From positions 434,001-498,000 of the forward strand of contig NZ_NADJ01000040.1 in NCBI RefSeq assembly GCF_002196705.1: DNA of 64,000 nt, given 5' to 3'. Source of the DNA: Desulfosporosinus sp. FKB (lineage in GTDB: Bacteria; Bacillota; Desulfitobacteriia; Desulfitobacteriales; Desulfitobacteriaceae). Within the stretch, counting starts at the first letter, position 1, and each line of letters starts with the position of its first letter. Positions 1 to 64,000 of the stretch are shown piece by piece. Both the position numbers and the translations under genes were made by a program. The notes beneath the pieces are model-generated. The model was given only the letters and a program-made list of their open reading frames with translations, made no database searches and was not told the DNA's origin.

Positions 1-189
1 TCATAGTGTTTCTCGTCCGAGAGAAAATCCCAAACTCAGCGAAATACCCAACAAAAAAATGACAATCGAAACCAGGTTAGGTGACTTCCAGTTTTCTAAA
101 AGTTTGACAATGATAATCGTTATGGCTATGCCCCAGAAAATTCTCCAATCACCACAGAAAAAATCAAATATCTTCCTAAATATATTCAT
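1..189 (-). CDS. Small two-helix membrane protein, unknown function
   Basis: A 62-residue protein with two hydrophobic stretches (about residues 14-33 and 38-57) separated by a short charged loop, so probably an integral membrane protein with two helices. I do not recognise the family. Its ATG overlaps the TGA stop of the upstream COG4280-type gene in a TGATG arrangement, which points to translational coupling and a joint role with that membrane protein. The stop codon is the first three bases of the window, so the gene is complete. Confidence 0.6.
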   Translation of the reverse strand: MNIFRKIFDFFCGDWRIFWGIAITIIIVKLLENWKSPNLVSIVIFLLGISLSLGFSLGRETL

Positions 190-965
190 CAGCTGTTTCC
201 CCCTGCCGCTAGTTTTCTCTTCTGCTCAATTCCATAAGGTTTTAACCATTTCATAATTATTAAACTTAAGGCTAAATAAAACATGATCAAAACGAACAAG
301 AACCAATCCGCGTATGGCCACTGAACACCTAAACCCTCTCCAGTCCAGAAAGTGCCAAAGGTAACCAGCATTATCCCTACAGAAAATTTCAGGGTGTTTT
401 CCGGAATCTTCGTCAACGGCCCTCGAATTAACAATCCCAGGATCACAACCATGATTAATGCCAATAAAGCTCCCTCTGCAGCTGTCCAAATCCCGCTGAG
501 CCTATCCGCAGAAACTGTAGAACCGAAGGTAATAACAATGAATGCTACTTCCAACCCCTCTAAGAGAACACTTTTATAGGAAGTAAGAAAACCAAAGCCA
601 TTAAACTTCCGAGGTTCGGCTTCCCCGTGGGCCCGAAGTTCTCGCATCCGCTCTTCATAAATTGCTGCTTCATCATGCATGGATTTCAAACCACTATAAC
701 GGAGCAAAGCTTTTTTAAGCCATTGCATGCCAAAGAGGATCAGAATAATTCCAATGACTTGTCTCAATACCTCAATGGGAATAAACATGACTAAGGTTGA
801 GCCGAAAACAGCCACCAAAACTGCCAGGGTCAAAGCCGCAGCACCGGCACCAAGCAAACTGCTCCTCCAATTAATTGTCACACCAACAACCAATACAATA
901 GTAAGCGCTTCCACAAATTCGACCATAGAAGCTAGAAAAGGCGGTAAGATTGAAGACCAGAACAT
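189..965 (-). CDS. COG4280-type integral membrane protein, FTR1/GDT1-like
   Basis: A 258-residue polytopic membrane protein with about seven hydrophobic segments. Two related segments each carry an E-x-x-E pattern in a helix: EFVEALTIVLVVG near the N-terminus and LLEGLEVAFIVITFG in the middle. This resembles the twofold E-x-x-E design of FTR1 iron permeases and of GDT1-type cation transporters; the match to COG4280 is from memory. The start is set at the ATG seven bases after GGAG rather than at upstream alternatives. It lies downstream of a Fe3+-type ABC importer on the same strand, behind a perfect 18-bp inverted repeat. A role in metal transport is inference; the ion is not known. Confidence 0.65.
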   Translation of the reverse strand: MFWSSILPPFLASMVEFVEALTIVLVVGVTINWRSSLLGAGAAALTLAVLVAVFGSTLVMFIPIEVLRQVIGIILILFGMQWLKKALLRYSGLKSMHDEAAIYEERMRELRAHGEAEPRKFNGFGFLTSYKSVLLEGLEVAFIVITFGSTVSADRLSGIWTAAEGALLALIMVVILGLLIRGPLTKIPENTLKFSVGIMLVTFGTFWTGEGLGVQWPYADWFLFVLIMFYLALSLIIMKWLKPYGIEQKRKLAAGGNS

Positions 966-1033
966 TTTCATTCTCCTTTCAATAGATCCACAACACAAGT
1001 TTATTCTTTAGAATCGTTATGGACGGCACTAGT

Positions 1034-1073
1034 GTAAAATAGTAATGTAACGAATGTTACATTACTATTTTAC
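1034..1073. promoter_or_regulatory. Perfect 18-bp inverted repeat, probable operator O3
   Basis: Arms GTAAAATAGTAATGTAAC (1034-1051) and its exact complement (1056-1073) around GAAT. The core TGTAAC-GAAT-GTTACA matches two sites in the promoter of the ABC importer at 5237-5283, so I read it as an operator for the COG4280-type gene that starts at 965. There is no U-run after it, which argues against a terminator. Confidence 0.65.
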
Positions 1074-1119
1074 TATGCCTAATAAACAGTGACAATATCT
1101 TTAAAATATATTCAAGCGT

Positions 1120-1150
1120 AAGACTCCCATTTCTATAAGTGGGAGAGGTT
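1120..1150 (-). repeat. Dispersed hairpin repeat, copy A
   Basis: A hairpin with arms CTCCCATTT / AAGTGGGAG preceded by GCGTAAGA. Read on the minus strand it has the form CTCCCACTTATAGAAATGGG then AGTCTTACG, the same as copies D-F near 51.5-53.3 kb. It resembles the subterminal hairpin at ends of IS200/IS605-type elements, but no transposase is present. Confidence 0.6.
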
Positions 1151-1170
1151 CCGAATTCACTGACCGCCAT

Positions 1171-2268
1171 TCAGCATATGGCAGCCATCTTACCATTATC
1201 CGACATCTCTCTTAGAATCCGACATCGTTCTGCCGACAGCCATAATTGGATAGGATCAGAAACCTCGATTTCTTGAGTACTCCATACCTCTAGCTGAATA
1301 TCAGGTGCTTTTTCTAATGCTGCTCTGTATTGCCATGTGACCCCCTGAAAGGATCGTTGGAGAACTATGGCCCCCAGAAGCGCCCCAGGGTCCTGACCTT
1401 GAGTATTGATTAATATATCTCCCGAACGTATCATTACTTTTGCCTCTTGCCCCAGTGTGAGCTTTCCCAAGGTATAGATATTAAGTCCCTGACAATTGAC
1501 TAAAGAATAGTCACCGCATCGTTCAATAACCCGACCGTGTAGTATATTGGAACAACCCAGGAAATTGGCAGCAAAAACCGTAGCCGGTTCACGATAGAGC
1601 TTGGTGGGGCTATTTGCTTGTTCGATCCTCCCCTGGTTCAGGAGAATCACCTGATCAGCCAGACTTAAGGCCTCGGCTTGATCATGGGTAACATAAACAG
1701 TTGTTATACCAGCCCCACGTACAATGCGCATAATCTCCCAGCGCATTTTCTCCCTCAGCTGAGCATCTAAACTGGACAAAGGTTCATCCATAAGCATTAA
1801 GGAAGGATGAGTTACTAAGGCTCGAGCAATTGCCACCCGCTGACGCTGTCCTCCTGACAATTGATTCGGGTATCGCTTTTCAAAACCATTCATCTGTACG
1901 GCATCAAGAACTTCAGCCACCTGTTCTCTGATCTTCTTAAGCGGACACTTTTTTAACCGCAGACTAAAAGCAATATTTTCAAAAACATTCATATGAGGCC
2001 AAAGAGCGAAGTCCTGAAAGACCATGCCTATATTTCGCTCTTCAGGAACCATAGTATAGCCCTTAGATGACCAAGTCAGCTCATCATAGCGAATTATACC
2101 GCCATCAATAGTCGTTAAACCGGCTAAAGCATTTAAGAGAGTGGTTTTACCGCAGCCTGAAGGACCCAGCAGGGCAACACAGCTGCCTTCAGGAATCGTT
2201 AGTGAGAGCTTATCAAGTACCAATTTGTTTCCGTAATGTTTTGTGACATCTTCAAGTACTATGTTCAT
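1171..2268 (-). CDS. ABC transporter ATP-binding protein, Fe3+/AfuC-FbpC type
   Basis: A 365-residue ATPase energising the importer encoded with it. Walker A GPSGCGKTT lies at residues 35-43, followed by signature LSGGQRQRVAIARAL, Walker B LMLMDEPLS and switch THDQAEAL. The C-terminal 120 residues form the regulatory (TOBE-like) part typical of the FbpC/PotA group. The start overlaps the permease stop by four bases (ATGA). It is the last gene of the SBP-permease-ATPase operon. Fe3+ is the most likely substrate; polyamine or aminoethylphosphonate carriers have very similar ATPases. Confidence 0.85.
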   Translation of the reverse strand: MNIVLEDVTKHYGNKLVLDKLSLTIPEGSCVALLGPSGCGKTTLLNALAGLTTIDGGIIRYDELTWSSKGYTMVPEERNIGMVFQDFALWPHMNVFENIAFSLRLKKCPLKKIREQVAEVLDAVQMNGFEKRYPNQLSGGQRQRVAIARALVTHPSLMLMDEPLSSLDAQLREKMRWEIMRIVRGAGITTVYVTHDQAEALSLADQVILLNQGRIEQANSPTKLYREPATVFAANFLGCSNILHGRVIERCGDYSLVNCQGLNIYTLGKLTLGQEAKVMIRSGDILINTQGQDPGALLGAIVLQRSFQGVTWQYRAALEKAPDIQLEVWSTQEIEVSDPIQLWLSAERCRILREMSDNGKMAAIC

Positions 2269-4046
2269 ATGGTTACCTCCCCATTAGCGAGCAGGACCGG
2301 CTCCTGGTTCAATTCCAAGTCTGAGTTTTCTTCGTACCCTTTTCCTTTGCCGAAATACTCCATCAAATAACGGCCAAGGCTATAAGCTGCCAGCAAGATA
2401 ATTAACCCGATCACAGACAAGGCACTTCCCTTTGACCAGTGAGATTCACTAAAGTAATGCTGAATGGTTACTGAAAAGGTTGGACTTCCAGGCGGGTAGA
2501 GAAGCATTGAGGCCGGCAGCTCAAAAATAATCTTAGTAAAGGTCATGAAAAAGGGGGAAATAGCCGTTCCAGCTACCAAGGGAAGAATAATTTTGCGAAG
2601 GACAATGATCTCGCCCGCCCCTTGTACGCGTGCGGCCTTAATCAGATTGAGGGGCAGCTGTCCCATAGCCCCTAACTGCAGCCTGATCGAGTAAGGTAAA
2701 TAGGTTGCCATAAAGGCTAAGCCGAGACAAATAGGAGTGCCATACAGAACGAGGTTCAAAGGAATAAGCCAAACACCATTCCAGGCAAAGACAAAGGCTG
2801 CCGCTAGGACAATACCGGGAACCGCAATAACCGACATGGTTAAAATATTGAGGAAGGAATTGAGAGCGGACTTTTTAAAGGACATCTGGTAAGCCAAAAT
2901 CACACCCAAAATCATGGTCAGGACGGCCACAACAAACGCGTATTCCAGAGAACGCCCGAGAGCATTTACTCCTTCACTGCCTATCTTAAGTGCTTTGCTA
3001 TAATTTGCGAAAGTCCAATTGCCTAGGCTTAGTCCATTGGCCCAAACTTTCCAAAGAGAAGCGATAATTGTACTTCCAAGGGGAACGAGCAAGGAGACAG
3101 ACAAGATAAAAAACGATCCCAAAGTCAACAGCGGATTCTTCTTTGTCTTCGCAAAAATAACGGAATCTTTGCGAGCTAAAACGGTGCTGTAGTCTTTCTT
3201 CCGCATCCAGAAAAACTGAAGAAGAATCGCTCCTGCCGAAATCAGGATGACCAAAAAGGACAAACATGCTGCTGCCGGATAATTAACCGGAGACTGGCCA
3301 AGGGAAACATAAATTTGGTAGGGAAGCAACGATAATTGGGTCTGGTCCATAATGGCAGCAGGCAGGCCAAAATCACCGAAGGCCTCAGCAAAGGCAATAG
3401 AAGCACCGGCAAGCAAGGATGGCGTCAGCAAGGGCAAAACAATTTTGCGAAAGACTTGAGCACGACTGCCGCCTGACAAACGGCCGGCCTTGATCAAATC
3501 ACTATTCACGTTTCTGATACCCTGCCGCAAGCTGAAATAGACATAGGGGAAATAGCTAAAGCCCATAATCAAGATCACGCCCCAACGAGAGAAGAACCAA
3601 GAAGACCAGCCGTTAGGCAGTTTCAGCAACTGGGCAAGAATGCCGCCATCCTGCATAAACATCACCCAGCCTTCAGCAACAATATAGGAAGGGAGGAAGA
3701 AGATCAGCCAGACCAGAGCGTCTATTAAAGTATGCATAAAACCGGAGTGTTCTTCCGCGGCAAAGGCAATAATGGTACCTAAAATTGAAGCTGCAATGGT
3801 TCCCGCGGCTCCTATAAAAATAGAGTTAAGCACTGCATTAAGATTTTCTTTATCGGCAAAAACTCCCTGCAATGAAGTCAAGGAAGGCACCAGGCTCATA
3901 GGCACACTATACAAATTGGGAAAGACAATTTGTAATAAGAGGGCTAATAGCGGATAACCAATGAGGATGGCGAGGAACGCCACCCCCGAAATATCGCAAA
4001 ATGATGTTTTCATTTTTTGGGACTTAATTTTAGTGAATAATTGCAT
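2265..4046 (-). CDS. ABC transporter permease, fused double FbpB type
   Basis: A permease of about 593 residues with roughly twelve membrane helices in two halves, each a binding-protein-dependent permease domain. EAA-type loops are visible in each half (AGRLSGGSRAQVFRKIVLPLLTPS split over positions near 3430-3490, and AARVQGAGEIIVLRKIILPL near 2590-2640). Fused permeases of this length are characteristic of Fe3+ (FbpB/AfuB) importers. The start at 4046 gives a 17-base overlap with the binding-protein gene; the ATG at 4013 is an alternative, and neither has a strong ribosome site. The longer open frame upstream lies inside the preceding gene and is not used. Confidence 0.85.
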   Translation of the reverse strand: MQLFTKIKSQKMKTSFCDISGVAFLAILIGYPLLALLLQIVFPNLYSVPMSLVPSLTSLQGVFADKENLNAVLNSIFIGAAGTIAASILGTIIAFAAEEHSGFMHTLIDALVWLIFFLPSYIVAEGWVMFMQDGGILAQLLKLPNGWSSWFFSRWGVILIMGFSYFPYVYFSLRQGIRNVNSDLIKAGRLSGGSRAQVFRKIVLPLLTPSLLAGASIAFAEAFGDFGLPAAIMDQTQLSLLPYQIYVSLGQSPVNYPAAACLSFLVILISAGAILLQFFWMRKKDYSTVLARKDSVIFAKTKKNPLLTLGSFFILSVSLLVPLGSTIIASLWKVWANGLSLGNWTFANYSKALKIGSEGVNALGRSLEYAFVVAVLTMILGVILAYQMSFKKSALNSFLNILTMSVIAVPGIVLAAAFVFAWNGVWLIPLNLVLYGTPICLGLAFMATYLPYSIRLQLGAMGQLPLNLIKAARVQGAGEIIVLRKIILPLVAGTAISPFFMTFTKIIFELPASMLLYPPGSPTFSVTIQHYFSESHWSKGSALSVIGLIILLAAYSLGRYLMEYFGKGKGYEENSDLELNQEPVLLANGEVTI

Positions 4047-5109
4047 CGTTGAACCACTTCTTAATATCATTTTCATTTTGAGAGGATTTAACAGGATCAA
4101 CCTTAAGCCAATTGATGCCATCGTTTTGACGGACAGAACTGCCCTCAACGCCGGTTATGACAGGATCAAAATAGGAGTCGCCGCCGCCATTCTTAGGATC
4201 AAGCATAACTTTTTGCCCTTCCGATGAAAGCACAAATTCCACAAATTGTTTGGCAGCCTCTGCATTGGGAGCTTTTTTGTTAATAGCAATGACGCCGGGT
4301 AACGTGAACACTCCAGAAGAGGGATAAATAATATCAATGGGATTGCCTTCTGCTTTCGCTGCAACCAGAGCCGAGTCCTGAATCGTTACAGCCTTTACCT
4401 GCCCGTTCAATAAAGATTTGATTTCCACATCATTAGTTTCCCCCACCTTCATACCATTGCCTTTCAATGAGGTGAAGAACTGTTTACCCTGGGCATCGCC
4501 CATCAGATTAAGTAAACCCGCTACATAAGGAAAAGTAGGCCCTGAAACGCTGGGATTGTTCATAGCCAAAGCATTCTTGAAGGTTGGCTTAAGAAGATCA
4601 TTCCAATCCTTCGGATACTCTGAACGAGGCAGCAATTTTGAATTAACACCGATAGCTGCTGCAGCTGTGACACCTGTCGGATAATACGCTTTATCGGCGG
4701 GAACCAGTGATTGCCCAAGCTGCGTCAGGTTAGAAGTATCATTTGGAGTCCAGCCCTGCAGAAGTAACCCTTGATTATCGAGAGCCTGCATGGTAGCGTC
4801 ACCGTCAAACCAGGCTATATCCCAATGAGAGTTGGACTTCTCAGCTTCAATCTTAGCCGCCAATGGGCCTGTAGACATGTCGACAAGCTTAACTTTGATG
4901 CCGGTTTTAGCCTGAAAGGCCTTTGCCACAGCATCATCGTAGCCCTGGGCGGAGTAAAATACGAGTTCTTTGGGTGAAGCAGCCGCAGCATTTGTCGAGG
5001 AAGTGTTGGCGGATACCTTGGAAGAAGTACCGCACCCTGTTAATGCACTGCCTATCACCGCAATTGAGACTAGTATGGCAGATAATTTCTGATAGCTATA
5101 TCGATTCAT
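4030..5109 (-). CDS. ABC transporter substrate-binding lipoprotein, AfuA/FbpA-like
   Basis: A 359-residue extracytoplasmic solute-binding protein. The signal peptide ends in a lipobox (LTGC, Cys near residue 26), so it is lipid-anchored on the outer face of the membrane. The mature part starts with a low-complexity S/T/A linker and then ELVFYSAQGYDDAVAKAF, the opening of the family-1 solute-binding fold used for Fe3+ and 2-aminoethylphosphonate. Neighbouring permease and ATPase genes fit an Fe3+-type system. It is the first gene of the operon, and its promoter carries two copies of a palindromic operator. Iron is favoured, phosphonate possible. Confidence 0.8.
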   Translation of the reverse strand: MNRYSYQKLSAILVSIAVIGSALTGCGTSSKVSANTSSTNAAAASPKELVFYSAQGYDDAVAKAFQAKTGIKVKLVDMSTGPLAAKIEAEKSNSHWDIAWFDGDATMQALDNQGLLLQGWTPNDTSNLTQLGQSLVPADKAYYPTGVTAAAAIGVNSKLLPRSEYPKDWNDLLKPTFKNALAMNNPSVSGPTFPYVAGLLNLMGDAQGKQFFTSLKGNGMKVGETNDVEIKSLLNGQVKAVTIQDSALVAAKAEGNPIDIIYPSSGVFTLPGVIAINKKAPNAEAAKQFVEFVLSSEGQKVMLDPKNGGGDSYFDPVITGVEGSSVRQNDGINWLKVDPVKSSQNENDIKKWFNDAIIH

Positions 5110-5236
5110 GGTCTAAACCTTCCTTTCAATTATTAATTATTAAATAATTGCACCTAAATAAGTGCTGAAATTATCTACTTTTTTAGAAACATTCATCGTC
5201 ACATACGCATACCGCCTTTTCAAAAAACTTTATAAA

Positions 5237-5252
5237 TGTAATAACGGTTACA
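5237..5252. promoter_or_regulatory. Operator-like palindrome O1
   Basis: TGTAAT-AACG-GTTACA, one base off a perfect palindrome and the same form as O2 and O3. It lies just downstream of the -10 box, over the expected transcription start of the ABC importer operon, as expected for a repressor site. Confidence 0.55.
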
Positions 5253-5255
5253 TGA

Positions 5256-5284
5256 ATTATAATTTAATGTGACAGGTGTTACAA
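5256..5284 (-). promoter_or_regulatory. Promoter of the ABC importer operon
   Basis: On the minus strand TTGTAA (5279-5284) and TATAAT (5256-5261) are separated by 17 bases, a good vegetative promoter. The -35 end is covered by operator O2 and the start site by O1. Confidence 0.6.
5268..5283. promoter_or_regulatory. Operator-like palindrome O2
   Basis: TGTGAC-AGGT-GTTACA, one mismatch to TGTAAC-N4-GTTACA. It overlaps the -35 box and spacer of the importer promoter. Centres of O1 and O2 are 31 bases apart, about three helical turns. Confidence 0.55.
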
Positions 5285-5354
5285 TTCATTTTCTGTAAAG
5301 CAAATGTTAAATTTCGGTAAAATGCTAATTCAATCCTCTGCTCCACAACTATTG

Positions 5355-5396
5355 TTTATCCAGTTTTTAAGACCCCCACTTCTATAAGTGGGGGAG
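5355..5396 (-). repeat. Dispersed hairpin repeat, copy B
   Basis: Bases 5355-5393 are identical over 39 positions to 6280-6318. It contains the hairpin CCCCCACTT-CTAT-AAGTGGGGG, with TTTATCCAGTTTTTAAGA beside it. The two copies lie in the same orientation and bracket the ChrB-like gene. Confidence 0.7.
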
Positions 5397-5407
5397 CACA
5401 AAAAGAA

Positions 5408-5536
5408 GGGGACTGTTGCAAAATGCATAAACGCTCCCCATTAAACAAAACCCTGCATAATTGTGGTTTAAATCCTCCACTTATATGCAGGGTATTATTT
5501 ATAAAAACGTATAAATGCTCATTATGCAACGGCCCC
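5408..5536. mobile_element. MITE-like element of about 129 bp
   Basis: It begins GGGGACTGTTGCAAAATG and ends with the complement of GGGGCCGTTGCATAATG, giving imperfect terminal inverted repeats of about 18 bp. Inside is a second inverted repeat, CCCTGCATA / TATGCAGGG (about 5451-5492). No open frame is present, so it would be a non-autonomous element moved by a transposase encoded elsewhere. No clear target-site duplication is visible. Confidence 0.5.
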
Positions 5537-5550
5537 TGAAATTCCTTATT

Positions 5551-6114
5551 TCAATCATCAACAATCTTTATTTCCGACGGCGGATCGCTCTTTTCATTTT
5601 CGAAGGTTTTACTGTTAAAATCCTCAAAACACTTCCGACATTCTTCAAGTTTCTTCTCTGTTACTTCACGCAATGGGGATACAAAAACATCTCTTAATTT
5701 CACTTTTTCAAACCAGGATAGAAGTTTTTCTAATTCTTCTTCATTCTCTTCAGCTTCAGCAAAGGTAAAATTTTTCCGTTCTATTTCCTTATTAATTTCA
5801 GCAAAATAATCATTGCATTTGTCAATGATTTCTTCATATTCAATTTCTCTTGCTTTATTAAAACGTGAGATCATTGCCTTTTCATAGCTTTCTTCCATGG
5901 CAATGGTCTGCATCAAGAGAACTTCTCCATGATTCTCGCTGATATTTGAAGCAACCAATGACAACGCCGTATAATTCTCATCGTTCAATGGCAGCAGCCA
6001 TAACGATTGATGAATATTGACAGCCCCCAACTTCTTCAAACTTCTCCAAGTACCTACTCTTAATCTTGATGGCTCTGACGGCAAATTGTAACTCATGATA
6101 AGCCATTTCAGCAA
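5551..6114 (-). CDS. ChrB N-terminal domain-like protein
   Basis: A 187-residue protein beginning WLIMSYNLPSEPSRLRVGTW and RSLKKLGAVNIHQSLWLLP, which matches the N-terminal domain of the chromate-resistance regulator ChrB (PSEPSRLRVxxWRxLKxLGA). The rest is charged and helical, with a probable coiled coil over residues 75-150, and the C-terminal chromate-sensing half of full-length ChrB is absent. The start is TTG with AGGAGGG seven bases upstream. No chrA transporter is adjacent. It sits between two hairpin repeats and a MITE-like element. Role unknown. Confidence 0.6.
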   Translation of the reverse strand: MLKWLIMSYNLPSEPSRLRVGTWRSLKKLGAVNIHQSLWLLPLNDENYTALSLVASNISENHGEVLLMQTIAMEESYEKAMISRFNKAREIEYEEIIDKCNDYFAEINKEIERKNFTFAEAEENEEELEKLLSWFEKVKLRDVFVSPLREVTEKKLEECRKCFEDFNSKTFENEKSDPPSEIKIVDD

Positions 6115-6279
6115 AATATCACCCTCCTATTATTGGGCCCTTTGTCACTTGATGTATTAAAGAAATCCTGCAGAGAACTATATCATTAATTCTTAGAATT
6201 TAATTCGTTACCTAAAATTATACTTTTTTGATTATACTTCTTACAATGTAAAGGGTTCTACAAGTTTCCTGAATTTCCT

Positions 6280-6320
6280 TTTATCCAGTTTTTAAGACCC
6301 CCACTTCTATAAGTGGGGTG
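6280..6320 (-). repeat. Dispersed hairpin repeat, copy C
   Basis: The second 39-base identical copy of repeat B, with the CCCCCACTT / AAGTGGGG hairpin. The following 150 bases (6321-6473) hold no gene. On the minus strand they read as GC-richer sequence leading into the hairpin, possibly the decayed right end of an IS605-type element. Confidence 0.6.
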
Positions 6321-6473
6321 GGTCCTTCGTTAACTTCAGGTGGGGTAAAGTCCTCCTTCGCCGCTAAGTATTCCTATTGGGAAAGGCAGCTCGGCAATAA
6401 TGTTCACTGGACATTATTGTATCTGAAGCACCGATGTTCAGCTTTAGCGTAAGCGAGTTCACTATTCTTTAAC

Positions 6474-8231
6474 CTACTTTTCCACAGAACCATCCGTTGA
6501 TGAATTGTGACCTTCAATCTCAAAACCAGCCACTAAACTAGTTAGCTTTTGAGCGTGATTCGATAAGTTATCAGAGATCGCCCGCATTTCCTCAATTGAA
6601 GCATTCTGCTCTTCCGCAGCAGCAGCAGTGGTTTGAGTCTTTGCGGCAGCTTCCTCGGCTTCATTGCCTATGAGCTGCATACTTTTCATAATCGCTTGAC
6701 TAGAACTTTCCACTTCTTGAACAAACTGCTCAATGTCCAGACTTTGACCGACACTCTGCTCAACCGCTGAGAGAATCTTACCAAATTGCTGTGAGATTTC
6801 AGAGAGAAAAGCGCTGCCGCATCCAACACTTTCCTTGCTCATTTCCATACTCTTCTCTGCCTGACCTGCAGTATTCTGTAATGTTTCCACACTAAGGGCT
6901 ATTTCCGTCAGACTCATTTTCACTTGTTCAGCTAATTTACGTACTTCTTCAGCAACGACGGCAAACCCCCGTCCGTTCTCGCCTGCCCTGGCGGCTTCTA
7001 TAGCCGCATTTAATGCCAGGAGGTTAGTCTGTTGAGCGATACTCTCAATAATTTGAACTGTAGAAGCAATACTTTGAGACTGACTTTTGACATCAAAAAC
7101 CACTTGCCCAAGATCGGATATGCGATTTTCTATCTCATCCATCTGAGTTACTGTCTGATCAAGTGTATTTCGCCCACTGCGTGCCAAATCAGCTGAAAGA
7201 GAGATTGCTTCGCTTACCCCTTGACTCTTGCTGCCGGCTGCCTCAACTTGGTTCATCATCATATTAACATGATCTTGATTTTCTTTGATTGCTTCGGTCT
7301 GATGAACACTAACTGCAGCGATTTCGCCTGCAGCTGATGCCACCTGCTCTGCTGCTTTACTTGACTGCGCCATTCCCAAGTTTACATCAATTGCCATCCC
7401 TTCTAATTCTGTCGATGTGTCCCTTACTTCAATTATCACACGCTGCAGTTGATTTGTCATTTCATCCAAAGCGTCAGCCAGTTCTTCCCCTTCACGATTA
7501 AATCCCTTCATCCGCTGGTTTGTCTCATTGGACAATTTCCCGTCGGCGATGGCTTCGGCACGAGATACTAACTTTTGCATGAGATCACGCAGGCCTCGTC
7601 CCAACCAAAGGCCCAATATGACAGCAATAAAAATACTGAACAGCATTGCCCCTAAGACCATTAAAATTGCATTTCGATAGGTCACTGTATGCTGTTCCAA
7701 TCGCGTCTTCGTAACCATCTGAAGCTTAATATCATACATTTGATCAGCCAAGGCTGCTGCCTGAACGCTCAATTGGCTCAACTCCGGCGGAATTAGGGCT
7801 TTGCTCCCCTTATTCTGGGGATTTTCGACAGCTGCTGCTTTTGAAGAGATTTGAACATAGTTCTGCCAGATTTTCTTGAATTGCCCCAAAAGCTCACCCT
7901 CTTGGCTCTTTCCCTGAAAAGTTTTTTCCAGAACATTGATGTTACTTTGCACACGTTGATCAATTGTTTTCATTTCTTGATAATGCTTGGGCTGATCGAC
8001 AGGATTACTCTCCAAGAACATAAAAATCTCTGCCTGATAGGCTTGCGTATCATGACGCAAATCCTGCAAATGATCCATGGGTATAATTTCCATCTGATTA
8101 ATATCAACCATGTCTGCATACAACTTATTCATTCCATTTAGCCCTATTACACCCGTTAAACTAGCAGCTAAAGCAATAATAATAAAAAGCACTATGACCT
8201 GAGTAGTAACCGAAATTTTATGTTTTGACAT
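6474..8231 (-). CDS. Methyl-accepting chemotaxis protein
   Basis: A 585-residue transmembrane chemoreceptor. TM1 spans about residues 10-30, followed by an extracytoplasmic four-helix-bundle-type sensor domain (to about 185), TM2 (about 188-210), a HAMP domain, and the cytoplasmic signalling coiled coil. The conserved hairpin tip is present ([20 protein letters not shown], then [17 protein letters not shown]). It would signal to CheA/CheW at the cell pole in response to an unknown ligand. No che genes are adjacent, so it is an orphan receptor. Confidence 0.93.
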
Positions 8232-8635
8232 CTCTTGTCTGCTCCTCTCATCTAATGTTAAATTCAGGGCTATCCAATCCTAACGGTCTTTTAGTATCTT
8301 GGGCCAACAACTCCCTATTATTTTTACGTAAAATGTAATGATAGCCGATGAGTTAAGAAGTAAGAAGGGTGAGTTTATTAGGCTTCGTAGATTATACCAT
8401 TTGAAGATTAAAAGCATATTAAACACCAACAAGTTAAAGATACAAAATGTAAGGTATGGAATATGAATGACGATTTCATACTTCATACCTTAAGAGTTTC
8501 CAAAAGATCCACCCAATTATTGTTCAATCATTATTTTAAAAGTTTTGATCATTCATTTTTAATCATTCTTTAATATAGCTAACAAAATTAACGGACATAT
8601 TAACTTCATCTAAAATACCCAAGGGGGAATTTCTC
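8232..8635. other. Intergenic region between MCP and MFS genes
   Basis: An AT-rich 404-base stretch between divergent genes, which should hold both promoters. A 68-codon open frame on the minus strand (8280-8486) has no ribosome site and an unconvincing composition. I see no hairpin, repeat or RNA motif. Confidence 0.6.
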
Positions 8636-9844
8636 TTGAATTTAAATTCCGGTGAAACTTATCTGATTGGATTAACGCGCAAACAAAAAATAGCTCTCTT
8701 TTTTTCAACCCTATTTGTATTTGCTAATATCTATAGTCCACAGCCGATTCTTCCCTCTTTAACTCAAGTTTATCATCAACCACCTCAAACAATCAGTTTG
8801 ATAATATCTTTGCCCTTAATTTTAATTGCTTTATTTTCTCTTCTGTACGGATGTGTTTCAGACCGATATGGACGATGGATTGTTATGCGTTGGAGTACTG
8901 TAGGATTAATCATTCCTACTCTCCTATTAACTATCGCTCCGAATTTCAGCGTTCTGCTCCTTTTACGCGCATTGCAGGGGCTTTTATTGCCAGGGTACAT
9001 GACAACCGTTATTTCTTATGTCAATGATATTTTCCTGCCAACGGAACGTGGTGCAGGTATGGGGATTTTTGCCGCTGCATCTGCCATAGCGGGGCCGCTT
9101 GGCAGAATCGAGATCGGTACATTCAGCCAGTTCTTAGATTGGAAAGCCGGCTTCTTCAGTGCCGCTTTCGACACATTAATAGCGTGGATTCTCATTGACA
9201 GAATCCTGCCCAACGAAATAAATCCAGCTGCAAACATCTCCTTAGTTGTCAGGGACTCGTCTCCCAAAGAAAACTTCAAAAATACTCTTAACTCCTTTTA
9301 TAATCACCTGCGTAACCGCCATTTGGTGGGAGCTTATCTAGTAGGAGCTGCAATGCATGCCAGTTTTATAAGTGTGTTAACGTATTTGCCATTTAGACTG
9401 AGCAAAGCACCCTACTGCCTGAATCCTTCACAAATAAGTCTCATCTATGTGCTTTATTTACTGGGGGCAGTGGCAGCTCCGCGAGCCGGTCGTTTATCCG
9501 ATTCCATGGGACGGCGTTTCGTTCTCGCTTTAGCACTATCTCTAATGCTTATAGGGCTATGGATCACGATATCATCATCCTTAATCCTTATCCTTATCGG
9601 TATCACCCTAACAATTTTGGGACTTTTTTCGGTACAATCTACTGCTACTTCATTAATTGGGGATTGGGCCAGAAAAAATCGGGGAACGGCTACATCCTTA
9701 TATACTTTTTTTTATTATATCGGTGCCGGAGTAGGAACTTCTGTCAATGCTATGATTTGGATTCAAGCATCTTGGACCGGTATCATCATCGTCTGTATTT
9801 TCTCTCTGCTAATAGCTCTCCTATCCGTTGCTTTTCTTTGTTAA
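8636..9844 (+). CDS. MFS transporter, drug/metabolite exporter type
   Basis: A 402-residue major facilitator protein with about twelve hydrophobic segments. The loop between helices 2 and 3 carries the family signature (YGCVSDRYGRWIVMRW), and the symmetric loop in the second half reads AGRLSDSMGRRFV. The start is TTG with AAGGGGGAA about nine bases upstream. It resembles YnfM/AraJ-type exporters by layout. Substrate unknown. It is followed by 170 bases without a gene before asnB. Confidence 0.85.
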   Translation: MNLNSGETYLIGLTRKQKIALFFSTLFVFANIYSPQPILPSLTQVYHQPPQTISLIISLPLILIALFSLLYGCVSDRYGRWIVMRWSTVGLIIPTLLLTIAPNFSVLLLLRALQGLLLPGYMTTVISYVNDIFLPTERGAGMGIFAAASAIAGPLGRIEIGTFSQFLDWKAGFFSAAFDTLIAWILIDRILPNEINPAANISLVVRDSSPKENFKNTLNSFYNHLRNRHLVGAYLVGAAMHASFISVLTYLPFRLSKAPYCLNPSQISLIYVLYLLGAVAAPRAGRLSDSMGRRFVLALALSLMLIGLWITISSSLILILIGITLTILGLFSVQSTATSLIGDWARKNRGTATSLYTFFYYIGAGVGTSVNAMIWIQASWTGIIIVCIFSLLIALLSVAFLC

Positions 9845-10016
9845 AACCTCCGCTCGAAAAACTCCTAATCTTGACAGCATCCCGTCTTTATGGACTTAAA
9901 GCGAGAAGGAGGAAGGTTCTGCGGCAAGCTGGGAATGAATAATCGGGGTTTAAGCTTATGAAAATTGGGAATTCTAATTGTGTGGATTATAAAAATCCAG
10001 GGAGGATTAAAATTTT

Positions 10017-11936
10017 ATGTGTGGTATATGCGGGCAATTCGGCCCAGCAAAATATATCGATGTTCCTCGGCTCAAGCAAATGACGCGGTTGATGAAGCAT
10101 AGAGGCCCGGATGAGGAAGCCTTTTATGTTTCGCCGACTCTTGCCTTCGGGTTTCGCCGGTTAGCTATTGTAGATTTAAAAGGAGGGCAGCAACCCCTGA
10201 CGAACGAGGATAAGCGTATCCGTGTTATTTTTAACGGTGAAATCTATAATTACAAGGAATTGCGAGAACATCTCATCAGCCACGGACATTCCTTACAGCA
10301 GGCGGGCGATGGTGAGGTTCTGGCACACCTCTATGAAGAATATGGTTTAGATTTTCCCTCTAAATTAAGGGGAACTTTCGCCATTGCGCTTTGGGATGAG
10401 CGGCTTCGCCGCTTATTACTCATCCGTGATCGTTTAGGAGTAAAACCGTTATATGTTCGTTATAATTCTCAGGGTTTGGCATTTGCTTCAGAACTAGGTG
10501 CCTTGCTCATAGGAGCGGAGAGACCGGATATCAATCTTCAAGCCTTAGATCAATACTTAAGTTATCGGTATGTTCCGGCACCTAATACCATTTTTAAGGG
10601 TATTTGCAAGGTTCCGCCGGGGACAGCTTTATTGGTGACTTATAAAAAAGGCGAACTTCAAGTACGAACAAAAACCTTTTGGCTGGTACCAAACGCAAAA
10701 AAAGAAATTTCCTTAAAAGAGGCAAGTGAGCTCGTCCACACCACCTTAAAGGAAGCCCTGCAAATTCGCTGGCCGGATGAAGTCCCGGCAGCCTATTTTT
10801 TCAGCGGCGGTTTAGATTCGAGCGGCTTGATCGCAATGCATCAGATTCTCTGCAATGAGCGGGCACGAACTTACGCCATTGGCTTTGAACGTCCTCATCA
10901 CACGCGGGACTTTCGTTATTATTCGGAATTAGATCAAGCTCGGAATGCGGCCAGAGCTTTACAGACGCAGCATTACGAAAGAGTTGTCCCTTTCGCTGAG
11001 GTTCAGCAGCGCCTTGGGCAAATCTTAACCGCTATGGATGAGCCAATTGCCGATCCAACGGCAATTCCCCTCTATTTCCTGAGTGAATTCGCCTCCTCGC
11101 GAGGAGAAAAGGTTGTCTTTTCAGGAGAAGGTGCCGATGAGTTATTTGGCGGATACACCACATATCTAGAGCCTTCAAACTTCCGCCGCTATCATCAGCT
11201 TCCAGGCTGGACTCGAAATGTTCTGGAACATACTTTTCCTCAGAAGACAGAACGATTCTCCCTCTCGCTGAGCGAGCGTTACTTTGGGGTTGGCGGACTT
11301 CTGCGATTCTCGCAAAAACAATCCCTTTATTCGGCAAAGATGCTCTCCGCACTGGCGGAAGAAAAATCCTATTTTCCGACTCAACACCTTCTGGACGACG
11401 AAATAATGTCTGAGGAAGAACGAATGCTGCAATTTGATATGTGTTCATGGCTGCCGGAAAATACCCTGATGAAATCAGATAAAATGACCATGCAGCACGG
11501 TTTGGAAATACGGCTGCCCTATTTGGATCATGAACTTGTTGAATTGGGCATGAGTTTTCCCCTTCCTTACAAAGTCACTTCCAAGGAAAGCAAGGTTGTC
11601 TTGCGCAGGGCCTTGGCCAGCTGCTTACCCAGGGAAATGGTAACCCTGCCGAAAAACGGGTTTCCTGTTCCCCTCACTGCCTGGTTAATGGACGAATTGA
11701 AACCGGATGTAAAGGATGTGTTATTAGACCCTGGAGCCCGCCTGCGGGAATTTTTCCTGCCGCAAAAAATTGAAGAGATGCTTCAAGCTGATTCTTCCCA
11801 TTCATCCCGCCTCATCTGGGCGCTCTACGTGTTGGAAGTTTACTTAACGTTTTGGCAGCAAGCACAGGGTAACATCTGTATGAAACCGAGTCTGGGGATA
11901 AATAGAATTCCCAAAATAGGGGGAGGATCACTTTGA
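10017..11936 (+). CDS. asnB: Asparagine synthase (glutamine-hydrolysing)
   Basis: A 639-residue cytosolic enzyme converting aspartate, glutamine and ATP to asparagine and glutamate. The N-terminal glutaminase domain begins MCGICGQFG with nucleophile Cys2 after Met removal, followed by RHRGPDEE-type and NGEIYNYKELR segments. The C-terminal synthetase domain has the pyrophosphate loop SGGLDSSG near residue 262 and FSGEGADELFGGY near residue 370. The ribosome site is GGGAGGA. A strong terminator lies about 140 bases downstream. No upstream T-box was seen. Confidence 0.95.
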   Translation: MCGICGQFGPAKYIDVPRLKQMTRLMKHRGPDEEAFYVSPTLAFGFRRLAIVDLKGGQQPLTNEDKRIRVIFNGEIYNYKELREHLISHGHSLQQAGDGEVLAHLYEEYGLDFPSKLRGTFAIALWDERLRRLLLIRDRLGVKPLYVRYNSQGLAFASELGALLIGAERPDINLQALDQYLSYRYVPAPNTIFKGICKVPPGTALLVTYKKGELQVRTKTFWLVPNAKKEISLKEASELVHTTLKEALQIRWPDEVPAAYFFSGGLDSSGLIAMHQILCNERARTYAIGFERPHHTRDFRYYSELDQARNAARALQTQHYERVVPFAEVQQRLGQILTAMDEPIADPTAIPLYFLSEFASSRGEKVVFSGEGADELFGGYTTYLEPSNFRRYHQLPGWTRNVLEHTFPQKTERFSLSLSERYFGVGGLLRFSQKQSLYSAKMLSALAEEKSYFPTQHLLDDEIMSEEERMLQFDMCSWLPENTLMKSDKMTMQHGLEIRLPYLDHELVELGMSFPLPYKVTSKESKVVLRRALASCLPREMVTLPKNGFPVPLTAWLMDELKPDVKDVLLDPGARLREFFLPQKIEEMLQADSSHSSRLIWALYVLEVYLTFWQQAQGNICMKPSLGINRIPKIGGGSL

Positions 11937-11962
11937 GAGGCCCTTTATTCGAGTTAGCAGTT

Positions 11963-11979
11963 CGAAGACACTGTCTTCG
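11963..11979. repeat. Short perfect inverted repeat downstream of asnB
   Basis: CGAAGACA-C-TGTCTTCG, a nearly loop-free palindrome just after the asnB stop. A second inverted repeat, CAGAAAGTAT / ATACTTTCTG, follows at 12040-12070. Neither has a U-run and their role is unknown. Confidence 0.4.
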
Positions 11980-12075
11980 CACGAATTAGCGCTTCTTGCA
12001 GCCCCTAGCGAAAGCGCCGGCTAAGCTGCACTTATGCTGCAGAAAGTATTCAACGAAGTTATACTTTCTGACAGT

Positions 12076-12128
12076 AAAACAAAACCTACAGCTAAGATTT
12101 AATCATCTTTGTCTGTAGGTTTTGTTTT
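12076..12128 (+). terminator. Terminator between asnB and the FtsX-type permease gene
   Basis: Sixteen-base arms AAAACAAAACCTACAG / CTGTAGGTTTTGTTTT around a 21-base loop, followed by more T residues. The A-rich left arm lets it work in both directions, serving these two convergent genes. Confidence 0.85.
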
Positions 12129-12170
12129 TTTATAAATCGCGACTACGATTGTTCGTTCTCTTTAAATCAG

Positions 12171-14825
12171 TTAGAGGCTGCGCATCTCCTCGATCGCCGG
12201 CCGGTGAAATAGGTGATTTGTACCGAAAATTGCAACCACCGTAGAAGAAATGGACGCTGCCGCCAATACTGCCAGATAACCCCAAGGTATAGAAAGAACC
12301 TCAGGCGGAGGGTCGAAAACTCCCGTTAGCACCTTGATCAACATTTCGGCCACTCCGAAACCCAACATGACACCCAAAAGGCTGCCCCCTGTTAAGACAA
12401 CAAGACCTTCACTCCAAACAAATGCCCCGAGCTGTCTCTTCTTAGCTCCCAAAGCGGCGAGTACGGCCAAAGTCCGCCGCCGTTCAGCCAGACCGAGTGC
12501 TAAAATCAGACCCGTCGAGGCAGCAGCCAACAGAACGGCAAATCCCAATTCCAGCCGCGTAAGTCCATGCAGATCCACGGCCGTCAAGCCGGAACTGATC
12601 GTACGTTGGGTGGAATTAATATCAGTCACCTTGGCGCCGGCCAATGAACTCACTACGGTTTTTGCCTGGGAAGCAAGAGCCTCAGGATGACCCTTCGCCC
12701 GCATCAACACAATTTCTGAGGCGTCTGATCCGGTTTGCTGCCCAATGTAACTCCTATTGGCCACCAAAAAAGAGTCTTTCGGCGCCGTGGGAAATTCCCG
12801 GACAATACCGATAAAATGAAACGGTACCACATGATACTGATGGTCTTTATTATTCTGGAGACGAAGATTAATTTTATCACCAAGTTTAAGCTGGTAATCC
12901 TTCACCGTTTCTTCCGAGACCAAAACACCATCCGGTTGTTTTGCTAACTCCGCCAAAGTCCCCCGGGCATTTCCTCCAACAAAATAAGCATTGGCAATAT
13001 TCGTTGCTTGACCAATAGTTTGCGGATCAATACCGTACATATCCTGTAAATCGTTGCCTACATAGACCAAGCGATGCTGCATCGGCTGTATAGCGGCAAC
13101 CCCGGGCAGCGCTTTCAATTCCCTGTATCGCGTACTGGGAGCGGACATTATAGATCCGGTAACGGTTACATCAGCACCATTCGTCAATTCAGCATCAACA
13201 TGAGACTGAGCGTTGTACGTTGTATTGAAAACCGCCGTCGATACGGCAAAAGATACCGCTAACGCTACTAAGATAATCCCGCGGACAATGAGTAATCTTT
13301 GCCGGGATAATGATGACGACACCACTCCGGAAAGCTCACGGGCAACAGGATTAAGCATCCGGGCCAGCATCTTGCGTCCTCCGGACATCCATCCTTCCAG
13401 AAAGCGAGTAGAAAACAAAACTGCGCCAAGCCAAAGACACAAGGGAGCTACAAAGGCTTCATAATTCACCGATGTTGTAGTGATCCCTTCCGGAGCCAGG
13501 ACGACCTGATAACCTGTACTTGCCGTTCGCCAAAACTCAATCCCTGAGATAACCAACAGAATAATATCCAAATAGGCTTTCTGCCATAGAGCTTTGCGCC
13601 CCCGGCCTACTGTCGCTTGCGCCGACACTACTGTGGAATGGTTTATCTCTTTCCAAGCAGGATATAGAATGGCAGCGATGGCTAAGAGGAAACCCATAAG
13701 GGATGCACTTACTGTCCAGAACAGAGCACTCTTGCCTATTAGTTCATTTCCCGGCATGAACATCCTATTAATCCCAAGGGTCAGAACATTACCGAACACC
13801 ACACCTCCAATCGCCACAATCAGAGCTTCAATAGCCTCCAGCCCTATGATGGTCTGCACAGAGGCTCCTCTAATCCGCAGCAGGGCTTGTTCCTTGCGCC
13901 GCCGATTCGTTCCTGATGATGCAATAGCCATAGTTAGCAGAACTGCCAGAATAGCCCCCGGCAAACCTAAAAACAAAAAGAGTACGTTGCCATAAGCTGC
14001 ATCCGCTTGAACACTCCCGAGGCGGGTCGCCAAAATATCTCCTACGATGCCCCGGCCGGCAATTCTGGCTTCCAGATTGTGCGCCAATTGCTGCACAAAT
14101 TGATTGGCAGCAGCGGGATCAGACGGTAAAACATGGCCAATCCGGACATGAAATTGGGTATGTACTGAATCGGGCCGCACTGTGGCTTGCGGTCCAAAAA
14201 TCCCTTGCCACAGAGCATCGGGAAGCAGAAGTACATTATCCGGGGGAGCTTGTGGTGCTGCTCCCGCCGGTAAACCAATGGCTTGAAAGAGGGAATCTGC
14301 GTTAGGGAGATCCACAACACCATCCACAATTACCTCACTGGGAGGCAGCCCGACTCTTTCAATGGTCACCCGATCACCCGGCTTGACATGTAAGTTGGCT
14401 GCTGTTTGCTGGGCAACAAGCACGCCCTGGCTCGCCCCCACGAGCTGCCGAAATTCCAGGGGAAAGTTAGCGCGGTAGGCTGCACTGATTCCCAGCACTT
14501 TGCCTGGTCCTGTTGTTTGCACAGTCCCGCCGGTATTGGCAATTAACCCCTTGACATCAGCATATCCCACTTGTTCTAAGGCCGTATAAGGCGTTGACTT
14601 GCCGATAGCCGCTTTAACGGCATTGGCATCCGAAGGATGGGAAAGTTGAATTTGCCAGTCTGCAGGAACTTCTTGGACAGCTCGCTGGGTCATCGAAGCA
14701 CCGGCAGAAGCAACAAAAGCTCCCAGAGACGCCAGCAAGGCGACGGTAAGCGCAACACCGCTGACAGCCCCCAGCAAACGTCCTTGACGATAGGTTAAAA
14801 TCCCCTTAAACCATGTTCTTAACAT
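12171..14825 (-). CDS. ABC transporter permease, large FtsX/MacB type
   Basis: An 884-residue permease with an N-terminal helix, a long extracytoplasmic MacB-like domain, a first FtsX block of helices near residues 275-390, central helices, a second extracytoplasmic domain (about 545-740) and a C-terminal FtsX block (ending GTNHLFHRPAIEEMRSL). This duplicated layout fits exporters of peptides or lipids, or antimicrobial-peptide resistance systems. Its start overlaps the stop of the upstream ATPase gene by seven bases. It ends the operon lipoprotein-ATPase-ATPase-permease. Substrate unknown. Confidence 0.85.
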   Translation of the reverse strand: MLRTWFKGILTYRQGRLLGAVSGVALTVALLASLGAFVASAGASMTQRAVQEVPADWQIQLSHPSDANAVKAAIGKSTPYTALEQVGYADVKGLIANTGGTVQTTGPGKVLGISAAYRANFPLEFRQLVGASQGVLVAQQTAANLHVKPGDRVTIERVGLPPSEVIVDGVVDLPNADSLFQAIGLPAGAAPQAPPDNVLLLPDALWQGIFGPQATVRPDSVHTQFHVRIGHVLPSDPAAANQFVQQLAHNLEARIAGRGIVGDILATRLGSVQADAAYGNVLFLFLGLPGAILAVLLTMAIASSGTNRRRKEQALLRIRGASVQTIIGLEAIEALIVAIGGVVFGNVLTLGINRMFMPGNELIGKSALFWTVSASLMGFLLAIAAILYPAWKEINHSTVVSAQATVGRGRKALWQKAYLDIILLVISGIEFWRTASTGYQVVLAPEGITTTSVNYEAFVAPLCLWLGAVLFSTRFLEGWMSGGRKMLARMLNPVARELSGVVSSSLSRQRLLIVRGIILVALAVSFAVSTAVFNTTYNAQSHVDAELTNGADVTVTGSIMSAPSTRYRELKALPGVAAIQPMQHRLVYVGNDLQDMYGIDPQTIGQATNIANAYFVGGNARGTLAELAKQPDGVLVSEETVKDYQLKLGDKINLRLQNNKDHQYHVVPFHFIGIVREFPTAPKDSFLVANRSYIGQQTGSDASEIVLMRAKGHPEALASQAKTVVSSLAGAKVTDINSTQRTISSGLTAVDLHGLTRLELGFAVLLAAASTGLILALGLAERRRTLAVLAALGAKKRQLGAFVWSEGLVVLTGGSLLGVMLGFGVAEMLIKVLTGVFDPPPEVLSIPWGYLAVLAAASISSTVVAIFGTNHLFHRPAIEEMRSL

Positions 14826-15484
14826 TCCACTACCTCCATAACACCATGATGCATCTGCCAGATTGTGTTCATCCGCTCGGCAATGGCCTGATCATGAGTT
14901 GCTACCACCAAGGCCGTATCAGATCCTTCCAGTGAGTCAAGCAGTACATCAAACAAATGCTGGGCCGTGGGATGATCCAACTGACCCGTTGGTTCATCGG
15001 CCAGAATAAGCTGCGGCCGGGAGGCCAAGGCCCGGGCCACCGCTACGCGCTGGGCCTGACCGCCGGAAAGTTCCTCGGGAAGCTTATCGGCAATGGTATT
15101 CAGCCTCATCCTATTCAGAGTTTCTAAGGCAGTATTGCGAGCTTTGATCGCTTCTATTTGTCCCAGAAGCAGCGGCAGTTCAACATTTTCCACCACGGTC
15201 AGCGGGGGCAGTAAACTCTGCATCTGAAAAATAAAACTGATTTTCTGCGGACGAAGATTCCCGCAAGTTCCTAACCTTGGCCAGGAGATACTCCCTGTGC
15301 TTGGGTGATCCAACCCTCCCATCAGATGCAGCAACGTGGACTTGCCGCTGCCGGAAGGCCCTACCAAGGCAATTCGATCCCCTGGCTTTACGAAACAGGT
15401 TGCCGACACTAAGGCCGTCTCCCGCACCTCTCCACGATAATAAATCTTACCAACGTTTTGCATTTCAACGAGGGGCTCAATCAT
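14819..15484 (-). CDS. ABC transporter ATP-binding protein (MacB/LolD-like), ATPase 2
   Basis: A 221-residue ATPase of the LolD/MacB class: Walker A GPSGSGKST, signature LSGGQAQRVAVARAL, Walker B LILADEPTG and switch THDQ. The start chosen is the ATG at 15484 with GGGAGG nine bases upstream. The longer open frame to 15547 would run deep into the preceding gene. It overlaps that gene by eight bases and the permease gene by seven, so expression is tightly coupled. Its sequence motifs are canonical, unlike those of its partner. Confidence 0.9.
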   Translation of the reverse strand: MIEPLVEMQNVGKIYYRGEVRETALVSATCFVKPGDRIALVGPSGSGKSTLLHLMGGLDHPSTGSISWPRLGTCGNLRPQKISFIFQMQSLLPPLTVVENVELPLLLGQIEAIKARNTALETLNRMRLNTIADKLPEELSGGQAQRVAVARALASRPQLILADEPTGQLDHPTAQHLFDVLLDSLEGSDTALVVATHDQAIAERMNTIWQMHHGVMEVVEC

Positions 15485-16142
15485 ACTTAACAATCCTCCC
15501 GTCAAATACTCTGAGAATACGATTAGCGTGAGCTGCCAAGGCTTCACTGTGAGTTGCTATGATAGCGGCACCGCCGTTCCGGCGGTAATTTTCGAAGAGA
15601 TCCAGAATTTTTCCCTCCGTCTCTGCATCCACTTCACCAGTCGGCTCATCAGCCATGAGTACCTTCGGGCTGTTGGCAAGAGCAACAGCCAGAGCAGCTC
15701 TGGCAAGTTCCCCGCCAGAAATCCGAGAAGGGCGGGCCTCCCGCCGTTTATCTAAGCCAACCTGATTCAAAAGCAAGGTCAGACGTTCTTCATCGACTTT
15801 GTGTCCCAATTGCATTTGTAAACGAATATTCTCTTCCACAGACAGATGATTGAATAGATTTCCTGACTGAAGAACGATTCCTATCTCTTGAGCACGAATA
15901 GCAGCCCGTTCTGCTTCCGGTCTTCTGGTCATACGTTTGCCCAATAACTCTACATATCCGCCGTCCGGTTCATCCAAACCGGCCAGGCAAGCCATTAAGG
16001 TCGATTTTCCGCTCCCTGAAGGTCCCATCACAGCCACAATTTCACCGGAATCCACATGGATATTTGCTCCGCGTAAGGCCAGGGTTTCTTCCTCTCCGGT
16101 ATGATAAAAGCGATAGAGATCAAAAGCTTCAATGACTCGCAT
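15477..16142 (-). CDS. ABC transporter ATP-binding protein (MacB/LolD-like), ATPase 1
   Basis: A 221-residue ATPase with Walker A GPSGSGKST, Walker B VLMADEPTG and switch THSEA. Its signature loop is the unusual ISGGELARAALA instead of LSGGQ-x-QR. With the canonical ATPase of the next gene it may form a heterodimer with one altered site. The ribosome site GGAGG overlaps the stop codon of the lipoprotein gene. Membrane-associated, powering the large FtsX permease; this pairing is inferred from the gene order. Confidence 0.9.
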   Translation of the reverse strand: MRVIEAFDLYRFYHTGEEETLALRGANIHVDSGEIVAVMGPSGSGKSTLMACLAGLDEPDGGYVELLGKRMTRRPEAERAAIRAQEIGIVLQSGNLFNHLSVEENIRLQMQLGHKVDEERLTLLLNQVGLDKRREARPSRISGGELARAALAVALANSPKVLMADEPTGEVDAETEGKILDLFENYRRNGGAAIIATHSEALAAHANRILRVFDGRIVKYD

Positions 16143-16143
16143 A

Positions 16144-16815
16144 TTACCTCCACGTAAAGCTTGCAGACATCCTGTTCCACTGGTCCACGTTATCAGCGCC
16201 CAGCGGTGCCCAAAGGGTTAAAGCTGCCAGCTTTCCATTTTTATAAAAGAGATACCGACTGTTCTCCAATCTTGCCTGCTTACCGGTTACCGGATCGGGT
16301 TCGGAATTTGAGTCATAAGTGATTAAAATCGCCGTACCGCCGGACAAATGCACTTGTTTCACGCTTTTAATAGTAACGGCCCTTCCTGTTTTCTGCAGTT
16401 CCGCCGCCTGATTCTTATTCACGCCGGCCAAAGTAGGTTGGGATGATTCTTGGCTGAGGGCAACCTGCACACCATTTAATTTATCCTGGAATAAAACATC
16501 ACTGCCCTTAATCGTGCGCCCCCATCCTTCCGGCACCACAAGATCATACCCGCCCGAGGCAGAAGTATAGTTTACAAAGGCTTGCGTATCCGGAATATCG
16601 CCGGTCGGATTTTTTTCCGGTGCCACGGGTTTTTCTGAACTTGATCCTGTCACAGCAGCCGTTTGCGACGGCTGAGTTGTACTGGTGTTATTTGCAGAAG
16701 ACATGGCTTTTGGGGCCATGTGAGGAGCCGGAGAACTATTCGTTCCGCAGCCGCCGAGTAACGCAGTAATCGAAATCATAGTAACAGCAATGAGCAATCC
16801 TATTGGTTTAGACAT
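16144..16815 (-). CDS. PsbP-like secreted lipoprotein of the ABC exporter operon
   Basis: A 223-residue lipoprotein: signal peptide with lipobox LLGGC (Cys23), an S/T/P-rich linker to about residue 75, then a compact domain (YDLVVPEGWGRTIKGSDVLF to the end) resembling the PsbP/Mog1 fold common in Firmicute envelope proteins. It probably acts outside the membrane as an accessory or sensing component of the exporter. Its stop codon TAA lies inside the ribosome site region of the next gene. A 22-codon open frame with a strong ribosome site precedes it. Confidence 0.65.
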   Translation of the reverse strand: MSKPIGLLIAVTMISITALLGGCGTNSSPAPHMAPKAMSSANNTSTTQPSQTAAVTGSSSEKPVAPEKNPTGDIPDTQAFVNYTSASGGYDLVVPEGWGRTIKGSDVLFQDKLNGVQVALSQESSQPTLAGVNKNQAAELQKTGRAVTIKSVKQVHLSGGTAILITYDSNSEPDPVTGKQARLENSRYLFYKNGKLAALTLWAPLGADNVDQWNRMSASFTWR

Positions 16816-16868
16816 GTATGTACCTCCTTGCTTCTCGATAGATTTCCATAGTTTTTCATTGTTAACAT
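16800..16868 (-). CDS. Possible 22-codon leader ORF
   Basis: An ATG at 16868 follows AAAGGAGACG, a better-placed ribosome site than most in the window, and the frame runs 22 codons to a TAG inside the start of the lipoprotein gene (16-base overlap). It could be a coupling or regulatory leader peptide. Its composition is unremarkable and it may be chance. Confidence 0.3.
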   Translation of the reverse strand: MLTMKNYGNLSRSKEVHTCLNQ

Positions 16869-16937
16869 CGTCTCCTTTCGGCTTTAATTTATCACTGCTA
16901 GATTAAAGAAAAATGAACAAAGGATTTAAAATTGTAT

Positions 16938-16970
16938 AAAAAAAAGACTGGACTCCACTAGAAATCCAGT
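16938..16970 (-). terminator. Terminator of the two-component operon
   Basis: On the minus strand ACTGGA / TCCAGT arms with a 12-base loop, then C and eight T residues. It sits about 110 bases after the histidine kinase stop. The remaining spacer to 16800 contains only the possible leader ORF. Confidence 0.75.
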
Positions 16971-17076
16971 TAAATACTCCTGATCCAGATCGTTTGTACC
17001 TTTAGACAACGTCTTGATCGACATTCGAAGCCCAATTATAGGTTATAAACGTAATGCTATTGACTAACCTCACAGG

Positions 17077-18489
17077 TCATACTTTGGCATCCCTATTGTA
17101 CGGCAGATCCACGCAAAACCGAGCTCCATGGGGTTTCAGATTTTCTGCCCAAATCTTTCCTCCGTGGGCGTAAACAATCCTTTTGGCAATACTTAACCCA
17201 AGACCATGTCCCGGAATTTCGCGGGAACGGGCCTCATCAACCCGGTAGAATCGGTCGAAAATCAACTTCAGAGCATCAGGCGGAAAACCGGGCCCATTAT
17301 CTTCGATAATAATCCTTACATTATCTTCGACATTCTGTAAACATATCCTGATCAGCCCGCCTGTCGGCACATATTTGCCGGCGTTTTCCAGAATGATTCT
17401 GATCAGCTGTTTAAGATAGAGAACATCTCCCTTTAACTCGATATCCGGAAGCAGGTCATATTTAACTGTAAAGGAGCGCAGAAAAGGCAGATCTCTGGCG
17501 CTTTCAATAATAAGCTCACTCAAATTATGAGGAACCAAATTCAGATACAGTTCTTCCCGAGCCAACGTCAAGAGATTTTCCACTAATTTCGTCATCATTG
17601 TTGTCTCTTCAATCATAGCGGTGGCAGAATCACGCACAATGACGGGGTCTTCAGCTCCCCAGCGCTGTAAAATATCTGCATGCCCGCGAATGACCATCAA
17701 CGGAGTGCGAAGTTCATGGGAAGCGTTAGCTACAAATTGCTTTTGCTGTTGAAATGAAGTTTCTAACCTCTGCAGCATATGATTGAAATTTTGGCCTAAC
17801 AAATCGAGTTCATCCCCGCTTCCCCGCAGCGGCAGACGCCGGTTAAGATCATTAGCTGTTAAGAGCGAAATCTCCCGATTCAGCTCAGCCAGTGGGGTCA
17901 GTACTTTCCGGGATAAAAACAAACCTCCGAGGGAAGCCAACAACAAGGCAGAACCGCCCAGCCACAGCAACTGGCGTAAGAGCACAGTTTCGGCGAGTTC
18001 TACATCTTCCAAATCGGCCGCGCCTTGAAGCGTACCTATTAGTTTCCCGCCGGACATTATCGGCCGGGCCATATAATAGACATCTTTGCCGTCAAGGTTC
18101 CTGACTTCAGGACCAGCCTGTTGTTCAATTGGCAGCAGAATCTGAACATTACCTCTTTTTTGGACTACCTTTCCCTGCAAGGAAGTCAGTTGTATTGTCA
18201 CACCTTTGGGGACATTGTCATTTAATGCCTCAGGATCACGAATATCTCCCGCCTGCCCGTCCGCGGAATCATCCAGTGAGCCGAGAACACGAGAAACGGT
18301 AGTCTCAAGAACTTGCTTTTTTTCTCTATGTAAATCCTGGCTATTACCCCAATATGTGATTGTCGAGAGAATAAACACTGTCAAAAGAAGCAGGAGAATA
18401 TACCAAAGTGTTATCTTCCAGGCTAAACCCCATTTCAATCCAGGCAGCCGTAATTTCCCAATCAACCTAGTCCTCGGCTCGTAGGACAT
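17077..18489 (-). CDS. Sensor histidine kinase, OmpR-partner class
   Basis: A 470-residue membrane kinase: TM1 near residues 25-45, an extracytoplasmic domain to about 165, TM2 about 170-190, HAMP, HisKA with phospho-acceptor in NASHELRTPLMVIRGHADIL (near residue 257), and HATPase with N box (ILENAGKYV), DNGPGFPPDAL, FDRFYRVDEARS and GHGLGLSIAKRIV. It overlaps the response regulator gene by 23 bases. Being next to the FtsX-type exporter operon suggests it senses envelope or peptide stress and controls that operon; this is inference. Confidence 0.93.
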   Translation of the reverse strand: MSYEPRTRLIGKLRLPGLKWGLAWKITLWYILLLLLTVFILSTITYWGNSQDLHREKKQVLETTVSRVLGSLDDSADGQAGDIRDPEALNDNVPKGVTIQLTSLQGKVVQKRGNVQILLPIEQQAGPEVRNLDGKDVYYMARPIMSGGKLIGTLQGAADLEDVELAETVLLRQLLWLGGSALLLASLGGLFLSRKVLTPLAELNREISLLTANDLNRRLPLRGSGDELDLLGQNFNHMLQRLETSFQQQKQFVANASHELRTPLMVIRGHADILQRWGAEDPVIVRDSATAMIEETTMMTKLVENLLTLAREELYLNLVPHNLSELIIESARDLPFLRSFTVKYDLLPDIELKGDVLYLKQLIRIILENAGKYVPTGGLIRICLQNVEDNVRIIIEDNGPGFPPDALKLIFDRFYRVDEARSREIPGHGLGLSIAKRIVYAHGGKIWAENLKPHGARFCVDLPYNRDAKV

Positions 18490-19162
18490 AGCCCACTCCC
18501 CTCACCGTATGAAAATAATGAACTCCAAAGCGTTCATCAATCTTGCCGCGTAAAAAGCGTACATATACATCAACGGCATTCGATTCCCCATAAAAATCGA
18601 ACCCCCAAACATTTTCCAGAATATGCTCCCTGGACAAAACACGGTTCGGATGCTCTAAAAACATGGTCAATAATTCAAATTCCTTTTTTGTCAAACTAAT
18701 TTCCTCACCTCGAAAATAAACCTGATAGGCTTGAGTATCAAGTTCAAGTTCGCGAAAGGTTAATTGGCCTGAATTTTTCTTAAGCGGCGGATTTTTACGC
18801 CTTAATACGGCGCGAATCCGAGCCATTAATTCATCCATGGCAAAAGGTTTTGTCAAATAATCATCAGCGCCAAGATCCAAACCAAAGACTTTATCCTGAA
18901 CTTCATCTTTGGCAGTCAAGAGCAGAATTGGAGTATCCTTGCGTGCTCGAATTTCTTTGCAAATTTCATAGCCATTGAGAAAAGGCAGCATAAGGTCCAA
19001 AAGGATGACGTCCCATTCCTGCGTTAAGGCCATATCAAGCCCCATCCTGCCATCCGCTGCCAGCCCAACCCGATGTCCATGATGTTCTAATTCTAAAGCG
19101 ATGACTTTAGCAATAGCACGATCATCTTCAACCAATAATATACTGAGAGTTGTTTCCAGCAT
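18467..19162 (-). CDS. Response regulator, OmpR/PhoB family
   Basis: A 231-residue DNA-binding regulator: receiver domain with acidic pocket VEDD (residues 11-14), phospho-acceptor Asp56 in LLDLMLP and Lys in LTKPF, then a winged-helix Trans_reg_C domain (ISLTKKEFELLTMFLEHPNR; HTVRGVGYVLRAED at the end). The start at 19162 gives the normal family length, and AGGAG lies 13 bases upstream, rather far. The ATG at 19198 would add 12 residues without a ribosome site. Confidence 0.92.
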   Translation of the reverse strand: MLETTLSILLVEDDRAIAKVIALELEHHGHRVGLAADGRMGLDMALTQEWDVILLDLMLPFLNGYEICKEIRARKDTPILLLTAKDEVQDKVFGLDLGADDYLTKPFAMDELMARIRAVLRRKNPPLKKNSGQLTFRELELDTQAYQVYFRGEEISLTKKEFELLTMFLEHPNRVLSREHILENVWGFDFYGESNAVDVYVRFLRGKIDERFGVHYFHTVRGVGYVLRAED

Positions 19163-19334
19163 AATATCCGACAATCTCCTTCGTATCGCCATTTCCATGG
19201 CAACTATTATTCTGCGCTCTCTGATTTCTACTCTTAATTTCTAAGATAAAGCATACTGAATCTATCTTAAATTCGCAACCCAACCATTAATTTTCCATTA
19301 CTCGGATTGGAATCGCACTATTCAACTTCGGCGA

Positions 19335-19369
19335 GGGTTCAAAGCAGACAACGCTGCTGCCTTGAACCC
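19335..19369. repeat. Hairpin downstream of the small-protein gene
   Basis: GGGTTCAA / TTGAACCC arms with an inner GCAG / CTGC pair, forming a stable stem. It follows the 70-codon gene on the minus strand but has no U-run, so it may be a weak terminator or a processing site. Confidence 0.4.
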
Positions 19370-19382
19370 CCGACATAGCAAG

Positions 19383-19595
19383 TTATGCTAGATGATCGAT
19401 CTTGTTTCCTAAATGGCTTGGACTTGCCATATTTGCCGTCTTAGCTGATGTAGATTGAGATTGAGATTGAGCTTCAGCCATCCGCTCACTTATGCTTTCC
19501 CTGGCTTCTTCGCTGGCGCCTGTTCTCGCTGGAACACTTTGGTTAACCATTGCCATTCTGGGCAACATACTGTTGCTGCCGATTCCTGTGATCAT
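19383..19595 (-). CDS. Small hydrophilic protein, unknown function
   Basis: A 70-residue soluble protein rich in Ser, Ala and Gln, with a low-complexity EAQSQSQSTSAKTA stretch. I do not recognise it. It is likely real because AAAGGAGGTGG lies six bases before the ATG. Just upstream of that is a tandem TCTTAA repeat. It follows the 422-codon envelope gene on the same strand by about 65 bases and may be co-transcribed with it. Confidence 0.55.
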   Translation of the reverse strand: MITGIGSNSMLPRMAMVNQSVPARTGASEEARESISERMAEAQSQSQSTSAKTANMASPSHLGNKIDHLA

Positions 19596-19614
19596 TTAAT
19601 CCACCTCCTTTCAT

Positions 19615-19640
19615 TCTTAATCTTAATCTTAATCTTAATC
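19615..19640. repeat. Hexanucleotide tandem repeat (TCTTAA)4
   Basis: Four exact TCTTAA units plus two bases, placed 20 bases before the start codon of the 70-codon gene. Slippage here would change the spacing between the ribosome site and upstream sequence. Confidence 0.8.
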
Positions 19641-19659
19641 CTTTAACATTAAAGGAAGA

Positions 19660-20928
19660 TTAAGACTGAAGTGGTTGTAACTCTACCAAAGTGGAGGCTC
19701 CTTGCTTGGTCAGTTGAATGAGCTCAGCACCATCTGCCGAGATATAATTCTCATCCCCGTGCAATTTAACCTCATTTAAATGACCTGAAGTTTCAATATA
19801 GGCCGTCTGCTGATTACAGATTATCATTTGTCCTTTAGCACCAATCAGGGTACTCGTACTGCTGCTATACGGAATCGTGCCTTGCCATTCAGTCGTCAGT
19901 GAGGGCCTGTTCGTCATGTGACTAAGGTCAGGTGTAGTTTTGATCTTTAGCAGTTGATTGTCTTGTACCTCTCCGATATACACTTTTCCATCTTTAATTC
20001 CTAGTATTCGATCATTATTATTTTCAGAGATAATTTGCCGTTTGCTGCCGTCGAGAGCGATAATCTGATGAACACCGCCTTGGTTACTGTCCATGAAAAG
20101 AGTCCCATACCGATCCGAAGCTGCCATATTGTCAATCGTCTCTCCTGTTCTGCTTAAAGTACGGACATTTTTCATTACATCTATTTCTAAAAGCAATTCT
20201 TTCGAGGAACTCTTAACAGTAAGGTACATCAAATTGGTGGATGTAGAGACAACAAGGTTTTCAATTTTGCCTCCTGCAGGGAACGAGTTTATCGTTTGAT
20301 TAAACCGGTCGTCAGGAGCAGTAGTTTCATCACTATTAGGGAGATCCAGGGAGTAAAGCTCAGTAATTTGCGAATTACCATAGCGCTTTACAAGCTGAGG
20401 TGCCCCAGTTATCTCTTTAGTGACCGTTTTGGGAACTTCCCGAACAAGCTTTTGATTGGGATCGTCTGTTTTCGGCATTACCTGAATAGAACCAGACGTT
20501 GAAGCCGGTACTTGAATCGTTCTTTTGGAAGGATAAACAGTACTATAGGTGACCGGATGAGGATTTTTTTTGGCATAAAAATAGAGTAACATGTTGCGGT
20601 CCGGCAGCCATTGATACATAAGAACGCCTAAACTTTTATCATTGACAGGCGGTGCCTTTTGAAAGACTACTTTATTCTGTTTGAGATTAAAAACCTTCAA
20701 GGTACCGTTTTCCGTATAAGCCAAATAATCCTTGGCATATGAAATTTTAATATTTGTAAGATTGGCGGCAGGAATAGTAGCCTTAAGCTGAGTAGTAATC
20801 GGTTGAGCAGTAACCCCAAGCGGCGATATAACACTTTGAACTTGGTTATTTAAGATATAGTAACCACCAAATTGCAGCAACACTGAAATCAATGTCCAAA
20901 TAAAAATAATGCGTATTCTCTTCCTCAT
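19660..20928 (-). CDS. Membrane-anchored extracytoplasmic protein, possible beta-propeller
   Basis: A 422-residue protein with a single N-terminal membrane helix (about residues 7-27) and a long exported part. That part has recurring strands such as DYLAYTENGTLKVFNLKQ, DRYGTLFMDSNQGGVHQIIALDG and GKVYIGEVQDNQLLKI, a pattern seen in beta-propeller proteins. No catalytic motif is visible. It lies just downstream of a phosphodiester glycosidase gene on the same strand, suggesting an envelope or polysaccharide-related role; this is inference. Confidence 0.55.
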   Translation of the reverse strand: MRKRIRIIFIWTLISVLLQFGGYYILNNQVQSVISPLGVTAQPITTQLKATIPAANLTNIKISYAKDYLAYTENGTLKVFNLKQNKVVFQKAPPVNDKSLGVLMYQWLPDRNMLLYFYAKKNPHPVTYSTVYPSKRTIQVPASTSGSIQVMPKTDDPNQKLVREVPKTVTKEITGAPQLVKRYGNSQITELYSLDLPNSDETTAPDDRFNQTINSFPAGGKIENLVVSTSTNLMYLTVKSSSKELLLEIDVMKNVRTLSRTGETIDNMAASDRYGTLFMDSNQGGVHQIIALDGSKRQIISENNNDRILGIKDGKVYIGEVQDNQLLKIKTTPDLSHMTNRPSLTTEWQGTIPYSSSTSTLIGAKGQMIICNQQTAYIETSGHLNEVKLHGDENYISADGAELIQLTKQGASTLVELQPLQS

Positions 20929-21025
20929 TCGAGATTTCTCCTTTTTTATTATGCGGAAACTGCCTTAACGTTAGCAGGCCGAGCCTTTCTGTAAAACATA
21001 GCTGACAGTAGAACTGCAGTGGACC

Positions 21026-21991
21026 CTAGGGAGTTACAACAAAGGCAGTGGGAATATAGCGTTCCCCGAAAATATCCCAGAGCTTGTTCTCGACTTGTCC
21101 ATTATAGACAAGTTCAGATGAAGAGCCGCCGTCAAGATTGACTGCATTGACTGCATGATAATTTTCGAAAACATTCATCAAGTCCCGTAAGGTCGCTCCA
21201 ATGCTCCAAGTTGGCTGTCTGCCGTCAATCACCACAAAAATAACCGTTCCATCAGCCATTTGCCCGATTCCGGTGCGGGGTGCAATCCCCCAGCCACCAT
21301 CTCCTGAAATAACAGGGTTTCCATCGACAATTAAATTCGGTCCAAAGGTGACCGCTTCAAGGATATGTTTCTCGGCTACTTGTGCTGCAGTCATATTGCC
21401 AATGATCAATTTGCCCTGATCATTAAACCCTACAATGTTAACCGCCTGATTGCCCACATTATTATGGACTATTTTTCCGTTTTGCACTGTGAGTCCGTCC
21501 GGAAATGCTCCGTTTCCTTTGCCATTGGGATCGTAGAATCCACCCGCATTAATACCGGCAACCGCTCCCATGTCCTTTACAAGATCACTGACTCTTTCAC
21601 CCGTTACCCCAATCTCTTTGGTAACCGCTACCTTCACTCGCTTCGGGTCTTTAATCAGCATTACTTTCCCCTTGAAGCTTGGACCTTGAATATCTTCAAT
21701 GGTAATACCGGAACTGGCATCAGCCATTACTTCTTTACGCCCAATGGTTTGACTGCTGCTAACTCCTTGGGAATTATTCAGATTCATAATTCGGTCGATT
21801 TCTGTTTGGGAGAGAAATGCCTTGACAACCTGAGGATGACGGGAAGTATAAACAGAACCAACCGCCATTACTTTAAGTGCCTGAAAAGGACCCCAGAACA
21901 AAATAAACGGAGCTAAGAGCACAAGAAGGATGAGGTTATAGGCTAAAAATGTGATAATTACTTTCACTCGAATTCTACGTTTTCTTTTCAT
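21026..21991 (-). CDS. Phosphodiester glycosidase family protein (NAGPA-like)
   Basis: A 321-residue protein with an N-terminal membrane helix (residues 10-32) and an exported domain of the phosphodiester glycosidase family (formerly DUF2233). Typical segments are AGINAGGFYDPNGKGNG, PRTGIGQMADGTVIFVVIDG and NAVNLDGGSSSELVYNG. Members remove or process sugar phosphodiesters in the cell wall or exopolysaccharide. It probably forms a unit with the 422-codon gene 98 bases downstream. Substrate unknown. Confidence 0.85.
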   Translation of the reverse strand: MKRKRRIRVKVIITFLAYNLILLVLLAPFILFWGPFQALKVMAVGSVYTSRHPQVVKAFLSQTEIDRIMNLNNSQGVSSSQTIGRKEVMADASSGITIEDIQGPSFKGKVMLIKDPKRVKVAVTKEIGVTGERVSDLVKDMGAVAGINAGGFYDPNGKGNGAFPDGLTVQNGKIVHNNVGNQAVNIVGFNDQGKLIIGNMTAAQVAEKHILEAVTFGPNLIVDGNPVISGDGGWGIAPRTGIGQMADGTVIFVVIDGRQPTWSIGATLRDLMNVFENYHAVNAVNLDGGSSSELVYNGQVENKLWDIFGERYIPTAFVVTP

Positions 21992-22185
21992 GAAAGAATG
22001 TCTTCCCCTTTTCTAAACTAAATCACTGAGAACTGCTCAAATCCAAAAGATATGCTATTTTACCACCCAAAGATTAAAGCAAGATGAAAAATGACGAAAA
22101 TTGATTAATCCAATAAATATGAGACTTCCTGGGAATACTTCTATTAACAGATTTTGGTTTATTCTGTAATAGGAGAGAAGATACC

Positions 22186-22959
22186 ATGAGAAAAATACCT
22201 GAAATTACTCTTTTCTTTTGGATCATGAAAATTTGTGCTACTACTTTAGGAGAAACAGGCGGGGACTTACTATCCCAGACGATCAATGCAGGGTATGCTC
22301 TTAGCTCTCTGATTCTGATTAGTTTCTTTATTGTCACTGTGGTCTCCCAGCTTTTAGCAAAAAAATACCGTCCTTGGCTTTATTGGACGGTCATTCTTTC
22401 TACCAGTACTGCAGGAACAACCATGTCGGATTACATGGATCGCACCTTAGGTTTAGGGTATGGAAAAGGCTCGTTCATTTTGATTGTCATTTTGCTAAGT
22501 ATTTTTCTGATATGGCATTATAGCGGTTGTTCCCTCTCGGTTGGGCAAATCAATACGCTTAAAGTTGAGTTTTTATATTGGATCGCAATTCTTTTTTCCA
22601 ATACGTTAGGTACGGCTTTAGGTGACTTTCTTTCCGATAGTTCAGGCCTTGGTTTTGCAGGAGGAGCTCTTTTGATTGGCGGACTGCTTTTGGGCGTCGT
22701 CTTAGCTGTATATTTTTCGAAAATTTCACGTGTCTTTTTGTTTTGGGCGGCCTTTGTTTTGACTCGCCCCTTTGGGGCAACGATGGGCGATTTCCTGGTC
22801 AAAACTCATCAAAAAGGCGGGCTTAATTTTGGAACAGTCGGATCTTCTGCGATCCTTGCGGCCATTTTAATGGTTTTTCTCATTTACACAACACTCAGGG
22901 CAAAAACAAATCTCTGTACAGATGACCTGGTATTGAATGAGGAGCTTGATGCAGAATAA
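22186..22959 (+). CDS. COG4705-type integral membrane protein with fourfold repeat
   Basis: A 257-residue polytopic membrane protein, I believe of the uncharacterised COG4705 family. Four copies of a motif of form T-x-G-x-T-x-G/S-D occur at regular spacing: TTLGETGGDLLS (residue 19), STAGTTMSDYMD, NTLGTALGDFLS and RPFGATMGDFLV. Each sits at the end of a helix, so conserved Asp/Thr residues may line a transport path. The ribosome site is TAGGAGAG. It ends seven bases before the end of the convergent permease gene. Function not known. Confidence 0.7.
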   Translation: MRKIPEITLFFWIMKICATTLGETGGDLLSQTINAGYALSSLILISFFIVTVVSQLLAKKYRPWLYWTVILSTSTAGTTMSDYMDRTLGLGYGKGSFILIVILLSIFLIWHYSGCSLSVGQINTLKVEFLYWIAILFSNTLGTALGDFLSDSSGLGFAGGALLIGGLLLGVVLAVYFSKISRVFLFWAAFVLTRPFGATMGDFLVKTHQKGGLNFGTVGSSAILAAILMVFLIYTTLRAKTNLCTDDLVLNEELDAE

Positions 22960-22965
22960 ATTAAC

Positions 22966-24183
22966 TTACTCGAACCTTAAAGCATCAATCGGATCCATTG
23001 AGGCAGCTTTCCGTGCAGGGAATACGCCGAAGATAATACCAATAGCGGCGGAAAAACCAAAGGCTACCAATACAGAAGATAAAGAAATACTGGTGCTCAT
23101 TTTCAGCGCCGTTCCTATCAACAGAGAGCTTGCGGAGCCAAGGACAACCCCGATGCCTCCACCCAAAACACTTAGCACAATAGCTTCAATCAGAAATTGC
23201 AATAAGATATCGCTATGCTTTGCTCCGATGGCCTTACGAATCCCAATCTCCCGAGTTCGTTCTGTCACTGAAACTAACATGATATTCATGATACCAATTC
23301 CCCCAACCAAGAGGGAAATGCCTGCGATTCCGCCAAGGAGCATGGTCAGAGTTTGAGTTACCCCTTGCATGGAGGCCAAAACATCCGCCTGATTCTGAAT
23401 AGTGAAATCATCTGCTTCACCATCTTTAATTTTATGAGCTTTGCGCATGTCTAAGGTAATCTCATTTTGTGCGGTTTGCATTAAATCCGGGGAGGCAGCC
23501 GAAATCAATATGCTGCGTAAGTTTTTCTTTCCGACTAAACGCTCCTGAACAGTTGTTATCGGTGCAAGAATCATATCATCACTGCTCTGAAAGCCCGTTG
23601 ACCCTGTACTGGTTGTTACTCCAATGACTTGAAAAGGCACGCCGTTGATCTTGATGTTCTTGCCAATGATATCGGCGTTGGGATCTCCCATAAGATCATT
23701 GACTACATTCGGGCCCAGGACAGCAACCCGGGCAAATCTATCTACATCGTTTTGGGTAATAAATCTGCCTCTAGCCATGGTGACGTTTTTAATATATTGG
23801 TAACTCTCATTGGTCCCGCTAATTTGAGTTGACGTGTTTCCGGCACCCAATACTACCTGATAATCATTATCCGTATAGGGGGCTGCCGCTTTCACGGCAG
23901 CGTCTAATTTGATCTCATCGAGATCACTAATTGTCAGAGTTGTCAAACTGCCGGCTCCCCCGTGAACTCCTCCGAAGTTAGTTCGTGCAGGGCTAACGGT
24001 GATAAGATTCGAACCGAGTCCCTGAATTTGCGATGTGATTTGTGCAGTTGCGCCATTACCGATGCCGACCATGGCTATGACAGCTGCTACCCCGATAATC
24101 ATCCCCAGCATTGTCAAAGCCGACCTTAGCTTATTTGCCCGCAAAGCCCTGAGAGAAATCCTGATACTTTCCAAAAAGTTCAA
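22966..24183 (-). CDS. ABC transporter permease, MacB type, orphan
   Basis: A 405-residue MacB-class permease: N-terminal helix (SALTMLGMIIGVAAVIAMVGIG), extracytoplasmic MacB_PCD domain to about residue 280, then three FtsX helices with the conserved VTERTREIGIRKAIGAKHSD loop. It is a close relative of the permease at 47186. No ATPase or adaptor gene adjoins it here, so partners must come from elsewhere. Substrate unknown. Confidence 0.9.
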   Translation of the reverse strand: MNFLESIRISLRALRANKLRSALTMLGMIIGVAAVIAMVGIGNGATAQITSQIQGLGSNLITVSPARTNFGGVHGGAGSLTTLTISDLDEIKLDAAVKAAAPYTDNDYQVVLGAGNTSTQISGTNESYQYIKNVTMARGRFITQNDVDRFARVAVLGPNVVNDLMGDPNADIIGKNIKINGVPFQVIGVTTSTGSTGFQSSDDMILAPITTVQERLVGKKNLRSILISAASPDLMQTAQNEITLDMRKAHKIKDGEADDFTIQNQADVLASMQGVTQTLTMLLGGIAGISLLVGGIGIMNIMLVSVTERTREIGIRKAIGAKHSDILLQFLIEAIVLSVLGGGIGVVLGSASSLLIGTALKMSTSISLSSVLVAFGFSAAIGIIFGVFPARKAASMDPIDALRFE

Positions 24184-24649
24184 CCCTATTACTCCTCCTT
24201 CATCTATAGGCCCTTAAAACAATAAATCTCATGCTTAATTTTGCAAATGTGTACTGCCGTTTCTCCTCAAATTCTGAAACATCTTCTGTTTATAGATTTG
24301 TTATGTAAGTCGAAGGATGAATTGTTCCTCCTCCATAACCTTACTATTAATGTCTTAAAAACAGCTTAAAAAATAAAATTTTATTCCCCTTGTCCACTGA
24401 TAATAATAAGGGCCATTTAAAAATTTTTAATTCAGAGATAAATTCTAAGAAAAATTAAAGGTTGGTACTTTATCATAGGGATGAACAAGGTAAATCAAAC
24501 ATAAATTTGCCTTACAGATTTTAGAGGTTCGAAACTTGTTATTCAACATTTGTTACGACGGCAAACTCTTTTTTGGAGGTGAAGGCGATATCATAGGACA
24601 TTTGACATTTAGTTAAAGAGCCTAAGAAATTGAATTTAGGAGAATCGAA
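24184..24649. other. Intergenic region between MacB-type permease and DedA genes
   Basis: 466 bases between divergent genes. A GGAGGTGAAGG stretch near 24575 precedes only a six-codon frame. TTGACA at 24601-24606 is a possible -35 box for dedA without a clear -10. I see no strong hairpin or known RNA motif. Confidence 0.5.
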
Positions 24650-25270
24650 GTGGAAACTATTCTATCCCACCTTGGGCAATTTGTTGTCAGTGTTATATCT
24701 TTATTCGGTTATCTAGGCGTTTTTCTGGCCATGGCCATTGAAAGTGCCTGTATTCCCTTACCCAGTGAGATTATTCTTCCTTTCACCGGTTATATGGTCT
24801 TTCTCGGCCGTTTCACTCTATGGCAGGCAACCCTGGCTGCTACTTTAGGCAACCTCTTTGGAGCACTTATTGCCTATTATATCGGACTGTGGGGAGGCAG
24901 ACCGTTCATTAAGAAGTTTGGACGCTATATTTTTATCCGCGAGCGGGAATTGTCCAAGACCGAAGAATTATTTGAACGACGCGGCGAATTAACCGTATTT
25001 ATTGGCAGGCTCTTGCCGGTAGTACGAACCTTTATCTCCCTACCCGCGGGAATCGCAGGAATGAACGCATTCAAAATGGCTGTCTACACTGTTGCCGGAG
25101 CCCTGCCCTGGTGCTTAATGCTGATTATTACCGGCCAGAAACTGGGGGAAAATTGGAATACCCTTAAACCACTGTTTCATCGTCTCGATTTAATCGTTGC
25201 TATTCTGATTTTGATGCTGGTAGGTTTCTGGATTATCCGAAAGAGAAAATCGCCGAAGTCTAAAAGATAG
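24650..25270 (+). CDS. DedA family membrane protein
   Basis: A 206-residue DedA (SNARE-associated/VTT domain) protein. Family hallmarks are ESACIPLPSEIILPFTGY near residue 30, GNLFGALIAYYIGLWGGRPF, and GRLLPVVRTFISLPAGIAGM near residue 120. DedA proteins are membrane transporters or scramblases, several acting on undecaprenyl phosphate or phospholipids. The start is GTG after AGGAGAATCGAA. The PAP2 phosphatase and Bcr-type ABC genes that follow suit a common link to undecaprenyl carrier metabolism; this is inference. Confidence 0.9.
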   Translation: METILSHLGQFVVSVISLFGYLGVFLAMAIESACIPLPSEIILPFTGYMVFLGRFTLWQATLAATLGNLFGALIAYYIGLWGGRPFIKKFGRYIFIRERELSKTEELFERRGELTVFIGRLLPVVRTFISLPAGIAGMNAFKMAVYTVAGALPWCLMLIITGQKLGENWNTLKPLFHRLDLIVAILILMLVGFWIIRKRKSPKSKR

Positions 25271-25377
25271 TCTATGGAGAATTAAAGGATCACCATACTC
25301 TCACGTTCTGAACATAACATAACAGATCAATCTTCCTTGATTAAATCTATTTACGCTAATTAACTGGAGGCAAAAAA

Positions 25378-26256
25378 ATGAACAAAAAAACTATTGCCAT
25401 GGCTGCGAGTCTAGCCATTGGCGGATCCCTGCTTTTTGGAGCTGTGTTAACAAACGCTTCTCAATTATCCGGCTATGAAACCTATAAAAATGCTGTAAAG
25501 GATACAAAAAATCTCCAGAATGAAACCATCGATTTGAAAGCTTCCCTTACGGATAATGGCGAGAGCTTGCTAAACGTTACTTCAAATTTAAAGCTTAATG
25601 AAAGCTCTAATGCCATGAGTAAAGTAACTGCCATAACTTCGGGTAATACGACCCAAACCGAAAGCAGTTATGAACAGGACGGAAAACGAATCACCAAAAA
25701 CAGTAATAGTGATCAATACTTTGAACGAGACGACAGCCATTTTAATTCAAGCACTATGAAAGAAAGCCAAAATCCTGTGGTTGAACAAAGTATGGAAGTT
25801 GTGGTCGATACCTTGGCAGGAAGCATGCAAAGTAACGTAAACACTACCGCCAACCCAGACGGAACAAAAACCGTCGCCATCAACCTGGGGGAAAATGATG
25901 TAACACCTCTCGTCAACGCCTTAACTTCGTTAGCTTTCACGACAGAAAATCACAGAGGTTCCTATCATAACGAAAGCAATAATGCGAATGACACTAAAAA
26001 TTTAAAGAACGTTATTCCTCAGCTGCAAAGCAATATCAAAGTTGTGAGCGTTACTTCTACCGGGAGTATCAATAAAGACGATATTATTACAAACCAGACT
26101 GCAACGATCGTGGTTTCAGGAACAGATGCTCAGGGAACTCAGCATGAACTGACCTTTAATCTTAATTTGAATCTGTCCAATATTAACAACACTACACCTG
26201 ATAAAATTGATTTAACAGGAAAACAAGTAACAACCATGTCATTTCACAAAGAGTAA
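25378..26256 (+). CDS. Secreted protein, unknown function
   Basis: A 292-residue exported protein with a signal peptide (residues 1-28, likely cleavage near TNAS-Q) and a hydrophilic Asn/Ser/Thr-rich mature part without cysteine. Segments such as NETIDLKASLTDNGESLLNV and TATIVVSGTDAQGTQHELTF suggest beta-rich lipoprotein-like domains. Not recognised. The ribosome site is CTGGAGG. A terminator-like hairpin separates it from the ABC genes that follow. Confidence 0.6.
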   Translation: MNKKTIAMAASLAIGGSLLFGAVLTNASQLSGYETYKNAVKDTKNLQNETIDLKASLTDNGESLLNVTSNLKLNESSNAMSKVTAITSGNTTQTESSYEQDGKRITKNSNSDQYFERDDSHFNSSTMKESQNPVVEQSMEVVVDTLAGSMQSNVNTTANPDGTKTVAINLGENDVTPLVNALTSLAFTTENHRGSYHNESNNANDTKNLKNVIPQLQSNIKVVSVTSTGSINKDDIITNQTATIVVSGTDAQGTQHELTFNLNLNLSNINNTTPDKIDLTGKQVTTMSFHKE

Positions 26257-26284
26257 CTCACCATCTAGTTATAAACAAGAATGA

Positions 26285-26318
26285 CAGAAAATGAGCAATC
26301 TTATTTGCTCATTTTCTG
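26285..26318 (+). terminator. Terminator-like hairpin after the secreted-protein gene
   Basis: Fourteen-base arms CAGAAAATGAGCAA / TTGCTCATTTTCTG with a six-base loop. The T-rich right arm resembles an intrinsic terminator, though only a short T tract follows. It leaves 28 bases before the next start, so partial read-through is likely. Confidence 0.6.
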
Positions 26319-26346
26319 CTAAATTAACAAAAAATGGGTGAAAATA

Positions 26347-27075
26347 ATGGAAAAGGTATTAGAAGTGGCTGGGCTCACGAAGATTTACAAGAATGGACGC
26401 GGAGTGAAGGATATTACTTTTGACGTTTGCACGGGTGATATCTTCGGCTTTTTAGGTCCCAATGGGGCAGGCAAAACCACGGTCATGAAAGGAATTACAG
26501 GATTAAATACAATCCAAAAGGGACACGTTAAAATATTAGGCTATAACTTGGACTCCCAGTTTGAAAACGCCATGAGAAATGTCGGTGCAATCATTGAAAC
26601 CGCTGACGTTTATGAATATATGAGTGCCTATGAAAACCTAAAATTTATTGCTCGTTTCTATCAAAATATTCATGAAGAAGATATCGATAACATTCTTGAA
26701 TTGGTGAATCTGACAAACTATAAACAAGAAAAGGCAAGCAAATTTTCCCTTGGTATGAAACAAAGACTGGCCCTTGCCAGGGCTTTACTGCCAAATCCTA
26801 AGCTGATAATTTTAGACGAACCCACCAATGGCTTGGACATTGAAGGTACGGTCCAAATGCGGAATCTTATCAAGGAACTCGCCGCGAAAAGAAAAATGAC
26901 TTTCTTCATTTCTAGCCATTTGGTTCATGAAGTTGAACTCATGTGCAACAAAGTTGCCATCATTCATGAAGGAAAGCTTGTTAACAACGGCGTATCCATC
27001 GAGAGCATTAAAGAATCTTATCATTCCTTAGAGGACTTCTATTTGAATCAAGTGACGGAAGGAGGAACGGTCTGA
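26347..27075 (+). CDS. ABC transporter ATP-binding protein, BcrA/lantibiotic-immunity type
   Basis: A 242-residue ATPase with Walker A GPNGAGKTT, signature FSLGMKQRLALARAL, Walker B LIILDEPTNGLD and switch SSHLVHE. The FSLGMKQR signature is typical of BcrA/NisF-like exporters conferring bacitracin or lantibiotic self-protection. The start is the ATG at 26347 with GGTGA upstream; a GTG at 26338 is possible. Its stop overlaps the permease start (TGATGG). With the following permease it forms a two-gene exporter. Confidence 0.88.
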   Translation: MEKVLEVAGLTKIYKNGRGVKDITFDVCTGDIFGFLGPNGAGKTTVMKGITGLNTIQKGHVKILGYNLDSQFENAMRNVGAIIETADVYEYMSAYENLKFIARFYQNIHEEDIDNILELVNLTNYKQEKASKFSLGMKQRLALARALLPNPKLIILDEPTNGLDIEGTVQMRNLIKELAAKRKMTFFISSHLVHEVELMCNKVAIIHEGKLVNNGVSIESIKESYHSLEDFYLNQVTEGGTV

Positions 27076-27818
27076 TGGATAGCCTGAAAGCAAATATCAT
27101 CAACGAAGTTCGAAAATTATTCCTGAAGAAAAAGACGATAGTATACCTGGTGCTCATGGCTATAATGAGCTTTTTAACAGCCTTCTTTATAGCAACCATT
27201 CAAGCTAAACTCATTTTTATTGCTGTCAATTCCTTCAGCTATCCCTTAATGCTTTTAGCCATCTTTACGAATATTTTTCTGCCTTTATTTGTTTTTATGG
27301 CGGCCTCAGATTTATTCTCCGGCGAAGTAGCAGATAGAACGTTAAAGCTGGTTCTAACCATGCCGGTCAGCCGTTTCAAGATCTATCTTTCGAAAATAGT
27401 GGCCGTCAGCATTTATGTCATTTTGAATTTCATCTTAATCTTTCTTGTTTCCATGCTCTCTGCTTTTTGCTTAAAGATAACTATAACCAGCATCACAAGT
27501 GTAGTCGTTGGCTACTTAGCCGACATTATTCCGGCACTCATTTTAGTTATTTTCGCATCATTTATTGCCCAATTTTTCCGGAGCGGAAGTACGGCTCTCA
27601 TCAGCTCGATCTTCATATTTATTGGCATCAAGGCCTTGTCACTCTTTAACACCTTGTTAAATAACAACATTTTTACCACCTATTTAAATTGGTACTCATT
27701 GTGGCTTCCAAACGGAACAAATCTTTTACGAGGGCTAAACTTATTGCTGCTCCTCTTAGCTTATGGAATTATCTTCTTTACCGTCGGATACTACTTATTT
27801 GACAAAAAGGAAATATAA
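27075..27818 (+). CDS. ABC-2 type permease
   Basis: A 247-residue permease with six hydrophobic segments and the ABC-2 hallmark after helix 2 (DLFSGEVADRTLKLVLTMPVSRFKIYLSKI). This is the membrane half of the BcrA-like exporter, translationally coupled to it by a one-base overlap. Possible roles are removal of cell-wall-active peptides or lipid precursors. No regulator is adjacent, so the inducing signal is not visible. Confidence 0.85.
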   Translation: MDSLKANIINEVRKLFLKKKTIVYLVLMAIMSFLTAFFIATIQAKLIFIAVNSFSYPLMLLAIFTNIFLPLFVFMAASDLFSGEVADRTLKLVLTMPVSRFKIYLSKIVAVSIYVILNFILIFLVSMLSAFCLKITITSITSVVVGYLADIIPALILVIFASFIAQFFRSGSTALISSIFIFIGIKALSLFNTLLNNNIFTTYLNWYSLWLPNGTNLLRGLNLLLLLLAYGIIFFTVGYYLFDKKEI

Positions 27819-27976
27819 CCGCTGAACCTGTGTTATCTATTCTTTAATCCAGTTTTTAATCTGTTTTTAATATTCATGTTGTATCATACTGCCTAACGCA
27901 AAAATACAGGCATACGCTTCTAACAAAGAAAAGAAGTACAACCAATCCTGTAACATTTTAAGGAGGAACCCGCTCA

Positions 27977-28573
27977 ATGAACTCATTTGACCTTCATGGA
28001 TACCATCTGTTAAACCAATTTGCCGGCCATCACGCAATACTTGATACGATGTTTTCTTTTTTCGCCCAATACTCGCTTGAGCTGTATATCGTGCTCTTTA
28101 TTATCGCCTGGTTTTCCATGCCAAAATCCGAAATTAAACAACGGCATGCCCTTCTTATTATGGGCCTCTCCGGTGTCTTAGGACTCATCATGAACGTCCT
28201 GATATCACACGTTTACTTCCGTCCGCGCCCTTTTACGGTGCTTCAGAAAGGGACGTTTACTCAGCTTATTCCCCATAGTGCAGACGCGTCCTTTCCAAGT
28301 GATCATACCACCGGAAGCTTTGGATTTGCGGCCGCGTCCTGGGGAAAGGCACCCCGATGGATTACAACCAGCTTTACTATTTTAGCCATACTCAACGCGG
28401 TTGGCCGCGTGTATGTCGGAGTGCATTGGCCAACCGATGTCATTGCCGGAATGATTATCGGTACGCTCTGCAGCCGATTGCTTTGGAAATTTAGTTCATT
28501 CTTTCAACCAATCACCGATTTTGGGCTGCGCTTATTCCATTACGGAGCAGTTGAACGAAATGCTCTCAAGTAG
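27977..28573 (+). CDS. PAP2 phosphatase, BcrC-like undecaprenyl-diphosphatase
   Basis: A 198-residue membrane phosphatase with the three PAP2 signature blocks: YFRPRPF (the KxxxxxxRP position has no obvious Lys), PSDHTTGS with catalytic His, and RVYVGVHWPTDVIAG with the second His and Asp. About five membrane helices. BcrC enzymes dephosphorylate undecaprenyl diphosphate outside the membrane and give bacitracin tolerance. It lies 158 bases after the Bcr-like ABC genes with its own AAGGAGG. Alternative: a phosphatidylglycerophosphate-type phosphatase. Confidence 0.85.
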   Translation: MNSFDLHGYHLLNQFAGHHAILDTMFSFFAQYSLELYIVLFIIAWFSMPKSEIKQRHALLIMGLSGVLGLIMNVLISHVYFRPRPFTVLQKGTFTQLIPHSADASFPSDHTTGSFGFAAASWGKAPRWITTSFTILAILNAVGRVYVGVHWPTDVIAGMIIGTLCSRLLWKFSSFFQPITDFGLRLFHYGAVERNALK

Positions 28574-28623
28574 CGGATGAACTATAAGATGAGCTATATG
28601 TAGAAAAGCAATATGGAAATTCA

Positions 28624-28673
28624 AACTATAAAGCCCCTGATGCCGTTCATTATGCATTAGGGGCTTTATAGTT
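28624..28673 (+). terminator. Terminator between PAP2 gene and ABC-F gene
   Basis: Fifteen-base arms AACTATAAAGCCCCT / AGGGGCTTTATAGTT, with inner GATGC / GCATT pairing. Followed by ATTTTGGTTATTTTT. It can serve both convergent genes. Confidence 0.85.
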
Positions 28674-28726
28674 ATTTTGGTTATTTTTAATAAATTTGAA
28701 CAACCAGACTCCCTCAGAGATAATTG

Positions 28727-30283
28727 CTAAACAATCTTTGTCGTCCACTCTTCTAAATTCCAGACATCCGTCACCCAATCCTCATAAAAATCAGGCTCGT
28801 GGGAAACAAGAACCACTGTTCCGCGATAATTCATAATCGCCTTTTTCAGTTCTGCTTTGGCTTCTACATCCAGATGATTCGTCGGTTCGTCAAGAACCAG
28901 CCAATTCACATCTTTAAGCATTAGCTTACATAACCGTACTTTAGCGTTCTCTCCCCCGCTCAAAACCATCATTTTGCTGGAAATATGCTCGCTGGTTAAA
29001 CCGCACTTAGCTAAAGCACCGCGGACTTCGGCATTAGCCATGCTGGGATACTCATCCCAAACCTCTTCTAAGGCCGTCTTCTCATTCTTGCGGCTCGATT
29101 CCTGCTCGAAATAACCCGGATACAGGTAATCCCCAAGTTCCACAACTCCGGAGATCGGCTCGATAAATCCCAAAAGGGTCTTGAGCAGCGTCGATTTGCC
29201 CAGTCCATTAACCCCGCGAATCGCGACCTTCTGACCGCGCTCCAGCGTCAAATTCAAGGGACGGGTCAAGGGTTCATCATAACCTAACACAATATCTTTG
29301 GCCACGAAAATCATTTTTCCCGGTGCCCGGGCTTCACGAAACTTGAAGGTCGGCTTAATCTTTTCCTTTGGTTTCTCAATCAATTCCATCTTATCCAGCT
29401 GCTTCTGGCGGCTCTTAGCCCGACCTGTCGTGGAGATCCTTGCTTTATTGCGGGCAATAAAATCCTCCAGGCGATCAACTTCCTTCTGCTGTTTATCATA
29501 GGCCTTAAGCTCCTGCTGTTTGCGGGTTTCGGCAAGCTGGACAAATTGCTCATAGTTCCCGGTATAGCGAGTTAAACTGGCATTTTCCACATGATAAATG
29601 ACATTAATCACATCATTTAAGAAAGGAACATCATGAGATACCAGAATAAAGGCATTTTCATAGTTGATCAAATAACGCTTCAGCCACTCAATATGCTCAG
29701 CATCCAGGAAATTTGTCGGCTCATCCAGGATCAGGATAGTAGGGCTCTGAAGCAAAAGCTTCGTCAATAAAACCTTCGTTCTCTGCCCACCGCTTAAATC
29801 AGTGACATCTTTGTCTAAACCGATTTCACCCAATCCTAAACCATTGGCGACTTCTTCGATTTTGGCATCCAGCATATAAAAACCATTGTGTTCCAAAATG
29901 CTTTGGATTTCCCCCACATCATCCAGAAGTTTAGTCATTTCCTCTTCTGAAGCGCTGCCCATACGGTCATATAGGGTCATAATCTCCGCTTCTAAATCAA
30001 ACATCCCTTGAAAAGCTTCTTTAAGGGCATCGCGGATCGTCTTTCCTTTGCTTAGGACCGAATGTTGATCCAAATATCCGACGGTAACCCGGTTTGACCA
30101 TTCGACTTTTCCTTTATCAGGCATCAGCTTCCCGGTAATAATATCCAAAAAGGTAGTTTTTCCTTCTCCGTTAGCCCCCACCAGGCCTACGTGTTCTCCT
30201 TTTAATAAGCGGAAACTTACCTCTTCCAGAATCCTGCGCCCGCCAAAACCATGACTCACGTTTTCTACATTTAAGATACTCAT
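28727..30283 (-). CDS. ABC-F family ATPase, YfmM-like
   Basis: A 518-residue soluble protein with two ABC ATPase domains: Walker A GANGEGKTT and GVNGLGKST, signatures LSGGQRTKVLL and LSGGENAKVRL, Walker B LILDEPTNFLD and [11 protein letters not shown]. They are joined by a charged P-site-type linker (residues about 240-310). No membrane segment. Length and sequence match the Bacillus YfmM type; ABC-F proteins act on the ribosome in translation or antibiotic protection. A small basic protein gene and an Uup-type ABC-F gene precede it. Confidence 0.9.
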   Translation of the reverse strand: MSILNVENVSHGFGGRRILEEVSFRLLKGEHVGLVGANGEGKTTFLDIITGKLMPDKGKVEWSNRVTVGYLDQHSVLSKGKTIRDALKEAFQGMFDLEAEIMTLYDRMGSASEEEMTKLLDDVGEIQSILEHNGFYMLDAKIEEVANGLGLGEIGLDKDVTDLSGGQRTKVLLTKLLLQSPTILILDEPTNFLDAEHIEWLKRYLINYENAFILVSHDVPFLNDVINVIYHVENASLTRYTGNYEQFVQLAETRKQQELKAYDKQQKEVDRLEDFIARNKARISTTGRAKSRQKQLDKMELIEKPKEKIKPTFKFREARAPGKMIFVAKDIVLGYDEPLTRPLNLTLERGQKVAIRGVNGLGKSTLLKTLLGFIEPISGVVELGDYLYPGYFEQESSRKNEKTALEEVWDEYPSMANAEVRGALAKCGLTSEHISSKMMVLSGGENAKVRLCKLMLKDVNWLVLDEPTNHLDVEAKAELKKAIMNYRGTVVLVSHEPDFYEDWVTDVWNLEEWTTKIV

Positions 30284-30301
30284 TGACCCTTACTTCTCTC
30301 C

Positions 30302-30457
30302 TTACTTATCAAACATGCCTCCGACTTTGCGTCGTTTAATGCCTTTGCGCGTTTCACCAATCTTTTGAGTTGACTTAACGGGGCCTCCCTGCTGCGAACT
30401 CTTCAGTTTTTTAGCGGCAAGAATCTTCTTCATCTGTTCAATTGTCTTATCATCCAT
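30302..30457 (-). CDS. Tiny basic protein between two ABC-F genes
   Basis: A 51-residue Lys/Arg-rich protein (ending KGIKRRKVGGMFDK), predicted pI very high, no hydrophobic stretch. The start at 30457 has AGGAG eight bases upstream; a longer form to 30517 lacks a ribosome site. It sits tightly between uup and the YfmM-like gene (18 bases before the latter's start). Basicity and context suggest RNA or ribosome binding; this is inference. Confidence 0.6.
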   Translation of the reverse strand: MDDKTIEQMKKILAAKKLKSSQQGGPVKSTQKIGETRKGIKRRKVGGMFDK

Positions 30458-30520
30458 TAATTTATCTCCTATCGATCTAATTTGCCTCTTTGCTCTATCT
30501 GATTTTTCTTTGTCCATTCA

Positions 30521-32524
30521 TCAGTTCTTTACTTTGCTCTGAGCAATTTTCTCAGCCAACTCATTTAAATAGGTCCAGCGCTCAATCAGTTCATTGAGCT
30601 TGCCTTCCAACTCCTGCTGAGCCTTCGCTAACTCATTTAGTGTTCCAAAATCACTGCCCGCCTCATTCATCTTTTGCAGATTAATTTGCAATTCCTCTTC
30701 AACCTGAGCGATGTGCTCATCGATTTGAGCAAATTCCTGCTGCTCCTTAAAGGTCATTTTCAGAGGACGTTCTTTTCTCCCTTCACCCGTTTGGCTATCC
30801 CCTTGACCTCCTGCACCAGTACTTATGCCGGAAGACTTCGCGGAACTATTCCCGGTCTTGTTCGAATTGGCGATCGCCGCTCGTAAGGCCGCTTGCCGGG
30901 CCTCCTGAACTCCTTCCTGAACTGCAGCGTAGAGCTGCTCCCGATAATCCGAATAGTTTCCCACATATTGTCGAATCAAGCCTTCTCCCTCAAAGGAGAA
31001 AATCTTCTCCGCCATCCGATCGAGAAAATAGCGGTCATGGGAAACAGCAACAACAGCGCCCGGAAAATCATCGAGATAATTCTCCAGGACCGTCAAGGTC
31101 TGAATATCCAGATCATTGGTAGGTTCGTCCAAGAGAAGGACATTCGGAGCTCCCATTAAAACTTTTAAGAGATAAAGTCTGCGTTTTTCTCCCCCGGAAA
31201 GCTTACGAATGGGAGTCCACTGGGATGATGGCGGAAAGAGAAACCTCTCCAACATTTGCGAGGCCGTCAAAAACCCGCCATCCCCGGTCGGAATCACCTC
31301 TGCTACAGCTTTGATTTCCTCAATCACACGCCATTCCGGATTTAAAGTCGCATTTTCCTGAGCGAAGTACCCGATTTTGACCGTTGAACCCACATCAATA
31401 ACGCCCTGATCCGGGCTTATACGACCCGCCAACATGTTCAGCAGTGTTGATTTTCCGCTCCCATTCGGACCAATAATACCTATCCGGTCATTGCGCAGCA
31501 AAACATAATTAAAATCTTTAATGACAGTCCCCCGGGTCGGAAACCCCTTTTCCACCGCCTGACATTCGAGGACTTTTTTACCCAAGCGAGAAGCCCCGGC
31601 AGTGATTTCCAAGCGATCGTTGTTTTCTGAAGGTTTTTCAGCCTGAAGCTTTTCAAAACGTTCGATCCTGGCCTTTTGCTTCGTCGAGCGAGCCTGAGCC
31701 CCTCGGCGCATCCAGGCCAGTTCATTGCGCAAGAGGTTTTGGCGTTTTTTCTCGCTGGCCTCTGCCTGTTCCTCCCGTTCCACTTTTAACTCCAGAAAAC
31801 GGCTGTAATTTCCGGGATAAGGATACATCCTGCCTTGATCCAATTCCAAAATGCGCCCTACGACACGATCAAGAAAATAGCGATCATGTGTAATCATGAC
31901 TAAGGCACCTTTGCGTTTATTCAAATATTGTTCCAGCCAATCCACCGTATCATTGTCAATATGGTTGGTGGGTTCATCCAAAACTAAAATATCCGCCGGA
32001 TTGATCAGGGCACGGGCCAAGGCGACACGCTTTCGTTGTCCCCCGGACAATGTTCCCACAACCAAATCAAACTTGGTAATCCCTAATTTCGTAAGAATTG
32101 TTTTCGCTTCATTTTCCAGCTGCCAGGCATCCAGCTCGTCCATCCGTTGACCGAGGGCTATTACCTCTTGCTGAAGCTTGGAATCCTCCGGCTGGTCATT
32201 TAATCGTTCCAGAGCGCTTTCATACTCGCGCAGCAATTTCATAACAGGGGAATTTCCGCGAAAAACCTGTTGTAAAACTGTGGCCTGATCGTCAAACTCA
32301 GGATTTTGCGGCAGGAACTCCAGCTTGACGTTATTGCCCATAGTAATACTGCCTTGATCAGGCGGCTCAACCCCCGCCAGAATTTTAAGCAGAGTCGACT
32401 TACCCGTTCCATTTACCCCAATGATCCCGATCTTTTCCCCTTCATCAATGCCAAAGGAAAGATCCTGAAAAAGGATCTTATCACTATAACTCTTTGTCAG
32501 ATTTTCAACAGTCATGATATTCAT
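30521..32524 (-). CDS. uup: ABC-F family ATPase Uup
   Basis: A 667-residue protein with two ABC domains (Walker [10 protein letters not shown] and GPNGSGKST; signatures [11 protein letters not shown] and [11 protein letters not shown]; Walker [12 protein letters not shown] and [11 protein letters not shown]), an inter-domain linker, and the C-terminal coiled coil that defines Uup (about residues 590-665). A Ser/Gly-rich low-complexity linker (about 555-585) precedes the coiled coil. Uup is linked to ribosome function and branched DNA intermediates. It is first in the uup-small protein-YfmM group. Confidence 0.9.
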
Positions 32525-32581
32525 ATTCGTTCCTCCAAATATCTCATTATATCATGCTTTCCGTCAGGATTCCCGCACAAA

Positions 32582-32626
32582 AGTCCCATAACGATGTCGC
32601 CGCCTTAGGACATTCGCTATGGGACT
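32582..32626 (-). terminator. Terminator-like hairpin after the cysteine desulfidase-type gene
   Basis: AGTCCCATA / TATGGGACT arms with an inner GATGTC / GACAT pair. On the minus strand TTTTG follows. It lies about 105 bases past the stop of the upstream gene and just before uup. Confidence 0.6.
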
Positions 32627-32731
32627 CACTCTTTAGGTTTCTTTACGTTTCTTGAGCTTATTTAAAGTAGTTACTTAACAAGAAAGATTAACTAAAAGAT
32701 TTGATTAAAAAGTTTATTAAAAATTTAAAAG

Positions 32732-34015
32732 TCAACCAACTTTCTTATTAACCATGATATCAAGAATAATCCGATCCACTTCTTTGGTGCCTTGAGTCGC
32801 GAGGCGGCCAAGGTTAGCTATAGTTTGTTCGGCTGTCTGCTCAATAATGCCGTCGGTGGACTGAATGGCAAGCCCCTCCATCGCCATGATCGCGGACTGC
32901 ACCGCAGTGCTCGTGCAGGTTGACAATTTCAGAGCACATCCGGCCTTTGCTCCATCACAAAACATCCCGGCCACATTACCCTGCATATTCTGGATAGCCC
33001 TTTGAATTTCATTCTTACCGCCGCCAAGCAAATAGGTAATACCGCAGCTGGCACCGGTACCCGACGCTGTTGCTCCGCAAAGGGCCGAAAGACGGCCGAT
33101 TTTAGTCTTGATATAGATGGCGATGAGATTGCTTAGAGCCACGGCCCGTATTAATTGATCCTCGGCAGAACCTAATTTTTCCCCCACAGCCACAACAGGT
33201 AAGGTAGCTGAAATCCCTTGATTTCCGCTGCCTGAGTTACCCATGACAGGCAGGGGGCACCCCGACATTCTGGCATCAGAAGCACCAGCCGTTAAAGCCA
33301 TAGCCTGGGTGATCAAATCATCCGCAAATAAGCCTTTACGGATATTCTCCTTGATCGTTTTGCCAACTTGTAAGCCATACTCATTGAATAACCCTTCTAA
33401 ACCAATGGTTTTATTCAACTCTATCGCCTTCTTGATAATCGTCAAATCCTTAGAGTTTACTGCCTGCACAAAGTCCCAGATCGAGTCAAGAGATAAAAAG
33501 GAATACTCCGTCTCCTCGTTGTCATCCTTCTCCTCCTCAGGCAAAGTATTAAGAAGCGTTTGGCCATCGACTTGGATAAGAACAACACGGGTATGCTCAT
33601 CAGCAACAACAACTCTGGCAAACGATTCAGGCGTCGCTAAAATCACTTCAATATATAGCTTCTTTGAGGTCTCTGCAACCTCGACAGTGACTCTTTCTTC
33701 CCTAATCATGGCCTTAGCCTTCTCAATATCGAGTGAACTCAGACCTTCCAGAACTTCCAACCCTTTAGTACAGTCTCCCGCGATTACTCCCAAAGCAGCA
33801 GCTAAATTAACGCCGCTGTTCTTTGTCCCGGGAATAGTGACAGACATTGCATTCTTAATAACGTTAGCACTTGCAAATACGTTTACGGACGTAACCTCTC
33901 CTCTGACATACGTCTTAGCTAAAGCGGCGGTGTAGGCAATGGCCATAGGCTCAGTACATCCTAAAGTAACGACAAGTTCCTTCTCCAGAAGCCCTAAAAA
34001 TTCAACATCATTCAC
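32732..34015 (-). CDS. UPF0597 / L-cysteine desulfidase family protein
   Basis: A 427-residue cytosolic protein of the CdsB/CyuA (YhaM) family, related to the alpha domain of iron-sulfur L-serine dehydratases. The key cysteine in GCTEP is Cys20. Cluster-type cysteines are in ALCGATASGTGASCGITYLL and FCDGAKAGCALKLSTC. Members split L-cysteine to sulfide, ammonia and pyruvate. An acidic insert (EEEKDDNEETE, near residue 160) is unusual. It stands alone, divergent from a thiamine-binding-type gene. Confidence 0.88.
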   Translation of the reverse strand: MNDVEFLGLLEKELVVTLGCTEPMAIAYTAALAKTYVRGEVTSVNVFASANVIKNAMSVTIPGTKNSGVNLAAALGVIAGDCTKGLEVLEGLSSLDIEKAKAMIREERVTVEVAETSKKLYIEVILATPESFARVVVADEHTRVVLIQVDGQTLLNTLPEEEKDDNEETEYSFLSLDSIWDFVQAVNSKDLTIIKKAIELNKTIGLEGLFNEYGLQVGKTIKENIRKGLFADDLITQAMALTAGASDARMSGCPLPVMGNSGSGNQGISATLPVVAVGEKLGSAEDQLIRAVALSNLIAIYIKTKIGRLSALCGATASGTGASCGITYLLGGGKNEIQRAIQNMQGNVAGMFCDGAKAGCALKLSTCTSTAVQSAIMAMEGLAIQSTDGIIEQTAEQTIANLGRLATQGTKEVDRIILDIMVNKKVG

Positions 34016-34231
34016 TAATTATCCCTACTTTCTCAGCTAAACTAAGGGTATTTTAATCTATTCTTCCCGATTAGAGAAAACTCCTTTATTTACTATTTAT
34101 AGTATAGCTGATTTTTACTTTGTTTAAAACGAGAATACGAACCAACAAAAACAATAATAGATTCATTGAACTTGGGAAGGCTATTTTAGGATCAAAAAAA
34201 TCTTGAGTAAGTTAAAGGAGGGTTACCGCTT

Positions 34232-34468
34232 ATGTTATGTGCCGAAGTATCTGTATATCCGCAAAAAACGAATAGTTCCAGCGATGTCATCAACAAATCA
34301 ATTAGCTCTCTGTCCAACGAAAATATCAAGTACGAAGTTGGTTCACTCAGTACTCACATCGACGGAAATGACGAACAAGTATGGAATGGCATCAAGAAAG
34401 TTTTTGAAGCTGCCAAAACCTCCGGAGAAGTCAGCATGGTCGTAACTATTTCCAACTCAACTCATTAA
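34232..34468 (+). CDS. YkoF/MTH1187-type thiamine-binding-like protein
   Basis: A 78-residue single-domain protein of the ferredoxin-like YkoF/MTH1187 family (MLCAEVSVYPQ, IKYEVGSLSTHIDG, VWNGIKKVFEAAK, EVSMVVTISN). Relatives bind thiamine or hydroxymethylpyrimidine. The start has AAAGGAGGG ten bases upstream; another open frame here is out of register. No thiamine genes or TPP riboswitch are close by. Biochemical role unproven. Confidence 0.8.
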   Translation: MLCAEVSVYPQKTNSSSDVINKSISSLSNENIKYEVGSLSTHIDGNDEQVWNGIKKVFEAAKTSGEVSMVVTISNSTH

Positions 34469-34506
34469 AAATCCCCAAAGAGAACCGCAATTGCGCAAAT
34501 AACCTA

Positions 34507-34549
34507 AGAATCCTCTGGAAGCCTCTCACCAAGGCATCCAGGGGATTCT
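34507..34549. terminator. Hairpin between convergent genes
   Basis: AGAATCCTCTGGAAGCC / GGCATCCAGGGGATTCT, 17-base arms with two mismatches and a nine-base loop. No strong U-run on either side, but it sits exactly between the two gene ends. Confidence 0.5.
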
Positions 34550-34582
34550 CAGGTTTCAGAATCATGCTGAGATTAAAAATAA

Positions 34583-35950
34583 TTAACCAAAAATTGCATT
34601 AATGATTAGTAATTCAACGAGTCCAACAGCCCAGAAAATAGTCGTGGTCACTGACCATATTCTAATTTGTTCCTTGGCATCTTGTATACCCAGCATACGG
34701 TTTACAACCCAGTAGTAACTGTCATTAAAATAAGAGAAAATCAGAGAACCCATTGCGCAAGCCATAGCAGCAAATACCGGATTGACATCTAAAGTCGCGA
34801 TAATAGGAGCAGTGATCGAAGCTGCAGTAATCATAGCAACAGTACCGCTGCCCTGAATGAGCCTAACCAGAGAGGCAATGACGAAGGGCAATAAGATAGC
34901 CGGAAGTGAAGTGTGGGCGATCAGCTTAGCAATATAATCTCCTGCTCCGCTGTTTCGCAGGACCATTCCCAGTGCTCCGCCACCGCCGGTAACCAGAATA
35001 ATAATACCGGCCGATTTAACACCTTGTTCCATTTTCAAAATAGTTTCTTGGCGAGACATTTTATTGGTAAGGCCATAGATAGCTGTCAATAATCCTATGC
35101 CAACAGCAATAACGGGCGCACCCAGAAAATTGATCACGACAGCAATACTTCCTGTTAACTTAGCTGCCGTGGCCACCGTACTGAACAAGATTAAAATAAT
35201 GGGAACAATAATCGGAGCAAAGGCCATAAACGCTGACGGCAAATTGTCATCGTTCTCTAAATTAAAGTTATGTACCGGTTCTTGATAAGCAGGTCTCTCC
35301 CAACTCTCCCCGTCCTCAGAGGGCACCTGATATATTTTCTTACCAATCCAGCGAGCATAAATAATGGCAGCAATCGTCATAGGAATAGAAAAAACAATTC
35401 CCCATAAAATCATACTTCCCACATTAATTTTAAAGAGTCCGGCAACACCCACAGGCCCAGGAGTCGGCGGGATTAAGGAGTGGGTAATAACCAATCCTGA
35501 AGCCAAAGCTACACCGAGTGTGATCACTGATTTTTTAGTTTTCCGGGAAATTGCCTTAGCCAGAGGCGAGAGGATGACGAATCCAGAATCACAAAAAATA
35601 GGGATGGAGACTAAAAATCCGGTAATTGCCAGGGCAATTTCTTCTCTGCCCTTGCCCAATCGTTTGACAAACGTTTGAGCCATTTTTTCGGCGGCTCCGG
35701 AGGCCTCAAACAGTTCACCCATCATGACCCCAAAACCAATAATGATTCCAATGCTGCCAAGGGTGCTGCCGAAACCACTGGTAATAGCATCGATAACTTT
35801 GTTCGGCGGCATCCCCCCGATAATACCTGTTGCTGCCGCTGCAATAATAAGAGCAGGGAAAGCATGAATCTTGGTTTTTAAGATCAGAAAAACTAAAACA
35901 ATAATTCCAATAACCAGTCCGATGATCATCTGACTTCCCGCAACTTGCAT
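34583..35950 (-). CDS. GntP family permease, probable acid-sugar importer
   Basis: A 455-residue transporter with about twelve to fourteen helices, of the gluconate permease (GntP) family. Typical segments: FGSTLGSIGIIIGFGVMMGELFE, LVSIPIFCDSGFVILSPLAKA, THSLIPPTPGPVGVAGLF and FSYFNDSYYWVVNRMLG. It closes the operon regulator-kinase-dehydrogenase-permease, so its likely substrate is a four-carbon acid sugar such as D-threonate or D-erythronate rather than gluconate. Confidence 0.9.
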   Translation of the reverse strand: MQVAGSQMIIGLVIGIIVLVFLILKTKIHAFPALIIAAAATGIIGGMPPNKVIDAITSGFGSTLGSIGIIIGFGVMMGELFEASGAAEKMAQTFVKRLGKGREEIALAITGFLVSIPIFCDSGFVILSPLAKAISRKTKKSVITLGVALASGLVITHSLIPPTPGPVGVAGLFKINVGSMILWGIVFSIPMTIAAIIYARWIGKKIYQVPSEDGESWERPAYQEPVHNFNLENDDNLPSAFMAFAPIIVPIILILFSTVATAAKLTGSIAVVINFLGAPVIAVGIGLLTAIYGLTNKMSRQETILKMEQGVKSAGIIILVTGGGGALGMVLRNSGAGDYIAKLIAHTSLPAILLPFVIASLVRLIQGSGTVAMITAASITAPIIATLDVNPVFAAMACAMGSLIFSYFNDSYYWVVNRMLGIQDAKEQIRIWSVTTTIFWAVGLVELLIINAIFG

Positions 35951-35997
35951 ACCCTTTTCCTCCTCAATAATTGTTTATCTAATATCAGTGAACTCGT

Positions 35998-37002
35998 TCA
36001 GCGGATACTATTGAAGCTAGGCGCATAATCTGCCGCCAGACGAATGGCTTCAACCATGCTGACCTGACTGACCTTTCCTGTACCGGCGATATCAAAAGCA
36101 GTACCATGATCCACGGAAGTTCGAACAAAAGGCATGTTATTTGTCACCGAAATTGTCCGTTCAAAATCGACCATCTTAGTGGCAATATGCCCTTGATCAT
36201 GATAAAGGGAAAGAACCGCATCAAATCTTCCCAGTAAGCCAAAATGAAACACCGAGTCGGCAGGAACCGGGCCAACCACATTAATACCCTTAGCCTGGGC
36301 CTCTTCAATGGCCGGGGCTATCTCTCTCACCTCTTCATCCCCAAAAAGGCCATGTTCGCCGCTATGGGGATTTAAACCGGCAACCGCGATTTTAGGATTT
36401 TTAAGACCCAAAACACGAAGAGCTTCAACACATCGTTCAATAAACTCGAAAACACTTTCTTTAGTTATCAGTTCGCAGGCTCTCTTGAGAGAAACATGCC
36501 TGGTTAAAAAGAAAACGCGCAGATTATGGACCTGAAACATGGTTAAAGGATTTTTGGTCCTGGTTAAATCCTCCAATATTTCCGTATGGCCAATGTAAGG
36601 TATTCCTCCGGCTTTTAAGGATTCCTTATTGATTGGAGTCGTAGCAATAGCCTCAACCTTATTTTCCAAGGCCAAGTCTGTAGCGGCCTTAATATATTGG
36701 AAGGCAGCTTTGCCGGCTGGAGCTTGAACTTTCCCTAATTCCAACTGGTCGATATCGATATTTTTGAGATCAATCAAGTCAAGAGTTCCTTTAACAAATT
36801 TCCCTTGCTCCGGTTCTTCGACAGTATTGATTTCCAGGAAGATCTCACAGATTCTCATAGCTTGTTCGAGGGTTTTTCGTTCTCCAATAACAATGGGCCG
36901 GGCATACTCATAGACATGCTCATCATTCAAGGCCTTGACGATTATTTCCGGTCCCACTCCGGCGGGATCTCCCATCGGTATTCCAATTAACGGCTTCATC
37001 AT
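35998..37002 (-). CDS. pdxA2: 4-phosphoerythronate/threonate dehydrogenase, PdxA2
   Basis: A 334-residue NAD-dependent dehydrogenase of the PdxA family ([19 protein letters not shown] at the start; metal-binding His in [23 protein letters not shown] and [15 protein letters not shown]). Paired with a DUF1537 kinase it belongs to the PdxA2 branch, which oxidises and decarboxylates the 4-phosphate of threonate or erythronate to dihydroxyacetone phosphate, rather than pyridoxine synthesis. The ATG at 37002 (or 36999) best fits the GGAG site; 37011 is too close to it. Confidence 0.88.
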
Positions 37003-37021
37003 TTGCTCCATCTCCAGTTAG

Positions 37022-38353
37022 TTATTTTTCCGGGTTCAAGTAGTATTCATTGGATACTTTGGTCAAGAGATAATCAACACATTTGCAAATAGCATTGTTT
37101 TCTCCTACCAAACCGCCTTTAGTAATAATCGGGGTATTGTCATAGTTTCCTTTACTAATTCTGCCATAAACCGCTAAAGGAATAACCTCGTCTTTAACTT
37201 CTATGCCCTTGGCCTCCAATTCTTTGCAAACTGCAACCGTAACATCACCTCCACTGGTATACAGCCCGCCTATAGCTGAATGACTTTCAGCTAAAACTTT
37301 GCTTGTTATCTTAGCTAAACCATTGCAGATTTTTTGAGACACCTCATCTTCAGTTATTTGGAGTTCCTGGGCAATAATTTTCAGGTCCAGGATTTCTTCC
37401 TCAAAGCCGCCGGAAACGACTCCAATCACATTGTAATTATGAATTTCTTTAATCAGATTTTCGGCCACCCGGTCAATCTCTGCCGCAGAGGTTTGGTCAT
37501 TAAGAAGTTTTGGGGCGGCAACATCGACCAACAAAGCCGGATGGTTTAGCTTAAATTCCTCCAGCTGTACTCGGGTCAGCTCGGTTATACTGCCAATGGT
37601 CAGCATCACTTTTTGTCCGGGTCCTAATTTAGGCTGTCCCAAAAGTTGAAGAGCTAAAGCGGCGGAAAAAGGTCCGGGATCTACAGCGACAGTCTTAAGC
37701 TTAGACTCCCGAACTGCCCTGGCTATATTAGAAATATCCTCATCGGTAGTTGCATCTACCACAATGACTTTTTGACCCATTTGCTTTTCTTTGAGAAGTG
37801 CATCTTTAATGGCCTCGACGCCGCGCAGAGTTTTAGCTAAATCTATGAATCCGACGTTTTCTCTCAATTGACATTTAATTAAATCTACAATCTGAGAGGT
37901 ATGAACGGGTGATTTGGGATCTCTGGCTACGCCTGTTTTTTCCAAGGGGACAGAATTTACCATCAGGTAACCGCCGATGCTTACCCGTCCGGAACCAGGA
38001 AAAGCCGGAACCACTACGGCAATGGTTTCGTCAGGCAAATTGTCCAAAACTGCGGCAATTTCCGCACCAATGTTGCCGCGCAGAGTACTATCGATGCGCT
38101 TGCAAAACAACCCAACGTCTGTTCCTGTATCCTGAAAAAACCGAACCGCTTCTTTGACTCTCTCGTAGGCAGTATCTTCATCAACGCCTCTGCTGTCGGT
38201 ATTAATGGAAATGACATTCAAACCTGCATTCTCTTGTTCATCGTATTGATGCAAATCCAAAAAAGTTGCAGTCTTAAAACCTTGTCTGGCCAGCAGGACA
38301 CCCGTTGCGTTAGCTCCTGTTAAATCATCGGCGATAATAACAACCTTTGGCAT
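37022..38353 (-). CDS. Four-carbon acid sugar kinase, DUF1537 family (DtnK-like)
   Basis: A 443-residue two-domain kinase of the DUF1537 family. The N-terminal substrate-binding domain begins IIADDLTGANATGVLLARQGF and contains INTDSRG and KRIDSTLRGNIGAE. The C-terminal ATP-binding domain contains VSGGFEEE and GGLYTSGGDVTVAVCKELE. Established members phosphorylate D-threonate, D-erythronate or related acids. The start at 38353 has GGAG nine bases upstream. The next gene, pdxA2, begins about 20 bases after the stop. Confidence 0.9.
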   Translation of the reverse strand: MPKVVIIADDLTGANATGVLLARQGFKTATFLDLHQYDEQENAGLNVISINTDSRGVDEDTAYERVKEAVRFFQDTGTDVGLFCKRIDSTLRGNIGAEIAAVLDNLPDETIAVVVPAFPGSGRVSIGGYLMVNSVPLEKTGVARDPKSPVHTSQIVDLIKCQLRENVGFIDLAKTLRGVEAIKDALLKEKQMGQKVIVVDATTDEDISNIARAVRESKLKTVAVDPGPFSAALALQLLGQPKLGPGQKVMLTIGSITELTRVQLEEFKLNHPALLVDVAAPKLLNDQTSAAEIDRVAENLIKEIHNYNVIGVVSGGFEEEILDLKIIAQELQITEDEVSQKICNGLAKITSKVLAESHSAIGGLYTSGGDVTVAVCKELEAKGIEVKDEVIPLAVYGRISKGNYDNTPIITKGGLVGENNAICKCVDYLLTKVSNEYYLNPEK

Positions 38354-38387
38354 TAACTTCAGCTCCGATCTCAAATTCCCTCAAGAC

Positions 38388-39149
38388 TTAAACTTGCCTT
38401 ATCTCAAGATTGAAGTCTTTAATTTTGGTGACTGTTTCCTCATCCAGGTTACAATCGGTAACAATGATATCCAGATCATCTAAGTCACAAACCTTAGAGA
38501 AACTTCTTTTGTTAAATTTACTGCTGTCGACGACTAAAACACGGGTGGCAGCCGACTTGAGCATTTGTCTTTTGACATCAGCTTTTTCTAAAGTCGGGGT
38601 ACAAACGCCCTTTTCCAAATCAATAGCATTAGCTCCGACAAAACAGATATCTCCGTTGATTCCCTGCAAGAACTCGGTGGATTTTGATCCCATACAGGTA
38701 CCTGTCCGATTCTGGACATAACCTCCGGTACATAAAATTTGGAAATCCGAATGATTAGCAAGATAAGCAGCAATCATAACATCATTGGTCACAACCGTAA
38801 GATCTTTTTTACTCGTTAGCCTTTTGACAATCTCCATAGTGGTGGTTCCTGAATCCAGGAAAACGATCTGTCCGTCCTGTACCAGGAAAACTGCGTACTC
38901 GGCAATTCTTTCTTTTTCTTTTTTATGGCTGATACTTTTGTGTTTGTAGGGTACTTCAGCAGCTAAACGAGATTTTAGGACCGCCCCGCCGAACGTGCGA
39001 GTAATTATATTAGTGTCTTCTAAATGGTTAAGATCCCGCCTTATCGTCATGGGGGTAACATTTAAATGTTTGGCCAATTCTTCCACAGTTGCACTTTCGT
39101 GCTGCTCCAGGTACTGCATTATCAAGTCTCTGCGCTCAATCTGAAACAT
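38388..39149 (-). CDS. DeoR family transcriptional regulator
   Basis: A 253-residue regulator: N-terminal winged helix (ERRDLIMQYLEQHESATVEELAKHLNVTPMTIRRDLNHLE) and a C-terminal sugar-phosphate sensor domain (VFLDSGTTTMEIVKRL; FVGANAIDLEKGVCTPTLEKADVKRQML; VVDSSKFNKRSF). It is first in the acid-sugar operon and probably represses it until a phosphorylated intermediate binds. Repeated TGTTTATTA-TGTTC motifs lie directly upstream. The ATG at 39149 is preferred over 39158 for its ribosome-site spacing. Confidence 0.9.
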   Translation of the reverse strand: MFQIERRDLIMQYLEQHESATVEELAKHLNVTPMTIRRDLNHLEDTNIITRTFGGAVLKSRLAAEVPYKHKSISHKKEKERIAEYAVFLVQDGQIVFLDSGTTTMEIVKRLTSKKDLTVVTNDVMIAAYLANHSDFQILCTGGYVQNRTGTCMGSKSTEFLQGINGDICFVGANAIDLEKGVCTPTLEKADVKRQMLKSAATRVLVVDSSKFNKRSFSKVCDLDDLDIIVTDCNLDEETVTKIKDFNLEIRQV

Positions 39150-39166
39150 AATTCGCACCTACTATT

Positions 39167-39241
39167 TGTTTATTAGTGTTCTGTTGTGTTCGAGTACTAA
39201 TGTCATTGTTCTACATAGTTCTATTATGTTTATTAATGTTC
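39167..39241. promoter_or_regulatory. Direct repeats upstream of deoR-type gene, probable operators
   Basis: TGTTTATTAGTGTTC (39167-39181) and TGTTTATTAATGTTC (39227-39241) are 14/15 identical and 60 bases apart, with further TGTTC copies between. DeoR-family proteins often bind such direct repeats. Confidence 0.55.
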
Positions 39242-39323
39242 ATTATACCACTTTTCACTCATTTGTAAATGTATATAATAATCAAAAAATTTACTCGCAA
39301 CTATATTGGTATATTTTATGTAT

Positions 39324-39361
39324 ATTATATATATAATTTGTGGTAATATTATATATATAAT
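39324..39361. promoter_or_regulatory. Twin AT palindromes upstream of the fic gene
   Basis: ATTATATATATAAT occurs twice (39324-39337, 39348-39361), each a perfect 14-base palindrome, with centres 24 bases apart. The second ends 17 bases before the fic start, so they may overlap promoter and leader and serve as autoregulatory operators. Confidence 0.5.
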
Positions 39362-39378
39362 AGGGGGTAAATATTACA

Positions 39379-40431
39379 ATGATGTCATTCAGAAATGATA
39401 AATTACAGGGAATGACTTGGTCTAATGAGACAATGCAGCTTATAAGCAGAATCCAAGAATATAAAGGAAAACAGGGCCTTTTTAAACAACAACAACCAGA
39501 GGTACTTAGTGCATTGCAAAAGTCTGCAATTATTCAAAGTACTGAATCAAGCAATCGGCTGGAGGGGATAATCGTATCCGCCAAACGATTAAATTCCATT
39601 GTCAATAAGAACGCTATGCCACAGAACCGACTGGAATCAGAAGTGGCAGGCTATCGCGATGTCCTGGCAACAATTCATACATCAGCTGTCTATATGAACA
39701 TTAAGTCCGGTATTATTCTTCAATTACATCGTGACCTTATGCAGTATGCCACAGAGTCAGGCGGCCGCTATAAAACAAGTGAAAATGAAATCACAGAGAC
39801 ACTCCCTGATGGAACTAAACGAGTGCGCTTTATTCCTGTTCCGGCTTGGAAAACAGCCGAAGCAGTTGATGAACTGATAGCTTCTTTTCTTAGAGAACGA
39901 GAACAGGGAACAATTAATGAATTGATTCTCATAGCTGCTTTCATTTTGGACGTTCTTTGTATTCATCCTTTCCCGGATGGGAACGGCCGCCTGGCACGCT
40001 TATTGACTCTGCTCCTGCTCTATCAAACCGGTCACGAGGTAGGGCGTTATATAAGTCTGGAAAAGATTGTTGAAGAAACGAAAAACCAATACTACGAGAC
40101 GCTGGAGCAATCATCCAAAAGCTGGCATGATGGCAACCATGATCTAAAGCCATGGCTTAACTATTTTCTCGTAGTCATCCTCAAATCCTATCAAAAATTT
40201 GAAGAACGAGTAGGACAGATAACGTGTTCTGATCAACGCAAAGGATGGAAAGCCCAAAAGGTACAGGACGTTATTGACCACTTTATCGCCGACTTCACTA
40301 TTCACGATATTCAAGATAACGCTCCCGGCGTCAGCAGGCCAACGATCCAAAGAATACTTAATAGACTTGGCCAGGAAGGAATTATCGAATGCATCGAACG
40401 AGGACGTAATGCCCGTTGGCGAAAACTTTAG
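39379..40431 (+). CDS. Fic family protein (putative AMP-transferase)
   Basis: A 350-residue Fic protein: N-terminal Fic_N region, the core motif HPFPDGNGRLAR with catalytic His196, and a C-terminal winged-helix DNA-binding domain (TIHDIQDNAPGVSRPTIQRIL). The inhibitory-helix motif S-x-x-x-E-G (SNRLEG, residues 58-63) is present in the N-terminal part, so it is an autoinhibited class II type. Such enzymes AMPylate a protein target; the target is unknown. No antitoxin gene adjoins. Twin palindromes upstream suggest self-regulation. Confidence 0.9.
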   Translation: MMSFRNDKLQGMTWSNETMQLISRIQEYKGKQGLFKQQQPEVLSALQKSAIIQSTESSNRLEGIIVSAKRLNSIVNKNAMPQNRLESEVAGYRDVLATIHTSAVYMNIKSGIILQLHRDLMQYATESGGRYKTSENEITETLPDGTKRVRFIPVPAWKTAEAVDELIASFLREREQGTINELILIAAFILDVLCIHPFPDGNGRLARLLTLLLLYQTGHEVGRYISLEKIVEETKNQYYETLEQSSKSWHDGNHDLKPWLNYFLVVILKSYQKFEERVGQITCSDQRKGWKAQKVQDVIDHFIADFTIHDIQDNAPGVSRPTIQRILNRLGQEGIIECIERGRNARWRKL

Positions 40432-40476
40432 GATATGGATATGGATATAAATCGTAAGCTGAAAACAAACAAAACA

Positions 40477-40520
40477 GAGCCTTGCGGACTTCAGAATTAG
40501 AAGTTCACAAGGCTCCTTTT
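40477..40520 (+). terminator. Terminator after fic
   Basis: GAGCCTTG / CAAGGCTC arms with an inner ACTTC / GAAGT pair, then CTTTTAATATT. Lies 45 bases past the fic stop, between it and the convergent hutI end. Confidence 0.8.
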
Positions 40521-40591
40521 AATATTAAGCAAATCTCAAAAAACACAATTGATCCCAGAAGAAAGCAGCCTCACCCACAAAAGTGGACTCA

Positions 40592-41851
40592 TTAAACTCT
40601 CCAGACGATCCTGCCGTTCTTGATCACCACATCAACAGGATTATTGCCAAAATGGTAGGGTAAATAGTTGAGATTAGGAACATTCAGAACTAAGATGTCT
40701 CCTTGCTTGCCGACTTCCAGGCTGCCTGCCTGAGCGGCTCTGCCCACCGCATGGGCCGCATTGATTGTTGCCGCTGTCAAAGCCTCCTCAGGAGTCAGGC
40801 GAAGATAAAGACAGGCAAGAGTCAGAACAAAAGGCATTGATTCCGTCGGCGATGACCCGGGATTGCAATCTGTCGCCACAGCAACAGGCACCCCTGCTTC
40901 GATCATTGCCCGTGCCCGAGCATAAGAATTTTTAGCAAGATTAAAGGAGGTTGCCGGAAGGAGAACAGCAATAACTCCCCGTTCGGCGAGAGCCGCAATG
41001 CCTTCATCAGAAGCCTGCAGCAGATGATCGGCGCTGATGGCCTCCAGTTTGGCCCCTAATTCAGCGCCTCCGGAAGCTTCTAATTCATCAGCGTGAATTT
41101 TAAGCTTTAAGTTCAAATCCTTGGCTTTGCTTAAAATTCTTTTACTTGATTGGACACTGAAAACTCCCGGCTCACAGAAAACATCACAAAACTCTGCCAG
41201 CCCTCGGGAAGCGACTTGAGGCAGCATATCCTCCACAACATAGTCCGTATACTCATCTTCAGTATAACCAGAAGGGACAGCATGGGCGCCCATAAAGGTT
41301 GGAACGAGGTCCAAATCCTGCTCCATATTTAATTCCTTGATTAAGCGTAACATTCTCAGCTCTTCCTCAACGGTAAGTCCATAGCCGCTCTTAACTTCTG
41401 CCGTCGTCGTTCCATGACTTAACATAGTCTTAAGACGACTTCTGGTTTGCGTTTTTACCTCCGCATCAGAAGCCAGCCGCGTATCCCGGACCGTTGCATG
41501 AATTCCTCCGCCTTGCTGAAGAATTTCCATGTAGGGTACACCTTTTAATTTCAGGGATAACTCATTTTCCCTCGAGCCTGCATAAATGACGTGGGTATGC
41601 GGGTCAACAAACCCGGGTGTTACCACTTTACCCTGAGCATTAATTTGCACGGTATAGGGGCCTACCCATCCCTCTGCTAAAATATCCTCTGTCGAACCCA
41701 CCGCAACAATCTGACCTTCGCGCAGGGCTACTGCGCCGTTTTCAATCAACCCGATCTCCGCCATTCCCTCTCGACGAGCCGGAGAGTCAGAGTGTCCTCT
41801 CATCGTCACCATCATATCTGCAGAATGGATCACAAGATCTGCGCTCGGCAT
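40592..41851 (-). CDS. hutI: Imidazolonepropionase
   Basis: A 419-residue amidohydrolase, third step of histidine degradation: imidazolonepropionate to N-formimino-L-glutamate. Metal ligands are in the VDPHTHVIYAGSRENEL segment and HADE (about residue 255). VATDCNPGSSPTESMPFVL near residue 330 carries the catalytic Asp. The start has AGGAGATGATATC before the ATG. Last gene of the hutU-fchA-ftcD-hutI group. Confidence 0.95.
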   Translation of the reverse strand: MPSADLVIHSADMMVTMRGHSDSPARREGMAEIGLIENGAVALREGQIVAVGSTEDILAEGWVGPYTVQINAQGKVVTPGFVDPHTHVIYAGSRENELSLKLKGVPYMEILQQGGGIHATVRDTRLASDAEVKTQTRSRLKTMLSHGTTTAEVKSGYGLTVEEELRMLRLIKELNMEQDLDLVPTFMGAHAVPSGYTEDEYTDYVVEDMLPQVASRGLAEFCDVFCEPGVFSVQSSKRILSKAKDLNLKLKIHADELEASGGAELGAKLEAISADHLLQASDEGIAALAERGVIAVLLPATSFNLAKNSYARARAMIEAGVPVAVATDCNPGSSPTESMPFVLTLACLYLRLTPEEALTAATINAAHAVGRAAQAGSLEVGKQGDILVLNVPNLNYLPYHFGNNPVDVVIKNGRIVWRV

Positions 41852-41902
41852 GATATCATCTCCTCTAGAATCTGATCCATAGTTCCTTCTAATCCTAAAA
41901 TC

Positions 41903-42802
41903 CTAAAACCCAAAAACCCTCTTCTCTAAGAGTTGCTCGCTGGAAAAATCGTGCAGCTTCAAGTAATATGTTGCCGCATCAAGCATAGCATCCAACGGAA
42001 CAAGCCCCACGATTTCGCTGCCGATAACCGGAACGCCGTAATGGGCCGCTTCCGTTTGAATGAATTCCATGGCCCGATGGAGCGGAGTTCCCTGGGTATC
42101 AACCATGTTCATAGAGATTTGAATCATGCCCTGCTCAGAAAGATCGATCCCTAAGGCCTTAACATTGACAAACCCCCCGGAACTGCCGCGGATTCCTTTG
42201 GCAATCGCTTTGCCGATCGCTAAATTTGTTGTCCCCAGATTGACATTAAAGGCTACCAAAGGAGGCCGCGCACCAATGGCGATCGCTCCGGCTTTTCCCA
42301 GAACACTCGGTCCAAAATCCGGAGTGCGCTCCGGTGTTTCAATACTCTCTTTCAGTCCCTCGTACTGTCCTCTGCGTACATCGGCCAAATTCCGGCGTTC
42401 CGGCCGCGTTGCCGCTTTCTCATAGAGATAGACCGGAATGGACAGCTCCCGTCCAACACGTTCTCCCAATCGTTTGGCCAGATCCACACATTCCTCCATA
42501 GCCATGCCCCGAACCGGAACAAAAGGAACAACATCCGTTGCTCCCATACGAGGATGTTCACCTTGATGCTGGTCCAAATCAATCTTTTCGGCGGCTTTAA
42601 CAATCAACCGCCAGGCAGCCTCCAGCACTTTCTCCGGCTCACCGATCATACTGATAACGGTTCTATTATGGTCGGCATTACTCGAATAATCCAGCAAAGT
42701 AACGCCCGGTACTTGTCTCACTTCAGCAATGACTTCTTCGACAACCTCCGGTCGTCGTCCCTCACTGATATTAGGAATACATTCTACGATTTTTACCACC
42801 AT
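41903..42802 (-). CDS. ftcD: Glutamate formimidoyltransferase
   Basis: A 299-residue enzyme moving the formimino group from formiminoglutamate to tetrahydrofolate (VECIPNISEGRRPEVVEEV at the start, HPRMGATDVVPFVPVRG in the middle). Here it is a separate protein, while in animals it is fused to the cyclodeaminase, whose gene lies just upstream. The ATG at 42802 has AGGGGGA nearby; the longer frame to 42835 does not. Confidence 0.93.
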   Translation of the reverse strand: MVVKIVECIPNISEGRRPEVVEEVIAEVRQVPGVTLLDYSSNADHNRTVISMIGEPEKVLEAAWRLIVKAAEKIDLDQHQGEHPRMGATDVVPFVPVRGMAMEECVDLAKRLGERVGRELSIPVYLYEKAATRPERRNLADVRRGQYEGLKESIETPERTPDFGPSVLGKAGAIAIGARPPLVAFNVNLGTTNLAIGKAIAKGIRGSSGGFVNVKALGIDLSEQGMIQISMNMVDTQGTPLHRAMEFIQTEAAHYGVPVIGSEIVGLVPLDAMLDAATYYLKLHDFSSEQLLEKRVFGF

Positions 42803-42887
42803 TAATCCCCCTAAAAAACTCTGCTTCTCTTTCATGACATTGATTAGAGTTATTATCTTATTCTATATAAACTCGATAATGTGCCTT

Positions 42888-43532
42888 TTATTTTAACTGC
42901 TCTAACACTTTCCCCTGACACGCTTCAAATAACCCATTTCCCTCGGATCGCAGGGCCTTACATTTCGTCAGTAAGTCCTCCTTCTTCTCGGGTGACTTTA
43001 AACCTATAGCATTGATCTGGACATTATACAAAGCCCCTTCTAAGCCGGACTTAAACATCAAGGCTGCCACTCCCATGTCACTTAAGGCATTAGGATTCCC
43101 TTTGTCTAATAAACCGGGAAGTTCACGCAGCCCTGCCAAACACTCCCGAGCAGTATGCAAGGGGATGACTGCGGCCATCAGTGTCGCCTCTTCCAAAGCC
43201 TCACGGCGCAGAGCTTTTTCCTCGTCGCCGTTCTTCGGGAGACTTAAAGCCTTCATAACAGCCTTAAACCCCTCAGTATCATCATCCACCAGCGCCAGCA
43301 TAGACTCTTGTTTCTTCTCGGCAATGGCCAACAAGGATTTCATCTCCTCCTGAACGGAGGAAAACTTCTCCTTCCCGATAGTTAAGCGACAAACCATCGC
43401 CACCAACGCAAAGCCTTGGGCCCCGGCATAAGCAGCAACGCTCCCTCCCCCCGGCGCAGGTGACGAAGAAGCCACCTCCGAAGCAAACTCCCGCAAACTC
43501 ATATTCTTTAACTCCAAACTCTGCTCCCCCAA
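42888..43532 (-). CDS. fchA: Formimidoyltetrahydrofolate cyclodeaminase
   Basis: A 214-residue all-helical enzyme releasing ammonia from 5-formimino-THF to give methenyl-THF. The family signature SSSPAPGGGSVAAYAGAQG is near residue 22. The start is TTG with GGGAG eight bases upstream; the in-frame ATG at 43502 also has a GGAG and is possible. It lies 29 bases after hutU and about 85 bases before ftcD, so histidine carbon enters the folate pool through this pair. Confidence 0.9.
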   Translation of the reverse strand: MGEQSLELKNMSLREFASEVASSSPAPGGGSVAAYAGAQGFALVAMVCRLTIGKEKFSSVQEEMKSLLAIAEKKQESMLALVDDDTEGFKAVMKALSLPKNGDEEKALRREALEEATLMAAVIPLHTARECLAGLRELPGLLDKGNPNALSDMGVAALMFKSGLEGALYNVQINAIGLKSPEKKEDLLTKCKALRSEGNGLFEACQGKVLEQLK

Positions 43533-43561
43533 TCAAAAAACTCCCATCCAAGTTTAAAGCC

Positions 43562-45610
43562 CTAGTTTGACCGGCCCGGCGTATGGTCGAGCAAGTGTCT
43601 CGTTACCCTCTCTATGAGTTCCTCACTCGGAATAAACGGTATAGTAATATGCCCGGCACCATGATACCGTTCATTAAATTCAATGCTTGTCTCAACGGAA
43701 TGACTATTGCGTGCCCAGGAACGGCGGGCAACGCCTCCCATAACATCCCATAAAAGAGCCGATTTAATAACCTTATCCACTCGTTCGCTCCCGTCAAGCA
43801 CTAAGCCGAAGCCGCCGTTGATGGCTTTGCCGATGCCTACGCCCCCGCCGTTGTGCAGGGACACCAGACTCATTCCCCGGGCAGCATCACCGGCAAAACT
43901 CTGCACAGCCATATCGGCCATAACATTACTTCCGTCTTTAATATTAGCTGTCTCCCTGAAGGGGGAATCCGTACCGCTCACATCATGATGGTCCCGTCCC
44001 AGCATTACCGGACCAATTTCTCCCCGGCGGACTAATTCATTGAATTTAAGAGCAATTTTAATCCGCCCTTCGGCATCCTGATATAAAATTCTTGCTTGAG
44101 TTCCTACAACCAACTTATTCTTTTCAGCGTCCCGGATCCAAATATAGTTATCCCTGTCTTGCCCCCGGCGATCCGGATCAATGCAGGCCATAGCCGCTTC
44201 GTCCGTTTTATGCAGGTCTTCCTTTTTGCCGCTCAAACAAACCCAGCGGAAAGGCCCATAACCATAGTCGAAGAGTTCCGGTCCCATGATGTCTTCTACA
44301 TAGGATGGAAAAATAAAACCGTCTTTCTCATCGACTCCATTTTTGGAAATTTCCCTGACCCCAGCATCATAGACCGCTTTCATAAAAGCGTTGCCATAGT
44401 CAAAGAAATAAGTTCCCCGTTTAACTAACTCCGAAATTAAATCAAAGTGGCGTCTCAGGCTTTGATCGACTCGCTTCTTAAATTCCTCGCGATTCGCAGC
44501 AAGCATCTCTGTCCGCTGGGCAAACGTTACCCCCTGGGGACAGTAGCCGCCTTCATAGACCACATGGCAAGACGTCTGATCGGAAAGCAAGTCAACCTTT
44601 ATATTCTTTTGCACAGCATACTCCAGGAGATCGACCACGTTCCCGTGATAGGCGATGGACATGGGTTCCTGCTTCTGCAAATACTCCTCAGCAATTCTAA
44701 AGACTTCACCCAAATCAGACGACGCCTTAGTAACCCAGCCTTGTTCGTGCCGGGTTTGAATCCGCGATTCGTCAACTTCAGCGATAATCCCTACACCCCG
44801 GGCAATTTCAATAGATTTAGCCTGGGCACCGCTCATCCCGCCAAGACCTGAAGAGATGAATAAACGGCCTCTCAGATCTCCGTCATGCGGAACCCCTAAT
44901 TTCATCCGCCCGGCATTAAGTAAGGTATTAAATGTTCCATGCACAATGCCTTGGGGCCCGATATACATCCAGCCTCCCGCGGTCATCTGTCCGTAATTGG
45001 CGACGCCCATTTGTTCAGCAATTTCCCAGTCTTTCTGATTGTCAAACATCCCTACCATTAGAGCATTGGTGATAATAACTCGAGGCGCTTCAGGGCGCGA
45101 AGGGAACAAGCCCACGGGATGACCGGATTCCAATACTAACGTCTGCTCATCGGTCAAGACTTCCAAATACTTTTTTATCAAACAATACTGCAGCCAATTC
45201 TGACAAACGCTGCCCGTTTCTCCATAGGTAACCAGCTCATAGGGATATAAGGCTACCTCAAAGTCCAGATTATTGTCAATCATCACCTGAAAAGCTTTTC
45301 CTTCAAGGCAGCTGCCTTTATAATCTGAGATAGGCTTTCCAGATAATCGACCTTCCGGGCGATAACGATAGGCATAAATTCTCCCCCGAGTGCGCAATTC
45401 TTCGAGAAACTCAGGAGCTAAGGTTTCGTGCAGCTCTTCCGGTACATAGCGCAGAGCATTTTTCAAAGCAATCTTCGTTTGTTCCGGGGTAAGACTATAT
45501 CCCCGATCGGGCGCCCGGCGAATTCCTGCCACGAATTTCTTAGGCTCAGGCAATACAGCATCTAATTTAATGGTCATAGCTTGTGAGATATCCTGGTTAC
45601 TGATCATCAT
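43562..45610 (-). CDS. hutU: Urocanate hydratase, long form
   Basis: A 682-residue NAD-dependent urocanase, second step of histidine degradation. Characteristic segments: GETGSVCQNWLQYCLIKKYL, GQMTAGGWMYIGPQGIVHGT, SSGLGGMSGAQAKSIEIARG and VSLHNGGGVGIGKAINGGFG. It is longer than the common form of about 550 residues and belongs to the long type found in several Firmicutes. The start follows AAAAAAGGAGGGTA. A histidine ammonia-lyase gene (hutH) is not in the window. Confidence 0.95.
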   Translation of the reverse strand: MMISNQDISQAMTIKLDAVLPEPKKFVAGIRRAPDRGYSLTPEQTKIALKNALRYVPEELHETLAPEFLEELRTRGRIYAYRYRPEGRLSGKPISDYKGSCLEGKAFQVMIDNNLDFEVALYPYELVTYGETGSVCQNWLQYCLIKKYLEVLTDEQTLVLESGHPVGLFPSRPEAPRVIITNALMVGMFDNQKDWEIAEQMGVANYGQMTAGGWMYIGPQGIVHGTFNTLLNAGRMKLGVPHDGDLRGRLFISSGLGGMSGAQAKSIEIARGVGIIAEVDESRIQTRHEQGWVTKASSDLGEVFRIAEEYLQKQEPMSIAYHGNVVDLLEYAVQKNIKVDLLSDQTSCHVVYEGGYCPQGVTFAQRTEMLAANREEFKKRVDQSLRRHFDLISELVKRGTYFFDYGNAFMKAVYDAGVREISKNGVDEKDGFIFPSYVEDIMGPELFDYGYGPFRWVCLSGKKEDLHKTDEAAMACIDPDRRGQDRDNYIWIRDAEKNKLVVGTQARILYQDAEGRIKIALKFNELVRRGEIGPVMLGRDHHDVSGTDSPFRETANIKDGSNVMADMAVQSFAGDAARGMSLVSLHNGGGVGIGKAINGGFGLVLDGSERVDKVIKSALLWDVMGGVARRSWARNSHSVETSIEFNERYHGAGHITIPFIPSEELIERVTRHLLDHTPGRSN

Positions 45611-45968
45611 TACCCTCCTTTTTTAGGCCGCTCGGAATTCCCGTCTTCACGTCTACTACCGCAGCAGCACAACACATCCGCGAGTTCGTTCCGAGCGAAT
45701 GGCTTTTCCGGCTCCATAGGGTTCATCAACTAACAACTATCCCCATTTTCTTTCATTATGGTTTGCCAAACTTTCCCCTCTTACTATACCAGTTAATGCA
45801 TCGATATCAAGATCTTTTGCCGGTCATTTTTAGGGCCAGGCCTCTCATGTAATCAATCGCAAATTTATTTGTTATTTAGACAAGTTTCCCCTTACTTCGC
45901 AAATAGATTATGAGATCATGAAAGATGAGCGCGAATGCACAATGAAACACGAAAGAGAGAAGAAACAA
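45611..45968. other. Intergenic region upstream of hutU, with leader stem
   Basis: 358 bases between divergent genes. CGCTCGGAA (45629-45637) and TTCCGAGCG (45689-45697) can pair in the hutU leader RNA with a 51-base loop, ending close to the ribosome site. It does not match a riboswitch class I know. The rest looks like ordinary promoter DNA. Confidence 0.45.
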
Positions 45969-46673
45969 ATGCTTGTTAAAAACAAACTAGCCATAATTTT
46001 ATCCCTAGCAATAGTCTTCGCTGCGGTAAGTTTTGCCCTCCCTCAAAAAGCACTGGGGGCACAGAGTACTGTCATCACAGGCATTAAAAAGTTGAAAACG
46101 AATGACATCAACGCAGTCATTCTTGGCGATTCAATTGCAGTGAGCCGAGGCGCTTCAGATCCTTTAACCAAAGGCTGGAATTCAGATCTTAACACCTCTT
46201 TGAGCAAACTGTATGGACATCGTATAATCTGGGACAACAAAGGTTCCTCAGGAACACTTGTAGATTATTGTTTACAGCGAGCCGTTGAAATAGACAAAGA
46301 TACTGACGCAGTGTTTATTTGCGTAGGGAGAAATGACCGAAATTTTTATCAGCCCAGCCAGTTCTCTTTAAAATATACTAACTTAATCCGTCTCATTCAA
46401 AAGGAAGCTCCCCAAGCAGATATATTCTGCATCGTCGAACCCCCGATGGTATCGACAGATGAATCCTTATTTAAAGCCATCAGATCCCAAATAATTATAG
46501 CTACTAACAATACCGGGGCACATTTGTTGGATGTTTGGAACGGTTTTCCAAGTAATCAAACGAATCTATCCGGCATCCTGTCAGATGGGCTTCATCCCCT
46601 GGACACGGGATATAGTCTAATGGCCAGTTACATTTCCGATCAATTGGCCAACATCATAAATAAAGACAATTAA
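45969..46673 (+). CDS. Secreted SGNH-family hydrolase
   Basis: A 234-residue GDSL/SGNH esterase-type protein with a signal peptide (cleavage near ALGA-Q, residue 31). Catalytic Ser55 is in ILGDSIAVS, the oxyanion residues in NKGSSGT and ICVGRNDRN, and Asp/His in DGLHPLDTGY close to the C-terminus. Acts outside the membrane, perhaps removing acetyl groups from a polysaccharide. The start at 45969 has an AGAGAGAAG site; the ATGs at 45918 and 45942 are possible. Confidence 0.8.
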   Translation: MLVKNKLAIILSLAIVFAAVSFALPQKALGAQSTVITGIKKLKTNDINAVILGDSIAVSRGASDPLTKGWNSDLNTSLSKLYGHRIIWDNKGSSGTLVDYCLQRAVEIDKDTDAVFICVGRNDRNFYQPSQFSLKYTNLIRLIQKEAPQADIFCIVEPPMVSTDESLFKAIRSQIIIATNNTGAHLLDVWNGFPSNQTNLSGILSDGLHPLDTGYSLMASYISDQLANIINKDN

Positions 46674-46680
46674 AACATCA

Positions 46681-46714
46681 AAAGGTTTCGGGGAAACGCC
46701 CCCGAAACCTTTTT
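46681..46714 (+). terminator. Terminator after the SGNH hydrolase gene
   Basis: Thirteen-base arms AAAGGTTTCGGGG / CCCCGAAACCTTT with a six-base loop, then TT. Starts eight bases after the stop codon. Confidence 0.9.
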
Positions 46715-46810
46715 CATTCACTACCTGCTTCTAAATATATCTTCGTTATATATCTACGTCTGAAACTCCAACTCCAAGGATTCTCGCCAAAAGTCTTCTT
46801 TCCCCAGGCC

Positions 46811-47104
46811 CTAATCAGGCAAAACAATCTGCGGTTTTTCTTTTGACGGCCTGTAAAGCAAAAAATTCCGTCCGATGACTTGAACCAGCTCAGACCTTGT
46901 TTGTTCAGCCAGATTAGCTGCGACACTTTTGGGCTCTTCCAGGCAATTTTGCAGGACCCGCCCTTTAATCAATTCACGCGCTTCTAAGGCTTCGTTCGTC
47001 TGAGTAACAACACTTTCCCCAATTCCGCCCTTGCCGACTTGAAGAATTGGGTCCATTTCATTGCCCATCGCCCTTAAAAAACGTTTTTGCTTACCTTTTA
47101 ACAC
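46811..47104 (-). CDS. yhbY: Ribosome assembly RNA-binding protein YhbY
   Basis: A 97-residue CRM-domain protein (MLKGKQKRFLRAMGNEMDPI; QVGKGGIGESVV with the GxxG RNA-binding loop; VQVIGRNFLLYRPS). It associates with the pre-50S ribosomal subunit. The start is GTG with AAGGAGG seven bases upstream. In many Firmicutes it lies near obg and nadD; here it is about 3.8 kb from obg, with an ABC adaptor/permease pair between. Confidence 0.92.
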   Translation of the reverse strand: MLKGKQKRFLRAMGNEMDPILQVGKGGIGESVVTQTNEALEARELIKGRVLQNCLEEPKSVAANLAEQTRSELVQVIGRNFLLYRPSKEKPQIVLPD

Positions 47105-47185
47105 AAAGTTTCCTCCTTAATTAAACGAAACGCCTTTGTTCCTTCTTTTTTAATCGGTCCTAATTCAATCTGTTTTACGCAAGCG

Positions 47186-48385
47186 TCATTCATATCTCAA
47201 AGCTGTAATCGGTTCAAGCTTCGCTGCCTGCAGCGCCGGGTAATAGCCAAAGAAAAGTCCGACTGCCAAGGAAAACGTCACGGCAAAGAGAATCGCCCAC
47301 CCGGATAACAGAGGCGGCCAGTTTAAAAGATCCGCCGCCGTCAGTGCACTTCCCACACCCAGGGCAATCCCCACAATGCCTCCTGTCAGCGCTAAGACAA
47401 TGGCTTCCAAGAGAAATTGCAGCAAAATATCGCGTTCTTTGGCCCCGACAGCTTTCCGCAAACCTATTTCATGCGTCCGTTCCGTCACCGATACCAGCAT
47501 AATATTCATGATCCCAATCCCGCCGACCAGCAGTGAAATCCCGGCGACCAAGCCAATGATACTCGTTAAAATTTGCGTAATTTTATCAGCAGACTTTACT
47601 AACTGCTGGACATTATAGGCCTCATACTGATCAGTCGTTCCATGGCGCACATTCAAAATGCCTTTCGCTCTGGAAATTACACTGTCCAGATCAGATTCCT
47701 GATACGTTGCGCCCTCTAATTGGTCAACCCGAGTCGATTGGAAAATATCAGTCCAAGTCCCCCAGGGAACATAGGCATAGGAATTCTGAGGACCCACTTC
47801 AAACTGGGAAAAGGCCGAGGTATCCTTTGCCAGAACTCCGATAACTCTGCAAGGAACGTTTTGGATCATCACCTGCTGTCCCAAAGGGTTACCGGCTCCA
47901 AACAACGTATCAGCCAGGCTTTGGTCAATGACCACAACGCGGCGTTCCGCTTCATATTCCTCCCCGGAGAAAAAACGTCCCAAGGCCACATCCCGACTGC
48001 GCAAACCAGCGAATTCCGAGGTTGTTCCCACGATCATGGCCGAGGAATTTTTTTGATTGACTTCCAAAGCAGCATAGTTAACGCTTGCCGGAAGCAGCGT
48101 CTTTACTTGGGGCAAAGACCTTTTTAAAGTTTCACAGTCCTGCAGGGTCAAGCCGTTATCCTCAGATTGTGCCGTTTGGCTAACAGATTTTGGGTACAAG
48201 ACAAAGAGATTGACGCCGCTCTTTTCCATTTCCTGCATTATGGCCGCCTTGCCGCCCAAACCGATGGTCACCACGGCAATAACAGCAGCAATTCCTATGA
48301 CAATACCCAACATAGTCAGACCTGACCTCAGCTTGTTGGTCCGCAAACTAAACAGGGCTCCCCGCAAGGCCTCATACAGACTCAT
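47186..48385 (-). CDS. ABC transporter permease, MacB type
   Basis: A 399-residue MacB-class permease with N-terminal helix (LRSGLTMLGIVIGIAAVIAVVTIG), MacB_PCD extracytoplasmic domain and three C-terminal FtsX helices with SVTERTHEIGLRKAVGAKERD. Its start overlaps the adaptor stop by four bases (ATGA). No ATPase gene is present on either side, although adaptor-ATPase-permease is the usual set. It resembles the orphan permease at 22966. Confidence 0.9.
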   Translation of the reverse strand: MSLYEALRGALFSLRTNKLRSGLTMLGIVIGIAAVIAVVTIGLGGKAAIMQEMEKSGVNLFVLYPKSVSQTAQSEDNGLTLQDCETLKRSLPQVKTLLPASVNYAALEVNQKNSSAMIVGTTSEFAGLRSRDVALGRFFSGEEYEAERRVVVIDQSLADTLFGAGNPLGQQVMIQNVPCRVIGVLAKDTSAFSQFEVGPQNSYAYVPWGTWTDIFQSTRVDQLEGATYQESDLDSVISRAKGILNVRHGTTDQYEAYNVQQLVKSADKITQILTSIIGLVAGISLLVGGIGIMNIMLVSVTERTHEIGLRKAVGAKERDILLQFLLEAIVLALTGGIVGIALGVGSALTAADLLNWPPLLSGWAILFAVTFSLAVGLFFGYYPALQAAKLEPITALRYE

Positions 48386-49587
48386 GCTCCTTCACTCCCC
48401 CAATCGGGAGTTACAGCCTGGCCTTCGGAAAGTTGATTCGTAGGATTGAGAACAATCAGATCCCCGGATTTAAGCCCGGCGGTAATCTCCTGATCGGTAT
48501 CATTGCCGATCCCCACCTTGACCTCCGTTTTTTGAAGAAGCCCGTTCTGAATACGATAGACATAATTCTTGCTTCCCTCCTGAAATAAAGATTCCAGAGG
48601 AACCGCCAGAACATTCTTTTTCGTGGCCACAATAGCCTGGACTGTTACGGAATAACCCGGCTTCAACACAGCAGGCGCTTGATCCAAACGGACCGTCACC
48701 GCCACGGTTGGAGAATTGTTTCCCTGAGCGGATGGCTGAATGACCGCCTCAGGTGCGATTTCAGCAACAACTCCCGTCAGAGAGGTGCTTCCCAAAGTCT
48801 TGCTGGTTACAGTCACTTTTCCGCCCACCTTAAGCTTAGCGGCGTCCATTTCATTGAGCTGCAATTGCACATTCAGATGCTTCAGATCCGCTACCACCAC
48901 TAAGGGCTGCTGGACCGGTGCCGGATTTCCGGCCTGAGCATTGACCTCAAGAGCTGTCCCGTCAAGGGTCGACTTGTAGGTTAATTGGTCTCTCTGGACC
49001 TGAGCAGCCTGCAAGGCTTCCCGGGCCTGCTTTAATCCGGCCTGGCTCTGGGCCAGAGTCCCTTCAGCCTGGTGAACAGAACTTCCCAGGCCGCTGCTTG
49101 CACTCCCCATATTACCGCTAATATTTCCGCCAACCGTTCCGCTGATATTAACAGTACCGACACCCGCTTGTGCAGCTCCGGCAGTGGCTGCAGAGCTTTG
49201 AACAGCATTCTGAGCTTGCTTCAAATCTGTTACATTACCTTGGGCAGCATTGACGGCAGCCTGCGCCGCATCAACATTCGCTTGAGCCTGAGCCACTTGG
49301 GCATTGGCCAAAGTCTGATCAAGAGCGACCAGGCCCTGACCGGTTTTGACAGAGTCTCCAGCTTTAACTGCAACTTTGGAAACAAGACCGGGGTTTAAGG
49401 CATACACATCCTGGCGCGAATTAGGAGCAACACTTCCCGTGGCATAAATGTCCTCCTGCATCGAAATCGGAGATACTTTGCCGGCACTGACTTTCAGTGG
49501 TGTCTGAGTATTTCGCCAAAGCCACCAGCCGCCAGCCGCTAGAAGGACAACTACGATTCCTATTCCCCACCAGAGACGTTTCTTCAC
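48382..49587 (-). CDS. Membrane fusion/adaptor protein, MacA/HlyD type
   Basis: A 401-residue adaptor: one N-terminal helix (residues 5-24), a lipoyl-like domain split around a coiled coil (ANAQVAQAQANVDAAQAAVNAAQGN and AEGTLAQSQAGLKQAREALQAAQ), then beta-barrel and membrane-proximal domains. The hairpin is interrupted by a Gly/Ser-rich stretch (VNISGTVGGNISGNMGSAS, about residues 145-170), unusual for the family. It couples to the permease gene downstream by a four-base overlap. Works outside the membrane. Confidence 0.9.
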   Translation of the reverse strand: MKKRLWWGIGIVVVLLAAGGWWLWRNTQTPLKVSAGKVSPISMQEDIYATGSVAPNSRQDVYALNPGLVSKVAVKAGDSVKTGQGLVALDQTLANAQVAQAQANVDAAQAAVNAAQGNVTDLKQAQNAVQSSAATAGAAQAGVGTVNISGTVGGNISGNMGSASSGLGSSVHQAEGTLAQSQAGLKQAREALQAAQVQRDQLTYKSTLDGTALEVNAQAGNPAPVQQPLVVVADLKHLNVQLQLNEMDAAKLKVGGKVTVTSKTLGSTSLTGVVAEIAPEAVIQPSAQGNNSPTVAVTVRLDQAPAVLKPGYSVTVQAIVATKKNVLAVPLESLFQEGSKNYVYRIQNGLLQKTEVKVGIGNDTDQEITAGLKSGDLIVLNPTNQLSEGQAVTPDWGSEGA

Positions 49588-49623
49588 AGTATTACCTCCA
49601 AAGGTCCAAATTCTTGTTGCTGC

Positions 49624-50898
49624 CTACTCCCATTCAAAGGTTACCCCTGCGATCTCCACGCTGTCTCCCTCTTTAATTCCCGCTTCACGCAGAGCATCGT
49701 CAACCCCCATGGCTTTTAAGATATTTTGAAAACGATAAACACTCTCTTCATGATCAAACAACGTCATGGCCACATGTTTCTCGATTTCTTTTCCTGTAAT
49801 CAGATAATGATCATTATCTTTAATAATTTCGAAGCGCTTTTCCGGCTCAGCTTTCGTTATCAAATGTTCCTCATCATAGTTTGTAATTTCCGGCATCGGA
49901 ATATCCGGCAAAAGTTGAGCAATCCGATAAATTAAGGCTTGCAGTCCTTCACCCGTTGCCGCGGAGATAGGGAAAACTTCCTGCCCTTCCTCCAGCTCAT
50001 CCTTGAGGCGCTGAAGATTTTCTTCCGCACCCGGAATATCCATTTTATTAGCTGCAATCAGAAGAGGACGTTCAGCCAGGTCCGGACTATACAGTCTAAG
50101 CTCCTTCTGAATAATGCGAAAATCCTCCAGAGGATCTCGTTCTTCTGACCCGGAAATATCCAGGACATGCAAAATTAAGCGAGTTCTCTCCGTATGCCGC
50201 AAAAATTCATGCCCCAATCCCGCTCCGGTATGAGCACCTTCAATCAGGCCCGGAATATCCGCCATAACAAAACTCAGACCGTCTTCGAGATCAACGACCC
50301 CGAGATTCGGCACAAGAGTTGTGAAATGGTAATCGGCAATCTTAGGCTTGGCGGCTGAAACTTTAGAAATCAAGGTAGATTTCCCCACATTGGGAAATCC
50401 CACCAATCCCACATCTGCCAGGAGTTTCAATTCTAATCTCAGCCAGCGTTCCTCGCCTGGTTCGCCATTCTCTGCCAGGGTAGGAGCCTTGTTCGTATTG
50501 CTCATAAAGCGAGCATTTCCCCGGCCCCCTCTGCCGCCGGCGGCAACGATCACCCGTTGGCCATGTTCCGTAATATCAGCAATCACATTCCCGTTGTCAT
50601 CATCCAAAACTACTGTGCCCACGGGAACACGCAGAACGACATCGTCAGCACTTTTTCCGGTCATATTCTTCGACTGTCCATGCTCGCCCCGATCCCCTTT
50701 ATAATGGCGTTTATAGCGAAAATCCACCAGAGTACTCATGCCCTCGTCACCGACAAAAACAACATCGCCGCCCCGGCCTCCGTCTCCGCCGCTGGGGCCG
50801 CCTTCCGGCACATATTTCTCCCGGCGGAAAGCGACTGCACCTGCTCCGCCGTCGCCTCCCTTGACATAAATCTTTGCTCGATCATAAAATAACGACAT
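49624..50898 (-). CDS. obg: GTPase Obg
   Basis: A 424-residue ribosome-associated GTPase. The N-terminal glycine-rich Obg fold (GGDGGAGAVAFRREKYVPEGGPSGGDGGRGG) is followed by the G domain with G1 GFPNVGKST, G3 DIPGLIEGA and G4 NKMD, and then the C-terminal OCT domain. Acts in 50S assembly and stress signalling, and in Bacillus supports sporulation. AAGGAG seven bases before the ATG. Lies directly after the spo0B-like gene. Confidence 0.97.
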   Translation of the reverse strand: MSLFYDRAKIYVKGGDGGAGAVAFRREKYVPEGGPSGGDGGRGGDVVFVGDEGMSTLVDFRYKRHYKGDRGEHGQSKNMTGKSADDVVLRVPVGTVVLDDDNGNVIADITEHGQRVIVAAGGRGGRGNARFMSNTNKAPTLAENGEPGEERWLRLELKLLADVGLVGFPNVGKSTLISKVSAAKPKIADYHFTTLVPNLGVVDLEDGLSFVMADIPGLIEGAHTGAGLGHEFLRHTERTRLILHVLDISGSEERDPLEDFRIIQKELRLYSPDLAERPLLIAANKMDIPGAEENLQRLKDELEEGQEVFPISAATGEGLQALIYRIAQLLPDIPMPEITNYDEEHLITKAEPEKRFEIIKDNDHYLITGKEIEKHVAMTLFDHEESVYRFQNILKAMGVDDALREAGIKEGDSVEIAGVTFEWE

Positions 50899-50900
50899 GG

Positions 50901-51407
50901 CTATTCTCCTTGTATCCCAAAATAACTCATCTTCTCAAAGAGCACTTTTTCTTCATCCTCCAGAATAAACTGGCAAGAAAAGCCTTCGTTCTCTTCAAAT
51001 AAATAGACCTCCGAATTCAAATCCGGCAATCCGTTATACTGCTGTACCTTCTCCAAACATTCTCTAGTGTACCCGAATAAGCTCTCTCCATATTCTTTTT
51101 GCCAATGATCCTGCCAAAAATCCTCCAGCCGCATCTCGTCCGGGAAACTCAAAGAGGTCGTAATATTAAGCTGCCTAAGGTGAATGACCCAGCTGAGCAG
51201 GATTGCCGAAAGCACCGGGACTGGAATTTGGCCAATCTTCTGCTCCTCCTGAGGCTTGATCACTTCGTGGATATAGGCAAGGGCCTTCTCCGACTGCTGG
51301 AGCTGTATATTCCCCATCACAACCTGCCAGTGGTTAAAAAAGTCATGCCGCTGCAGGCGATACCACTGGACCATCTCCGCTAATAACTGATGTTCAAGTT
51401 CTGACAT
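50901..51407 (-). CDS. spo0B: Spo0B-like sporulation phosphotransferase
   Basis: A 168-residue protein starting with a helical-hairpin domain carrying LQRHDFFNHWQVVMGNIQL, which matches the Spo0B phospho-acceptor pattern R-H-D-x-x-N-x-x-Q-x-x-x-G. The His is residue 21 from the chosen start. The C-terminal half would be the degenerate ATPase-like domain. The position between rpmA and obg is the same as in Bacillus subtilis. It would pass phosphate from Spo0F to Spo0A. The ATG at 51407 has AGGAAAGG six bases upstream; 51413 is too close to it. Confidence 0.75.
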   Translation of the reverse strand: MSELEHQLLAEMVQWYRLQRHDFFNHWQVVMGNIQLQQSEKALAYIHEVIKPQEEQKIGQIPVPVLSAILLSWVIHLRQLNITTSLSFPDEMRLEDFWQDHWQKEYGESLFGYTRECLEKVQQYNGLPDLNSEVYLFEENEGFSCQFILEDEEKVLFEKMSYFGIQGE

Positions 51408-51477
51408 TATCATCCTTTCCTCTCATTGGTAACTTAATTCCCCGTGAACTCCTTCAGCTCATGCTGAACAAGGCCTG

Positions 51478-51517
51478 GGAACCTCTCCCACTTTTAGAAA
51501 CGGAAGTCTTACGATTG
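51478..51517 (+). repeat. Dispersed hairpin repeat, copy D (degenerate)
   Basis: AACCTCTCCCACTTTTAGAA then CGGAAGTCTTACGATTG; the right arm is diverged (ACGGAAG for GTGGGAG), but the CTTACGATTG tail is conserved with copies E and F. Confidence 0.55.
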
Positions 51518-51590
51518 CATAAATTAGCGTGAAGTTTTGCCATGTATTTATGTATGTAATAAAAAACTTGGCAGGCGCCAAACATAGAAA

Positions 51591-51613
51591 GCCCCTGGGG
51601 AAATCCCAGGGGC
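51591..51613 (-). terminator. Terminator-like hairpin after rpmA
   Basis: GCCCCTGGG / CCCAGGGGC with a five-base loop. On the minus strand TTTCTATGTTT follows. It lies 14 bases after the rpmA stop, and may reduce flow into spo0B-obg. Confidence 0.7.
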
Positions 51614-51627
51614 GTAAGGGAAACAGC

Positions 51628-51933
51628 TTATTTTGCAGCAACTACCGGTGTTTTGCGTTCCGCATAAACGCTCACTTGTTTGTGCACCCTGTCTTTATGC
51701 TCAAATTTAACATAACCATCAATGAGTGCAAATAAGGTATCATCTTTACCGATGCCGCAATTTTTAGCGGGATGGAACTTCGTTCCCCGTTGGCGAACGA
51801 TAATTGTACCGGCTGTAACGAATTGTCCGTCGCCTCGTTTTAACCCAAGACGTTGGGCATTACTGTCCCGGCCGTTTCTGGAACTACCTACCCCTTTTTT
51901 ATGGGCAAAGAGCTGCAGATTCATGTTTAACAT
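51628..51933 (-). CDS. rpmA: Ribosomal protein L27
   Basis: A 101-residue 50S protein with the Firmicutes N-terminal extension MLNMNLQLF before [15 protein letters not shown]. The protease Prp removes the extension after Phe9 to expose the functional N-terminus, and a prp gene overlaps just upstream. The ATG at 51933 has AAGGAGGTGG upstream and matches the conserved extension; an ATG nine bases earlier does not. Confidence 0.97.
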
Positions 51934-52265
51934 GGAGTCCACCTCCTTTGATCAATTAATATATATGCCGGCCCGTAGACCGCTTCTATTTGTTCGATAC
52001 CAAGCTTTAGGGTTTGCAGAATCCACTGCGCCTGATCCAGTTCCTGCTCAGAAATTCCTGTCAGCTGACAAGAAAGAAAACCTTCGTCTTCCTGCACCTG
52101 AGGAGCCTGAGAAAGAAAATGTTCCAAACCATTGGCAGCAGCAATGCTCAGAGCGGAAACCCCTGCACAGACAATATCCTGACCTGCTTCGGCGTATCCG
52201 GAATGACCGGAGATCTCAAAACTGTGAATCCGCTTCTGCTCATCCAGCCAAACCAGGAAACGAAT
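51927..52265 (-). CDS. prp: Ribosomal-processing cysteine protease Prp (YsxB), probable ATT start
   Basis: A 112-residue protease with catalytic His21 ([12 protein letters not shown]) and Cys33 ([10 protein letters not shown]); it cleaves the L27 extension. No ATG, GTG or TTG lies in frame between the end of rplU and IRFLVWL, where family members start. The only nearby conventional start is an ATG at 52373, deep inside rplU. AAAGGAGAAGAGGGA precedes an ATT (Ile) codon at 52263-52265 with eight-base spacing, so initiation at ATT is the best reading. It overlaps rpmA by seven bases. Confidence 0.8.
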
Positions 52266-52278
52266 TCCCTCTTCTCCT

Positions 52279-52590
52279 TTAGGCTTGGAGTGCTTCGACG
52301 AGAACCTTTGTGTAAGGTTGACGATGTCCCTGTTTACGGCGATAGTTTTTCTTCGACTTATATTTGAAAACAATGACTTTCGCCCCTTTGCCGTGCTCTA
52401 CAACTTTAAGCACTGCGCTAGCACCTGCTACAACAGGAGTACCAACTTTGACAACACCCTCTTTTTCCAAGAGCAGCACTTTGTCAATGGTCACCGTATC
52501 TCCAACATTCGCTTCCAATTTCTCAACGAGAATTTCGTCGCCTTCTTGGACTTTAAACTGTTTGCCGCCGGTTTCAATTACTGCGTACAT
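52279..52590 (-). CDS. rplU: Ribosomal protein L21
   Basis: A 103-residue 50S protein ([20 protein letters not shown] at the start; [22 protein letters not shown] near the end). First gene of the rplU-prp-rpmA-spo0B-obg cluster. The ATG at 52590 is chosen by family length; GGGAGG lies a little far upstream (12 bases). A probable leader RNA and a clear promoter precede it. Confidence 0.97.
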
Positions 52591-52593
52591 AAT

Positions 52594-52700
52594 TACATTA
52601 CACCTCCCATACCCTAGACTCGCCATTGCAGGCCGGCTTTTAATCTCAAAAACCTGTTAATACCTGATTTGAGCGGTTGCGGTGAGAAGCCACCACATTT
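52594..52700 (-). ncRNA. Probable ribosomal L21 leader
   Basis: The rplU 5' untranslated region contains the hairpin GGTGGCTTCTCACC (52681-52694) followed by GCAACCGCTC and a GCCGGC-containing segment. This resembles the conserved L21 leader of Firmicutes, which mediates feedback control. I judged this from memory and did not fold it. Confidence 0.45.
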
Positions 52701-52704
52701 AGTT

Positions 52705-52734
52705 ATTTTAGCATTTGATCACGTCATTTGTCAA
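52705..52734 (-). promoter_or_regulatory. Promoter of the rplU operon
   Basis: TTGACA (52729-52734) and TAAAAT (52705-52710) on the minus strand with 18 bases between them. Placed just upstream of the leader hairpin. Confidence 0.7.
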
Positions 52735-52755
52735 GCAAACTCGTTTTGCTAAATG

Positions 52756-52796
52756 GGGACCTCTCACTTGTAGAAGTAGGAGCCTTACGATTGGCT
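52756..52796 (+). repeat. Dispersed hairpin repeat, copy E
   Basis: GGGACCTCTCACTTGTAGAA then GTAGGAGCCTTACGATTGG; arms CTCACTT / AAGTAGG are slightly decayed. Lies upstream of the rplU promoter. Confidence 0.55.
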
Positions 52797-52977
52797 AAAG
52801 TTTAAGCAAATAAAGTTAGAGCAGATGATTAATTGATTGAGAAATATTATACCAAAACCAGATGTAATCTAATAAACTTTAGAAATAATTCCAGGATATG
52901 TTATGGATGTAAAAGGAAAATTTAGCTCAGTGTGGAATATATACCTATCCATTTATATTATACGAGGAGTGAAAACG

Positions 52978-53100
52978 ATGCCCTGGAAGCACCTTAATGA
53001 TTCTCCCTTCCATCTGCCATCCCGCCAAGACTTATTAATTATTGCGGGGACCGTGGTTATTTGCCTTCTGATTATTGCATTTTTTGTCTGGCGTTCCTAA
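52978..53100 (+). CDS. Small single-helix membrane protein
   Basis: A 40-residue protein with one C-terminal membrane helix (LLIIAGTVVICLLIIAFFVW) after a short polar N-terminus. GAGGAG lies nine bases before the ATG; an upstream in-frame start at 52903 lacks a ribosome site. Not recognised. It stands alone between two hairpin repeats. Confidence 0.5.
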   Translation: MPWKHLNDSPFHLPSRQDLLIIAGTVVICLLIIAFFVWRS

Positions 53101-53254
53101 TTTAGTTTCCCCTCCCCGAGCTCAGAAAGCCAAACTACGAGAATCCCCACCCCCATCAACGTTTAAACGTTCAATAAACTTAATGAAAGCGCCTAGCCCA
53201 TAAAAAATGCTATCACGCTGAATGATGGACTCCATTCCCACCGAAGCAAGGTAT

Positions 53255-53300
53255 GGAACCACTCCCACTTGTACAAGCGGGAGTCTTACGATTGGATAAA
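53255..53300 (+). repeat. Dispersed hairpin repeat, copy F
   Basis: GGAACCACTCCCACTTGTAC then AAGCGGGAGTCTTACGATTGG; arms CTCCCACTT / AAGCGGGAG pair with one mismatch. This is the best-preserved copy of the plus-strand group. The surrounding stretch 53101-53446 holds no convincing gene. Confidence 0.65.
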
Positions 53301-53305
53301 AGCGA

Positions 53306-53380
53306 AAAAGGCTCAGTTGAGTGAACATGATACGCTCCCTTGTGAACAGGGGACAGTTCAAAATCTCAGCTGAGCCTTTT
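53306..53380 (+). terminator. Possible terminator with long loop
   Basis: AAAAGGCTCAG / CTGAGCCTTTT with a 53-base loop that contains a TGAAC / GTTCA pair; AATTTT follows. Lies between the 40-codon gene and the convergent marR-type gene. Confidence 0.45.
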
Positions 53381-53446
53381 AATTTTGTGAAACGATCTCT
53401 TCAGTTCTACAGTTTCTTCAAGGGTTTGTATCTTGGATAAGGCGTC

Positions 53447-53926
53447 TTAGGAGGGATCATTGCCTTTAGTCAATAAATTATAAAGGACCTCCAGCCCGCC
53501 AATTATCTTCTCGAGTTCCTCTTCACTGGCACCCTTGAGCGAATCCGAAATGTAATTGTTGAACAGTTCTTTAATGACGTTGTTTTTTTCAAATTCCGGG
53601 GATAGAGATAAGCGCACAATCCGGCGATTATTCTCGGGAATCTCGCGAATAACAACTCCCTGACCAACCAAGCGGTTGACAATTCCGGAAACCGTACTCT
53701 TAGATAATCCTATACAATCGCTCAGCTCATTTAAGGTAGAATAAGGGTGCTTGCTCAGACCAAAGATCAAACCTAATTGCGGACCAGTAAACCCATATTG
53801 CTGCGACTTTTCGAAGATCTGGTCCCGGTAGATTTTCTGAACCGCTTTGAATAAAAATACGATTCGCTCTGAAGGGCTCTCCGGAGGATTACTCCATAAT
53901 TGCTGCGACTCCTGTTTCTGGTTCAT
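53447..53926 (-). CDS. MarR family transcriptional regulator
   Basis: A 159-residue winged-helix regulator (GLIFGLSKHPYSTLNELSDCIGLSKSTVSGIVNRLVGQGVV, then the wing EIPENNRRIVRLSLS). It lies at the end of the efflux operon and starts 38 bases inside the EmrB-type gene, after AGAAGGTGACTC. Presumably it represses the operon until a drug-like ligand binds, though autoregulation from the distal position is inferred. Confidence 0.9.
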   Translation of the reverse strand: MNQKQESQQLWSNPPESPSERIVFLFKAVQKIYRDQIFEKSQQYGFTGPQLGLIFGLSKHPYSTLNELSDCIGLSKSTVSGIVNRLVGQGVVIREIPENNRRIVRLSLSPEFEKNNVIKELFNNYISDSLKGASEEELEKIIGGLEVLYNLLTKGNDPS

Positions 53927-55517
53927 GAGTCACCTTCTCTCCTTCCTGAGTTGGGCCCTTCTTCTGCCCAGTTGCTTTTTTAGGACTCATCATGAGAACC
54001 AGCACGATCGCCACGAAAACGATCGGCACAGTGAGAGCAACCGCATGATTCATGGCGTCCAGATAAGCTTGACCATAAATCACCTGTCCAATGGTCGCAT
54101 AAGCATTTTCCATAGCATCCACTTGTGGTAACCCGTAACTCCAATAGACACCTTTCAACATGGTAATGACCGAGGAGGCCGTCCGATTAAAGGGAGTTAT
54201 CTGTTCAGCCAGTCTGGCATAGTTAACATTAGTGGATCCGGAAATGATCGTCGTCATAAAGGTTACAGATACAGCTTGCAAAATACTGCGGATCGTCGTG
54301 GAAAGGGCGGTTGCTTTCCCGTATAAATGCCTGGGAACAGCGTTCATCGCAGCCGTGTTGACAGGCATCATAGCCAGACCAAGGCCGATTCCCCGGATTG
54401 CCGCAACAATCGTAATATAGGTCGAAGGGGTATCCATATTAAAGAGCGACATTTGATAGGTAGCAAAGGCAAGGATCAACAGCCCAGGCAGGGTAACCAC
54501 TTTGGCACCGAACTTATCAAATATCGCACCACTGACAGGCATCATCAACCCTGAGGCAATGGCCGAGGGAAAAAGAATTAAGCCTGTTTGCATCGCCGTA
54601 TAGCCTCTTAAATTTTGCAAGAATAAAGGAAGCACATAGACTCCGCCCATCAGAGCTAAGGTCGTGATCCCCGTAATAAATTGGCTGAGGGTAAAATCAT
54701 AGATCTTAAGGACACGCAATTCCAGCATAGGGTTGGGATGGGTTAATTCGTTATAAACAAAGATCACAAGGCCAAAAACACCGAGGGCTATCAGCAGTGG
54801 AAATTTTACATTTCCCCAGTCAATAGTATCTGCTTCACCAAGGACATAGAGAAGGCTCACGATACCTACGATTGAAGACACTAAACCAATAAAATCAAAA
54901 TCTCCTTTGTAGGGCACTAAGGGCGTGTCTTTAAGTAAAATACTTGCAAAGATAACCCCAAAGATACCGATAGGAACATTGACATAGAAAATAAAGCGCC
55001 AATCCATATATTGAATGATATAGCCTCCCAAGGTAGGACCGATAGCCGGAGCAGCCATAGAGGCAATCCCCCAGAAGCCTAAAGCTTTTCCCCGCTCATG
55101 AAGAGGGAAAATCTGCATAATATAGGACATCCCGACAGGCATGATAGCTCCCCCGCCCACTGCCTGAACAACTCGGAAGATAACCATCACATTATTGCTC
55201 CAGGAAAAACCACATAAGAAAGAACCAATAGTAAACAAACCCAGAGCACCAATAAAGAGCTTTTTGATACCAAAAGTATCACTTAAAAAACCGGTAATAG
55301 GAACGACGGCACCCATGGCCAAAGTATAACCCGTCAGTACCCATTTAATAGAGTCCAAATCCGTGCCGAAAACATTCATCATTTTAGGAATCGCAATATT
55401 AACAATACTGCTGTCCAACATAACCATAAAGGTACCTATGACAACCACAAATAAGGCTAACCACTTATAAGTGTTATCACCTGCGCCTTCCGGTTCAGGA
55501 TGGTGATGTTCAGTCAT
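53889..55517 (-). CDS. DHA2-family MFS multidrug exporter, EmrB/QacA type
   Basis: A 542-residue transporter with fourteen helices. Motif A variants are GFLSDTFGIKKLF and AIFDKFGAKVV. DSSIVNIAIPKM in helix 1 and the motif C region (WGIASMAAPAIGPTLGGYI) are typical of DHA2 drug-proton antiporters. A His-rich N-terminus (MTEHHHPEPEG) is notable. It follows two adaptor genes on the same strand, the EmrA-EmrB arrangement. Confidence 0.93.
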   Translation of the reverse strand: MTEHHHPEPEGAGDNTYKWLALFVVVIGTFMVMLDSSIVNIAIPKMMNVFGTDLDSIKWVLTGYTLAMGAVVPITGFLSDTFGIKKLFIGALGLFTIGSFLCGFSWSNNVMVIFRVVQAVGGGAIMPVGMSYIMQIFPLHERGKALGFWGIASMAAPAIGPTLGGYIIQYMDWRFIFYVNVPIGIFGVIFASILLKDTPLVPYKGDFDFIGLVSSIVGIVSLLYVLGEADTIDWGNVKFPLLIALGVFGLVIFVYNELTHPNPMLELRVLKIYDFTLSQFITGITTLALMGGVYVLPLFLQNLRGYTAMQTGLILFPSAIASGLMMPVSGAIFDKFGAKVVTLPGLLILAFATYQMSLFNMDTPSTYITIVAAIRGIGLGLAMMPVNTAAMNAVPRHLYGKATALSTTIRSILQAVSVTFMTTIISGSTNVNYARLAEQITPFNRTASSVITMLKGVYWSYGLPQVDAMENAYATIGQVIYGQAYLDAMNHAVALTVPIVFVAIVLVLMMSPKKATGQKKGPTQEGEKVTHEPETGVAAIME

Positions 55518-55532
55518 ACTTATCTCACCTCA

Positions 55533-56186
55533 TCACTTGATGTGAATATGGACCACAGCATTTGTCCCTGGCAGAATTGAAGCATCGTTTTTATCAAGAT
55601 TAATCTTTACTGGTATTTTTTGAATAACCTTGGTAAACGTTCCGCTCGTTGAGGTTGGCAGCAAAGAAAAGGCAGAGTTTGCGGCTTGACCCACATATTT
55701 GACTGTACCCGTAAATTGTTTGCTGCCAAATTGGTCAATCGTAAGATCGACTTTTTGGCCTGCTTTAACAGAACCAAGTTTTGTTTCTTCGATATTCGCC
55801 GAAACATAGAGCTTTGAAGGATCAATGAGGTAAGCAATGGTTTGACCCGGGGAAACAACCTCTCCCACAGTTGCTTGTTTCTTAATCACAATTCCATTGA
55901 CCGGTGCTCTGAGAACCGTTTCATCGATGTTGGTGTCCGAAGGATTATCAATGCCCTGGCGGCCGATAATTTGGCCCTGAATCACTGTATCTCCTTCTTC
56001 GACATCTAACTCTACCAGTTTACCGGAGATCTGGGGACTGACAGCAACCAGGTCACCCGTTACGGTGGCATCCTCAGTGGAAACGTAATACGTATTTTGA
56101 TACCAGTAATATCCTCCGATCCCGGCAAAGACCGCGATCATAACTACAAGAATTGCTAAAATCATTCTTTTACGCTTTTCGTTCAT
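55533..56186 (-). CDS. EmrA-type membrane fusion protein
   Basis: A 217-residue adaptor with one N-terminal helix (residues 7-27), a lipoyl-like biotinyl domain (VSPQISGKLVELDVEEGDTVIQGQIIG) and a beta-barrel domain, but almost no coiled-coil hairpin. This is expected in a bacterium without an outer membrane. It ends 15 bases before the EmrB-type gene and works with it outside the membrane. Confidence 0.9.
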   Translation of the reverse strand: MNEKRKRMILAILVVMIAVFAGIGGYYWYQNTYYVSTEDATVTGDLVAVSPQISGKLVELDVEEGDTVIQGQIIGRQGIDNPSDTNIDETVLRAPVNGIVIKKQATVGEVVSPGQTIAYLIDPSKLYVSANIEETKLGSVKAGQKVDLTIDQFGSKQFTGTVKYVGQAANSAFSLLPTSTSGTFTKVIQKIPVKINLDKNDASILPGTNAVVHIHIK

Positions 56187-56203
56187 CTTATCGTATCGCC
56201 TCC

Positions 56204-57187
56204 TTACTTTTTAAGGCCTATTTCCGCCAGCATACCGGGTTTTAAAGCGGGATCCGGATTACTAATCTGGATTTTCACTAATACACTTGTATTTTGGGAG
56301 TCAACCACAGAGTTGACCATCGAAACAGTCCCTGTGAAATTTTTATCAGGAATCTCGGAAACTTTAACATCAACGTCTTGACCGACCTTAACACTGCCAG
56401 CAAGTCCCGCCGGTAAAGAGGCATTGACAAATAAAGAAGTATTGTTCGTAATCGTAAGTAAGGTTTCTCCGGGAGAAGCCAATTCTCCGATATTGATACT
56501 TTTGGCACTAATTGTTCCCGCTATAGGAGCCACAATGGTTCCATTAGCCAACATGGTTTTGGCATAATCCACGGCTGACTGAGCTTGTTGAACTTGAGCC
56601 TGCAGGGCAGCGATGGCTTCCTTGGTTTGCCCTTTCTTTAACAAATCCAACTGATCCTGGGCCGAGTTATACTGTGCTTGAGCAGCTGTGAGCTGAGTCT
56701 GAGCAGCATCTAACTGCGCTTGCGGAAGAGCTCCTGACTGTAAGAGCTGTTGATCCCGGTTATACGTCGTTTGAGCATTCGTATAAGCGCTTTTTGCCGC
56801 GTCTACCGCTGCCTGAGCCTGAGAAATCTGTTCGGGCCGCGCTCCGGCTTGAGCATTAGCCAAGTTAGCCTGAGCCGTTGCTACTGCTGCTTGAGCTTGG
56901 TTCACTTGAGCCTGAATATCATTCGTATCTAAGGTAACTAAAGTGTCTCCTTGTTTGACGACAGAACCAACGTCGACCGAAATCCCTGTAACCTTGGCGG
57001 CAATCTTTGTCGTGATATTCGCCTTATCATTGGCATTAATAATTCCCGCCATGACATAGACAGGTTTCGTCGTTTGAACATTGGTACTTGCTTTAGCAGC
57101 TGATTGACCTGCAGCCGGTTGACTCGTTGTACCACAGCCCGTCAGAACAACAGCCATGGCCAGCACGATTAAAGCAACTCTTTTCAT
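56204..57187 (-). CDS. HlyD-family adaptor lipoprotein
   Basis: A 327-residue adaptor with a lipobox (VLTGC, Cys19), so lipid-anchored, unlike its EmrA-type neighbour. It has a long Ala/Gln-rich coiled-coil hairpin (about residues 85-215) between the two lipoyl halves, then a beta-barrel domain. The ATG at 57187 follows GGGGGATTGG; the longer frame to 57271 has no ribosome site. First gene of the efflux operon; two adaptors of different length in one operon is uncommon. Confidence 0.88.
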   Translation of the reverse strand: MKRVALIVLAMAVVLTGCGTTSQPAAGQSAAKASTNVQTTKPVYVMAGIINANDKANITTKIAAKVTGISVDVGSVVKQGDTLVTLDTNDIQAQVNQAQAAVATAQANLANAQAGARPEQISQAQAAVDAAKSAYTNAQTTYNRDQQLLQSGALPQAQLDAAQTQLTAAQAQYNSAQDQLDLLKKGQTKEAIAALQAQVQQAQSAVDYAKTMLANGTIVAPIAGTISAKSINIGELASPGETLLTITNNTSLFVNASLPAGLAGSVKVGQDVDVKVSEIPDKNFTGTVSMVNSVVDSQNTSVLVKIQISNPDPALKPGMLAEIGLKK

Positions 57188-57435
57188 TCCAATCCCCCTT
57201 ATGTTTGTACTGCAACCGTTCGTGTGCATATTGTTTGCTAGCATGACTAATTTTCTTCCAAACTGGTGCACTTGTCAAGACCTAAAATTCATCATTTCCG
57301 GCATAATTTCTTCAAGTCTAAAAGCGAACAAGGCTTTTAATATGCCGCCTACCTATTTAATAACAGCCCTCGAGCACCACCTCAAGGGCATGTCCATATA
57401 ATATTAGGATTAACCTATGAAGGAGGACCGAAGGT

Positions 57436-57651
57436 TTGAGTGAAAAAAAGGAAGCAGTCTATCATGGTCAAAAATTAAGACAAGCCCGCCTCAAAGCAGC
57501 AATTGGATCTCAGAAGGAATTAGCCGAAAAAACAGGCATTCCCGCTAATATTATCAGTGATTTAGAACGGGGCAAACGCCGCATGAGCCCTTCCTGGGCC
57601 CGGCGAATCGCCGAAGTGTTAGGAGGAGACTGGACAGATTACGCGGACTGA
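57436..57651 (+). CDS. XRE-family HTH regulator, small
   Basis: A 71-residue single helix-turn-helix protein (GSQKELAEKTGIPANIISDLERGKRRMSP), typical Cro/CI fold with nothing else. The start is TTG after GAAGGAGGACCGAAGG. It is followed by the DUF1659 and DUF2922 genes on the same strand; whether it controls them is unknown. Confidence 0.85.
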   Translation: MSEKKEAVYHGQKLRQARLKAAIGSQKELAEKTGIPANIISDLERGKRRMSPSWARRIAEVLGGDWTDYAD

Positions 57652-57779
57652 GCGAGGTGTGATTTCATTCCCAGTCTTTCCCCTATTGTGACAGGAAGTC
57701 ATGACCTTCAATATACTGAAATTAGGACAAGCACTCTTCCCAAGAGTGAGGTCTAATAATTAAGAAAGGGGGTGAAATC

Positions 57780-58001
57780 ATGCCAGTCGTCGCCAGTACC
57801 AAAGATTCCGTAATGGTCGTAACCTATCAGATCGGTTTGACCGATCAAGGTTCCCCGAAACTCAGCCAGCGCAGTTTCGCCAATATCAAATCCACCAGCT
57901 CAGACCAAGATGTCTATGATGTTGCCGCAGCCCTTTATAGCCTTCAGGACTACCCCTTAATCAGCGTCAGAAGAGACAACCGAGTCGACCTGACTCCGTA
58001 A
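57780..58001 (+). CDS. DUF1659 protein
   Basis: A 73-residue protein of the DUF1659 family (MVVTYQIGLTDQGSPKLSQRSFANIK; ALYSLQDYPLISVRRDNRVDL). Such proteins occur next to DUF2922 in spore-forming Firmicutes. Function unknown. AAAGGGGGTG lies six bases before the ATG. Confidence 0.85.
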   Translation: MPVVASTKDSVMVVTYQIGLTDQGSPKLSQRSFANIKSTSSDQDVYDVAAALYSLQDYPLISVRRDNRVDLTP

Positions 58002-58061
58002 CGAAGGCCGAACAGGAATTTAATCACAAAAAGATAACCCTCAGAGAAAGGAGGAATCCCC

Positions 58062-58289
58062 GTGGCCAGTACCACTAAGAAAGTCCTGAGATTGACCTTC
58101 AACAACGCTGCCGGAAACGCCGTAACCATAACCATGCCCCAGCCAAAAGAAGGGTTGACTGCCGCCGACATTGAAGCCGTCATGGATCAAATCATTGCCA
58201 AAAATATATTCCTCACTTCCGGAGGCGAACTCATCTCCAAACGGGATGTAAAAATTGTTGATACGACAACCAACGACCTTTTCGATTAA
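58062..58289 (+). CDS. DUF2922 protein
   Basis: A 75-residue protein of the DUF2922 family (KKVLRLTFNNAAGNAVTITMPQPKEGLTAADIEAVMDQII), probably a small beta-rich fold. The start is GTG after AAAGGAGG. Forms a pair with DUF1659, 60 bases apart; a bidirectional terminator follows. Function unknown. Confidence 0.85.
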   Translation: MASTTKKVLRLTFNNAAGNAVTITMPQPKEGLTAADIEAVMDQIIAKNIFLTSGGELISKRDVKIVDTTTNDLFD

Positions 58290-58372
58290 CTGAATTATGA
58301 TTAATTGAATAGGTTACTGAAAATGTGATGGCGTCTATTAATTGCTTTAATTTATTGACGATAGGATAAAAT

Positions 58373-58415
58373 AAAAGTGAAGGCACCGAGTTTACCGCCC
58401 GATGCCTTCACTTTT
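58373..58415. terminator. Bidirectional terminator
   Basis: AAAAGTGAAGGCA / TGCCTTCACTTTT with a 17-base loop, between the convergent DUF2922 and DUF134 genes and overlapping the last codons of the latter. Confidence 0.85.
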
Positions 58416-58866
58416 CGCAAGGTGTCTGACAACATTGCTTCTTATCACACTCAACTTTATTTGAGCCGCAGTGTTGGCAAATCAGCCCGCGTTCCTCATA
58501 GGTGACTGTCATCTCATTTCCACAAGACCTGCATTTGAAATAACAGACATTTTTCGTATAATGGCCGCCTTCAATCCTGATCGCTCTGTTGTCCATCAGT
58601 GCCTTGACAACCTTCCTCCGCGCCTCATCAATAATATTTTGAAAGGTTTGCCGGGAGATCTGCATCCGGACAGCACACTCTTCTTGGGATAGTTCCTCAA
58701 TATCCTTCAGCCGCATGGCCTCTAATTCTTCTATTTTAAGCTGGATCTGTTTAAGTTGACTCTGTTCGCCCCCCTCCAAACAAGCGCATTTGCCCTTGGG
58801 GCAGGGAGCGAAAAACTTATTCTCAGGTATATGTTCAACCCGTCTCCATTTCACCGGTCTAGGCAT
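58408..58866 (-). CDS. DUF134 (UPF0251) DNA-binding protein
   Basis: A 152-residue protein: N-terminal MPRPVKWRRVEHIPENKFFAP with a CPKGKCAC cluster, a sigma-70 region-4-like helix-turn-helix (SQEECAVRMQISRQTFQNIIDEARRKV), and a C-terminal zinc-ribbon-like part (CRSCGNEM and CQHCGSNK) ending in a CDKKQCCQTPC tail. Probably a metal- or redox-binding regulator. The ATG at 58866 has AAGGAGAGACCT. Divergent from the persulfide reductase gene, sharing its control region. Confidence 0.85.
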   Translation of the reverse strand: MPRPVKWRRVEHIPENKFFAPCPKGKCACLEGGEQSQLKQIQLKIEELEAMRLKDIEELSQEECAVRMQISRQTFQNIIDEARRKVVKALMDNRAIRIEGGHYTKNVCYFKCRSCGNEMTVTYEERGLICQHCGSNKVECDKKQCCQTPCEK

Positions 58867-58914
58867 AGGTCTCTCCTTTCGGTTCAATCTGCTCTTCCAG
58901 ATACTTACTTGAGG

Positions 58915-58952
58915 ATAACACGATTATTGTCAAATGCCAATAATCGTGTTAT
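58915..58952. promoter_or_regulatory. 15-bp inverted repeat between divergent genes
   Basis: ATAACACGATTATTG / CAATAATCGTGTTAT, perfect arms with an eight-base loop. It covers the spacer of the putative promoter of the downstream reductase gene, so is probably an operator used by one or both divergent genes. Confidence 0.55.
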
Positions 58953-58955
58953 TAT
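58927..58955 (+). promoter_or_regulatory. Probable promoter of the persulfide reductase gene
   Basis: TTGTCA (58927-58932) and TATTAT (58950-58955) with a 17-base spacer, lying inside the 15-bp inverted repeat and upstream of the CsoR/CstR-like site. Confidence 0.5.
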
Positions 58956-58970
58956 TTTCATGAATTCAGT

Positions 58971-58985
58971 TACCCCTTAGGGGTG
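58971..58985. promoter_or_regulatory. CsoR/CstR-like operator
   Basis: TACCCCTTAGGGGTG contains the palindrome ACCCCT-T-AGGGGT, the G/C-tract form bound by CsoR-family repressors (Cu-sensing CsoR, persulfide-sensing CstR). It lies 16-30 bases after the -10 box and 35 bases before the reductase start. Confidence 0.55.
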
Positions 58986-59019
58986 GGGTTTTAATCTATA
59001 AGCCGAAGGAGACGTTGTG

Positions 59020-60672
59020 ATGGGCAAGAAAGTAGTCATAGTCGGCGGAGTAGCTGGAGGAGCCAGCGCCGCAGCACGGTTACGTCGTCTGGATGAAGAC
59101 ATGGAAATCATCATCTTTGAACGTGGAGAACATATTTCTTACGCAAACTGCGGTTTACCCTATTATGTCAGCGGAGTCATTAACCAAAGGGACGCTCTGC
59201 TTGTTCAAACACCCGAAGGCATGAAAAAACGCTTTAACATCGATGTCCGAACCTTTAGTGAAGTCACCCGTATTTTCCCCGCAGAAAAAGCTGTGGAGGT
59301 CCAGGAAGCTTACGGTAAAACTTATCGCGAAACCTATGACCAATTGATCCTTTCTCCCGGAGCGGCACCGCTTCGCCCGCCGATTCCCGGAATTGACGAC
59401 ATCGAAGCATTAGTCGTGCGCAACGTTACAGATATTGACCGTATTAAACAATATATTGATGAGAAGCAACCTCGATCAGCTGCCGTCGTAGGCGGTGGAT
59501 TTATCGGCCTGGAAATGGCAGAAAATCTGCAGCATAAAGGAGTAGACACCACGCTGATTGAAATGAGCAATCAGGTCATGGCTCCCTTAGACTATGAAAT
59601 GGCTGCCATTCTGCACGAACATATTTTCAACAAAAACGTTGACCTGATCTTAGAAGACGGAGTAAAATCCTTCACCCAAGATGGAGATAAGACTATCATC
59701 ACCCTGCAAAGCGGTAATCAGGTTGAGACAGAATTGATCATCCTGGCCATCGGAGTTAAACCCGAAATTAAACTCGCTAAGGAAGCCGGACTGGCTATCG
59801 GCGAATTAGGCGGAATCAAAGTCAACGAAAAGCTCCAAACCTCAGATCCTAACATTTTCGCCGTCGGCGATGCCATTGAAGTGAAACATTTTGTCACCGG
59901 AAAGCCTGCTCTCATCCCTCTGGCAGGTCCCGCCAATAAACAAGGCCGCATCGTCGCCGACGTCATCGCCGGCCGTGACAGCAAATATGAAGGAACTCAG
60001 GGAACCTCCATTGCCAAAGTCTTTGATATGGCAGCAGCCTCTACCGGTGCTAATGAAAAAATGCTTAAAAAATACGGAATTCCTTACGAAGTCATCTTCA
60101 CTCACTCCGGCTCCAATGCCGCTTATTATCCCGGTGCTACCCGCTTGTCCACAAAACTTCTCTTTGACAAAAGCAACGGCCGAGTCCTGGGAGCACAAAT
60201 TGTCGGCATGAACGGTGTCGATAAACGAATCGACGATATTGCCGGCGTCATCCGCCGCCAAGGCACCGTCTATGACTTACAGGAACTCGAATTAGCCTAT
60301 GCTCCTCCCTTCTCCTCCGCCAAAGACCCGGTCAACATGGCCGGCTACGTAGCAGAAAACGTCATCAATGGTGATGTCCGCATGGTCCAATGGTATGAAG
60401 TCAAAGATATGAACCCCAACGATGTCTGTATTATCGATGTCCGTACTATCGAAGAACGACGCGGAAAATTCATCCCCGGCTCCATCCATATCCCCATCGA
60501 CGAACTCCGCGACCACCTCTCCGAACTGCCAAAAGACAAGGACATTGTCGTCTACTGCGAAATCGGTCTACGTGGTTACGTTGCCTACAGAATGTTAACA
60601 CAGCACGGCTTCACCCGCGTCAGAGATTTGACCGGAGGTTGGGTGACCTATTTCCCCCCAGTATTTGGTTAA
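59020..60672 (+). CDS. CoA-disulfide / persulfide reductase with C-terminal rhodanese domain
   Basis: A 550-residue flavoenzyme of the CoADR-rhodanese group. N-terminal FAD motif VVIVGGVAGGASAAARLRR, active-site Cys44 (YANCGLPYY), NAD-binding VVGGGFIGLEMAE near residue 155, and FAVGDAIE near residue 290. The rhodanese domain (about 455-550) keeps its catalytic Cys in YCEIGLRGY. Such enzymes reduce CoA-disulfide, CoA-persulfide or polysulfide with NAD(P)H. AAGGAG lies eight bases before the ATG at 59020; a GTG three bases earlier is less likely. Confidence 0.9.
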   Translation: MGKKVVIVGGVAGGASAAARLRRLDEDMEIIIFERGEHISYANCGLPYYVSGVINQRDALLVQTPEGMKKRFNIDVRTFSEVTRIFPAEKAVEVQEAYGKTYRETYDQLILSPGAAPLRPPIPGIDDIEALVVRNVTDIDRIKQYIDEKQPRSAAVVGGGFIGLEMAENLQHKGVDTTLIEMSNQVMAPLDYEMAAILHEHIFNKNVDLILEDGVKSFTQDGDKTIITLQSGNQVETELIILAIGVKPEIKLAKEAGLAIGELGGIKVNEKLQTSDPNIFAVGDAIEVKHFVTGKPALIPLAGPANKQGRIVADVIAGRDSKYEGTQGTSIAKVFDMAAASTGANEKMLKKYGIPYEVIFTHSGSNAAYYPGATRLSTKLLFDKSNGRVLGAQIVGMNGVDKRIDDIAGVIRRQGTVYDLQELELAYAPPFSSAKDPVNMAGYVAENVINGDVRMVQWYEVKDMNPNDVCIIDVRTIEERRGKFIPGSIHIPIDELRDHLSELPKDKDIVVYCEIGLRGYVAYRMLTQHGFTRVRDLTGGWVTYFPPVFG

Positions 60673-60770
60673 GAAACAAACGTGTTTCAGATTTTAATAG
60701 AGATATATTAGATATAAGACATGTTAGTCATGTATTAGAGAATCTCTAAATCATATATAATTGTTAAAAA

Positions 60771-60813
60771 GGAATCCCTGAAGGCAATTAGTTTACGCCT
60801 TTCAGGGATTCTC
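60771..60813 (+). terminator. Terminator after the reductase gene
   Basis: GAATCCCTGAAGGC / GCCTTTCAGGGATTC arms with a ten-base loop, then CTCTGTCCGTTT. About 100 bases past the stop. Confidence 0.7.
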
Positions 60814-60836
60814 TGTCCGTTTATCTGTTTTAAAGT

Positions 60837-60875
60837 TTATATGGTTATATGGTTATATGGTTATATGGTTATATG
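60837..60875. repeat. Octanucleotide tandem repeat (TTATATGG)n
   Basis: Four exact TTATATGG units plus TTATATG, in the intergenic stretch between a terminator and the end of the convergent lipoprotein gene. Likely to vary in copy number. Confidence 0.85.
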
Positions 60876-60949
60876 TTTATCTTTTATCTGTTTGCTTGTT
60901 TGTCTGTTTCTTTATATAAATTAGAGCTTACTGCTTAGCCCAGGATCTC

Positions 60950-61582
60950 CTACTTACATATCTCCCTATACTTAGATAACTCAGCAGTATACAGCTCTCG
61001 ATCTTTTGTCATCTTTTTGGTCATTTCAACAGGATCAATATCAGTGGCCTGATTCGTCAATGTCAATTGTTTATAAATAAGCAATGCCTTGAAGTCCAGA
61101 TTGTACGCAGATAAATAAGATTGTAACTCATATGGATTGATGGCTCCAGTTGGATCATTAGGTACTTTTAAGGCGTATAGTTTATCATTGATATTTGATA
61201 CTTTATCTAAGCTCGCATTGACAGAATCAACTTTACTTGGGTCGGTCGTATTGGTGAGGTCATCTATTTCATGTAAAAAAACCTCCGTGTCGTCAAAGAA
61301 CTTAGCAAATGCTGCTTTATCCAATTTCTCTGTTTTATTAACAGGGTTACTAGTATCTTGAGTTTTACCGACTTGTTGATTAGTGTCATTAGTTTTACTA
61401 ACTTGACTATTAGTATCTTGAGTTTTATTAATTGGCTGATTAGTATCTTTAGATTGAGCCGACTGAGCAGCATCTGACGTCGTTTGTGGAGAAACCCCAG
61501 AACTTTGGGTTTGGGTTTTTGAACTTCCACACCCAGCCAAAACAATTGATACCATAATAATTGCAACGAAAAGCTTCTTCAT
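60950..61582 (-). CDS. Lipoprotein with decapeptide repeats
   Basis: A 210-residue lipoprotein: signal peptide with lipobox VLAGC (Cys18), then a Thr/Gln/Asn-rich segment with four units of about ten residues (DTNQPINKTQ, DTNSQVSKTN, DTNQQVGKTQ, DTSNPVNKTE), then a helical domain of about 125 residues. Not recognised. The repeats look like a flexible spacer holding the domain away from the membrane. The ATG at 61582 has GGAGGG eight bases upstream. Confidence 0.65.
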   Translation of the reverse strand: MKKLFVAIIMVSIVLAGCGSSKTQTQSSGVSPQTTSDAAQSAQSKDTNQPINKTQDTNSQVSKTNDTNQQVGKTQDTSNPVNKTEKLDKAAFAKFFDDTEVFLHEIDDLTNTTDPSKVDSVNASLDKVSNINDKLYALKVPNDPTGAINPYELQSYLSAYNLDFKALLIYKQLTLTNQATDIDPVEMTKKMTKDRELYTAELSKYREICK

Positions 61583-61659
61583 GTTCACACCCTCCAGATT
61601 TTATTATATACTACTTTGACATTGAGGGCATGTGGTTTTTATCACAAACATTTTCTAAC

Positions 61660-61911
61660 TTAACTCTGTAGTTTCCTGTGGGGTAACTCCTCCTCATTTA
61701 ATAATTCCGGGCCCGAAGTAAACTGTTCAGGAGAAACATTTAATACCTTTAACAGTTTTATCCATTGATTTGGTGTACCTTTATATAATCCCCGCTCGAT
61801 TCGAGTGAGATATTGCTTCTTCAGTCCCGTTTTCAATTCTAAATCTTGCAGAGTCATTCCCCTATATAACCGCCAATTTTTCAAATTCCGACCGAAATGA
61901 TTCTCATCCAT
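61660..61911 (-). CDS. XRE-family HTH regulator, small
   Basis: An 83-residue helix-turn-helix protein (GMTLQDLELKTGLKKQYLTRIERGLYKGTPNQWIKLLKVLNV). The ATG at 61911 has AAAGGAG nine bases upstream; the longer frame to 61953 lacks one. It is followed on the same strand by the repeat lipoprotein gene and is divergent from another XRE gene. Targets unknown. Confidence 0.75.
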   Translation of the reverse strand: MDENHFGRNLKNWRLYRGMTLQDLELKTGLKKQYLTRIERGLYKGTPNQWIKLLKVLNVSPEQFTSGPELLNEEELPHRKLQS

Positions 61912-62102
61912 TTCATTTGTCTCCTTTAACTTTCCAGTATTTTGAATTAACAATATTAAGCATTATAACACAGATGTCCTAATTTGCGAACCTCAAAGGG
62001 TTTTATTTCTCTAAAAAAGAACATGACATTATAATCATTATTAGCAATCTCTTATGATTTTTAGAATAAATGGCAAGTATCTAAGAAAGGAGGGTAAACC
62101 TT

Positions 62103-62501
62103 GTGCCAGAACTCGGAAAAAAGCTTAAAGAAATTCGCTTAACAAAAGGTCTCAGCGCTAAAGAACTATCGATACGATCCGGGGTAGCTCGCAGTCTTAT
62201 CAGTCAATTAGAAACTGGTAAACGTCAATCCACCGGCATAGATACCATTAGCCGTTTAGCACTGGCCCTTGAGGTTTCCCCTACCGTCTTTCTTAGCAGC
62301 GACTCTCTTCCAACATCACTAGCAAACTTAGGAACTTCCGAAGATTCTCAAAACAATCAGGAACCAACTCAATTTACGCTTAAAGAAGAAAGTCGGCCTT
62401 ACCTGCGTGTCGTTCAAAAAGCAGAAGAAGCCGGTCTCTCGCCAGACCTTCTGGAAGATCTGCTGGACATTATCGTTAAACTCCGTTCAGAGTCTCGTTG
62501 A
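62103..62501 (+). CDS. XRE-family regulator, SinR-like layout
   Basis: A 132-residue protein: N-terminal helix-turn-helix (LGKKLKEIRLTKGLSAKELSIRSGVARSLISQLETGKRQ), an acidic Gln/Ser-rich linker, and a helical C-terminal tail (EEAGLSPDLLEDLLDIIVKLR) that probably mediates dimerisation, as in SinR. The start is GTG after AGAAAGGAGGG. Divergent from the small XRE gene at 61660. Confidence 0.82.
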   Translation: MPELGKKLKEIRLTKGLSAKELSIRSGVARSLISQLETGKRQSTGIDTISRLALALEVSPTVFLSSDSLPTSLANLGTSEDSQNNQEPTQFTLKEESRPYLRVVQKAEEAGLSPDLLEDLLDIIVKLRSESR

Positions 62502-62534
62502 CCTGAAGAATCGAACTAAATGATTTTATAAATG

Positions 62535-62576
62535 AAATAATCCCTGATGGCCAGAGACAGTGCCACAGGGATATTT
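62535..62576 (+). terminator. Weak hairpin after the XRE gene
   Basis: AAATAATCCCTGATGGC can pair with GCCACAGGGATATTT, with mismatches and a ten-base loop. Located 35 bases past the stop. The remaining bases to 62728 hold nothing I can identify. Confidence 0.4.
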
Positions 62577-62728
62577 CTGCTTCATATAAATTATTTAATC
62601 ACCTTGGATCTGAACCAAATATTCATTATGATTCTTTGTCCTCTGGTTGTTCTAAATTCTTGCATGTCTTTAGAAGAATTGACTATTTAGTTCCCATGCC
62701 CTCTCAAGCATGTTCATCAAAAATTAAA

Positions 62729-62768
62729 AGAATCCTGAATGGAGGTTACTTCAGCCATTCAAGATTCT
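62729..62768 (-). terminator. Terminator of the riboswitch-controlled gene
   Basis: On the minus strand AGAATCTTGAATGG / CCATTCAGGATTCT with a 12-base loop, then TTTTAATTTTT. Begins five bases after the stop codon. Confidence 0.85.
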
Positions 62769-62773
62769 TAGTT

Positions 62774-63013
62774 TCAACTATGAATTCCTAATTTAAGACA
62801 CCTTTCGCAAGAAGTATTCGGCAAATTATTAATTATCATTTTGCAGGAACAACACGGTTCGTTTAGATCCCTTGAATCTGTTCGATGCGAATCATTCTCT
62901 TTTCGATCTTTTCGTTCCGATAATTCAGATATTCTTTTTTCTTTTGAGTGAGCTCCATAATTAAAAAGTAATAAAATTGTCAAGAGAACGAGATAAATTA
63001 ATACGAATTTCAT
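62774..63013 (-). CDS. Small membrane protein with cysteine pairs, c-di-GMP riboswitch-controlled
   Basis: A 79-residue protein with one N-terminal helix (LIYLVLLTILLLFNYGA), then a very hydrophilic charged stretch (SELSERKDRKENDSHRTDSR), then a Cys-containing tail (EPCCSCKMIINNLPNTSCERC). The CCxC / CxxC layout could bind a metal or form disulfides. Not recognised. GGAGGG lies seven bases before the ATG. A class I c-di-GMP riboswitch with an attached terminator-like stem lies in its leader. Confidence 0.7.
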   Translation of the reverse strand: MKFVLIYLVLLTILLLFNYGAHSKEKRISELSERKDRKENDSHRTDSRDLNEPCCSCKMIINNLPNTSCERCLKLGIHS

Positions 63014-63055
63014 GTCGATCCCTCCAATTCAGAAGATAACTCATGTCGATAATTT

Positions 63056-63092
63056 TAATAAAATAAATCGCTTACCTAAAAGGCAAAGCGAT
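63056..63092 (-). terminator. Expression-platform hairpin of the c-di-GMP riboswitch
   Basis: ATCGCTT / AAGCGAT (plus inner CCT / AGG pairing) followed on the minus strand by TTATTTTATT, placed between aptamer and start codon. It looks like an intrinsic terminator. Confidence 0.6.
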
Positions 63093-63108
63093 AATCAGCA
63101 ATTTGTTC

Positions 63109-63192
63109 GTTTGGCGGCTTGGCAGTCATCAGCTTTACCTGGGAAGACCCATAGCTTTGCGTCCTTAGTTTTCACTAAGTTTGCCCTTATCG
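63109..63192 (-). ncRNA. Cyclic di-GMP-I (GEMM-I) riboswitch aptamer
   Basis: On the minus strand the conserved parts appear in order: GGGCAAAC (63179-63186), the stem CTTAGT-GAAA-ACTAAG with GAAA tetraloop, GACGCAAAGCTATGGGTCT (63144-63162), and GATGACTGCCAAGCCGCC (63113-63130). These match the class I consensus, including the tetraloop and the GACGCAAAGC core. It would link expression of the small gene downstream to c-di-GMP level. Confidence 0.85.
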
Positions 63193-63196
63193 CAAT

Positions 63197-63226
63197 ATAT
63201 TACTATTAAGTGTTAAGCAATTGTAA
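63197..63226 (-). promoter_or_regulatory. Promoter of the riboswitch transcript
   Basis: TTACAA (63221-63226) and TAATAT (63197-63202) on the minus strand, 18-base spacer, placing the start right at the aptamer. Confidence 0.55.
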
Positions 63227-63335
63227 CACGAAGAATGTAAATATTATGTCGAAATAAATCTTTTTAATGTAAAATTTTACTCCATTTTTTAATTTTCTAC
63301 AACAGAGTATGACAAAGTAAGGGTTATTCAGGATG

Positions 63336-63383
63336 AAGTTTAAATAAAGGTTAGGGTCTCGGTCCCTAATTCTATTTAAACTT
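63336..63383. repeat. Nested inverted repeat
   Basis: Outer arms AAGTTTAAATA / TATTTAAACTT and inner arms TTAGGG / CCCTAA around a short loop. It lies between the repeat-protein terminator and the riboswitch promoter, is not followed by a T-run, and does not match any feature I know. Confidence 0.5.
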
Positions 63384-63439
63384 ATTACAGTTTATAGCGG
63401 ACTTCTTGCTTTAGGTTCGACTGTCTACAGAAAACAAAA

Positions 63440-63468
63440 CCTCAAATCCTTGCGGCAAGGACTTGAGG
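63440..63468 (-). terminator. Terminator of the repeat-protein gene
   Basis: On the minus strand CCTCAAGTCCTTG / CAAGGATTTGAGG with a three-base loop, then TTTTGTTTTC. About 30 bases past the stop. Confidence 0.9.
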
Positions 63469-63496
63469 TATCATCATGATTTTTCCATATCTATCA

Positions 63497-64000
63497 TTAA
63501 TCGTTCGTCATATATGAGCCATTCTTAGCATTGGACAATATTTTGTTTACGTCGTCTACCAATTTTTGAATTTCTTCTAACAGTAATTCAGAACCTTTGA
63601 CTGATTTCGCTGCAACAATCGCCTTATCATAGTTACCTTTATATCTTCCAACAGCACCTTTTATCCCTGCTAAGGCAAAATCAGAAAATTGTTCCGTTCC
63701 ATCGTTGATTAATTGTAAACTTCGAGGAGGTACAGTTGTTGCATTTACACTATTCACTGTTTTTTGAACTTCATCCAGAGTTAAGTCAGATCCCTTGGTT
63801 TTCAAGGCTTTCGCTATTGCGCTATCGTATTTTTCTTTGTCAGTTATAATAGCTTTTGTCACCCCAGCTATTGAAAAGTCATTATATAGCTCTGTTCCTT
63901 CATTAATTGCAGCTAAGGCAGTTGCTGCTCTTGCGTTTACATTGTCTACTGCAGCTTGTACTTCATTTAGGGTTAAATTTGAACCCTTTTTATTAATATC
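63497..64000 (-). CDS. Tandem-repeat protein, C-terminal part (runs off the window)
   Basis: The last 167 residues of a larger protein; the reading frame is open through the window edge. Two to three repeats with a period of 64-66 residues are visible, marked by KGSNLTLNEVQAAVDNVNA, KGSDLTLDEVQKTVNSVNA and KGSELLLEEIQKLVDDVNK. Between them are INEGTELYNDFSIAGV / INDGTEQFSDFALAGI and YDSAIAKALKT / YDKAIVAAKSV. Strongly helical, probably a surface or secreted repeat protein. Family not recognised; the N-terminus is outside the window. Confidence 0.7.
   Translation of the reverse strand, partial: DINKKGSNLTLNEVQAAVDNVNARAATALAAINEGTELYNDFSIAGVTKAIITDKEKYDSAIAKALKTKGSDLTLDEVQKTVNSVNATTVPPRSLQLINDGTEQFSDFALAGIKGAVGRYKGNYDKAIVAAKSVKGSELLLEEIQKLVDDVNKILSNAKNGSYMTND

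Follow-up and report, generated by a model that had tools for sequence, protein, structure and literature searches.

A 38-bp palindrome as candidate DUF134 operator between divergent DUF134 and CoA-persulfide reductase-rhodanese genes of Desulfosporosinus

The stretch of DNA analysed here, referred to below as the window, covers 64,000 nucleotides of the genome of Desulfosporosinus sp. FKB and includes two divergent genes separated by an intergenic stretch at 58867-59016 (Table 1). The gene on the reverse strand encodes a DUF134 protein, while the gene on the forward strand, which starts at either a GTG (59017) or an ATG (59020) and stops at 60672, encodes a reductase with a C-terminal rhodanese domain. 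Judged by its sequence, this second product is a CoA-persulfide reductase of the CoADR-RHD type, namely an FAD disulfide reductase fused to a rhodanese; its closest solved relative is 3icr (680 bits over residues 3-544), the cysteines of its NCG and CEIGLRG motifs, one active-site cysteine for each domain, align with cysteines of 3icr, and its match to the CoA-persulfide reductase 8a56 reaches 534 bits. Against TIGR03385, the CoA-disulfide reductase equivalog, it scores 534.9 bits, below the cut-off of 578.8. Downstream of the gene, at 60840-60880 of the window, TATGGTTA-like units are repeated in a short tandem array. Each gene has a predicted promoter, the reverse-strand one mirroring the forward one but weaker; both are matches to consensus, of which the region 58500-61000 gave seven against 3.8 expected.

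Table 1. Features of the divergent locus, in window coordinates
Feature	Position	Strand	Details
DUF134 protein, 152 aa	58408..58866	-	Pfam DUF134 65.9 bits, cut-off 27
Predicted DUF134 promoter	58912..58940	-	-35 TTGGCA, 17 nt, -10 TATCCT; 9/12 consensus
Palindrome of 38 bp, candidate DUF134 operator in its genus-extended form	58915..58952		Repeat anatomy, conservation, paired changes
20-bp core TTATTGTCAAATGCCAATAA, common to DUF134 neighbourhoods of other families	58924..58943		Cross-family comparison
Predicted reductase-rhodanese promoter	58927..58955	+	-35 TTGTCA 58927-58932, 17 nt, TG-TATTAT 58950-58955; 10/12 consensus
CsoR-type site TACCC-CTTAG-GGGTG	58971..58985	+	Contains ACCCCTTAGGGGT 58972-58984; just after predicted transcription start
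CoA-disulfide/CoA-persulfide reductase with C-terminal rhodanese domain	59017..60672	+	Pfam Pyr_redox_2 and Rhodanese

Across the two predicted promoters lies a palindrome of 38 bp, the arms of which (58915-58932 and 58935-58952) are complementary at 17 of 18 positions, with the outer 15 perfect. An earlier reading of this DNA, made from its letters without database searches and called here the sequence-only reading, had described the same element as a perfect 15-bp inverted repeat, an accurate count that leaves 8 nt between the arms, and had placed it over the promoter spacer. The spacer is covered, but it does not account for the whole repeat, which, from the coordinates of the predicted forward promoter, also spans the -35 and part of the -10 element. 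In each arm, a predicted -35 from one promoter is combined with the -10 from the other. Allowing up to three mismatches, the 5.12-Mb genome holds no second copy of the palindrome, and the core, TTATTGNCANNTGNCAATAA, has a single occurrence in the window when two mismatches are tolerated, where shuffles expect 0.04. Length alone does not make it extraordinary, because the window contains 10 closely spaced inverted repeats of 15 nt or more, and it is conservation that carries the case. At 1034-1073 the window also has an inverted repeat with perfect 18-bp arms 4 nt apart. An RNA hairpin or terminator was considered for the palindrome and rejected; the score is terminator-like, yet the element precedes the predicted start, and the adjacent DUF134 gene points in the opposite direction.

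Conservation was followed in 29 genomes of the genus, which yielded 23 full-length close orthologues of the reductase with readable upstream DNA, a truncated copy (L063) and paralogues at 52-56% identity being left out. The palindrome is intact in all nine orthologues that have a divergent long-form DUF134 gene, with 16-17 of 19 positions paired in eight and 13 of 19 in one, and in none of the 14 that lack it (9-12 of 19 pairs), where the half carrying the -10 element is mostly retained. Without the gene, L050 and L052-L055 keep the outer arms ATAACATGATT/AATCATGTTAT, now 13 rather than 16 bp apart, and L062 retains a 16-nt inner core, no long DUF134 having been found in its genome. Across the nine palindromes (seven of them distinct), three pairs are altered on both sides; the count of cells changed on both sides is seven, against 2.6 in shuffles and with none of 500 shuffles as high, and it collapses to zero when the pairing is slid by one to three positions. 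Two of five covariation measures were no better than shuffles: 62 of 500 shuffles had as many doubly altered pairs, and 434 of 500 as many further pair types. Independent events within the genus are few, because the presence of DUF134 needs only four changes on the reductase tree and the starred branches force only two of them.

A wider comparison was made by scanning 18 long DUF134 proteins against the species-genome collection, and the best 80 of the 255 loci obtained, some of which share one genome, were used. Among these, the DUF134 protein nearest to that of the window from a named species is that of Desulfosporosinus acididurans (93% identical; L133). Clostridium ljungdahlii also encodes a relative (L131). 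Exact copies of TTATTGNCANNTGNCAATAA occur at 20 sites in 20 of these 80 loci, and copies with at most one mismatch at 49 sites in 45 of them, whereas 300 permuted palindromes gave, at the same tolerance in the same loci, a mean of 0.11 sites and a maximum of three; the other 35 loci have no site at up to one mismatch. When the 10 loci belonging to Desulfosporosinus or to the discovery-set genera (L115-L123, L133) are removed, a site is still found in 39 of 70. The motif averaged across loci is RTTATTGKCAWWTGMCAATAAY, the long outer arms seen in the window being specific to the genus and lying outside this general motif. All but two of the 49 sites fall outside open reading frames of at least 100 aa, although such frames cover 84% of the DNA, and 39 are found upstream of the DUF134 gene at a distance of no more than 5 kb, with two more than 3 kb downstream of it. 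A -10 element of at least five matches out of six is well placed at 30 of the 49 (61%) against 28% of random positions outside open reading frames, and one of six out of six at 10 (20%) against 3%, an enrichment that is moderate and not decisive. Sites also occur in pairs: of 44 neighbouring pairs less than 80 bp apart at up to three mismatches, 34 are spaced by 40-41 bp (for example L183:7470/7510), or some four helical turns, which suggests cooperative binding or looping.

The genes that follow the sites were assigned to groups by Pfam on representatives. Among 108 site-gene pairs at up to two mismatches, with tandem sites counted apart, the downstream gene is NifX-like in 34 and Mrp/NBP35 in 31, followed by DUF134 itself (seven) and the reductase (four); a NifU-like scaffold, a Fur-family protein and a sulfite reductase-like protein are among those seen once, and ZnuA appears in two loci. 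Many motif-bearing clusters are built of Mrp/NBP35, NifX-like (Nitro_FeMo-Co) and ferredoxin-MinD genes, as are the genes of the orange protein (ORP) complex and Mrp-ORP of Desulfovibrio vulgaris; unlike the latter, the DUF134-type sites described here contain sigma-70-like -35 hexamers. In the FKB genome itself, a second site with one mismatch (L234:3041, C33:539540) stands before an operon of the order short DUF134-NifX-MinD-ferredoxin-MinD-ferredoxin, which is a probable second target.

At the level of whole genomes, the first pattern, allowed two mismatches, matched in 36 of 60 related genomes, in part within DUF134-containing clusters before other genes, Mrp/NBP35 among them, and in part elsewhere; at two mismatches it also matched genomes and places without a long DUF134. 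In the class, 82 genomes were compared, with a long DUF134 defined as a match of 190 bits or more; 14 of the 21 genomes that encode one carry the exact motif, as do four of the 61 that do not (p about 1e-7, relatedness ignored), so that seven of the 21 are without it. Outside the genus the corresponding fractions are 6 of 12 and 4 of 41 (p 0.005). Among the exceptions, the G039 site lies inside a coding frame and G041 has the same site letters, while in G048 and G052 the sites are exact and the DUF134 matches all short; the G048 site precedes, by eye, a NifX-like gene.

The suggestion of the sequence-only reading that the divergent gene encodes a cysteine-rich DUF134 protein is borne out by the Pfam match, which places the window protein above the curated cut-off for DUF134/UPF0251 (PF02001), and by its 13 cysteines. 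Six of these (C108, C112, C115, C130, C133 and C140) are invariant in 34 aligned DUF134 proteins and form what looks like a zinc-ribbon pattern. A stretch resembling Sigma70_r4_2 (residues 42-85) scores 24.2 bits, just below the cut-off of 25.7, and a structure model of only fair quality (pLDDT 76) places helices between residues 45 and 91. A Foldseek search with this model returned no PDB match at an E-value of 0.001 or better, its top matches being MCM proteins, and a search of solved-structure sequences gave weak matches only. In the literature searched, no function, operator or regulon was found for DUF134, UPF0251 appearing as a table entry, neither the motif letters nor regulators of NifX/MinD genes were found, and papers on iron yielded nothing usable; Cap0037, in the available text of PMC5050335, is a different helix-turn-helix protein and was set aside. 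From co-retention within the genus, the compensated changes and the recurrence of the core beside DUF134 genes in other families, DUF134 very probably binds the palindrome, as the sequence-only reading had supposed it might, and it is probably an autoregulating, thiol- or metal-responsive repressor.

The second element noted in that reading, a small CsoR/CstR-like site after the -10, is present as described: ACCCCTTAGGGGT, in which 6-bp arms flank a single base, is found at one place in the window where 0.06 are expected. Genome-wide there is no enrichment, ACCCC-N3-GGGGT being exact at two places, equal to the reversed-pattern control, and it precedes three of the 23 reductase orthologues in the genus. 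Of the two motifs, the palindrome is conserved before orthologues where a long DUF134 gene stands opposite, and the small site is not. A CstR gene, which the same reading proposed to look for, has a candidate among four CsoR-family genes in the genome. One of the four is a trxA-linked CsoR with a Cys-His-Cys arrangement like that of copper CsoR; another is of the copper type and is followed, by eye, by heavy-metal-associated domains; a third (L003) is CstR-like, having two cysteines and no histidine at the metal position when aligned with 7mq1, which we take to be a CstR of the streptococcal type, the entry itself naming csoR; and the fourth (L004) has no cysteines in the family domain. The CstR-like gene is on contig C26, the window being on C35, and it stands in front of another DUF134 paralogue with no such small site directly upstream. 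Elsewhere, in G034, a degenerate-looking CsoR-family protein (L105; 6991-7314) directly follows a DUF134-type site (L105:6878).

The trxA-linked CsoR offers a closer comparison. Its csoR-trxA operator has exactly the letters TACCCCCTTAGGGTA in 25 of the 26 genus loci covered (L239-L264; the incomplete L265, L266 and L268 were left out) and reads TACCCCCTCGGGGTA in the remaining one; it is placed after the -10, and in the FKB genome trxA follows csoR. The window site shares both this position and the TACCC-N5-GGGTR spacing, with the last base off, and its geometry appears to suit the trxA-linked CsoR better than CstR. This csoR gene does not adjoin sulfur-transfer genes such as rhodaneses.

These observations bear on what else could explain the locus. 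In Enterococcus faecalis, according to the available text of PMC9405070, CstR controls the gene of a CoA-persulfide reductase with a rhodanese domain (coaP, in the cst-like operon), the same enzyme class as here, and thiol-based sensing is plausible for the window locus too; a CstR-like sensor on ACCCCTTAGGGGT might in the same way be the main switch, blocking transcription until persulfide cross-links it. The two-cysteine protein of the genome, the location of the small site just past the predicted start, a G/C run that fits the family in the text available of PMC10318464, and the retention of the site in three species while its flanks drift (by eye) are all in keeping with this, and the accessible part of PMC5480029 gives no operator letters. 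We nevertheless think it unlikely, given the few orthologues that carry the site, its lack of enrichment, the remote CstR-like gene with no copy in front of it, and a spacing that is that of the csoR-trxA operator. The E. faecalis case illustrates how a persulfide sensor can govern an enzyme of this kind, but the main operator in the window does not belong to the CsoR type, and the conserved protein reading it seems to be another one, DUF134 being the candidate. Of the overall interpretation offered by the sequence-only reading, the assignment of DUF134 to the larger repeat finds support in the comparison across genomes, while its CstR half is weak; dual persulfide/redox control, which it suggested, is a tentative inference.

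The symmetry could also be a by-product of two mirrored divergent promoters, kept perfect by templated quasi-palindrome correction and involving no dedicated repressor. The sharing of promoter elements between the arms invites this explanation, as does the persistence of the promoter half where DUF134 is lost, but the three co-varying pairs sit in the promoter spacers, where no fixed letters are needed, and in other families copies of the core beside DUF134 genes mostly precede an Mrp or NifX-like gene instead of separating two promoters of this kind, often as tandem sites spaced by 40-41 bp, which together leave it very improbable. A real operator with some other reader, either a short DUF134 paralogue or a global regulator with these clusters in its regulon, would account for the related sites near short DUF134 genes, on C33 in the FKB genome and in G048 and G052. 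It is made doubtful by those genus members that have the reductase and shorter DUF134 matches but neither a long DUF134 nor an intact palindrome, and by a density of sites that declines over a few kb from the long DUF134 gene.

The explanation we favour, and hold to be likely, is that the palindrome serves as operator for the divergent DUF134 protein, which would silence both promoters until a cysteine-directed signal arrives, with the CsoR-type site as a second, species-limited layer. A DUF134 dimer would read the symmetric core. Within TTATTGNCANNTGNCAATAA, two -35-like hexamers stand in inverted orientation (TTGTCA and TTGGCA, one per strand); by occupying these -35 elements the dimer would shut off both its own gene and that of the CoA-persulfide reductase-rhodanese. 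Release could come from a signal on the conserved cysteines, be it persulfide or sulfide, oxidation, or the loss of a bound metal or Fe-S cluster, whereupon persulfidated CoA or other sulfane sulfur would be reduced when needed. The site after the predicted start would add its layer in some species, the trxA-linked CsoR being a likelier reader of it than CstR.

More tentatively, and as a possibility we would not yet lean on, DUF134 may be a clostridial repressor family whose sigma-region-4-like helix-turn-helix reads inverted -35-like hexamers (TTGGCA-WW-TGACAA) in competition with the sigma factor, tying Fe-S carrier/ORP-type genes, and in Desulfosporosinus also CoA-persulfide reduction, to one cysteine-sensed signal. 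Near-identical sites beside relatives of the protein in many clostridia hint that sulfur and iron-sulfur genes share such a switch. With -35-like hexamers in the sites and a helix-turn-helix that resembles sigma region 4, the idea that a sigma-like domain was turned into a repressor becomes testable. For DUF134, a widespread family with no function assigned, the analysis provides a concrete candidate operator and a candidate regulon in clostridia, and for sulfate reducers it points to a possible route by which persulfide clearance might be coupled with iron-sulfur assembly.
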